A stretch of 36,282 nucleotides of DNA from Pelagibacteraceae bacterium AG-464-B04 (GTDB taxonomy: Bacteria; Pseudomonadota; Alphaproteobacteria; Pelagibacterales; Pelagibacteraceae), in assembly GCA_003209225.1 (NCBI GenBank), contig QCRZ01000008.1, positions 1-36,282 on the forward strand, given 5' to 3'. Numbering within the stretch: the stretch's first letter is position 1; each line of letters begins with the position of its first letter. This document shows positions 1 through 36,282 of this stretch, piece by piece. The notes beneath the pieces were generated by a model, which saw only the letters and a list, made by a program, of their open reading frames with translations, ran no database searches and was not told the origin of the DNA. The translations under genes were made by a program, and so were the position numbers.

Positions 1-1
1 G

Positions 2-775
2 TTAAACTTTTTTTCTTTTTAACGGATCACCCGATCTTCCGATTCTTGCAGAATCGTCTTCATCTTCATGGATCTGAGTATATCCATTGCTATCAGAAGC
101 TTTTTCAGAATTTCTATCTTTTTCCGGATTGTTTTTCTTTAATTGAATATCGTCAATTTCAAAAGCTTTGGCTGGTTCGTCATCTTTTTCAACATCTCCT
201 GAATTTGATTCGTATACTTGTATAGGTTTCTCTGTATTAATAACTCTACCCCCAATTTTTTTTCTTACCAGTGTTTTTTCCAAAGAAGATAATCTTTCAT
301 CTAAACTTTTATCTGATAATTGATTTTGAAGTGTTACAGATCTTTTCTCTAATGCCGTATTTTTAATAAATAAATCTAAAGTCTTTTTTTCTAATTCTTT
401 TTTTAATACGTTTATTCTTTCTTCATGTGATTTTTGTCTTGAGGTTTCAGAGAAATTATCTCTTACTCTTGACTCGAATAATGCTAATCTTTGCTCTAAT
501 AGTTTTTGGCTTTCAAGTTCTTTCTTTTTGTTTTCTAATTCTCTTTCAAGAGAAGATATTCTGTCACTGTATGAATTTTTTTCGTTTGCAACTTCTATTT
601 CTTTTGCATGTAAAGATTGATCAAGATCAATTAATTTTTTTTCTATAACATTCAGTTTAGATTCTTGAAACCATTCTTTTCCACATTTGCCACACCTAAC
701 TAGTCTTCCATCAAAACCGATCTGCTCAGCATTAATAGCAAACTTACTTTCTCCACATATGCAATCAATCAACAT
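2..775 (-). CDS. MJ0042-type zinc-ribbon protein with long coiled coil
   Basis: 257 residues, complete, with the stop codon at the very edge of the window. The N-terminus carries a short zinc ribbon of the MJ0042 type common at the start of alphaproteobacterial proteins: cysteines at about 5 and 7, then a CGKCG knuckle followed by Lys-Glu-Trp near residue 35. The first pair is spaced C-x-C rather than the usual C-x2-C. From about residue 45 to 170 the protein is Lys/Glu/Leu-rich with heptad-like spacing, so probably coiled coil. The tail is acidic and then basic (ends KRKKV), likely disordered. There is no signal peptide or membrane segment, so it is presumably cytoplasmic. The partner and function are unknown. 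It runs the same way as the phosphatase gene upstream but is separated from it by about 145 bp. Confidence 0.75.
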   Translation of the reverse strand: MLIDCICGESKFAINAEQIGFDGRLVRCGKCGKEWFQESKLNVIEKKLIDLDQSLHAKEIEVANEKNSYSDRISSLERELENKKKELESQKLLEQRLALFESRVRDNFSETSRQKSHEERINVLKKELEKKTLDLFIKNTALEKRSVTLQNQLSDKSLDERLSSLEKTLVRKKIGGRVINTEKPIQVYESNSGDVEKDDEPAKAFEIDDIQLKKNNPEKDRNSEKASDSNGYTQIHEDEDDSARIGRSGDPLKRKKV

Positions 776-831
776 AATTTTATATTACCCTCGCATTTAA
801 AAATTGATAGAAATAGTTTAGCAAAAAATTT

Positions 832-854
832 AACCTGTAGGTTGTTTTTTTTTT
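832..854. terminator. possible weak bidirectional terminator
   Basis: A short inverted repeat, AACC-TGTA-GGTT (832-843), is followed on the plus strand by G and ten Ts (845-854). On the minus strand, where both flanking genes lie, it is followed by AAATTTTTT. The stem is only four or five pairs, so this is a weak candidate for ending transcription of the phosphatase gene. Confidence 0.25.
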
Positions 855-919
855 AAAAAGAAACACTTTATTTAGTCATACTATTAATATTTATACAACA
901 TATAGTTGTATCTAAAATA

Positions 920-1630
920 CTAATAAATAAACTCTCTTTTTTCATCAATGTCATTTAAGCAAACGCAAGAAAGTTTACCAGTAAAAAAACATCCAGTGTC
1001 TATATTAATTCTATAAGGAAAATTAATAATTTCTTTCTCTGGAGTGTGCCCATGAACAATTATTTTACCAAAATTAAAATTCTTATCATAAAACTCTTTT
1101 GATCTTGACCATAAAAAATCCTTTTCTGTTTGTTCCTCTAGTTTTTTTTGAGGATCTATTCCTGCATGTACAAAAAAATAATTACCCAAAGTGTGAAATA
1201 GTTTTAAATTATTAAAAAAATCAATGTGATCTTTACTAATTTTTTTTAAAAAAAAATTCCTTAATTTTGCTATATTGTCGTCTTCAAATCCATCTTTTAT
1301 AAAATCAGCAACTTCTACACCATAACTTCTGAATGTTTTATCGGCACCTAGATTAAGCCAATAATACAAATTATTTATTTCATTAAATAAAAAATCAATC
1401 ATAACTTGTTCGTGATTTCCTTTTAAAAAAACTGATTTAACACCTTCTGCTTGCAGTTGTAAGATACGATTAATAACACCTTTTGAACTTGAGCCTCTGT
1501 CAATATAGTCGCCGAGGTACAATAATAAATCTTTGTCTTTATCAAATGTTGGGTAATCGAATATCTTATCTTGCAAAGCAACTAATTGCTTAATACAACC
1601 ATGAATATCTCCAATGGCAAATACGTTCAT
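920..1630 (-). CDS. PPP-family metallophosphatase (serine/threonine protein phosphatase type)
   Basis: 236 residues, the usual size for bacterial PPP phosphatases of the lambda-phosphatase/PrpA type. The binuclear-metal motifs are all visible in order: GDIHG (7-11), GDYIDRG (40-46), GNHE (71-74), then a His-Ala-Gly-Ile-Asp and a His-Gly-His-Thr-Pro motif in the C-terminal third. This predicts a cytoplasmic phosphomonoesterase acting on phosphoproteins; some members of the family also act on phosphotyrosine or on dinucleoside polyphosphates, so the substrate cannot be read from sequence. It lies about 2.4 kb from the Wzc-type tyrosine kinase gene, and no low-molecular-weight Wzb phosphatase is present in the window, so a role in the kinase cycle is possible but only inferred. 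Confidence 0.85.
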   Translation of the reverse strand: MNVFAIGDIHGCIKQLVALQDKIFDYPTFDKDKDLLLYLGDYIDRGSSSKGVINRILQLQAEGVKSVFLKGNHEQVMIDFLFNEINNLYYWLNLGADKTFRSYGVEVADFIKDGFEDDNIAKLRNFFLKKISKDHIDFFNNLKLFHTLGNYFFVHAGIDPQKKLEEQTEKDFLWSRSKEFYDKNFNFGKIIVHGHTPEKEIINFPYRINIDTGCFFTGKLSCVCLNDIDEKREFIY

Positions 1631-1695
1631 ATAATGTAATAATATATCAATTTGTTATAATTTATATATTACAATAATTTAATATTAATGATTGT

Positions 1696-2502
1696 ATGAA
1701 ATTCTTAAAGCAAAAAATTAAACATTTGCTAGATTTTATTTTTGGAAAATCTTATTTGGGTTTTTACAAAATAATTCCCGAATATGAATTAAAAACATTG
1801 ATAGAGCTCTTAAAACCATATGATTTGGGTTATAAATTAATTAGAGTTGGAGAGCAAAACGATGGTGGCTATCTCTTGCCCGATATCTTAGAAAAAGTCA
1901 AATATTGCTTTTCACCAGGTGTAGGAAGTTTTTCTGAATTTGAACGCTATTTAGAAAAAAGAAATATTAAATCCTTTTTAGCAGACTTCAGTGTGGATAA
2001 ACCAAAAGACATAGGCTTATGTGATTTTGAAAAAAAATTCATTAGAAGCTTTCAGTCAGATAATAGCTTAGAAATAAACAATTGGATTGAATCTAAGTTA
2101 AACACAGAAGATCAGCATAATTTGATGTTGCAAATGGACGTAGAGGGAGCAGAATATGAGCTAATAAACGCTATTAGCAATAAAAACTTGGCGAAGTTTA
2201 ATATATTAATTTTTGAATTTCACAATCTTCATTTGGTTGGTAATAGGTATTTTTTTCAGATAGTAAAATCTTGTATTGAAAAAATTAAGCTTCAATTTGA
2301 AATTTGCCATATACACCCTAATAACAATGGCTTTTTAAAAAATATTGGAAATTTAAAATTTGCAAGAGATATGGAAATAACATTTTTAAACAAAAAATTT
2401 GTAAAAGATAAAAAAAAAATTTCTTACTTACCTCACCCACTTGATAAAAAAAATAATATAAACTCTGGGGATATTAACCTACCTATTTATTGGTACAACT
2501 AA
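1696..2502 (+). CDS. FkbM-type SAM-dependent methyltransferase
   Basis: 268 residues, starting at the ATG 65 bp from the divergent phosphatase gene. The central part resembles FkbM-family methyltransferases, which O-methylate sugars or other small substrates using S-adenosylmethionine. Visible features are a GGYLLPD segment near residue 55, a Ser-Pro-Gly-Val-Gly-Ser segment probably at the SAM loop, and the family-typical Met-Asp-Val-Glu-Gly-Ala-Glu motif (147-153), followed by a strand rich in Ile/Phe (NILIFEFH). No membrane segment is evident. It sits beside the initiating sugar transferase on the opposite strand, so methylation of a surface glycan is the natural guess. The family assignment is fairly firm, the substrate unknown. 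Confidence 0.7.
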   Translation: MKFLKQKIKHLLDFIFGKSYLGFYKIIPEYELKTLIELLKPYDLGYKLIRVGEQNDGGYLLPDILEKVKYCFSPGVGSFSEFERYLEKRNIKSFLADFSVDKPKDIGLCDFEKKFIRSFQSDNSLEINNWIESKLNTEDQHNLMLQMDVEGAEYELINAISNKNLAKFNILIFEFHNLHLVGNRYFFQIVKSCIEKIKLQFEICHIHPNNNGFLKNIGNLKFARDMEITFLNKKFVKDKKKISYLPHPLDKKNNINSGDINLPIYWYN

Positions 2503-2537
2503 CTAGAAATTTTTTTAACAAAACTTAAATTATATAT

Positions 2538-3935
2538 TCAATCAACTTTTTGGAAAAGTATAACAAAAGCAGTTCTAATAATAATGTAAAGATCCAACAT
2601 AAGATTCCAATTTTTTATATAATACAAATCATGTTGAAAACGTTTATCCATTTTTTCTTTATCATCAGTAGGTCCTCTATATCCATGTACCTGTGCCCAA
2701 CCTGTTAAACCCGGTAGACATTTATGTCTTTGCATAAAATTTAAAATTTCTTCTGAATAAAATGTAGTATGTTTAAGCATGTGAGGTCTTGGTCCAACAA
2801 TGGACATATCACCCTTCAAAACATTAGCTAGTTGAGGTAGCTCATCTATACTTAATCTTCTTAAAATCTTGCCAATCCCCGTCACTCTTTTATCTCCACT
2901 TTTTACCTGTTTACTTTCTTTTTCCATGCCTGAATTTGACAATGTGCGAAGTTTATAAATATTAAAAGATCTTCCATCCCATCCAGTTCTTTTTTGTTTA
3001 AAAAATATTGGAAAACCATCATTAAGAAGTATAAAAATTGACGATACTAAAATAATTGGAAAGGATAGTGCTAAAAACACCAAAGACAATACTCTATCAA
3101 GTAAGTTTTTTATAAAAAAATCTGTTCCATAAAAAGGAGAGAATGAAACATTGTAAAAGTCAAAACCCGCTTCACTATCCAGTCCTTCTATAAATTTAAA
3201 TTTTGATTCTGGGGAAATTAAACGACAATCAACCGAAAATTGCATAAATTTATCAATTAATTTTTCAATATGTATTTGAGTTTTTATTGAAGAAACTATC
3301 CATATTTGACCAATAGCATGATGGTTAAAAACATAATTAATATCATCTTGTAAACTAAACCTGGGTACTCCATAGAAATGGGTGTCCGCACTATCTTCAT
3401 CTATGGTGATTAAACATTTAATAACTGAGTTACTTATTTTCTTTGGAAATTTTTTTATAATATTTTTGCAATTAACGGCGTCACCTACTATTAGTATATT
3501 TCTTTGAATAACATTTGAGTAGATAAGAGAACGGTAAAATAAATCAAATAAAACCTTTAAAATTACTAATGAAAAAAAACTCATTATAAAAGTAGAAAAG
3601 AACCATATACGAGAATAAGAATCAGTTACTTTAAATACTACTGATAAAATAATACAAATAATAAAAGTTTGTATTAGTACTATTAATTCAATTCTAAAAA
3701 ATCGAGCTGTACCTATAAAATATCTATTATCTCTTGACTTTAGTATTCCAAATATAAAAAAAACAACTACGATTAAGACTGATCCTTTAACGTAAGTATC
3801 GGATAAATTAAAAGTTCCTTCTCTAAGATAATATGAATATGCAGAACACGTATATAAAGATATTGAAATAATTAAAAAATAAAATTGAATAAAAATTTTA
3901 TCATTTCTTTGAAAAAATTTTTCTATCAGTTTCAT
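2538..3935 (-). CDS. polyprenyl-phosphate sugar-1-phosphate transferase (WcaJ/PssY type)
   Basis: 465 residues, the normal length for the large polyisoprenyl-phosphate hexose-1-phosphate transferases. The N-terminal third holds about four hydrophobic segments, then a soluble CoA-binding-like middle domain, a further hydrophobic segment near 280-305, and the C-terminal bacterial sugar transferase domain. That domain shows KQKRTGWDG, the Leu-Ser-Ile-Asp-Glu-Leu-Pro-Gln-Leu active-site segment with the Asp364-Glu365 dyad, Ser-Ile-Val-Gly-Pro-Arg-Pro, and Leu-Pro-Gly-Leu-Thr-Gly-Trp. It transfers a sugar phosphate from a UDP-sugar to undecaprenyl phosphate in the inner membrane, the first step of repeat-unit assembly. 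It lies 55 bp downstream of the Wzc-type gene on the same strand, and the two are probably co-transcribed. The exact sugar cannot be told. Confidence 0.93.
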   Translation of the reverse strand: MKLIEKFFQRNDKIFIQFYFLIISISLYTCSAYSYYLREGTFNLSDTYVKGSVLIVVVFFIFGILKSRDNRYFIGTARFFRIELIVLIQTFIICIILSVVFKVTDSYSRIWFFSTFIMSFFSLVILKVLFDLFYRSLIYSNVIQRNILIVGDAVNCKNIIKKFPKKISNSVIKCLITIDEDSADTHFYGVPRFSLQDDINYVFNHHAIGQIWIVSSIKTQIHIEKLIDKFMQFSVDCRLISPESKFKFIEGLDSEAGFDFYNVSFSPFYGTDFFIKNLLDRVLSLVFLALSFPIILVSSIFILLNDGFPIFFKQKRTGWDGRSFNIYKLRTLSNSGMEKESKQVKSGDKRVTGIGKILRRLSIDELPQLANVLKGDMSIVGPRPHMLKHTTFYSEEILNFMQRHKCLPGLTGWAQVHGYRGPTDDKEKMDKRFQHDLYYIKNWNLMLDLYIIIRTAFVILFQKVD

Positions 3936-3990
3936 TTTATTATTTTTTTATTTATCTAAACTTAAAATTGAAAGTACTAAAAGAAAATTT

Positions 3991-6198
3991 TTAACTGTAT
4001 GATTTGTACTTTCTATAGTATCCTCCGTATTGATAATATCCATAGTAACTTGCATTTGAAGTATCTAGGTCATTAAACACTAGCCCATCGACTGAAACAT
4101 TAACATTTTTTAATTTTTTAACCGCAGATTTAATTCCAGCAAATTTTGTTACTCTTGATCTTGCAATAATTAGATTATGATCAGTTGCTTGACTTATAAA
4201 AAGTGTATCACTGACAGGTTGAATTGGTGGAGTATCTAAAATTATATAGTCGTAGTGTTGTTTTAAAGAATCTAAAAATTCTTTTAATTTACTTGGTGTA
4301 GTTAAATCAGTTAAGTCGGATCTTCTTGCTCCAGATGTCATTAATTTTATATTTGAACCTGGTAATTCAATAATTGTATCAGAAAAATTTGTATCACCTT
4401 GAATTAAGTCACTAAAGCCTGCTTTAGTTTTTAAATCACTTTGGTTCATCTCATTCAAAACTGATGGTCTTCTTATATCTGTTTCAATCAAAAGAACTTT
4501 TCCAATTTTTGAAAAAGCTAACGCAATGTTTAGTGCAATGGTTGTTTTACCTTCTCCAGAATAAGTGGATGTTAATAATATTGACTTATTTTTCTTATAT
4601 TTGGCAACTAAAAGAGTCCTTAAGGTTCTTATACTCTCTGAAAACTCAGAATTAACATCTTCTAAAAAAATTTGAGACAAGTGATATCCTTTATCTAACT
4701 TTGTTACGCTAGGCAATGTGGCTAGAACTGGTATATCTAGCTTATCTAAATTTGAAGGCTCAACAACGGTATTTCTATTGAATTCGAAATAAATTAACAA
4801 ACCAAATAAAATTAAAAGCGATATAAAATACATCATATAAGTTATTCTTTTAATATTAGGAGAAATAGGTATGGCTGGTAGAAGTGCTGCTTGAATTATT
4901 TTAACATTAGATGATTGAAGTTCTTTTACTTCATTTGTTTCTTTCATCCTTTGAAGAAAAGTTTCATAGATTTTACTAGTTATCTCAACTTCTCTTTCAT
5001 ACTTTCGAATCTCTGCATCTTTTTCTTCTAGCTCTTGTAAGTCATTTTTAGCTAAATTTAACTCTTCTTCACTTGAAACAATAAATGATTTTAAATTTGA
5101 TAGTTCAAAAGCTGAAGCTGTAATATTTTCTTGTAATATTTCTTTAAGTCTATTATCCAAATTCTCTTTGGTTTTAAACATTTTTTTTAGTTTTGGATGC
5201 TCATCTTTATAAACAATTTGTAGTGCCTCAATATTGTTTTCTGTAGAGCTTATATTTGTTCTTATTGCATCAACCTCTTTTTTATTTCTTAAATCAGCAA
5301 TAGCTAATAATTCTTCAATGTTACCTTCTGCAAGCTTAATAGCTGTTAGATCATTTTCTTTTTTTTGTAACTCTCTATTAGCATCAATAATTCGTTTAGA
5401 AACTGATTTAATTTGATCTGTTTTTAAGGTTTTAATATTTCCTATATCTGTTAATTTATTTTTTTTTTTATATTTCAGCAGTTCTTTTTCTGCAGCTTCC
5501 ATATTTACTAAAAGTTCAGATAACCTGATATTAATTTGTTTATTTGCATGAGCTGTAATTTTAACTTTAGTATCTACATCATATCGCAAATACGACTCTA
5601 TTAGCTCCGTCAAAAGAAATTTTGCAAGTTCTGGGTTATTTGATTTAAAAGAAAGTTCAATTACATCACTATTTCTAATATTTCTGACTGAATAATTGGC
5701 TTTCATATAGTTTTTTAATGATGGGCTGATATCTACAGTTAATTTTTTTTTTGTTTTTTTGTCTGGTTGAAATAATATAAGTTTTTTTAAAGCTGCTGTT
5801 TTATTTTTAATAAAACTCTTAGGAATTATTCTAATTAAATTTGCTATTTTCTTTTTTCTTTCTTCATCTCTTAGAACTCCATTAAGAATTTCATCACTTC
5901 TCATTATTTGAATTTGGTTGTTAATATGATTGAAACCACCTAATTGGCCACCTGCATCCCCTGAGTAAACTTCTTCTATATCAACTATTTTTTTAACTTC
6001 TGATTCGATTACCAAAGTAGCTGTACTTTTAAAAATTGGGTTTATATTTAAAGCTACCAAATAACCTAACAAACCAAACGCTAACGGAATTAAAAAAAGT
6101 AATTTTTTATATTTTAAAAAAGTTATCCAGTAATGAGTAAGATCTAACTGCTCATTAATAGAGTCTAATTTATCAATTAGTGTATTTTTCTTTTCCAT
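3991..6198 (-). CDS. wzc: Wzc-type polysaccharide co-polymerase and BY-kinase
   Basis: 735 residues, close to the usual length of fused Wzc/ExoP proteins. A membrane segment near 30-52 and another near 450-471 flank a long periplasmic coiled-coil region. The cytoplasmic kinase follows, with Walker A Ser-Gly-Glu-Gly-Lys551-Thr, Walker A-prime Glu-Thr-Asp574, and Walker B Ile-Leu-Asp655-Thr-Pro-Pro. The last 20 residues hold nine tyrosines, the usual autophosphorylation cluster. It controls chain length and works with the Wza-type exporter at 13.6-14.7 kb. The segment after the A-prime domain reads SGARRSDLTDL in place of the more usual proline-rich Asn-Pro-Ser-Glu-Leu motif, a small departure. 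The first of a two-gene minus-strand unit with the initiating transferase. Confidence 0.93.
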   Translation of the reverse strand: MEKKNTLIDKLDSINEQLDLTHYWITFLKYKKLLFLIPLAFGLLGYLVALNINPIFKSTATLVIESEVKKIVDIEEVYSGDAGGQLGGFNHINNQIQIMRSDEILNGVLRDEERKKKIANLIRIIPKSFIKNKTAALKKLILFQPDKKTKKKLTVDISPSLKNYMKANYSVRNIRNSDVIELSFKSNNPELAKFLLTELIESYLRYDVDTKVKITAHANKQINIRLSELLVNMEAAEKELLKYKKKNKLTDIGNIKTLKTDQIKSVSKRIIDANRELQKKENDLTAIKLAEGNIEELLAIADLRNKKEVDAIRTNISSTENNIEALQIVYKDEHPKLKKMFKTKENLDNRLKEILQENITASAFELSNLKSFIVSSEEELNLAKNDLQELEEKDAEIRKYEREVEITSKIYETFLQRMKETNEVKELQSSNVKIIQAALLPAIPISPNIKRITYMMYFISLLILFGLLIYFEFNRNTVVEPSNLDKLDIPVLATLPSVTKLDKGYHLSQIFLEDVNSEFSESIRTLRTLLVAKYKKNKSILLTSTYSGEGKTTIALNIALAFSKIGKVLLIETDIRRPSVLNEMNQSDLKTKAGFSDLIQGDTNFSDTIIELPGSNIKLMTSGARRSDLTDLTTPSKLKEFLDSLKQHYDYIILDTPPIQPVSDTLFISQATDHNLIIARSRVTKFAGIKSAVKKLKNVNVSVDGLVFNDLDTSNASYYGYYQYGGYYRKYKSYS

Positions 6199-6371
6199 TT
6201 TTTTATAAACAACTTTTCCTTTATATTTTTTTAGAAAAATTTATTTTTTAAGTATATACTAATCAGAACCAACAAAGTTTACAATTATAAGTTGTATTAT
6301 GATTGTTCGTTTTTTTACAACACTTAGTGGGCTTTATGCCTATTTCACTAGATATTGATATCAAAAAAAAT
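6199..6371. other. spacer with imperfect stem-loop, upstream of wzc
   Basis: The 173-bp gap between the Wzc gene and the small membrane-protein gene must hold the wzc promoter. On the minus strand a TATAAT lies at 6284-6289, without a convincing -35 at normal spacing. An imperfect stem-loop occurs at 6325-6350: TAGTG-GGC, loop TTTAT, GCC, a five-base bulge, CACTA. Nothing else recognisable is seen. Confidence 0.3.
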
Positions 6372-6836
6372 TTACTTTGATAATATTATCATCTTAGTTT
6401 CTTCACTAAATTTAGGAATATTTCTCAAATAAAATATTCTAAGTGCGGTTTTCATTTCATCGTTATTTTTAGAGAGAATAACCGCATTTTGAAAGCTTTT
6501 TTCAAAGTCTACGGAGTATTCTTTGTTAACTATTGAGTAAAGCATTTTGTTGTTCCAATAGAAGTAATCTAATGCTGATTTACCTTCAGTGGCAATCATG
6601 AGAATATAAAGTTTTTTGCTATTCTGATTTCGGCTTCGAAGATGTTTTTTTGAATAACCAACTGGTTTTTTAAAAAGCTCAGAATAATTATATGGTGAGA
6701 AATTCCAGGATTTTAATAAAAAACCCTCGATTCTGTGATTAAATAGCAAAATTAAAATGAAGAAAATATTATAGAAAATGATTATAATTAAGCCAAAAAT
6801 TAATAGCTTGTGAAAGAACTTTGAAAATATAGACAT
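6372..6836 (-). CDS. small membrane-anchored protein of unknown function
   Basis: About 154 residues if begun at the ATG whose complement is 6834-6836; a TTG five codons further upstream is possible. I do not recognise the family. A single hydrophobic segment (about 10-32, very Ile/Phe-rich) is followed by a basic, Asn/Lys/Tyr-rich soluble part with a hydrophobic YILMIAT stretch around residue 77 and a helical tail. Topology would be N-terminal anchor with the rest probably periplasmic. The composition and length look like a real protein rather than a shadow, and it has no other gene over it. Its ATG shares the CATG palindrome with the ATG of the divergent giant gene, so each gene's upstream control must lie inside the other. 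Confidence 0.55.
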   Translation of the reverse strand: MSIFSKFFHKLLIFGLIIIIFYNIFFILILLFNHRIEGFLLKSWNFSPYNYSELFKKPVGYSKKHLRSRNQNSKKLYILMIATEGKSALDYFYWNNKMLYSIVNKEYSVDFEKSFQNAVILSKNNDEMKTALRIFYLRNIPKFSEETKMIILSK

Positions 6837-9800
6837 GCTTAAAAATACCAAAAAAACGTTTAAATTTATATTAAAAAACTCTATTTTTTTATTAATATTA
6901 TTTATTCTATTTTATAATAACGGCCTCAGGGCTGAAGAAGAGAGAAAAAAGTTTGTTGGATTTATTGATACTCTAGAGGGCACCGTAACCAAAGAGGATG
7001 GTGACAACATTGTTGAATTAAAAGAATTTGACCAAATTTTTGAAAATGAAACTATCAAGTTAGATTCGAATTCTTCTATTGTGGTTTCCTTTGTTGATAA
7101 TTCAATTTTAACTTTATCAAATGAATCTGAACTCTTAATAGAAAAATTTGATGACACAACGGAAGAGCCAATTTTTATAATAAGTATTCCTAAAGGTAAA
7201 GTTCTTTTCGAATCTGGAGCAATAGCAAAAAAAGAAAACGGAATCATGAAGATCAAATTATCTGATATGGAAGTAATTCTTAGAGGAACATGTTTTACTG
7301 CTAATGTTAGTGAAGAATCTGTAACAGTAGCTCTTGTTGCGGACTCGATGGGTAATGTTGGTAAACTCGATGTAACTACTGCAGATGGTCAAATCACAAC
7401 CATCGATGAAGAAGCTGCTGGCGTAAATATTTCTGCGGGTAATCAAATTGAAACTTTGGTGCTGAGTGATGAGGAAAGGGATGCAGCAACAGAATCAATT
7501 AAAGAAATTGCTGTTCAGTCAGTAACCCAAAGTGAAGAAAACATTGAGCGTCAATTACAAAAAAAACTTGCGGCCGGTACAATGCCCGATGCGAATGGTG
7601 ATGGTGTAGCGGATTTAGCAGACGTTGAATCTTTCAAAGCTGATCTATTAGAAGCTAAAGAAGCCAAACTAGAATATCTCGTTCAAGAGTCTACTGAAGA
7701 TCTAAGTTTATTGTCAGAAATTATTGTTAAATCAAATTCTGATACCTCGATTCAGTTAATGGAAGATATGATGGAGAATAATGCAGAAAGTACAGCTCTG
7801 TTAATGACAGAAATTGCTGAACAAAATTTTGATATTTTTACTCACGTAGCTCAAGCTGATATTGGAAACTTTGAAGATCTAAGAGAATCTATTGTAAATG
7901 AAATGATTCAAGATGAAAGTGATTTTGTTGCCGATACGATGGCACAAATGATGGCTGTAAGTAACGCATCAACGAGTTCATATATGATAAATGAAATTTC
8001 AATTATTGAAGGTACTGACACTGTTGGTGCAGGTTTGGCAATGGATGTATTAGCAACATTTGCGGAAGTTGCTTCAGAAAAAATGACAGAATTTTACGAA
8101 GATGATGCTCAAATGATGGATACATTGTCAACTCATGCCTTTGAATATGCAACAGAAGATGACATCGACATGATATCAGATATGATGCAGGAAACTCCTG
8201 GACAAAATACTGCTTATTTAATGGCTAGTATGATTGAACATAACGCTGAAATGATAGCAGATGTTTATGAAAACTTAGCTGAGCAAGATTTTGATTTGTT
8301 CGAACATATTGAAACAGCAAGAGACGAATCTGCAATGATGTACGGAGATATGCAGGAAGAACCTGACCCTTATGGTTACGATCCTTATATGACAGAACCT
8401 GATCCTTATTATGATCCTTATATGTCTGAACCTGATCCTTATTATGATCCTTATATGTCAGAACCTGATCCTTATGGTTACGATCCTTATATGACAGAAC
8501 CTGATCCTTATTATGATCCTTATATGACAGAACCTGATATTTATATGCCAATGCCAAATGACGATATGATGATGATGATGGCTCAAGATCAATTTTTCAA
8601 TAGTTTAAAGGGAGATATTTTCTCAGAAATTATTAACCACAGCGAAGGAACTGCTGCTGAAATTACTGCTGATCTTATGATGAATTCTACCGGTGACAGC
8701 GCAATGTTCATGATGGAAACAATGATGTATTCCAATCCCGAACTGGTAGGTGACGTTATGGCAAACTTTGTTGAGGAAGATTTTGATATTTTTGAACATT
8801 TTGAGGAGGAACCAGAATATGAGGAAGAATATCCAGGATATATAGACCCAACTATAGGAGAAATGCCAGAAATGGAAACTCTACCTGGTGATGAAATAGC
8901 ACTGATGCCAACCGACGACCCTGCCATGACAACTAAAAGCAAAAAAGGTTTAAACAAAGAAGCACGACAAGCGCAAAAAGCAGAAAGAAAAGCAGAAAAA
9001 GAAAGATTAAGAGCTGAAAAGAAAGCTGCAAGATTAGAAAAAAAAGAAGCAAAAAAATTAGAAAGACAAAGGAAGAAAGAAGAAAAAAAATTTGCAAGAG
9101 AACTAAAACAAGAACAAGAAGAAATGGGAATAGATATGGGACCAATGTTTGAAAATGAGTCTCCAATGGATGCAGATTTTTATGCTGTACAAGATCTCAA
9201 AGCAAACATCATCGGAGAAATGATTATGCATGGTGGTGAAGACACAATGGACACAATGGCGCAAATGATTGCACAAAGTGACGATGCCGAAACCTCAACA
9301 TTAATTTTTGAAACGGTGATGGAGCAATCAGAAATGCTGGAAACCATGCCATCAGAAAATTTTGAAAGTGGTGATAACTTGTCATTAGAATTATTAAGTA
9401 GTTTAAATGATTATGAACCAGATATGATGGACACTTTGTATGAAGAACAATCGAGTTTAATGGATACTGTAATAGAAGATGCCTTTGAAGAAGTTTCTGA
9501 AGAAGATATTGAAGCGATTGCCGATATAATCATAGAATCTGATAATGAAGAAATGGCCTCAGCGGTTTTTGAAAATATGATGGAATCTTCAGATCAGAAT
9601 ATGATTTCAGATGTATTTGTTGAAGTTGCTAGTGAGTCTCCGGAAACTTTTGTTGCAATGGCTGAAATGGATGTAGAATTATATGAAAATATTTCTATGG
9701 AAACCTATACTAGTGAAGATATGTCTGCAGAAAATTTAATGGCAAGTATAATGGCAGATGAAGGTTATACTCCTACAACAACTGCTACAGATTTTAATGA

Positions 9801-12186
9801 AGATATTTATGATCCAGCGTTTGGTGAAATGGATCCTTATAACGATCCCTATATGACAGAAACTTACGATCCTTATTACGACCCTTATATGATGGATCCT
9901 TATTACGATCCTTATATGATGGATCCTTATTACGATCCTTATATGGATCCTTATTACGATCCTTATATGGCAGCAACTTACGATCCCTATTATGATCCTT
10001 ATTACGATCCTTATATGATGGATCCTTATTACGATGCTTATGCAGTTGATGATGATGATGATGATGATGATACTGATGCTACCGATACTTCATATATGGG
10101 ATATTCTAGTTATGATGCGTGGTTGGCTGCAAATCCTGCGGATCAAAACCCAACTTGGATGAGCCCACCTATGACTATGGGACCTTATACAGTGGGCACA
10201 GCAATAACTGCTATAACTTTTACCGCAGAATCTATTCCGATGTCTAATGGAGTAAGTTACTCAGTAACAGGTTTACCTTCAGATATAAGTATGTCTGGTA
10301 CATCAATTTCTGGAACGCCACAAGATGACGGCACGTATTATGCAAACCTGGTTGCTACTGACAATGTAACAGGAGCAGAAGCTTCTTATTCAATGATGTT
10401 TGATATAGATCCAGCAGCCGACCCAACTTGGATGAGCCCACCTATGACTATGGGACCTTATACAGTGAACACAGCAATAACTGCTATAACTTTTACCGCA
10501 GAATCTATTCCGATGTCTAATGGAGTAAGTTACTCAGTAACAGGTTTACCTTCAGGTATAAGTATGTCTGGTACATCAATTTCTGGAACGCCAGAAGATG
10601 ACGGCACGTATTATGCAAACCTGGTTGCTACTGACAATGTAACAGGAACAGATACTTCTTATTCAATGATGTTTGATATAGATCCAGCAGGTCCACTTGC
10701 TTGGTCAAATACACCATATGCTATGGGACCTTTTTATGTAGGAACACCAATAAGTTTTACTTTCTTAGCTACATCAGGTTATTCAATAACGTATGGTGAT
10801 TCTGGTTTACCCGACGGTTTAACAAGAACAGGTAATACAGTTTCTGGTACACCTACAGACGAAGAAAATTATACAGCAACAATTACTGCAAGCGATGGTG
10901 TTGCTACCGCGCTATCAGAAACTTTAACTTTTGAAATTCAGGAGGCACAACCACTTAATTGGATGAATATACCATCTACTATGGGACCTTATACAGTAGG
11001 TTCACCAATCTCTGCTATTTCTTTTTTAGCTACATCAGGTTATTCAATAACGTATGGTGATTCTGGTTTACCCGACGGTTTAACAAGAACAGGTACAACA
11101 ATTTCTGGAACACCAAGTTCGGATGGTGCTTTCTCAGCAACTATAACGGCAGATGATGGCAATGCTACTCCACTTTCACAAATATTATATTTTAATGTAA
11201 ATCCAGCGGCAGAACCTACATGGGTGGCAACGCCTATGACTTCAGGACCATATACGCAAGGTGATGAAATTAATATTATTGATTTTGAAGCTGAATCTAC
11301 TCCTGTTGGAAACGCAATAACCTATAGGTACACTGGCACTTTACCTCCAGGTTTAGATTTTGACACCTCAATTGGTGAAATTTCTGGAGTACCTACTGAT
11401 GACGGTAGTTATACCATGCAAGTCATTGCTACGGATAGCGCATGGGGTTCAGAAACTCCAGGCACTATGTTGTCATTTAATATAGATATGGCAGCAAGTC
11501 CTACGTGGGGATATGTTCCAAGTTCGGTTTCTGATGATACAGGAGAATCATACAGCGAAACTTTAAGTGCTACAGCTGCTTCTGGCAATGTAACTTTTTC
11601 AGCAAGTAATTTACCTCCGGGTTTAAGTCTATCTGGCTCAACAATTTCTGGTACATTTGAAACGTTTGGCTATTATACCGCTACAATTACGGCAACAGAC
11701 AGCTCATACGGTTCCTCAAGTATGGAATATATAAATTTTGATATAGAACCAGCTAATCCAGCTTCAATGAACTGGGCTGAAAATACTCCTGCTGAAGGAT
11801 CATTGGGAAATTTTGAAGTAGGCGACTATATTGATTTCACTTTCCAAGCTAAATATGGGAATTATAATCCTGCTACAGGATGGGCTTATGATTCTATGGA
11901 TACCAGATACCAATTAACAGGTAACTTACCATCTGATGTATCATGGCTAACAATGGGAGGTTATGCAGCAAATAACCCTACCACAATGATGGGAGCTGCT
12001 GTTGTTCGTGGATATGCTCCTAGTCAAGCAACAGAATCTGATTATGATTTTACAATAAGGGCATATAATATATCAACGTATGTCGAAGCATCTCCGGCTC
12101 CCGCGTCATACAATGATAGGGATTTTGTAATTACTATACTTGAAGATGCTAATTGTTTAAGTCCTTCCAATAATATTTGTTCTTAA
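6835..12186 (+). CDS. giant exported FecR-domain repeat protein
   Basis: 1783 residues. Signal peptide at 1-33, with cleavage likely after Leu-Arg-Ala33. A FecR-type domain spans roughly 38-205, followed by an EF-hand/dockerin-like loop DANGDGVADLAD (252-263). Methionine- and acid-rich helical modules lie at about 285-505, 575-665 and 770-960, several ending in a Glu-Gln-Asp-Phe-Asp-Ile-Phe-Glu-His-like motif. An Asp-Pro-Tyr repeat block (509-570), a Lys/Glu/Arg-rich charged helix (701-762), a second Asp-Pro-Tyr block (1000-1070) and eight aspartates (1072-1079) follow. Six Ig-like (He_PIG-like) repeats cover 1106-1641, then a C-terminal domain ending with two cysteines. FecR domains elsewhere occur in sigma regulators and in large cell-surface proteins; the signal peptide and Ig repeats favour the latter. 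No sorting motif or type I secretion tail is recognised. The stop overlaps the next gene's ATG (TAATG). Base composition and codon use look richer than in the glycosyltransferase genes. Confidence 0.85.
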   Translation: MLKNTKKTFKFILKNSIFLLILFILFYNNGLRAEEERKKFVGFIDTLEGTVTKEDGDNIVELKEFDQIFENETIKLDSNSSIVVSFVDNSILTLSNESELLIEKFDDTTEEPIFIISIPKGKVLFESGAIAKKENGIMKIKLSDMEVILRGTCFTANVSEESVTVALVADSMGNVGKLDVTTADGQITTIDEEAAGVNISAGNQIETLVLSDEERDAATESIKEIAVQSVTQSEENIERQLQKKLAAGTMPDANGDGVADLADVESFKADLLEAKEAKLEYLVQESTEDLSLLSEIIVKSNSDTSIQLMEDMMENNAESTALLMTEIAEQNFDIFTHVAQADIGNFEDLRESIVNEMIQDESDFVADTMAQMMAVSNASTSSYMINEISIIEGTDTVGAGLAMDVLATFAEVASEKMTEFYEDDAQMMDTLSTHAFEYATEDDIDMISDMMQETPGQNTAYLMASMIEHNAEMIADVYENLAEQDFDLFEHIETARDESAMMYGDMQEEPDPYGYDPYMTEPDPYYDPYMSEPDPYYDPYMSEPDPYGYDPYMTEPDPYYDPYMTEPDIYMPMPNDDMMMMMAQDQFFNSLKGDIFSEIINHSEGTAAEITADLMMNSTGDSAMFMMETMMYSNPELVGDVMANFVEEDFDIFEHFEEEPEYEEEYPGYIDPTIGEMPEMETLPGDEIALMPTDDPAMTTKSKKGLNKEARQAQKAERKAEKERLRAEKKAARLEKKEAKKLERQRKKEEKKFARELKQEQEEMGIDMGPMFENESPMDADFYAVQDLKANIIGEMIMHGGEDTMDTMAQMIAQSDDAETSTLIFETVMEQSEMLETMPSENFESGDNLSLELLSSLNDYEPDMMDTLYEEQSSLMDTVIEDAFEEVSEEDIEAIADIIIESDNEEMASAVFENMMESSDQNMISDVFVEVASESPETFVAMAEMDVELYENISMETYTSEDMSAENLMASIMADEGYTPTTTATDFNEDIYDPAFGEMDPYNDPYMTETYDPYYDPYMMDPYYDPYMMDPYYDPYMDPYYDPYMAATYDPYYDPYYDPYMMDPYYDAYAVDDDDDDDDTDATDTSYMGYSSYDAWLAANPADQNPTWMSPPMTMGPYTVGTAITAITFTAESIPMSNGVSYSVTGLPSDISMSGTSISGTPQDDGTYYANLVATDNVTGAEASYSMMFDIDPAADPTWMSPPMTMGPYTVNTAITAITFTAESIPMSNGVSYSVTGLPSGISMSGTSISGTPEDDGTYYANLVATDNVTGTDTSYSMMFDIDPAGPLAWSNTPYAMGPFYVGTPISFTFLATSGYSITYGDSGLPDGLTRTGNTVSGTPTDEENYTATITASDGVATALSETLTFEIQEAQPLNWMNIPSTMGPYTVGSPISAISFLATSGYSITYGDSGLPDGLTRTGTTISGTPSSDGAFSATITADDGNATPLSQILYFNVNPAAEPTWVATPMTSGPYTQGDEINIIDFEAESTPVGNAITYRYTGTLPPGLDFDTSIGEISGVPTDDGSYTMQVIATDSAWGSETPGTMLSFNIDMAASPTWGYVPSSVSDDTGESYSETLSATAASGNVTFSASNLPPGLSLSGSTISGTFETFGYYTATITATDSSYGSSSMEYINFDIEPANPASMNWAENTPAEGSLGNFEVGDYIDFTFQAKYGNYNPATGWAYDSMDTRYQLTGNLPSDVSWLTMGGYAANNPTTMMGAAVVRGYAPSQATESDYDFTIRAYNISTYVEASPAPASYNDRDFVITILEDANCLSPSNNICS
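8359..8540 (+). repeat. in-frame Asp-Pro-Tyr tandem repeat block 1
   Basis: Five near-identical DNA units in the order 36-33-33-36-33 bp encode EPDPYGYDPYMT or EPDPYYDPYMS/T. Units one and four are the longer GGTTAC-containing form, so the array looks like a duplicated higher-order unit. All changes keep the reading frame of the giant protein. Confidence 0.9.
9832..10074 (+). repeat. in-frame Asp-Pro-Tyr tandem repeat block 2 and Asp tract
   Basis: A second, less regular array of GATCCTTATTACGATCCTTAT-type units (24-27 bp) encodes DPYYDPYMM-like repeats. It runs into a GAT microsatellite of eight codons at 10048-10071. The units differ from block 1 by lacking the Glu-Pro linker and often using Met-Met-Asp. 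Confidence 0.88.
10150..10692 (+). repeat. tandem duplication of one Ig-like module
   Basis: Copy 1 (10150-10422, 91 codons) and copy 2 (10423-10692, 90 codons) differ at only seven bases over the alignable part plus a small change at the junction. All seven fall in six codons and all change the amino acid. They are the first two of six Ig-like modules. Confidence 0.9.
10765..11095 (+). repeat. 70-bp identical block shared by Ig-like modules 3 and 4
   Basis: Bases 10765-10834 and 11026-11095 are identical, while the flanking parts of the two modules (10693-10950 and 10951-11214) have clearly diverged. This is a sharp-edged patch of identity within otherwise different repeats. Confidence 0.85.
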
Positions 12187-13544
12187 TGGTTTTGAAAAAA
12201 AACCTTTTAAGAAATATATTTTTAATTATAATAGCACTCTGTGTAAGTTTTAATGCTAGCAATACTAATGTATTAGTTCAGTTATCCTCGATTTATTTTA
12301 TTACTTTTTTTCTTCTATGTTTAAAAAACAAAGAAGTTTTAGAAGATATTAAAAAAAATTATTTTAATAACAAAATTTTTTTTGTACTTTTTTTTATTTA
12401 CTTAATTTATTTAATTATTCAAATAATTCCTCTTCCGTTAAGTTTTTTTAAAATTATATCTCCTATCAACTATGAATTATATTCCTCGATTAAAATAGAT
12501 AAAAAATTTTGGTCTTTAAGTCTAAATCCTAGTAACTCTTATTTTAAAATACTTAATATAATTAATTTTTTTATAATTTTTTTAACATTCCCTGTTTTAT
12601 TTTACAGAAGCAAACATCTTATGAGATTGTTATTGTTTTTATGTTTACTGGGATTTTGCCATGCTGTTTTTGCTACGTATTGGATGTTGATAGGAAACCC
12701 ATCAAATTTCTTAATAGAAAAAATTCATTACCTTAGTTCAAGTACAGGTCTTTTTGTTAATAGAGCAGTGTTTGGAACTTTCCTTATGTTATGCGCCTTC
12801 TCAGGATTGTACTATATGGCTTTGTTTTTTCAAAAAAATGAAGCAGCAAAAATGGATCTTTTTGAACAAATCAAATCTAATATTATTTACATTAGAATTT
12901 TTATAATTTTTCTTACCATAGGAATATTAACGACATGGTCTAGAATTGCTAATTTTAGCTATTTTTTAATTTTATTATCTTCTGTAATGTATTCAAAAAT
13001 ATCATTTAAAAAATTTATAAACCCTTTTTCTATAGTGATATTATTTATTTTAGTATTCGATATTTTAATCCTAGGAATGATTTTTGGAAATGAAAAATTA
13101 GTAGATAGATACATTGAAACATCCATAGTAAGTGAAGCTACAAGAATTTCTTTATCAGAATTCGGATTCGTATATTTTAAAAAGTTTTGGCTATTTGGCT
13201 ATGGATCGGGAGCTTTTGGAAGCGTTTACAAACTTTTTTATGATATGCCTGAAGGACTAATGCTAGCGATGCATGCTCATAATGATGTAATAGAATTATT
13301 AGGAGAAATAGGAATAGTAGGTAGTTTAATTTTAATTTTAACAATAATTACATATTTTAAAAAACTAATACAAAATATCAATCAAGGTAGAGAATTTTTA
13401 AGATTTTTTTTGATAAGTTCTCTCTTTGTCATACTTTTTATACAAAGCTTTGTTGATTATTCATTACATGTGCCGGGCATATCGATTTTCTTAGCTGTCA
13501 TTTTATCTTCTGCGCTTATACAATTTAGAAAAATCAATAAATAA
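12186..13544 (+). CDS. O-antigen ligase/polymerase family membrane protein (Wzy_C type)
   Basis: 452 residues from the ATG that overlaps the giant gene's stop (TAATG at 12184-12188); a TTG nine bases upstream is less likely. It is very hydrophobic, with about ten to twelve membrane segments. A large loop carries the Wzy_C/O-antigen-ligase signature: Thr-Trp-Ser-Arg before a membrane segment, a Gly-Tyr-Gly-Ser-Gly-Ala motif, and His363-Ala-His365-Asn-Asp-Val-Ile-Glu-Leu-Leu-Gly-Glu. Family members act on undecaprenyl-diphosphate glycans in the periplasm as polymerases, as ligases to lipid A core, or as O-oligosaccharyltransferases to protein. Sequence alone does not separate these. The translational coupling to an exported repeat protein raises the last possibility. 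It ends 16 bp from the convergent Wza-type gene. Confidence 0.85.
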   Translation: MVLKKNLLRNIFLIIIALCVSFNASNTNVLVQLSSIYFITFFLLCLKNKEVLEDIKKNYFNNKIFFVLFFIYLIYLIIQIIPLPLSFFKIISPINYELYSSIKIDKKFWSLSLNPSNSYFKILNIINFFIIFLTFPVLFYRSKHLMRLLLFLCLLGFCHAVFATYWMLIGNPSNFLIEKIHYLSSSTGLFVNRAVFGTFLMLCAFSGLYYMALFFQKNEAAKMDLFEQIKSNIIYIRIFIIFLTIGILTTWSRIANFSYFLILLSSVMYSKISFKKFINPFSIVILFILVFDILILGMIFGNEKLVDRYIETSIVSEATRISLSEFGFVYFKKFWLFGYGSGAFGSVYKLFYDMPEGLMLAMHAHNDVIELLGEIGIVGSLILILTIITYFKKLIQNINQGREFLRFFLISSLFVILFIQSFVDYSLHVPGISIFLAVILSSALIQFRKINK

Positions 13545-13560
13545 TTTTTTCAATATTAAA

Positions 13561-14661
13561 CTAATCTCTGTTAGAATTTTCTATATACCAAGTATCGTTT
13601 TCTTTTATGTAAGGCTTATAAGTTTTGAAAAGTGTTTCGGATGGCGTTAAAAGACTAACTATTTTATTCCATTCAACAAGTTTTGTGGAAGGGATAAAAA
13701 CAATATCATTAGGTAATATATAAAAATTGTTAGCTGCTACTAGAGCTGCTGGATTCCTAATATCGATTTCATAAATATCAATATGCAAAAACTTTGAAAT
13801 ATCTTCTCTAAGAATATAGATTGCTTTCTGTTTAGCGGAGCCTTGGTTAATTCCTTGTGTTGCAAGCATTTCGGTTAATGTCATATCTTTGTATACCGAA
13901 ACTGGCCCAGGTCTACTAAATTCACCAAAGGCATAAGCTCGGTCAACATCTCCCTCCTGTATATGTAATACATCCTCTTTTCTAAGATAAAAATTTAATT
14001 CTGTTTTGTTTAAATTTAATAATTTATATAAATCAATTTCATAAACTTCACTACCTCTTCTTAAAAGTGCTTTTTTATTATAGGTTTGTTGATCCTTAAC
14101 GTAGCCCGCCCTCATCAATGAGTCCAACAATTTTAATGGTTGCTCTGATAACAAAATTGATTGTGGTCTTGCAATCGAACCTGTCAAATAAACATAGCTG
14201 CTATTGTACGCTTCAATCTTTACTATTGTTTCTGGTTCCTGATAATAGCTTTTTAGTATGTCATTGATAAAGCCTTGAGCTTCTTCTTTTGTTTTGTCTT
14301 TAACAACAACTTGACCAACGTAAGGAATGGTTACAGCTCCATCTGGACTAATAGTATAAGAACCATCAATATCTTCTATATCGGTTAATGAGATATTAAT
14401 AACATCGCCATAACCAAGCGTATAATAATATACATCATCAGATTTCAATTCTTTTAATTTGTCTGTAGCTTTTTTCTTTATATCTTCAATTCTTGGCAGG
14501 CTAGCTGTGTTAATTTTATTCAGATTATAAAACATTAATGTAACCCCATTTTGTTTTAATCCCATTCTTTTAGGATTTTTACTGGTAGGTTCTTTTTTAA
14601 AACCCGGAGATAGAGCACAAGATGAAAGAATGAAAAAAATGACTAAATACCTAATAAACAT
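13561..14661 (-). CDS. wza: Wza-type polysaccharide export lipoprotein
   Basis: 366 residues, the usual length for Wza-class outer-membrane polysaccharide exporters. A lipoprotein signal peptide with lipobox Leu-Ser-Ser-Cys15 starts it. The Poly_export domain follows (Tyr-Thr-Leu-Gly-Tyr-Gly-Asp-Val-Ile, then Ile-Ser-Pro-Asp-Gly and Ile-Pro-Tyr-Val-Gly). Two SLBB-like segments come next, around Val-Tyr-Leu-Thr-Gly-Ser and Ala-Tyr-Ala-Phe-Gly-Glu-Phe. The C-terminus contains Ile-Leu-Pro-Asn-Asp-Ile-Val-Phe-Ile-Pro. It forms the periplasm-spanning and outer-membrane channel that pairs with the Wzc-type protein. It stands alone on the minus strand, separated from wzc by the giant gene and the ligase-like gene, which is not the usual adjacency. 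Confidence 0.93.
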   Translation of the reverse strand: MFIRYLVIFFILSSCALSPGFKKEPTSKNPKRMGLKQNGVTLMFYNLNKINTASLPRIEDIKKKATDKLKELKSDDVYYYTLGYGDVINISLTDIEDIDGSYTISPDGAVTIPYVGQVVVKDKTKEEAQGFINDILKSYYQEPETIVKIEAYNSSYVYLTGSIARPQSILLSEQPLKLLDSLMRAGYVKDQQTYNKKALLRRGSEVYEIDLYKLLNLNKTELNFYLRKEDVLHIQEGDVDRAYAFGEFSRPGPVSVYKDMTLTEMLATQGINQGSAKQKAIYILREDISKFLHIDIYEIDIRNPAALVAANNFYILPNDIVFIPSTKLVEWNKIVSLLTPSETLFKTYKPYIKENDTWYIENSNRD

Positions 14662-14702
14662 AAATAAATTTATACAATAGTTTTCAATTATGCTCTAGTA
14701 TA

Positions 14703-14708
14703 AGGTGA
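14703..14708 (+). promoter_or_regulatory. ribosome binding site favouring a TTG start
   Basis: AGGTGA matches the anti-Shine-Dalgarno complement and ends five bases before the TTG at 14714. It is 17 bases from the in-frame ATG at 14726, too far for normal use, so the TTG is the better start for the glycosyltransferase. Confidence 0.55.
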
Positions 14709-14713
14709 AATAA

Positions 14714-15649
14714 TTGTCAATTTTTATGACTAACCAACCAAAAAGTAATATTACAGTAATTATTATTACATTTAATGAAGAGCAGCATATTGCAAGATGT
14801 ATTAAATCAGCAAAAAAATACTCTGATGATATTTACGTAGTTGATTCTTTCTCAACTGATAAAACTGTAGAAATTTCAAAATCTTTAAATGTATTTGTCT
14901 TGCAAAACAAATTTACAAGCCATTCTCAGCAGTTTACATGGGCTATGGACAATATTGATTTTAAAACAGAATGGATTCTTAGATTGGATGCTGATGAGTA
15001 TTTCGAGGAGGATCTAATTTTAGAAATGAAGAATGAACTACCAAAACTTAGCAATGAGGTTGTTGGTATTAATTTAAAAAGAAAACATATTTTTATGAAT
15101 AGATGGATTAAATACGGAGGAAGATATCCTGTAATTATATTAAGACTATTTAGAAAAGGACACGGTAAAATGGAAGACAGATGGCAGGACGAACATTTGT
15201 TTATTAAAAATGGTAGAACAGTTACTTTTAAAAATAATTTTTGTGATCACAATCTTAAAAATCTAAGTTTTTTTACACAAAAACATGACTGGTATGCTAG
15301 TCGAGAAGCTTTAGAAATCATATTAAGTGGTTTAAAAAAAAATCCAGAAATATTAACTAAAAAAAATACTTCTTTTAATGTCTCGACTAAAAGATTTTTG
15401 AAACGTAATATTTATAACAAGTTACCTATGGGATTGAGATCGACATTTTATTTCATTTATAGATATTTTATTTTGTTAGGTTTTTTGGATGGTAAAGAAG
15501 GATTGATTTACCACTTTTTACAAGGATATTGGTATCGTTTTCTCATTGATAGCAAGCTAATTGAGTATAGAAAAGAAATAAAAAACATAGAAAATTACGA
15601 TGAAATTATCAAAAAATTATCTTTAATTTTAAATCTAAAAGTAAAATGA
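14714..15649 (+). CDS. family 2 glycosyltransferase (WaaE/KdtX-like)
   Basis: 311 residues, starting at a TTG chosen for its well-placed ribosome binding site; an ATG four codons on is the alternative. The N-terminus is a GT-A fold: Val-Ile-Ile-Ile-Thr-Phe-Asn-Glu-Glu, Val-Val-Asp-Ser-Phe-Ser-Thr-Asp, and the metal-binding Arg-Leu-Asp-Ala-Asp-Glu-Tyr-Phe. The pattern of length and motifs resembles WaaE/KdtX-type inverting transferases of LPS core and capsule loci. It adds a sugar from a nucleotide donor to a lipid-linked or core acceptor at the inner face of the membrane. It is the first gene of a seven-gene plus-strand operon and overlaps the epimerase gene by four bases (ATGA). Confidence 0.85.
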   Translation: MSIFMTNQPKSNITVIIITFNEEQHIARCIKSAKKYSDDIYVVDSFSTDKTVEISKSLNVFVLQNKFTSHSQQFTWAMDNIDFKTEWILRLDADEYFEEDLILEMKNELPKLSNEVVGINLKRKHIFMNRWIKYGGRYPVIILRLFRKGHGKMEDRWQDEHLFIKNGRTVTFKNNFCDHNLKNLSFFTQKHDWYASREALEIILSGLKKNPEILTKKNTSFNVSTKRFLKRNIYNKLPMGLRSTFYFIYRYFILLGFLDGKEGLIYHFLQGYWYRFLIDSKLIEYRKEIKNIENYDEIIKKLSLILNLKVK

Positions 15650-16635
15650 ATTATAAATCAAATAATATCTTAATAACTGGTGGAGCCGGTTACATTGGGA
15701 GTCATATTGCTGAAAATTTGATTAAGAAAAAAGCAAAAGTTATAATATTGGATAATTTGGTAACTGGGTATAAAAAGTTAATTAATAAAAAATCTATTTT
15801 TATTAAGGATGATATAAAAAATACTGCACGTGTTAATAAAATTTTAAATAAATTTAATATTGATACAATAATTCATATGGCCGCATATTTAAATGTAAGT
15901 GGAGCAGAAAAGTATAGAAAAAAATATTACAATAATAATGTAGTTAATACTTTAAAACTTGTTAAGGCTTGCAAAAATTCAAAAGTTAGAAATATTATTT
16001 ATTCTTCTACTTGCGCTGTCTACGGAAGTGTTAATGGGCTTGTTAACGAAAATACAAGACCTAATCCCGCAGGATATTATGCTTTTACAAAATACAAAGC
16101 TGAGCAGATAATTAAAAGGTATTCGAAAAAATATAAATATAATTATGCGACTTTAAGGTATTTTAACGTTGCAGGAGCCAGTCCTTCTAATAAAATTGGA
16201 GAAATAGAAAAATCTCATGGTCATCTTTTTAAAAATATTGCAATTCAGTCGTTAAAAAAAAGACCTATAATTAATATCTACGGTAACAATTATAATACTA
16301 AAGATGGGACGTGCATTAGAGATTACATGCATGTTTCTGACCTTTCGGATATCCATATTCGATCCTTAGAATATTTAAAAAAAAATAATAGATCAATTAT
16401 TTTAAATTGTGGTTATGGTAAAGGATATTCGGTGCTAGATATAGCAAACATACTTAAAAAAATTAATAAAAACACAGCTTTTAAGTTTCAAAATAGAAGA
16501 AAAGGAGATGTGGATGAGATATGTTCAAATACAACTAAATTAAAAAAAATTTTAAATTGGAAGCCAAAATTTAATAACATAGAAAAAATCCTTTACAGTG
16601 CAATTAAATGGGAAAAAAAAATAAGTAGAAATTAA
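15646..16635 (+). CDS. galE: UDP-glucose 4-epimerase (GalE-like)
   Basis: 329 residues, the normal GalE length. An extended SDR: NAD-binding Thr-Gly-Gly-Ala-Gly-Tyr-Ile-Gly-Ser (11-19), a Ser-Ser-Thr-Cys segment (120-123) with the catalytic Ser/Thr, and the catalytic Tyr145-x3-Lys149. Further GalE hallmarks are Leu-Arg-Tyr-Phe-Asn-Val-Ala-Gly-Ala, Tyr-Gly-Asn-Asn-Tyr-Asn-Thr-Lys-Asp-Gly-Thr-Cys-Ile-Arg-Asp-Tyr and His-Val-x-Asp-Leu. It interconverts UDP-glucose and UDP-galactose, or the N-acetylated pair. The protein is unusually rich in Lys, Asn and Ile, matching the extreme AT content of this operon. The start overlaps the previous stop. Confidence 0.9.
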   Translation: MNYKSNNILITGGAGYIGSHIAENLIKKKAKVIILDNLVTGYKKLINKKSIFIKDDIKNTARVNKILNKFNIDTIIHMAAYLNVSGAEKYRKKYYNNNVVNTLKLVKACKNSKVRNIIYSSTCAVYGSVNGLVNENTRPNPAGYYAFTKYKAEQIIKRYSKKYKYNYATLRYFNVAGASPSNKIGEIEKSHGHLFKNIAIQSLKKRPIINIYGNNYNTKDGTCIRDYMHVSDLSDIHIRSLEYLKKNNRSIILNCGYGKGYSVLDIANILKKINKNTAFKFQNRRKGDVDEICSNTTKLKKILNWKPKFNNIEKILYSAIKWEKKISRN

Positions 16636-16639
16636 CAAA

Positions 16640-17206
16640 ATGAAAAAAAAAAAAAATATTTTCATATCTAGTTTTGAAATTTTTTTAATACGAGTTCTTT
16701 GGAATATTTGTTATTATGTTTTTTTTCGTTTTTCGCCATTATATTTTTCATCTTATAGAAGAGTAATTTTAAGACTTTTTGGAGCTAAAATTGAAACTTG
16801 GGTAAGAATTTACCCCAGTGTAAAGATATGGATACCATCAAATCTTCAAATAAAACGTGGAACAGTAATCGGTCCAAATGTAACATTATATAATCAAGGA
16901 AAAATTTTGATTGGAAATAATGTTATTGTTAGTCAAAACGCTCACTTATGTTCGGGTACACATGATTACAGGCACAAGAATCCGGAGCTTCCACATTATA
17001 CCTATGAAATTGAAATAAAGAATAATTCATGGATCTGCGCAGATGCTTTTATTGGACCCGGTGTAACCGTAGAAAAAGGTACAGTAGTAGGTGCTAGAGC
17101 TGTTGTATTTAAAAATACAGTTATGAACGGTGTCTATATCGGAAACCCAGCAAAATTAATAAAAAAAAGAATTTATAAAAAAAATGTCAAAAGTAGGAAT
17201 TCTTAG
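16640..17206 (+). CDS. WcaF-type hexapeptide-repeat acetyltransferase
   Basis: 188 residues, the size of colanic-acid WcaF-like O-acetyltransferases. A hydrophobic N-terminal stretch is followed by left-handed beta-helix repeats: Ile-Gly-Pro-Asn-Val, Ile-Gly-Asn-Asn-Val, Ile-Gly-Pro-Gly-Val and Val-Val-Gly-Ala-Arg-Ala. The family-typical His-Asp-Tyr active-site segment (Ser-Gly-Thr-His-Asp-Tyr) and C-terminal Gly-Asn-Pro-Ala-Lys are present. It transfers acetyl from acetyl-CoA to a sugar of the repeat unit. Directly after the ATG the gene has 14 consecutive A bases (16643-16656), which encode Lys codons and could slip. Four bases separate it from galE, and it overlaps the next gene by 23 bases. 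Confidence 0.88.
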   Translation: MKKKKNIFISSFEIFLIRVLWNICYYVFFRFSPLYFSSYRRVILRLFGAKIETWVRIYPSVKIWIPSNLQIKRGTVIGPNVTLYNQGKILIGNNVIVSQNAHLCSGTHDYRHKNPELPHYTYEIEIKNNSWICADAFIGPGVTVEKGTVVGARAVVFKNTVMNGVYIGNPAKLIKKRIYKKNVKSRNS

Positions 17207-18320
17207 TTTACCACTAACGTGGAACTATGGAGGCATTCTACAACAATATGCCCTTAGTGAATATTTAAAAAAAAATCAACTAAAACCATTATTATTCTCA
17301 AGAAGATTAGATAGAAAAAATTTACTTACTTTACCACTAGTAAAATTGAAGTGGAATTCAATTCATTATTTAGGAAAATTCGAATTATTAAAATTTATTC
17401 CATTAATAGCTACAGAAAAATTTAAGCAAAAATATTTAAATAGATCAAAAGATTTATATAGTAGCGTTGAAATCAAAAATTGCGCTAATAAGAAAAAAAT
17501 AAAAAATTTTATTGTTGGTAGTGACCAAATATGGAACGTGGAATCCACTCCGTCTCTTAGTGACTCATTTTTTGGTTTTGTAGATCAAAGAAATTTTGGA
17601 ACAATAGCGGCATACGGACCATCATTTGCCCATGATGACTGGAAATATTCAAAAACTCAAACAAAACTTTGTAAAAATTTAATTAAAAAATTTTTTTTGA
17701 TTTCTGTAAGAGAAAAGCAAGGAATTAAGTTAACAAAAAAATATTTAAATAAAAAGTCGATACGTGTTCTTGATCCAACGTTTTTATTGGAAAAAAAAGA
17801 CTATTTAAAACTAATAAAAAAAAAACTAATAAAAAAAAATCAAACTCTTTTTTCTTATATTCTTGACAACAATTTAGAAAAAAAAGAATTTATAAATAGA
17901 ATTGTTGAAGAAAAAAAATTAAAGTTAGTTAATTATTCTAATTTTTCTACAAAATCAAATATTTTTAATTTAAAAAAAAAAGACTATTCAGTTCAATCAT
18001 GGCTATATAATATTTCCTCGGCAGAGTTTGTTATCACAGATTCTTTTCACGGTATGGCCTTGTCAATTATTTTTAAAAAAAATTTTTTAATATTTTTGAA
18101 CAAAAAAAGAGGTTCATCTAGATTCACCTCATTATTAAGCGATCTAGGTCTTGAAAAAAGAGTAATAAATAATCTGAATTTTAAAGAATCAGATTTTAGT
18201 GAAATAAACTGGAATTCTGTAAATAATAAGCTAAAAAAACTAAAACTTAAGAGTAGAAATTTTTTGAAAAAAATAATTTTAAAAATTAAGCGGGATGAAA
18301 AATTGATGGAAATAAAATGA
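17184..18320 (+). CDS. polysaccharide pyruvyl transferase family protein
   Basis: 378 residues. The family motifs are clear: Asn-Tyr-Gly-Gly-Ile-Leu-Gln-Gln-Tyr-Ala near the N-terminus, Gly-Ser-Asp-Gln-Ile-Trp-Asn (about 112-118), Asp-Pro-Thr-Phe-Leu, and the C-terminal Thr-Asp-Ser-Phe-His-Gly-Met-Ala. Members place pyruvate ketals on sugars using phosphoenolpyruvate, making acidic glycans. Some homologues with this GSDQ variant sit in clusters with nitroreductase-like proteins, as here, and may do a different reaction. Cytoplasmic by lack of any membrane segment. It overlaps the acetyltransferase gene by 23 bases and the nitroreductase gene by four, so translation is probably coupled. Confidence 0.88.
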   Translation: MSKVGILSLPLTWNYGGILQQYALSEYLKKNQLKPLLFSRRLDRKNLLTLPLVKLKWNSIHYLGKFELLKFIPLIATEKFKQKYLNRSKDLYSSVEIKNCANKKKIKNFIVGSDQIWNVESTPSLSDSFFGFVDQRNFGTIAAYGPSFAHDDWKYSKTQTKLCKNLIKKFFLISVREKQGIKLTKKYLNKKSIRVLDPTFLLEKKDYLKLIKKKLIKKNQTLFSYILDNNLEKKEFINRIVEEKKLKLVNYSNFSTKSNIFNLKKKDYSVQSWLYNISSAEFVITDSFHGMALSIIFKKNFLIFLNKKRGSSRFTSLLSDLGLEKRVINNLNFKESDFSEINWNSVNNKLKKLKLKSRNFLKKIILKIKRDEKLMEIK

Positions 18321-19312
18321 TAAAAAGAACAATTTTTATTTTAATAAAAATAACTAAATTATCTTATGAATTTTTTGGGGATTTTTTAAGTTTTTGTTTT
18401 TACAGCAATTACGGTTTATATACTTCAAAAGTCAAGCGTTTAAAATATTCAATTTTAATAGAAGCACATAGAGTAGAAAAAGGCCTTGCTCTACCAAAAA
18501 CAAAGTTGTTTTTTGGCAAAGAATTATTTCAAAATTTATCCAAAATGATTTTTGAATTATCTAAAATGAACACTTTAAATTGTGTTGAGGTGAAAAAAGT
18601 ACTAAATGCTTTAAATACATATTTACAATTTCACAATAATCAAAATAAAAGTTTTAACACTGAACAAAAAAAAATTATGGATGTAGTTGTTACGCTTCAA
18701 AAATTTATTGAAAAAAATTCAAATTTTTCGGACCTTCAGAATTCAACTAGACAAAATAACTTTAGCTTAAATGAAAACCTAAGTTTAAGAGATAATTTGC
18801 TTAGACGCGCCTCTAGCCGTATTTTTTCCAGCGAAATAATCAAAAAAAATACAATCGATAAAATTATCCAGGTTGCTCAAAAGGCTCCATCTCAATGTAA
18901 TAGACAATCCTCTAGAGTCTATTTATTTCAGAAAAAAGAACAAATTGACAAAATTTTATCAATACAGGGTGGTGCGAAAGGTTACTCAAATGATGTTCAT
19001 AATTTATTTATCGTTACAAATGATTTATCTGGTTGGCAAGGACCACAACAAAGGAATCAAGTTTATGTAGATGGAGCTTTATTTTCAATGATGTTAATGC
19101 TTGGAATACAAGCTGAAAATTTAATTTCTTGTTCTTTAAATTTAGCAATTAAAAACTCAGATGAAAAAAAAATTAAAACTATTTCATCAATTTCTAAATC
19201 AGAAAGATTAATAATGTTAATTGCTTTTGGATTTGCAAAAGACAAAAATAGAAATATCGTCGCTTCTTCTCCTAGGAGAAATTTACAGGAAGTTCTCAAA
19301 ATTAATGAGTAA
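18317..19312 (+). CDS. nitroreductase-family protein of polysaccharide locus
   Basis: 331 residues, longer than a simple nitroreductase because of an N-terminal extension of about 150 residues containing a hydrophobic start and an Ala-His-Arg-Val-Glu-Lys-Gly segment. The C-terminal half shows FMN-binding hallmarks: Arg-Arg-Ala-Ser-Ser-Arg, Ala-Pro-Ser-Gln-Cys-Asn-Arg-Gln, and Asp-Gly-Ala-Leu-Phe-Ser-Met-Met-Leu. A flavin-dependent redox step on a sugar or on a tailoring group is plausible, but the substrate is unknown. It overlaps the pyruvyl transferase gene by ATGA and the next gene by eight bases. The tight pairing with a pyruvyl transferase supports a joint role. Confidence 0.8.
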   Translation: MIKRTIFILIKITKLSYEFFGDFLSFCFYSNYGLYTSKVKRLKYSILIEAHRVEKGLALPKTKLFFGKELFQNLSKMIFELSKMNTLNCVEVKKVLNALNTYLQFHNNQNKSFNTEQKKIMDVVVTLQKFIEKNSNFSDLQNSTRQNNFSLNENLSLRDNLLRRASSRIFSSEIIKKNTIDKIIQVAQKAPSQCNRQSSRVYLFQKKEQIDKILSIQGGAKGYSNDVHNLFIVTNDLSGWQGPQQRNQVYVDGALFSMMLMLGIQAENLISCSLNLAIKNSDEKKIKTISSISKSERLIMLIAFGFAKDKNRNIVASSPRRNLQEVLKINE

Positions 19313-20342
19313 ACTTATTGTTAGCACAGACCCAGCAATGAACGGTGGAATCGCTAAAATAAATAGTTTTTTGCTTAATAATTTTGCGTTTAAAGAATAT
19401 TTAATTATATCAAATAAAAAACCTGATCGTGAAATTAATTCTACAACATGGCTAAAATCATATGGAAAAGCACCAATTATTTTTTTTAATTTATTTAAAT
19501 TAATTAAAATTATTTCAAAATTTAAAAATAGGTCATCAATTATACTTTGTGATCCTCAATTCAGTTCTATATCTTATATTATTTTATTTATAAATATATT
19601 TCTAAAAAATAAAATATTCTTCATATCTCATGGATTTTTGTTTCACGATCAAAAAAATTTGTATATTAAAAAGTTATACTTTAAAATAGTTACAAAGTTT
19701 TTTTTAAAACACTTTAACTTAATAAGTATAAGTCCCAATGACTCAAAAATTTTAAGAAGTTTTAAATTTTTTAAATTTACTGAAATTTTTAACGGAGTTG
19801 AGAAAATAAAATTTAGTAAAATAAAAAAATATAAGTTTTGTTTAGTTGGAAGAAATGTATCCTCAAAAAAAATAAAAAATTATATTGATTTTTTGAAACA
19901 TTTTAATGATTTACACCCGAATTCTGGCCTGAGGAAGTCGGTTCTAATTACAGACAATTTAGATCAAATTGATATTTCTAAAACAAAAAATCTTAATATT
20001 TACTTTAAACTAAAAAAATCAGATTATGAAAAAATTTTATCTCAAAGTAATTATATACTATCTTTTTCTGAATATGAGGGTTTTGGATTATCAGTGCTAG
20101 AAGGTTTAAGTGCAAGGCTTATACCGATATGTCGAAAAAATCCCTCTTTTTCAGCGATTTTTAAAGATTGTAAAGAATTATTGTTTGATAAATATAGTTA
20201 CCAAAAGGTGATAAAAATTTACGACAAAATTGAAAATCTAAATAATAAAAATAAAAAAAAATTGAAAAAAAAATTGATGGATATATATTTTAATTATTCA
20301 TCTGAAAAAATGATTAAAAAATATAAAATTGTTATTAATTAA
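19305..20342 (+). CDS. GT4-type glycosyltransferase
   Basis: 345 residues from the ATG at 19305, which overlaps the nitroreductase stop by eight bases (ATGAGTAA). An upstream in-frame start at 19221 would lie well inside the previous gene and adds no conserved sequence. The fold is GT-B: a Gly-Gly-Ile-Ala-Lys loop near the N-terminus, an Ile-Ser-His-Gly-Phe segment, Phe-Cys-Leu-Val-Gly-Arg near the domain boundary, and the retaining-enzyme EX7E motif in Glu-Gly-Phe-Gly-Leu-Ser-Val-Leu-Glu. It adds a sugar to the growing repeat unit on the cytoplasmic side. Extremely Lys/Ile/Asn/Phe-rich. Sixth gene of the operon. Confidence 0.85.
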   Translation: MSKLIVSTDPAMNGGIAKINSFLLNNFAFKEYLIISNKKPDREINSTTWLKSYGKAPIIFFNLFKLIKIISKFKNRSSIILCDPQFSSISYIILFINIFLKNKIFFISHGFLFHDQKNLYIKKLYFKIVTKFFLKHFNLISISPNDSKILRSFKFFKFTEIFNGVEKIKFSKIKKYKFCLVGRNVSSKKIKNYIDFLKHFNDLHPNSGLRKSVLITDNLDQIDISKTKNLNIYFKLKKSDYEKILSQSNYILSFSEYEGFGLSVLEGLSARLIPICRKNPSFSAIFKDCKELLFDKYSYQKVIKIYDKIENLNNKNKKKLKKKLMDIYFNYSSEKMIKKYKIVIN

Positions 20343-20346
20343 AAAA

Positions 20347-21264
20347 ATGTTTGAATATTTATGTGATAAAATTTCAAGTGCAGAATTTAAATATGAACCC
20401 TTTAAGCATTTAGAAATTAATAATATTTTTGAACAAAAAGATTTTCAAATTATAATAGATCAAGATGAGATAAATTTTCCTAATTTTGAAAATGATGAAA
20501 AACTAATTAAGCATTTGGAAAATTCAAATTATAAAGCAATTCCTTTCCCAGGATGTATTACAAACTCAAAAGATTATATTAAATGGCATAAAAATAAGTC
20601 AGGTAAAGTTTATAACGTTAGTAGTGCAGAAGGTTTTGGAATGACGTACAGATTAATGAAATCAAACTCAAAAATTATTAATAATTTAATGAAATTTTAC
20701 GAAAGTAACAGTTTTAAAGAAGTTTTAGCAGATAAATTCTCTTTAGATTTAAATCAAGTAACTTTTGACCAAGGAATACAAAAATATTTAGATGGATACG
20801 AAATTAGTCCTCACCCTGATATCAGATTAAAAGCATTGACATATATGATCAATATTAATCCAGATATGAATTCAGAAAAATCAGCTCATCATACTCATTA
20901 TTTAAAATTAAAAAATGAGTATAAATATGTGCAAGAGTATTGGAAGGGAAATACAAAAATTGATAGATGTTGGGTTCCTTGGGAATGGTGTAAAACCATA
21001 AAACAACAATCATTAAATAATTCTATTATAATTTTTGCACCTGATAATGATACAATGCATGCAGTTAAGGCAAATTACATGCATTTAAAATATCAAAGAA
21101 CCCAAATGTATGGAAATTTTTGGTGGAAAAAAGATTTACAAAAAATTAAGGACATTACATCACAACCACGGTGGGAAAATTATATAATAAAACAATCAGA
21201 TCAAAAGCCACTTGAGAAAATAACTACAAAAATATCACATAAAATAAAAGAAATATTACAATAA
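20347..21264 (+). CDS. 2OG-Fe(II) oxygenase-like protein
   Basis: About 305 residues from the ATG at 20347, four bases after the previous stop; earlier starts overlap that gene. I read a double-stranded beta-helix dioxygenase pattern: His156-Pro-Asp158 preceded by a Leu-Asp-Gly-Tyr-Glu segment and followed by a Tyr-Met-Ile-Asn-Ile strand, a distal His238 in Asp-Thr-Met-His-Ala-Val, and Arg251 thirteen residues later as a candidate 2-oxoglutarate ligand. This spacing fits prolyl-hydroxylase-like members. The middle is rich in Trp, His and Tyr (Trp-Val-Pro-Trp-Glu-Trp-Cys). A hydroxylation or other oxidative tailoring of a sugar or lipid is likely; the substrate is unknown. Last gene of the operon. 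Confidence 0.65.
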   Translation: MFEYLCDKISSAEFKYEPFKHLEINNIFEQKDFQIIIDQDEINFPNFENDEKLIKHLENSNYKAIPFPGCITNSKDYIKWHKNKSGKVYNVSSAEGFGMTYRLMKSNSKIINNLMKFYESNSFKEVLADKFSLDLNQVTFDQGIQKYLDGYEISPHPDIRLKALTYMININPDMNSEKSAHHTHYLKLKNEYKYVQEYWKGNTKIDRCWVPWEWCKTIKQQSLNNSIIIFAPDNDTMHAVKANYMHLKYQRTQMYGNFWWKKDLQKIKDITSQPRWENYIIKQSDQKPLEKITTKISHKIKEILQ

Positions 21265-21276
21265 ATAAATTTATAA

Positions 21277-22407
21277 TTATTTTAAATTTAAAATTTTATC
21301 AACAGAGTTAAAAATTTTAAAATTATCTTTGAAACATTTTAATGAATTTAAAGACATTTGTTTATAATCACGATTATTGATTTGTTTCCACTTTTTTAGA
21401 CTTCTTGTTGTTCCCTCTATTGTATTATCATCAATAAAACCAGCTCTATATTTTTTTATCTCATAAAATATATTTACTTTATTTGAGATTAAAACTGGTG
21501 TTCCACAAGATAAAGACTCGGCTACAGATATTCCAAAATTTTCTTGATGTGATGGTAAACAAAATAAATTAGCTGCCCTGAAAGCATCCCATTTTAGATG
21601 CCCATATAATGGACCAGTCCAAGTTACAAATTTATTTAATTTGTTGTTTTTAATAATATGTTTGATTCTTAATTCATATTTTTTGTCACTACTTCCAACA
21701 ATTACAATATGGTCGTTTTTTTCTTTTATCTTATTAAATGCTTTTAATAATAGATCTAATCCTTTTTTCTCAACTACTCGACCAAGGAATAATATAATAT
21801 TTTTATTTTTTAATTTATGGAATTTTTTTAAAAATAAGTTTTTTTTAATTTTTTTACTGTATCCTTGAATGCCATAACCAACCACCTTTGTTTTAACGTG
21901 ATAAGGCCAAAATGAACTTTTGGCTGATTCTTGTTCTTTAACAGACGTAAATAAAACTTTTCTAGCATCTTTTAAAACTCTGTATTGAATAAACCACCAA
22001 AAAAGTATCTTTTTTAAAAATTTAAGAGGGTACTTTTTATTAAACCAAGGATCTAGCATCCCATGAGTAAAAATAAAATATGGTATTTTTTTTAGCTTAG
22101 CAATTTTCCAAACGGCATAATTATGATATTGCCATAATCCATCTACAATAACTAAATCAAATAACTCTAAATTATTATTTAGCCATGGAATTAATTTAGG
22201 AGTATAAGAATAATTAAATAACTTTGGCCCTAAAGGAATTACATTAGATAAATTTTTATCTTTTAAAAATTGATCTTTTGGGTTGTCACAACTCAATATT
22301 TTATATTTTATACCTTTTATTTTATATACAGATGTTATTTGTTTAACTCCCTCAATAACGCCACCGCCAGAAGGGTTACAACTTGTTACAACATGAAGAA
22401 TGTTCAT
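21277..22407 (-). CDS. GT4-type glycosyltransferase
   Basis: 376 residues. GT-B fold with an N-terminal Ser-Gly-Gly-Gly-Val-Ile donor/acceptor loop, Phe-Thr-His-Gly-Met-Leu-Asp-Pro-Trp typical of WcaI/WcaC-like transferases, and Leu-Phe-Leu-Gly-Arg-Val-Val-Glu-Lys-Lys-Gly at the start of the C-terminal domain. The EX7E motif is in Glu-Asn-Phe-Gly-Ile-Ser-Val-Ala-Glu, then Gly-Thr-Pro-Val. A retaining sugar transferase in repeat-unit assembly. It is convergent with the preceding operon, 12 bases apart, and divergent from the ATP-grasp-like gene across an 80-bp spacer that should hold both promoters. Confidence 0.88.
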   Translation of the reverse strand: MNILHVVTSCNPSGGGVIEGVKQITSVYKIKGIKYKILSCDNPKDQFLKDKNLSNVIPLGPKLFNYSYTPKLIPWLNNNLELFDLVIVDGLWQYHNYAVWKIAKLKKIPYFIFTHGMLDPWFNKKYPLKFLKKILFWWFIQYRVLKDARKVLFTSVKEQESAKSSFWPYHVKTKVVGYGIQGYSKKIKKNLFLKKFHKLKNKNIILFLGRVVEKKGLDLLLKAFNKIKEKNDHIVIVGSSDKKYELRIKHIIKNNKLNKFVTWTGPLYGHLKWDAFRAANLFCLPSHQENFGISVAESLSCGTPVLISNKVNIFYEIKKYRAGFIDDNTIEGTTRSLKKWKQINNRDYKQMSLNSLKCFKDNFKIFNSVDKILNLK

Positions 22408-22487
22408 TTAAATACAAATATATTAAACTATTTTTGATTTGTAAATTTATCGCTTTTTTATTATTTTTTTAGTTTATAAATGTATAC

Positions 22488-23507
22488 ATGAATAATATTA
22501 AAGCCCATATAAAAAAAATTGTTACATATTTAAGTATAGAAAAATTTGCATTATCTGTATATCGACTGATTTCAGTTCCTTTTCTTTTTTGGGTAAGATT
22601 AAATGTTAGAATTAGAGTTGGTGCAAAAAAATGGAAAACTATATCAAAATTACGTATTGTTAGCTGGCCGAATATATTAAATAAACCTTATTCTATCCTT
22701 CAAGGTTCTTATACAATTGAAAAAATTCTTTTAGCAATTGGCCTTAGGGCAGAGGGGTTCAGTAAGTTAAATTCTTTCAGTCTCTTCAGTATGAATACTA
22801 CTAATAGAACCATATTTATAAATTGGCAAGATTTGACTCAAGATGAATGTAATTTTGTATCCTATCTTACAAAATCTTTCGCAACTTTAGATTATTCAAA
22901 AAACTTTTTGGACGCAAAAAAAATTAATTCAAATTGTAATGATATTTCTAAGAAAAGAGTAGGAAAAATTTTTGAAGAAACGTTTATGTACTCACTGAAT
23001 GTTGACCCTACTAATTGCAAGGGTAAAATTGTTATGAAATCGGATGAGAATGGGAAACACGATGGAAAAATCATTGACGCTCCCTTAGAGCGGAGTGCAG
23101 TTCGTCAAGAAAACGTTTACAATGTTTTGATTAATAACATTGAAGAAAACGATAAAGCAAAAGATTATCGTATACCTTTTATTGGCGAGTTATCAAAATT
23201 TTGTTACCAAAAAACTCGCCCTATACTAGATCGTTTTACAAATGAAAATATCAGAACAGAAGTTCTGAAAACAAAAGATGTTTTTGATCAAGAAGAGATA
23301 AACAAGATTAGTCACTTCTGTAAATTGATGAGACTTGATTATGGTGAACTTGATTGTCTCCGAGATATAAACAGTGGGAAAATTTATGTACTTGATGTTA
23401 ATAAAACCCCGACTGGACCACCACATGGAATAAGTCTATCAAATAAATTGTATGTAATTATTGAAATGAGTACTCTCTTTATTGAGAACTTTTGTCGCAA
23501 ACCTTAG
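22488..23507 (+). CDS. ATP-grasp-like protein of surface-glycan locus
   Basis: 339 residues. The C-terminal third has the metal-binding end of an ATP-grasp fold: Asp284-Tyr-Gly-Glu-Leu-Asp289, then Ile-Tyr-Val-Leu-Asp303-Val-Asn305-Lys-Thr-Pro, the usual acidic-x-Asn pair. A Lys-Ser-Asp-Glu-Asn-Gly-Lys-His-Asp-Gly-Lys segment mid-protein could be part of the nucleotide site. No classical ATP-grasp N-terminal lobe is recognised; the N-terminal 60 residues are basic and hydrophobic, perhaps membrane-associated. ATP-grasp enzymes join a carboxylate to an amine or thiol, so addition of an amino acid to a uronic acid or protein is a possibility. Composition is somewhat less AT-rich than the neighbours. 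First gene of a four-gene plus-strand unit. Confidence 0.65.
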   Translation: MNNIKAHIKKIVTYLSIEKFALSVYRLISVPFLFWVRLNVRIRVGAKKWKTISKLRIVSWPNILNKPYSILQGSYTIEKILLAIGLRAEGFSKLNSFSLFSMNTTNRTIFINWQDLTQDECNFVSYLTKSFATLDYSKNFLDAKKINSNCNDISKKRVGKIFEETFMYSLNVDPTNCKGKIVMKSDENGKHDGKIIDAPLERSAVRQENVYNVLINNIEENDKAKDYRIPFIGELSKFCYQKTRPILDRFTNENIRTEVLKTKDVFDQEEINKISHFCKLMRLDYGELDCLRDINSGKIYVLDVNKTPTGPPHGISLSNKLYVIIEMSTLFIENFCRKP

Positions 23508-23544
23508 TAAATTTTTTTTTGATTGGATTAAGAAATTTAAATTT

Positions 23545-24363
23545 ATGTTAAAAAATAAAATATCAATAGTTACAATATCATTTAATCAATCAAAATTTTT
23601 AGAAGAGTGCATAAATTCTGTAATTGGTCAAAATTATGAGAATTTAGAATATATTGTGGTAGATGGTGGAAGCAAAGATAATAGCAGAGAAATTATTTCA
23701 AAATACAAAGATCAAATAAAAGTAATATTTCAAGAAACAAATACTGGGCCCGCAGATGCATTAAATCTTGGTTTTAATAATTCAACAGGTGAATTATGTG
23801 GTTATATTAATTCAGATGATTTTTTATTAAAAAACACTTTAGAAAAAATAAATAATTATTTTAATAAATATCCTAATGTAGATTTGATTTATGGAAATGG
23901 TGTAATAGTTGACGAATCTTCTTTGTTTAAAGCAAGGATGATTTCTCGAAATTTTAATTTAAATTCGTATAGATTTGGAAGAAGCTTAATTTGCCAGCAA
24001 TCAACTTTTTTTAGAAAAAAAGTATTTGACAAAATTAATGGTTTTAACAAAGATAATTTTAGATCATGGGACTTTGAATTATTCGCTGATGCATACAATT
24101 CAAAATTTAAAGTTAAAAGAGTAGAAGATACATATGGAGCTTTCAGAATTTATCCAAACAGCATTAGTGGTAATACTAATAAAACTTTAAGCTTTAAAAC
24201 TCACAAAAGACTGTTTTTTAAATATTTTAATAGAGAAAAAAATACTTATGATAAACTTATAGCTTTAATATTTTATTTTTTTGATAGGTTAATTAACCCC
24301 TTAGTTCATTTAAATAGAATAAAAGATAAGATTAAATCAAAAAGGAATATAAAAATTGAGTAA
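23545..24363 (+). CDS. family 2 glycosyltransferase
   Basis: 272 residues from the ATG at 23545. A TTG at 23482 would add 21 residues and overlap the previous gene; the ATG places the conserved Ile-Ser-Ile-Val-Thr-Ile-Ser-Phe-Asn-Gln strand at the usual distance from the start. GT-A motifs are Val-Val-Asp-Gly-Gly-Ser-Lys-Asp, Asn-Thr-Gly-Pro-Ala-Asp-Ala-Leu-Asn, Gly-Tyr-Ile-Asn-Ser-Asp-Asp (the DXD-like metal site) and Ser-Trp-Asp-Phe-Glu-Leu. This is the WcaA-like inverting GT2 type common in O-antigen loci. It overlaps the following gene by eight bases. Confidence 0.87.
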   Translation: MLKNKISIVTISFNQSKFLEECINSVIGQNYENLEYIVVDGGSKDNSREIISKYKDQIKVIFQETNTGPADALNLGFNNSTGELCGYINSDDFLLKNTLEKINNYFNKYPNVDLIYGNGVIVDESSLFKARMISRNFNLNSYRFGRSLICQQSTFFRKKVFDKINGFNKDNFRSWDFELFADAYNSKFKVKRVEDTYGAFRIYPNSISGNTNKTLSFKTHKRLFFKYFNREKNTYDKLIALIFYFFDRLINPLVHLNRIKDKIKSKRNIKIE

Positions 24364-25615
24364 AAATATAATATACAAAACCCCCGATGATGGATCATAT
24401 TTTTTTGGTTTTCATGATATATCACCTTGGAACAAAAAAAATGATCATATAATTCTACATAAATTAAATAAAGAGACAAATTCTTTACCTTCAATGAATG
24501 ATAAAGTTGATTTAGTTTCTATAAATTTATCAAATGATGAAATCAAAAAAATTGATGAAACAAAATCTTGGAATTATCAGCAGGGATCAAGACTTATGTG
24601 GTACCCATATTTGGAGGACCATATAATTTTTAATTATAGAAATGAAGATAAATCTATTTGTTCCAAAGTTGTAAATTTAAAAGGTGAAATAATTAAAAAA
24701 TTTGATTTCACAATTAATAGTTTACATCCGTTCGAACCGTTGGGTGTTACTTCAAATTTTGAAAGATTAAGAATTTTTTTTCCAGCCTATGGTTATGCAT
24801 GCCATAAAAAAATAAACGACTTGATTGATATAAAAAATGATGGAATATGGTTATTAGATTTTCAGAAAAATTCAAAAAAATTATTAATATCTATTGATGA
24901 AATTTCAGATTTTTTAAAAATAGATAAACAAATCAGAAATAAAGTTTTTTTGGGACATTGTTTATTTAGTCCTTTAGGAAATAAATTTGTATTTTTGTGT
25001 AGATATTTTAATAGTGATAATTCAGCAATGATAACTTATATGATTAATTATGAGTTGCACACAAAAAAAATTCAATTACTAGCTAGTGGAAAAGTATCTC
25101 ATTTTGATTGGATTGATAATGATGATTTATTAGTCTGGATGAGAAATTCAAATTTTGCAAAAAAAATTCTTAAAAACGATTTAACAAAATATACATTCTT
25201 TAAAAAAATAATAAATGTAATTAGGAAGTTTAAACCTAAGATATTGCATAAAGCTTTGAAAGATGCTTTTTATATTATTTCTACAAAAAATGATAAAAAA
25301 ATACTTTTTTTAGAAAATATTCTTAATGTAGATGGACATCAAATGACATCTTTTGATGGTAATTGGCTTATTGTGGACGCTTACCCAAATAAAGATAAAA
25401 AAATACCGCTTTATTTAGTTAATTTAAAAAATCTAAAAAACACTAAAATTTGTGATTTAAAATATGAAACAAACATTAAAAATTCTGATTTAAAATGTGA
25501 TGCTCATCCAAGATGGAGCACAAATGATAAATTTATAGGTGTAGATACATTCGAGAACAACATAAGAAGATTTCAAATTCTTGATATTAGTCAAATAAAA
25601 AAAAAATTAGTTTAA
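24356..25615 (+). CDS. beta-propeller-like protein of glycan locus, function unknown
   Basis: 419 residues from a TTG at 24356 that overlaps the previous stop (TTGAGTAA); no later Met would keep the conserved-looking N-terminus. I do not recognise a named family. The sequence shows repeated strand-turn-strand blades resembling WD40/TolB or oligogalacturonate-lyase-type propellers: Gly-Phe-His-Asp-Ile-Ser-Pro-Trp near residue 18, Gln-Gln-Gly-Ser-Arg-Leu-Met-Trp near 81, Gly-His-Cys-Leu-Phe-Ser-Pro near 200, Asp-Gly-His-Gln-Met-Thr-Ser near 325 and Asp-Ala-His-Pro-Arg-Trp near 390. The recurring His residues before each blade could form a metal or substrate site. No signal peptide, so it is apparently cytoplasmic, unlike secreted lyases. 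Confidence 0.65.
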   Translation: MSKNIIYKTPDDGSYFFGFHDISPWNKKNDHIILHKLNKETNSLPSMNDKVDLVSINLSNDEIKKIDETKSWNYQQGSRLMWYPYLEDHIIFNYRNEDKSICSKVVNLKGEIIKKFDFTINSLHPFEPLGVTSNFERLRIFFPAYGYACHKKINDLIDIKNDGIWLLDFQKNSKKLLISIDEISDFLKIDKQIRNKVFLGHCLFSPLGNKFVFLCRYFNSDNSAMITYMINYELHTKKIQLLASGKVSHFDWIDNDDLLVWMRNSNFAKKILKNDLTKYTFFKKIINVIRKFKPKILHKALKDAFYIISTKNDKKILFLENILNVDGHQMTSFDGNWLIVDAYPNKDKKIPLYLVNLKNLKNTKICDLKYETNIKNSDLKCDAHPRWSTNDKFIGVDTFENNIRRFQILDISQIKKKLV

Positions 25616-25621
25616 TAATTA

Positions 25622-26686
25622 ATGAAAATTTTAATTATACAGCCATCTTTACATAAATATAGAGTGGATTTATTTAATCAACTAAAAAAAAAAGATAACG
25701 AGATTTTTGTTTTATATTCTAAAGATAAAAAATATTCATATGGAGCTAATACTAAAAAAAAATTTTTTACTAAAATTTTAAAAAGAATAGATTTTAAATT
25801 TTTTTATTTGCAAATTGGCATGGAAACTTTTTTATTAAAATATAAACCAGATAAAGTATTTATCGCAGCTGATTTTAGATGCCTTAATTTTTGGTTATCA
25901 ATTACACTTTGCAAATTATTATCTATACCGGTTTTTTTGCATGGGCATGGGATGTTTAAAAAGAGTAAAATAAATTTTTTCAATAGATTAATCTTTAATT
26001 ATTCTCTTTTAATGTGCACAAAATATATTTGTTATAACGGGTTTGTTAAAAAAAAATTATTACTATTTAATTTTGACAGAAAAAAAATAACTTTTTTAAA
26101 TAATTCTTTGATAAATAAACATTGTTTAAAACCTTCTTTTAATAGAAAAAAAGATGAGCTCATTTTTATTGGAAGACTAAGACGTGGTACAAATTTAGAA
26201 CTATTGTTTTATGCACTACATAGTCTAAAAAAAGACCACAATATAATATATAAACTTAAGATAATTGGTGATGGAGAAAATAAATTAAAATTAGTTAATT
26301 TAGCTAAGTTCCTTAAAATAAATGTAAAATTCTTGGGTAATATTTATGATGATATTAAAATTAGGAACATATGTAAAAATAGTTGTTATGGGATTTATCC
26401 TGGTAATGCAGGCTTAAGTGTTGTTCATTATATGTCTTTAAGCTTAATCCCGATAGTACACGATGATATCGTTTTTCATAATGGACCCGAACCTAGTTAT
26501 GTAAAAAAAAAATTTAATGGAATTACATTTGCAAGAAATAATAAAAGAAGCTTAATTAAAATTTTGAAAAAAATTTATTTTTTAAAGCAAAAAAAAATAC
26601 TTTCGATCTCACAAAATGCCCATGAAACTTATTTAAAACTTAATTATCCTAGTTTTTCAACTAAACTTTTAAAAATTTTAGTCTAA
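25622..26686 (+). CDS. GT-B glycosyltransferase lacking the usual EX7E acids
   Basis: 354 residues, six bases after the previous gene. GT-B layout: an N-terminal Ile-Ile-Gln-Pro-Ser-Leu segment, Phe-Leu-His-Gly-His-Gly-Met, then Phe-Ile-Gly-Arg-Leu-Arg-Arg-Gly-Thr-Asn and Ile-Ile-Gly-Asp-Gly-Glu. Where most GT4 enzymes carry EX7E, this one reads Pro-Gly-Asn-Ala-Gly-Leu-Ser-Val-Val-His, so both glutamates are replaced. This looks like a variant subfamily rather than damage, since the rest is intact. The stop overlaps the convergent polymerase gene by four bases. Confidence 0.8.
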   Translation: MKILIIQPSLHKYRVDLFNQLKKKDNEIFVLYSKDKKYSYGANTKKKFFTKILKRIDFKFFYLQIGMETFLLKYKPDKVFIAADFRCLNFWLSITLCKLLSIPVFLHGHGMFKKSKINFFNRLIFNYSLLMCTKYICYNGFVKKKLLLFNFDRKKITFLNNSLINKHCLKPSFNRKKDELIFIGRLRRGTNLELLFYALHSLKKDHNIIYKLKIIGDGENKLKLVNLAKFLKINVKFLGNIYDDIKIRNICKNSCYGIYPGNAGLSVVHYMSLSLIPIVHDDIVFHNGPEPSYVKKKFNGITFARNNKRSLIKILKKIYFLKQKKILSISQNAHETYLKLNYPSFSTKLLKILV

Positions 26687-27882
26687 AAATTTTGCTTATA
26701 ATTTGAGCTTATACTAAAAATAATTACAATATAAAGTGGTAACAATATCATTCGTGTTCCACCATAAGGTGAAAAAATTATATCCCAAATACATAGAATA
26801 AGTAAGTAAAGAGCAAGCTCATAATAATTATTTTTAAATTTTATAGCCGTTACTGTTTTTTTTATAATATTTAAGAGCAAATAAAACCAAGTTAGAAAAC
26901 CAAAAAAACCAGCGGTAACCCAAGATCCTAAAATTACTGAATGAGTGGGAATTAAACAAGTGCTAGAAATTACTCTTTTAGGATTATAGCCCAAATTGAA
27001 TAATACATCGCTCTTATAATCAACGTAGTCACAGTTTTTTGCCCAACTTCCATGACCAAATATCGGAGCGTCAAATATTGCTTTAAATGAAGAAAAAAAT
27101 TCTGCTCTTCCTCCAAGTAATAATCCCAATTGACCGGATGATTGCTTTAGTTGTTTTAAATACAAATGTTGGGGTAAAAAATTGATATCAATTAAAAACT
27201 GATAAAGTGTCGAAACAAAATAAACCATAAATGCTGTAGACAAAATTAAAGTAAAATTATTTTGAATTTTGAAACGATTATTGAGTACCAAGTAACCCGC
27301 AAATAACAAATTAAACAAAAACAAAAACCTTGCTTCAAATATCAATGAAGCAAAACCCATCAAAATAATGCTGAGTAAGGCTAATTCGTGAAGTCTGTTT
27401 TTTTCTTTATAAAGATATAAATAGCTCATTATGATAACGGCTATTGAAAAAGATAACCCCAATCCAAATTTCCAACTGTTTACAAATTCATTATAGTTAT
27501 TTGCTTTTAATAATAATAAAAAAATTATTTTAACTAAGGACACCCATAATAACATTTTAATAAGAGAAAATTTTTCTATCTTGCTCAATTTGAAAAAAAC
27601 ATAAAATGACAAAAAAGTAACTATTATTTTTGAATTTCCTCTTGCATAATCAACAAAATCAATCTCGTTAATCACGTCAGAAAAAATTTGACTTACTAAC
27701 CACAGAAATATTAAGAATAATATTGTTTTTTCGTAGCCATATAATAAATTTTTGCCAAACAAATTTAAAAAAAAAATTATTGACAGCAATAATATAAATA
27801 TTTGAGAAAAGTACAGGTCACCAAAAAAAGATATTTTAAAATTTAAAGATAATCCAAATAAAATATAAAAAATATTAAGCAT
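26683..27882 (-). CDS. second O-antigen polymerase/ligase-type membrane protein
   Basis: 399 residues with about eleven hydrophobic segments, the size of Wzy polymerases. A periplasmic-type loop before the last membrane segments holds Phe-Gly-His-Gly-Ser-Trp, two cysteines, and Pro-Thr-His-Ser-Val-Ile-Leu-Gly-Ser-Trp followed by Gly-Phe-Phe-Gly. This corresponds in place to the active loop of Wzy_C proteins but lacks the His-Ala-His-Asn motif of the 12186-13544 protein. It probably polymerises the lipid-linked repeat units. It overlaps the convergent glycosyltransferase gene tail to tail and lies five bases downstream of another glycosyltransferase on its own strand. Confidence 0.78.
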   Translation of the reverse strand: MLNIFYILFGLSLNFKISFFGDLYFSQIFILLLSIIFFLNLFGKNLLYGYEKTILFLIFLWLVSQIFSDVINEIDFVDYARGNSKIIVTFLSFYVFFKLSKIEKFSLIKMLLWVSLVKIIFLLLLKANNYNEFVNSWKFGLGLSFSIAVIIMSYLYLYKEKNRLHELALLSIILMGFASLIFEARFLFLFNLLFAGYLVLNNRFKIQNNFTLILSTAFMVYFVSTLYQFLIDINFLPQHLYLKQLKQSSGQLGLLLGGRAEFFSSFKAIFDAPIFGHGSWAKNCDYVDYKSDVLFNLGYNPKRVISSTCLIPTHSVILGSWVTAGFFGFLTWFYLLLNIIKKTVTAIKFKNNYYELALYLLILCIWDIIFSPYGGTRMILLPLYIVIIFSISSNYKQNF

Positions 27883-27887
27883 ACAAA

Positions 27888-29159
27888 TTATTTTAATTGG
27901 TCGTAAATTTTTAATAATTTTTTTGTATATATTTCGTAAGTATATTTTTTTTTAACAAATAATGAATTATATTTACCCATTTTATTAATTAGTTTTTTAT
28001 TTTTTTTTGATTTGTTCATACAATTTACCAATTTTTTAATATTACCTGGAGGAATTATAAATCCATTTTTGTTATGTTTTACAACAGAGCCAGAATTTTT
28101 AGTAGTTATAATTGCACATCCAGATGCCATAGCTTCAAATATTACTCTAGCAGAACCTTCACATAAAGATGGAAATAAAAAAACATCACTATTTAGCATT
28201 AATTTACAAAGATCTCTCCTATTCATAGATCCATGATAAAAAGTTCTTTTGTCTTCAAATAATTTTTTATATCTACTTTTGTATATGGGATTTAAGGGTC
28301 CAGCCATATGTAATTCAAAATCAGAATCTTTCAATTTTCCCAATGCCTCTTGAATTTCATCTACACCTTTTCTTTTATGAATATAACCAGCAAATAAAAA
28401 TTTAAATTTGTTGTTTCCTTTATTTTTCTTAAGATTTTTTAGAAAATTAAAAAACTGATATTCAAGACCTAATTGGGATACATAGATTTTCTTTTTAAAA
28501 TTCATATACCGAAAACTTTCTTTAACAAAGTTCGAATTAACCAAAACGGCATCTGCTTGTTTCAAATCATATAAAACCAACTTCCACCAGTTAGTTGGTG
28601 ATTTAATTTTAGAACTAATAAATTTTCCCTTATTTTCCACCAAACAATCAATTGTAGACGGATGCGCAATGCTATGGTCGCATAAAGTATAATAGCCCAT
28701 AGATCTTGCTATCTTAATTGAATTACCTCCAAAACCTGCTCTAAAATGATAAATATTATTTTGATCTGAAGAAGGTAAATTTTTTAAAGTTTTTGCTATT
28801 TTATTTGTATATATATTTTTTGATAACAAGTTTACACATTCACTTAATTTGAAAAATAAATTGTTATTAAAACTTGATAGATAAAGTTGTAAATAATTTA
28901 ATAATTCAGCAAACCTATTTTGAAAAATAAGTTTTTCGTTTATTTTTTCTTTTCTAAGTAAAAATTTTTTTTTTTTATTATCACTTAAAGAAAAAAGGAG
29001 TAAAATTTTATTGGTTAATTTTGATGGATACAGTCCACAAAAAACTCGATTTAATCGATTATATTTAGACAAACCTGCTGCTGTATGTGACAGCATGTGA
29101 AAATTACCAAATCCACTTGAAATAATTATCTGTTTTTTTATCTTTTTTATATTTTTCAT
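27888..29159 (-). CDS. GT4-type glycosyltransferase
   Basis: 423 residues. An N-terminal Ser-Gly-Phe-Gly-Asn-Phe-His segment and a Cys-Asp-His-Ser-Ile-Ala-His-Pro motif precede a GT-B C-terminal domain with Phe-Leu-Phe-Ala-Gly-Tyr-Ile-His-Lys-Arg-Lys-Gly and the EX7E motif Glu-Gly-Ser-Ala-Arg-Val-Ile-Phe-Glu, then Gly-Cys-Ala-Ile-Ile. Retaining sugar transferase, cytoplasmic or peripheral. A run of twelve A bases on the coding strand (complement of 28965-28976) codes for the lysine stretch near residue 63. It heads a two-gene minus unit with the polymerase and is divergent from the WecG-type gene across 56 bp. Confidence 0.88.
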   Translation of the reverse strand: MKNIKKIKKQIIISSGFGNFHMLSHTAAGLSKYNRLNRVFCGLYPSKLTNKILLLFSLSDNKKKKFLLRKEKINEKLIFQNRFAELLNYLQLYLSSFNNNLFFKLSECVNLLSKNIYTNKIAKTLKNLPSSDQNNIYHFRAGFGGNSIKIARSMGYYTLCDHSIAHPSTIDCLVENKGKFISSKIKSPTNWWKLVLYDLKQADAVLVNSNFVKESFRYMNFKKKIYVSQLGLEYQFFNFLKNLKKNKGNNKFKFLFAGYIHKRKGVDEIQEALGKLKDSDFELHMAGPLNPIYKSRYKKLFEDKRTFYHGSMNRRDLCKLMLNSDVFLFPSLCEGSARVIFEAMASGCAIITTKNSGSVVKHNKNGFIIPPGNIKKLVNCMNKSKKNKKLINKMGKYNSLFVKKKYTYEIYTKKLLKIYDQLK

Positions 29160-29215
29160 TAGATAAATTTTTTAAAATCGTATGTTTATTAATATATATT
29201 ATTAATTAAAAAATT

Positions 29216-29947
29216 ATGAGAAAAATTATCTTTAAAAAAATTACATTTTTAGATTTAGATGAAGATGAGTCTAAAAAAATAATAAATAGTAATGGTTTAT
29301 TCGTGTTTCCATCTGGGCCTGGTTTAGAAACTATTAATCAAAATAATAATTATCATAACGCTTTAAAGGAGGCTGATTATGTTTTTTTTGATAGCGGTTA
29401 TTTTGTTTTATTACTAAAATTGTTAAAAAATGTCAGCGTTAAAAAATATTCAGGCTTTAAATTTTTAAAATTTTTTTTTTCTTATTTATCTAAAAATAAT
29501 GATAAATCACTATTTTGTATAGATCCAAACGATACATTTTCACAAAAAAATAAAGAATTTTTTAAGAATTTGGGATTAAATAATACATATAATTATGTTG
29601 CTCCTATTTATAATTCCCAACAAATTGAAGATTATAATTTAATTAAAATTTTAGAAGAAATAAAACCAAATTACATCATGACTAGCATTGGAGGCGGAAC
29701 TCAAGAGATTCTTGGTTTGTTTTTAAAGAAAAAATTAAAATTCAAAACAACAATTTTATGCACAGGTGGGGCGATTTCTTTTTTTACGGGAGATCAAGCT
29801 CCCATTAACTATATCATAGATAGACTATTTCTAGGATGGTTAGTTAGAATAATTTTTAGACCAAAAGTTTTTTTTTCAAGATATTTTAAAGCTATAAAAC
29901 TAATCTCAATTGTTTTTAAAGAAAAAATTATTGTAAAAACAGTTTGA
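29216..29947 (+). CDS. WecG/TagA/CpsF-family glycosyltransferase (GT26)
   Basis: 243 residues, the normal GT26 length. The C-terminal half carries the family pattern: Thr-Ser-Ile-Gly-Gly-Gly-Thr-Gln-Glu, then Cys-Thr-Gly-Gly-Ala-Ile-Ser-Phe-Phe-Thr-Gly, a Leu-Gly-Trp-Leu-Val-Arg-Ile motif and Arg-Pro. The N-terminus has the Asn-His-Asn-like region replaced by Gly-Pro-Gly-Leu-Glu-Thr-Ile-Asn and an Asp-Ser-Gly-Tyr segment where the catalytic Asp would fall (WecG/TagA members usually read Asp-Gly). It probably adds ManNAc or a related sugar as the second residue on the undecaprenyl-linked primer. Confidence 0.82.
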   Translation: MRKIIFKKITFLDLDEDESKKIINSNGLFVFPSGPGLETINQNNNYHNALKEADYVFFDSGYFVLLLKLLKNVSVKKYSGFKFLKFFFSYLSKNNDKSLFCIDPNDTFSQKNKEFFKNLGLNNTYNYVAPIYNSQQIEDYNLIKILEEIKPNYIMTSIGGGTQEILGLFLKKKLKFKTTILCTGGAISFFTGDQAPINYIIDRLFLGWLVRIIFRPKVFFSRYFKAIKLISIVFKEKIIVKTV

Positions 29948-30076
29948 ATTTTGTCAATTCCTGTAATTTTTATTTTTCCCCTCAAAAAAAGACGTATAAA
30001 TTTAAGCTTAACTTATAAAGTATTCGTAAATATTCACTTTATCTATAATAAATAAAAAGTTATATTTTTAATTAAC

Positions 30077-30712
30077 GTGAAAAAAATAATTAATTTCCCA
30101 ACAAAGATATATTCGGATAGCGATGAATACTTTGAAAATTATACTAATATCAAAATTCATCTTTTAAAAAAAATAAATAAAAAAGAACTAAAAAAAGTTA
30201 TCCAAGAAATTTTGATAGCTGTTAAAAATGGAAAAAATTTATTTTCATGTGGAAATGGGGGATCGGCCTCAACAGCTGAACATTTAAGCTGTGATTTCTC
30301 CAAAGGTTCTTGTACAGACACCAATTTAAATATAAAGGTTATTTCACTTAATTCGAATGTCTCCCTTATGACAGCTATCGCAAACGATATTTCTTATGAT
30401 GATATATTTTCATATCAATTAGCCAGATTTGGAAAACCAAATGACATTTTACTTTTATTTTCAGTATCAGGCACTAGTAAAAATATCTTAAAATGTGCAA
30501 AAGAAGCAAAGAAAAAAAAAATTAAAATTATTTCATTTACTGGTTTTGATGGTGGTAAAATAAAAAAATTATCAAAACATAATATTAATTTTCCAACTAA
30601 CAATTTTGGTATCGTTGAAGACTGTCATTTGTCTATTATGCACTATATTTCGCAATATATTAAAAATATTAATATTAAAACAAATAAAAAAATTAGCAAA
30701 ATTGCATTTTAA
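30077..30712 (+). CDS. gmhA: SIS-domain sugar-phosphate isomerase, GmhA-like
   Basis: 211 residues from a GTG; no ATG start is available upstream of the conserved part and no clear ribosome binding site is seen. SIS-domain signatures are Cys-Gly-Asn-Gly-Gly-Ser-Ala-Ser (58-65) with Glu68-His69, Val-Ile-Ser-Leu-Asn, Ala-Ile-Ala-Asn-Asp, Phe-Ser-Val-Ser-Gly-Thr-Ser and Ile-Val-Glu-Asp-Cys-His. This matches sedoheptulose-7-phosphate isomerase, which starts ADP/GDP-heptose synthesis. By my alignment to E. coli GmhA, zinc His61 matches His69 but the catalytic Glu65 corresponds to Asp73. A related isomerase is therefore possible. No heptose kinase or nucleotidyltransferase is in the window. Confidence 0.75.
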   Translation: MKKIINFPTKIYSDSDEYFENYTNIKIHLLKKINKKELKKVIQEILIAVKNGKNLFSCGNGGSASTAEHLSCDFSKGSCTDTNLNIKVISLNSNVSLMTAIANDISYDDIFSYQLARFGKPNDILLLFSVSGTSKNILKCAKEAKKKKIKIISFTGFDGGKIKKLSKHNINFPTNNFGIVEDCHLSIMHYISQYIKNINIKTNKKISKIAF

Positions 30713-30776
30713 TTTTATAAAGTAACTAATTTTATAATTTTTAAAAAAATATCTTATTTGTTAAGCTATTTACTGA

Positions 30777-31925
30777 TTATCTTTGGCTCAAAATGAGATT
30801 GTGTACTTTGTTTCCTGCTGTTTTCCAGTTTAACCGCGTAGAATATTCATGGAAACTTGATTTGCTTAATTCCTTATATTGTGTTTTGGAATTCATCAGC
30901 TTCTCAATAACATCGCAATATTTGTCGTTTTTCTCGTCTAACTCGAAAGTGAAGCCATTCTTTCCATCTACGACCATAGAAGTAGTTCCTCCTACATTTG
31001 TTGTTATCGATGGTAACCCAAAAGAACTAGCTTCAGCAAAAACAACTCCAGCACATTCTGCAATTGACGGAAGAATTAGAAAATGTGATTCGGACATTAA
31101 ATTATTCAAAAGTTCTATATCTTGATGATTTTTTTTTGACAAAAATCCATAGTTTTTAACAAAACTTGGCAACTCAATTGGTGGATCGCATCCTACTATA
31201 TGTAATTCCGTTCTAAGTCCTCGTTGATTCAATTTTTGGGCTATTTCAAGTGTCTTGCTTCCGCCTTTTCTATACCAATCCACTCCTATAAATATCAACT
31301 TACAAATATCAAAATTTTTTTTATCTGTAAGTAAATCAATGTCCTTAAAATTACGTTCGCATTCGATATTTGGACCGAAGTTAACAACTTTTACTTTTTG
31401 GGGATCCACATCGTAATTTTCAACAGCTGTCTCTGCGGCCCATTTTGAAGAATAAATTGCAAGCTGACATTTTGAGAGTGCTAATTGCTCCATTTTGTTT
31501 CCATCTCTAATTGTTTCTTGACATAAATTACTACCACCTGGATAAAAATCTTTCATACCTGCAAATGTCGCGTCAGTCCAAAAAATGATCGGTTTATCCG
31601 TTTTTAAATATGCGATTGGTATAGTTCCAGGACTAAAAACCAAATCACAATTAATTAATTTAAGATGTTTTTGAACTTGATTAGCATAATCAATCAGCTG
31701 TATCGGTTCTCTGTCTCTGTTATATCTCTTTGAGAGCACTGTTCGATAAAATAATGTCTTTGCCTTTGTATATAGGAAATATCTCTCCTTCAACGGTCCA
31801 ATACATTCGGTTTGAAAATCATCGTTTTGAAGTGCACGTAAAATGTGATAACCCAATCCTGACCAAGCGTGGATATTTGATGCTTTATAAGTTGTGACGT
31901 ATGCTAATTTCAATACTTGCCTCAA
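30777..31925 (-). CDS. GT4-type glycosyltransferase, compositional outlier
   Basis: 382 residues. GT-B fold: Trp-Ser-Gly-Leu-Gly near residue 21, Phe-Trp-Thr-Asp-Ala-Thr-Phe-Ala-Gly near 115, Phe-Ile-Gly-Val-Asp-Trp-Tyr-Arg-Lys-Gly-Gly at the C-domain entry, and the EX7E motif Glu-Cys-Ala-Gly-Val-Val-Phe-Ala-Glu. The closing part has Thr-Thr-Asn-Val-Gly-Gly-Thr. It is visibly less AT-rich than the other transferases; I count 25 G/C of 60 in 31381-31440 against about 13 of 60 in 15901-15960. A separate origin by transfer is therefore likely. It lies convergent with gmhA and 43 bp from pgpA on the same strand. Confidence 0.87.
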   Translation of the reverse strand: MRQVLKLAYVTTYKASNIHAWSGLGYHILRALQNDDFQTECIGPLKERYFLYTKAKTLFYRTVLSKRYNRDREPIQLIDYANQVQKHLKLINCDLVFSPGTIPIAYLKTDKPIIFWTDATFAGMKDFYPGGSNLCQETIRDGNKMEQLALSKCQLAIYSSKWAAETAVENYDVDPQKVKVVNFGPNIECERNFKDIDLLTDKKNFDICKLIFIGVDWYRKGGSKTLEIAQKLNQRGLRTELHIVGCDPPIELPSFVKNYGFLSKKNHQDIELLNNLMSESHFLILPSIAECAGVVFAEASSFGLPSITTNVGGTTSMVVDGKNGFTFELDEKNDKYCDVIEKLMNSKTQYKELSKSSFHEYSTRLNWKTAGNKVHNLILSQR

Positions 31926-31968
31926 AATTTATCATTAAAAAATACGGAAATAGAATAAGTTTCATTTT

Positions 31969-32469
31969 TTAAAAAAATTTAATTACTAATAATACTATAA
32001 TTAAACTATAAATTCCAGCCAAAACATCATCAAACAAAATTCCAAAACTGTTTTTATAATTTTTATCAAAATATCCTATTGGAAATGGTTTCAAAATATC
32101 AAAAAATCTAAATAATAAAAAAGATAACAAGTATAGATAAAAATCTGAGCCAAAAGATTGGGATTGAAGATAAACAACATATTCAATTAAAAAAATTGGA
32201 ATTGATTGACCAATCACCTCATCTATTACTATTTGATTTGCATCCTTTTTTTCAAACTTATTTTCTACAGCTTTTATCGCGTATAGTGAATAAATAAAAA
32301 TGAACACCATAAATAAGCATAGGAAGAAAAAATATTTTAGTGAGATATAATAATTGAATAAGAAGAAAAATAAAATTGAAGTAAGCAATGATGCCATTGA
32401 ACCTGGCGCAGGCTTGGTATAACCAACTCCCAAAAATGTAACAAAAATTAAATTGATCCTATTGATCAT
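31969..32469 (-). CDS. pgpA: phosphatidylglycerophosphatase A
   Basis: 166 residues, the usual PgpA length. Family motifs are Gly-Val-Gly-Tyr-Thr-Lys-Pro-Ala-Pro-Gly-Ser near the N-terminus, Val-Ile-Asp-Glu-Val-Ile-Gly-Gln (about 81-88), Arg-Phe-Phe-Asp-Ile-Leu-Lys-Pro-Phe-Pro and Phe-Asp-Asp-Val-Leu-Ala-Gly. Several membrane segments. It dephosphorylates phosphatidylglycerophosphate to phosphatidylglycerol in the inner membrane. It lies 21 bp downstream of mrdB, probably at the end of the elongation operon. Confidence 0.93.
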   Translation of the reverse strand: MINRINLIFVTFLGVGYTKPAPGSMASLLTSILFFFLFNYYISLKYFFFLCLFMVFIFIYSLYAIKAVENKFEKKDANQIVIDEVIGQSIPIFLIEYVVYLQSQSFGSDFYLYLLSFLLFRFFDILKPFPIGYFDKNYKNSFGILFDDVLAGIYSLIIVLLVIKFF

Positions 32470-32490
32470 TTATTTCTCTATATTATTATT

Positions 32491-33615
32491 TTAAGCAATC
32501 ATTTCTTTGTTATAAATTCTACAGCTCATCACAATACTGAAACCAATCATAGTTGAAAGTAGAGCTGAACCTCCATAGGACATTATGGGCAATGGTGACC
32601 CGACTATTGGAAGCAAACCTAGAACCATACTCATATTCACTGCAATATAAAGAAACACTGCGGAAGCAAATCCAAAACAATAAAATTTAGCAAAATAACT
32701 TTTTGATCCGTAACCAATAATTAAAATCCTTAATAACATTACAAAATAAAGAATTAGTAAAATTAGTGAACCCAAAAATCCAAATTCCTCTGAAAATAAG
32801 GTAAATATAAAATCAGTGTGTTTTTCAGGCAAGTAATCTAAATAGCTCTGAGTACCTTTTAAATATCCTTTTCCATATAAACCACCTGACCCAACTGCTA
32901 TTTTAGACTGGATAATTTGATAACCTGCTCCAAGAGGATCTCTTTCAGGATCAAAAAAGCTTAGTATTCTATTTTTTTGATATGGTTTTAAAATTGATAT
33001 TACAAAAGGGGCACAAACCAATAAAGTTAAAAAGGAATAAATAAAATATCTTGCTTTAATTCCAGCTAACCAAATTACAGCTAAGCCACTACAAGCAATT
33101 AAGATTGAAGTACCTAGATCTGGTTGAGAAATTACTAAATAAATTGGCAACACTAATAAAATAATAGGCTCAAAAAAATTTCTCAACTTATTTACATCTT
33201 CGGACTGAACACGATGGTAAAATCTAGCAAAACAAACTATTATTGCAATTTTCATCAATTCTGAGGGTTGTAAATTTAAAAAATATAAATTGACCCATCT
33301 TTGAGAGCCTTGAGCAGAAATTCCAAAAAACATAACGTAAACAAGCATTAATAATATTATTAAGTAAAATGTATATGCCAATGTGTACCAGGTTCTAATT
33401 CTTATAAATGAAAAAATCATGAACATTACAAAAAAAATTGAAAATTTTAAAATATGACTATTTGTATGATATTTAAATTCACCCCCATCTGTAGAATACA
33501 TGGCAAAACAACTTATAACTCCAATCAAAAAAACTGTTATTAAAAGAACAAAATCAAATGATTTAACTTTTTCTAAAAATGTTTTTTCTTCTGAAAATTG
33601 AGTATTTAAAACCAT
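32491..33615 (-). CDS. mrdB: RodA, SEDS peptidoglycan glycosyltransferase
   Basis: 374 residues, close to the E. coli RodA length, with about ten membrane segments. Recognisable SEDS segments are Ser-Gln-Arg-Trp near residue 86, Leu-Gln-Pro-Ser-Glu, Ser-Gln-Pro-Asp-Leu-Gly-Thr, Leu-Pro-Glu-Lys-His-Thr-Asp-Phe-Ile-Phe carrying the catalytic-region Asp, and Leu-Pro-Ile-Val-Gly-Ser-Pro-Leu-Pro near the end. It polymerises glycan strands from lipid II during side-wall growth, together with the PBP2 encoded three bases upstream. Confidence 0.96.
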   Translation of the reverse strand: MVLNTQFSEEKTFLEKVKSFDFVLLITVFLIGVISCFAMYSTDGGEFKYHTNSHILKFSIFFVMFMIFSFIRIRTWYTLAYTFYLIILLMLVYVMFFGISAQGSQRWVNLYFLNLQPSELMKIAIIVCFARFYHRVQSEDVNKLRNFFEPIILLVLPIYLVISQPDLGTSILIACSGLAVIWLAGIKARYFIYSFLTLLVCAPFVISILKPYQKNRILSFFDPERDPLGAGYQIIQSKIAVGSGGLYGKGYLKGTQSYLDYLPEKHTDFIFTLFSEEFGFLGSLILLILYFVMLLRILIIGYGSKSYFAKFYCFGFASAVFLYIAVNMSMVLGLLPIVGSPLPIMSYGGSALLSTMIGFSIVMSCRIYNKEMIA

Positions 33616-33618
33616 GCT

Positions 33619-35604
33619 CTAAACTTTTGCCTGTTCTTCTTTTCGAATTTTTTCTCTCATTTCATGTCTATCTAAAACTAATTTAATTATTTTTTTAGCT
33701 ATTGGAGCTGCCGCTGAGCTTCCTGATCCACCATGTTCAATTAAAACACTGATTGAATATCGTGGACTGATGTATGGGGCAAAAGCAATAAAGACAGAAT
33801 GATCTCTTTCTTTATAAGGAATTTCTGATAATTCTCTTTTTTCTTCTCTTTCTCTTTCTTCTTTAGTAATACGTTTAACCTGAGAAGTTCCTGTTTTGCC
33901 AGCATATTGATATTTTTTATTATTAAATCTTGATTTATATGCGGTGCCCATAGGCTCATTGATAACTGAATACATTGCCTCTTTAACAAATTTTATATTC
34001 TCTGGGTTTCTAAATAAAGGTTCTACTGAATTTTTATTATTTATTTGCAAGAAATTTTTTTGATCTTGTAAACTTGCCTCGTTATTTTCTTTTAAATTTT
34101 GATTATATTTTTTTAACTCACTTTCAAACTCAAACTTAATATCTTCGTAAACTAAATTTTCACCAAGAGTTATTCTTGGTTTAATTTTAAATCCACCATT
34201 TGCTAATTGTGCGGTCATCAAACAAAGTTCTATAGGGGTGCATTGTATATAACCCTGGCCTATTCCAGTAAGCAAAGTTTCTCCTATAACCCAACCTTTT
34301 CCTAAATTTTTAATTTTCCATTTGGTTGAAGGAACAACTCCTGATTTTTCTTCAAAGAAATAATTTTCTAATACTTTAGAATTTAGTCCAAATTTTTTTG
34401 CAGTTTCTGATAAACGGTCTACTCCAAGTTTTCTAGCTAATTCATAAAAATAAACATCACAAGATTGCTTTATGGCATCTCTTAAATTCATAAAACCGTG
34501 ACCTTTTTTTTTCCAACAATGATAAGTGTGATCGTATAGTTCTACTTTTCCTTCACATTTATGTATTAAATCTGGTGAAACAATATTATTTTCTAATGCT
34601 GACAAAGCAACTATAGGCTTTATAGTTGATCCAGGAGAATACAGCCCTGAAACAGATTTATTCATTAGCGGTTTTAATGGATCATTATTAATTTTATTCC
34701 ACTCTTTGCTGTTAATGCCATGAACAAATAAGTTTGGATTAAAAGTAGGCGATGAACACATGGCGATCACATCTCCAGTGTAAATATCCATTAAACAAAC
34801 AGAACCACTTCTTCCAATTAATGATTTTTGAGCATAACTTTGGATCTCCTGATCAACTGTAATTCTAAAACTTTTACCTTGAATTCCTTCTTTGCGGTCA
34901 ATCTGGTTAATTTTTTTTCCATAAACATTAACTTCATAACGTTGTGAACCGGAGCTACCAATCAGTTCTTTTTCTAAAGATTTTTCTAACCCGGTTTTTC
35001 CAACACGAAGTCCTGGAACATGGTTTTCTTTTATAAAAGAATAATTTTTAATATCGTTAACACTTGCTTCCCCAACATATCCTAGTACATGAGAAAAATT
35101 TTCTGCTTGAGGATATATTCTCGCAACTGAAAATACAGGTTTTGCACCTTGCAATTCATGTAAAAAAAGGTTGAGCTTAGAAAATTCTTCCCATGAAAGA
35201 TTTTCAGAAATAATTAAAGTTTCCCATGGAAATTGTTTTTCTTTTTTTTTATAAATTTTATTTATTTGCCTATTTTGTAAATTGATAATATTTTTAAGTC
35301 TTACCATAAGGGTATTAAAATCAGCCACTTCTTCGGGGATCACGTGTAATTGAAAAACCTGATTATTATCTGCGATTTTATTTCCAAAATAATCTTCAAA
35401 AATTCCTCTTTTTGGTGGGAGCTTCCATTCTTTTAATCTATTTTTATCTGATAGGAATGAATATTTTTTATTTTCAGAAATCTGTAATGAAAATAAACGC
35501 CCCACAATACCCATGAATACAATGATTTTTGCACTTGATAAAATAAACATTCTTCTCGTAATTAATTTATTTTTGTTAATATTTTGACGGCTTCTTTGAA
35601 ACAT
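33619..35604 (-). CDS. mrdA: Penicillin-binding protein 2, elongation transpeptidase
   Basis: 661 residues. An N-terminal membrane anchor (about 20-43), the PBP dimerisation/pedestal region, then the transpeptidase domain with active Ser326-Thr-Ile-Lys329, Ser381-Cys-Asp383 (the SxN-type motif, as Ser-Ala-Asp in E. coli PBP2) and Lys570-Thr-Gly572. Between the second and third motifs lies an Asn/Glu/Lys-rich stretch (about 490-535) that makes the protein somewhat longer than E. coli PBP2. It cross-links peptidoglycan with RodA. The start overlaps the mreD stop (TAATG). Confidence 0.96.
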   Translation of the reverse strand: MFQRSRQNINKNKLITRRMFILSSAKIIVFMGIVGRLFSLQISENKKYSFLSDKNRLKEWKLPPKRGIFEDYFGNKIADNNQVFQLHVIPEEVADFNTLMVRLKNIINLQNRQINKIYKKKEKQFPWETLIISENLSWEEFSKLNLFLHELQGAKPVFSVARIYPQAENFSHVLGYVGEASVNDIKNYSFIKENHVPGLRVGKTGLEKSLEKELIGSSGSQRYEVNVYGKKINQIDRKEGIQGKSFRITVDQEIQSYAQKSLIGRSGSVCLMDIYTGDVIAMCSSPTFNPNLFVHGINSKEWNKINNDPLKPLMNKSVSGLYSPGSTIKPIVALSALENNIVSPDLIHKCEGKVELYDHTYHCWKKKGHGFMNLRDAIKQSCDVYFYELARKLGVDRLSETAKKFGLNSKVLENYFFEEKSGVVPSTKWKIKNLGKGWVIGETLLTGIGQGYIQCTPIELCLMTAQLANGGFKIKPRITLGENLVYEDIKFEFESELKKYNQNLKENNEASLQDQKNFLQINNKNSVEPLFRNPENIKFVKEAMYSVINEPMGTAYKSRFNNKKYQYAGKTGTSQVKRITKEEREREEKRELSEIPYKERDHSVFIAFAPYISPRYSISVLIEHGGSGSSAAAPIAKKIIKLVLDRHEMREKIRKEEQAKV

Positions 35605-36110
35605 TATTTTCCTTTATTAATTAACATTAATAATAATCCAAATAAAAAACCAAATATTGGATATAAGATAAAAGTCATTGCTGTATTTGACGCTAAGGCA
35701 AAATAGTTAATGTCAAAATTGAAAAATATTTTTAGAATATAATAGTATAGAGAATTTGTAACTGCAATTGAGGGTAAAAAAACTAACCAGTCGTAAATAA
35801 GAGATGGCACAACTGTTAAATACCTCGTATAAGATGCAAATCCTGATAAAATTAAAAAAGTAAATGGGCTTACCCCAATTGGTTGCCCTAAAACTACATC
35901 ATTTACTATTCCAGCTAAAAAAATAAACCCATAACCAAGTATTTCTGGATTCTTTAATACCCAATAAAATATAACAATATGTATTATGTTAAATGATAGA
36001 TAACTATATTTATCATAAGAAAATGACATCTCTCCAAAAGATAAAAAAAATAAAATTAATAGTGGAATAATATTTGCAAAACTACTAAAAATTTTTACAA
36101 ATGAAGTCAT
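35604..36110 (-). CDS. mreD: MreD, rod-shape-determining membrane protein
   Basis: 168 residues with five or six hydrophobic segments, the usual MreD size. The conserved core is Gly-Tyr-Gly-Phe-Ile-Phe-Leu-Ala-Gly followed by Asn-Asp-Val-Val-Leu-Gly-Gln-Pro-Ile-Gly, matching the family's Gly-x2-x-Asp-x3-Gly-x-Pro-x-Gly pattern. It is part of the elongasome in the inner membrane with MreC, RodA and PBP2. The start follows the mreC stop with no spacer. Confidence 0.93.
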   Translation of the reverse strand: MTSFVKIFSSFANIIPLLILFFLSFGEMSFSYDKYSYLSFNIIHIVIFYWVLKNPEILGYGFIFLAGIVNDVVLGQPIGVSPFTFLILSGFASYTRYLTVVPSLIYDWLVFLPSIAVTNSLYYYILKIFFNFDINYFALASNTAMTFILYPIFGFLFGLLLMLINKGK

Positions 36111-36282
36111 TTAATTACTATCTAATATTGGTTTTGAGGTAATTATATTTACCAAATATAATTGACTTAAATCTGAAAAAAAACTTACTCCAAGCTTTCC
36201 TTCAAAATAATTAACTTTACCAATGGGAATGCCTGGATAAAATACACCGTCTGTTCCCGATGTATAGACAATGCTGCCTACC
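36111..36282 (-). CDS. mreC: MreC, C-terminal end (cut by the window edge)
   Basis: The last 57 or so codons of a gene that continues beyond the window. In the minus strand it reads Ser-Ile-Val-Tyr-Thr-Ser-Gly-Thr-Asp-Gly-Val-Phe-Tyr-Pro-Gly-Ile-Pro-Ile-Gly-Lys-Val, the second-last strand pair typical of MreC, and ends in a TAA directly against the mreD ATG. MreC is the periplasmic scaffold of the elongasome. No ORF of this part was long enough to be obvious; position and motif make it secure. Confidence 0.92.
   Translation of the reverse strand, partial: VGSIVYTSGTDGVFYPGIPIGKVNYFEGKLGVSFFSDLSQLYLVNIITSKPILDSN

Follow-up and report, generated by a model that had tools for sequence, protein, structure and literature searches.

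In the Pelagibacteraceae (SAR11), the core of a giant exported FecR-domain protein is strongly associated with the Wza polysaccharide export cassette, of which it may be a dedicated structural partner. The window, that is, the whole stretch of 36,282 nucleotides analysed here, is one entire contig (C8) of a genome of 966,640 bases in 50 contigs that is 63% complete. An earlier note on this DNA had placed a single 1783-residue chain between wzc and wza, inside the polysaccharide export locus, and had taken it for a surface adhesin or a glycan-anchoring scaffold. Family profile matches agreed with this position, and the reading as an exported scaffold tied to the locus was strengthened by the strict co-occurrence of the core with the Wza cassette. 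The genes of the locus are as follows:

2538..3935, minus strand: wcaJ-type sugar-phosphate transferase (PF02397, TIGR03025)
3991..6198, minus strand: wzc, chain-length/tyrosine autokinase (family profile matches)
6372..6836, minus strand: divergent gene for a ~150-aa protein with one N-terminal transmembrane segment (six-way alignment)
6835..12186, plus strand: gene of the giant exported protein (1783 aa)
12186..13544, plus strand: Wzy_C membrane enzyme, O-antigen ligase/polymerase family (PF04932)
13561..14661, minus strand: wza, polysaccharide export protein (PF02563, SLBB)

Further sugar genes lie beyond wza, among them those for glycosyltransferases and a pyruvyl transferase.

Linkage of the giant gene to the Wza cassette

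The reading frame of the giant gene starts with ATG and contains zero internal stops. Another Pelagibacteraceae genome (AG-422-J21, locus L013), in which the gene order is that of the window, encodes at the corresponding position an 1827-aa protein that aligns with the giant protein end to end. Since this full-length orthologue is independent, the frame is not an assembly fusion of two genes; fusion is also ruled out by the related gene of G002, a genome of the window's genus, which runs across contig ends and continues across both ends of a contig. The single frame described earlier is therefore intact. Besides these three, the known loci (n=6) include G043, G036 and G381, which belong to another genus (Pelagibacter relatives) and encode proteins of 1179, 1009 and 855 aa, respectively.

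The core protein was found in five of the 397 sampled genomes of the family (~1-2%); other FecR matches in the 397 genomes align to the FecR part only, apart from internal repeats. The gene for the ~150-aa protein occurs in the same five genomes and in no other. The random chance of a second gene landing on the same 5/397 genomes is ~1e-11, a figure that treats related genomes as independent draws, which they are not. The Wza family is present in seven of the 397 genomes, namely the five with the core plus G209 and G419, and the Wzy_C gene, found in 7 of the 19 genomes tested, occupies the identical seven. The wza contigs of G209 and G419 (4.6 and 3.7 kb) end inside the Wzy_C gene, so the slot of the giant gene is not visible there.

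The order ~150-aa gene, giant gene, Wzy_C gene, wza, wzc is identical in G036, G043 and G381. The known loci span two genera, with outer flanks that are not alike in G043, in G036/G381 and in the window's genus. The same gene order within different outer flanks indicates that the cassette travels as a unit. The idea that other alphaproteobacterial FecR proteins also lie in Wza loci was rejected: no relatives of Wza, Wzc, Wzy_C or WcaJ were found within ~9 kb on each side of 40 FecR loci from other families, where the contig allows, while the identical search, used as a positive control, recovered the cassette at SAR11 loci.

The genes next to the giant gene are closely joined to it. The ~150-aa gene is flanked by wzc and the giant gene, and its start codon overlaps that of the latter (CATG). 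It is kept in all six related loci and has a pN/pS of 0.30 (window versus G002), which together indicate that it is a real gene. This gene is absent from the earlier note. On the other side, the Wzy_C gene is located between the giant gene and wza; in the window and in L013, the stop codon of the giant gene and the start codon of the Wzy_C gene share bases (TAATG), and in G043 and G036 the two are at most a few bases apart.

Conserved core and variable extensions

All of the parts listed in the earlier note (signal peptide, FecR domain, loop, helices, DPY arrays, charged stretch and six Ig-like repeats) were recovered within the 1783-aa frame, and no model in Pfam or NCBIfam spans either the entire chain or the helical part of it, so that its architecture is not that of a family named there. 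By composition, the protein is extremely acidic (net charge -260). Its features, all on the plus strand, are:

6835..6933, plus strand: Sec-type signal peptide, approximately aa 1-33
6940..7389, plus strand: FecR beta domain, aa ~36-185 (PF04773; 5ix9 by profile and fold)
7588..7623, plus strand: EF-hand/dockerin-like loop DANGDGVADLAD, aa 252-263
7660..8316, plus strand: predicted alpha-solenoid block A, aa 276-494
8352..8546, plus strand: DPY array 1, a variable linker (repeats at ~8358-8544)
8593..8808, plus strand: alpha-helical block B, resembling the end of block A
8935..9123, plus strand: Lys/Glu-rich stretch, aa ~701-763, probably a long charged helix (sequence, composition)
9190..9693, plus strand: alpha-helical block C, resembling block A
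9837..10075, plus strand: DPY array 2 and poly-Asp (repeats at ~9837-10062)
10147..11760, plus strand: six He_PIG Ig-like repeats
12145..12183, plus strand: C-terminal tail DANCLSPSNNICS

The signal peptide was assigned from the sole hydrophobic segment of the chain (aa 8-26), which is followed by a cleavage-like site, LRA/EE; the N-termini of the relatives are similar to this region. The FecR domain matched PF04773 above the cut-off in the whole protein (E 1.7e-6) and with an E of 3.3e-8 as an isolated segment. Searched as a profile, the first 500 residues matched 5ix9 (E 5.6e-7), an adhesin domain of Marinomonas primoryensis whose entry names it a cell surface anchoring domain. The first AlphaFold2 (AF2) model was poor (mean pLDDT 54.5), and only its Foldseek match to 5ix9, which agreed with the sequence profile, was used; it has a probability of 1.00 and an rmsd of 1.6 across 61 columns.

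The helical segments are acidic and Met-rich. When aa 276-494 were modelled with AF2 using internal repeats, an all-alpha solenoid of short helices was confidently predicted (pLDDT 83.6, pTM 0.80). A Foldseek search of this model against solved structures returned generic matches only, none of them significant, and although an alpha-solenoid is predicted, no TPR family of Pfam matched the giant protein. The Ig-like part matched PF05345 in six stretches (E 8.3e-32), in agreement with six core motifs that were also counted; the DNA of units 1 and 2 is 97% identical.

Comparison of the six proteins separated the parts that are kept from those that are not. The proteins of G043, G036 and G381 consist only of a signal peptide, a FecR domain, a DxNxDGxxDxxD loop and helices that repeat every ~160 residues. 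The loop is kept in five of the six and lost in G002, whose protein ends mostly in other repeats that are weakly similar to virion structural and tail-fibre families. In L013, a DPF-rich linker replaces array 1, array 2 is absent, and a longer Ig array of its own, with eight He_PIG domains, is present. Judging from these sequences, the conserved core is the signal peptide, FecR domain, calcium-type loop and predicted alpha-solenoid, whereas the other parts (DPY arrays, charged stretch, Ig repeats) are extensions in the window's genus, partly replaced even there. Because the outer parts are absent or different in the relatives while the core is kept, we regard the FecR-solenoid core as the conserved entity. 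The DPY arrays were consequently rejected as conserved functional sites (for instance for Tyr glycosylation). The claim that the architecture as such is new thus stood in part: it holds for FecR, loop and solenoid accompanied by a small divergent membrane protein in a Wza/Wzc/Wzy_C cassette, and it fails for the DPY and Ig arrays and the charged stretch, which are missing, degenerate or swapped in the relatives.

A short similar tail ends all six proteins (DANCLSPSNNICS, DSTCVSPTNNICI, DPNYISPA, DKNVSPN, DTNISAN and NKNISPN). With few sequences (n=6), this common tail is no more than suggestive. The Cys pattern of the tail in the window was found nowhere else among 120 relatives, and a role of the Cys tail as a general sorting tag was rejected.

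Candidate roles of the giant protein

We tentatively favour the reading that the giant protein, exported by Sec, is a structural partner dedicated to the SAR11 Wza/Wzc-type polysaccharide cassette, serving as an envelope scaffold with swappable outer domains; we rate it as quite possible, if somewhat short of probable. The mature protein would begin in the periplasm, with the FecR domain as its envelope-anchoring end, possibly via the small protein of the inner membrane. An extended scaffold, formed by the very acidic solenoid, would place or hold polysaccharide between the Wzy_C enzyme and Wza, and the variable, beta-rich C-terminal part would be an outward, fast-evolving segment. This scaffold role is supported by the exported-solenoid core together with the precedent of PgaA (see below), by the likeness of the FecR domain to the 5ix9 anchoring domain, by the variation of the C-terminal part while the core is kept, and by the co-occurrence, the constant gene order and the stop/start overlap. 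Counting against it, Ig-like repeats and acidic linkers are typical of free-standing adhesins too, the solenoid has only generic, non-significant Foldseek matches, and the known loci number just six.

The giant protein could also be a surface adhesin, its Ig-like repeats extending outside the cell to bind particles or cells, in which case the link to polysaccharide would reflect a shared surface-variation locus. Giant FecR-domain proteins are common in Alphaproteobacteria, several of them with RTX repeats, 5ix9 is an adhesin domain, the Ig repeats weakly match the platelet adhesin structure 4m03, and the C-terminal region is highly variable. However, the giant protein bears a Sec signal in place of one for type I secretion, it shows neither an anchor in the outer membrane nor a barrel nor an RTX signal, and the three relatives without any adhesive repeats keep the same cassette. 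A Lap system was rejected, as LapG (PF06035) was not found in 10 genomes, several of them incomplete, with a positive Caulobacter control. Type II secretion was likewise rejected, as a search of the five sampled genomes of the window's genus, which are incomplete, yielded no secretin, though the Pelagibacter relatives have one. The Sec signal, with no further membrane segment, no RTX repeats, no LapG and no secretin found in the genus, speaks against a standard adhesin secreted by the type I or type II route and places at least the core in the periplasm or envelope. We consider an adhesin rather unlikely.

The adjoining enzyme suggests another role, that of a glycan acceptor, which comes close to the scaffold reading as a rival. 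If the Wzy_C enzyme were a protein O-ligase that moves polysaccharide or its units onto the giant protein in the periplasm, the product would be a surface glycoprotein bearing the coat. The stop/start overlap and the constant adjacency of the two genes are consistent with this, as is a weak profile match of the Wzy_C protein to 7tpg, a solved WaaL-type polymerase/ligase. WsaB and WsfB, which are predicted O-ligases of S-layer proteins, also carry a Wzy_C domain, and in S-layer glycosylation of this type the glycan is borne by Tyr, Ser or Thr (PMC2943079). On the other hand, ordinary polymerases also belong to Wzy_C, so that the gene could equally be wzy, the chain polymerase, and the Tyr-rich DPY arrays, the obvious candidates for modification, are absent in the Pelagibacter relatives. 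Overall, we hold this role to be unlikely.

We also considered signalling, in which FecR would sense the state of polysaccharide export and pass the signal on via a CHASE2 sensor or the ~150-aa membrane protein. Signalling across the envelope is a known function of FecR, the G043 cassette has a CHASE2-SpoIIE gene as a neighbour, and other Pelagibacter FecR proteins are encoded near CHASE2 genes. Nevertheless, this is very unlikely in our judgement: no CHASE2 was found in five genomes of the window's genus (incomplete genomes), Pfam scans detected no sigma factor gene among the window genes, no sigma factor or receptor is encoded beside the giant gene, and the size and repeats of the protein suggest a structural role.

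The scaffold reading can be taken further, to a proposal that we regard as doubtful at present. The giant protein and the ~150-aa protein, encoded head to head, could be an undescribed element of some Wza/Wzc systems, in which the two would jointly span the periplasm as carriers of the exported polysaccharide, or be covalently linked to it, the outer domains being exchangeable. FecR in giant alphaproteobacterial proteins, Ig repeats and solenoid scaffolds are already known. The FecR-solenoid core, the small divergent partner and the strict membership in a Wza cassette were not found described, and our literature search returned no paper that joins FecR, Pelagibacter and polysaccharide export. 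SAR11 bacteria rank among the most abundant cells on Earth. Wherever the contig shows the locus, those members that bear Wza also have the giant protein, which is specific and costly, and its small partner in the membrane, and the five-gene unit offers a handle on how some SAR11 bacteria export a polysaccharide coat and tie it to the cell, which bears on resistance to phages and grazers in the ocean.

Comparison with known systems

The giant protein shares PF04773 with FecR regulators of the FecIR type, but it has a signal peptide in place of the cytoplasmic anti-sigma domain, and no sigma factor is found among its annotated neighbours. With the He_PIG Ig-like repeat proteins it has tandem He_PIG domains in common, six in the giant protein and eight in L013. 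The giant FecR/RTX adhesins, including the Marinomonas primoryensis anchoring domain 5ix9, resemble it in that a very long chain, in some cases with repeats, carries a FecR-type beta domain close to its N terminus; the giant protein differs by its Sec signal peptide, by the solenoid directly after FecR and by its linkage to the Wza cassette. It also differs from LapA/RTX-type adhesins, as no RTX match was found in Pfam or in the translation and LapG was missing from the 10 genomes searched.

In the S-layer system of the SpaA-WsfB type, a long exported protein is likewise found in a genome with a Wzy_C enzyme, which is proposed to glycosylate the S-layer protein (PMC2943079); in contrast, no S-layer domain was matched in the giant protein, and its gene and the Wzy_C gene are adjacent. 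The TPR scaffolds PgaA, AlgK, PelB and BcsC share with it an exported, electronegative alpha-solenoid encoded with polysaccharide export genes (PMC9384988). The giant protein has no TPR match, barrel or lipoprotein anchor, whereas it possesses a FecR domain, and its export system is Wza/Wzc. The periplasmic TPR solenoid of PgaA binds the polymer and is proposed to guide it toward the porin, and exported solenoids are established scaffolds in other exopolysaccharide systems (PMC9384988).

Shared 5' ends of the gene pair

The giant gene and its divergent partner meet at their 5' ends:
6372-6836, minus strand, 150-aa small membrane-protein gene
6835-12186, plus strand, giant FecR-solenoid gene
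Their start codons overlap in a CATG (window 6820-6850), and in related loci the 5' ends of the pair again overlap or almost touch. Because of this overlap, the promoter of each gene should be located within the opposite gene.

Repeats and neighbours of the giant gene and its relatives

Ig units 1 and 2 of the giant gene (window 10148-10690) are 97% identical over 270 nt, and represent a recent duplication. The terminal repeats (L014:15122-16741) of the version in G002, a genome of the window's genus, show weak similarity to phrog_10330 and phrog_2710, families of virion structural and tail-fibre proteins, and the G002 contig wraps onto itself inside these repeats. In the same locus, a 103-residue Wzc-like stretch (L014:4343-4651, 63% identity) adjoins the 150-aa gene; it is either a remnant or an assembly effect. 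In G043, a Pelagibacter relative from another genus, a CHASE2-SpoIIE phosphatase gene (L015:7044-9239) is the immediate neighbour of the pair formed by the FecR-solenoid gene and its 150-aa partner.

Other FecR genes

Many other Pelagibacter genomes encode a different FecR protein, often of 400-540 aa (L006, L007, L008, L010; wider loci L018-L021). An exported protein of TPR-like type is encoded next to it, and some of these genomes have a CHASE2-type protein there as well. These genes are a separate FecR gene set. In two small-genome alphaproteobacteria (G444, G675; L053, L055), FecR proteins of ~870 aa with RTX-like repeats adjoin a Gly-Pro-Phe-rich repeat ORF.
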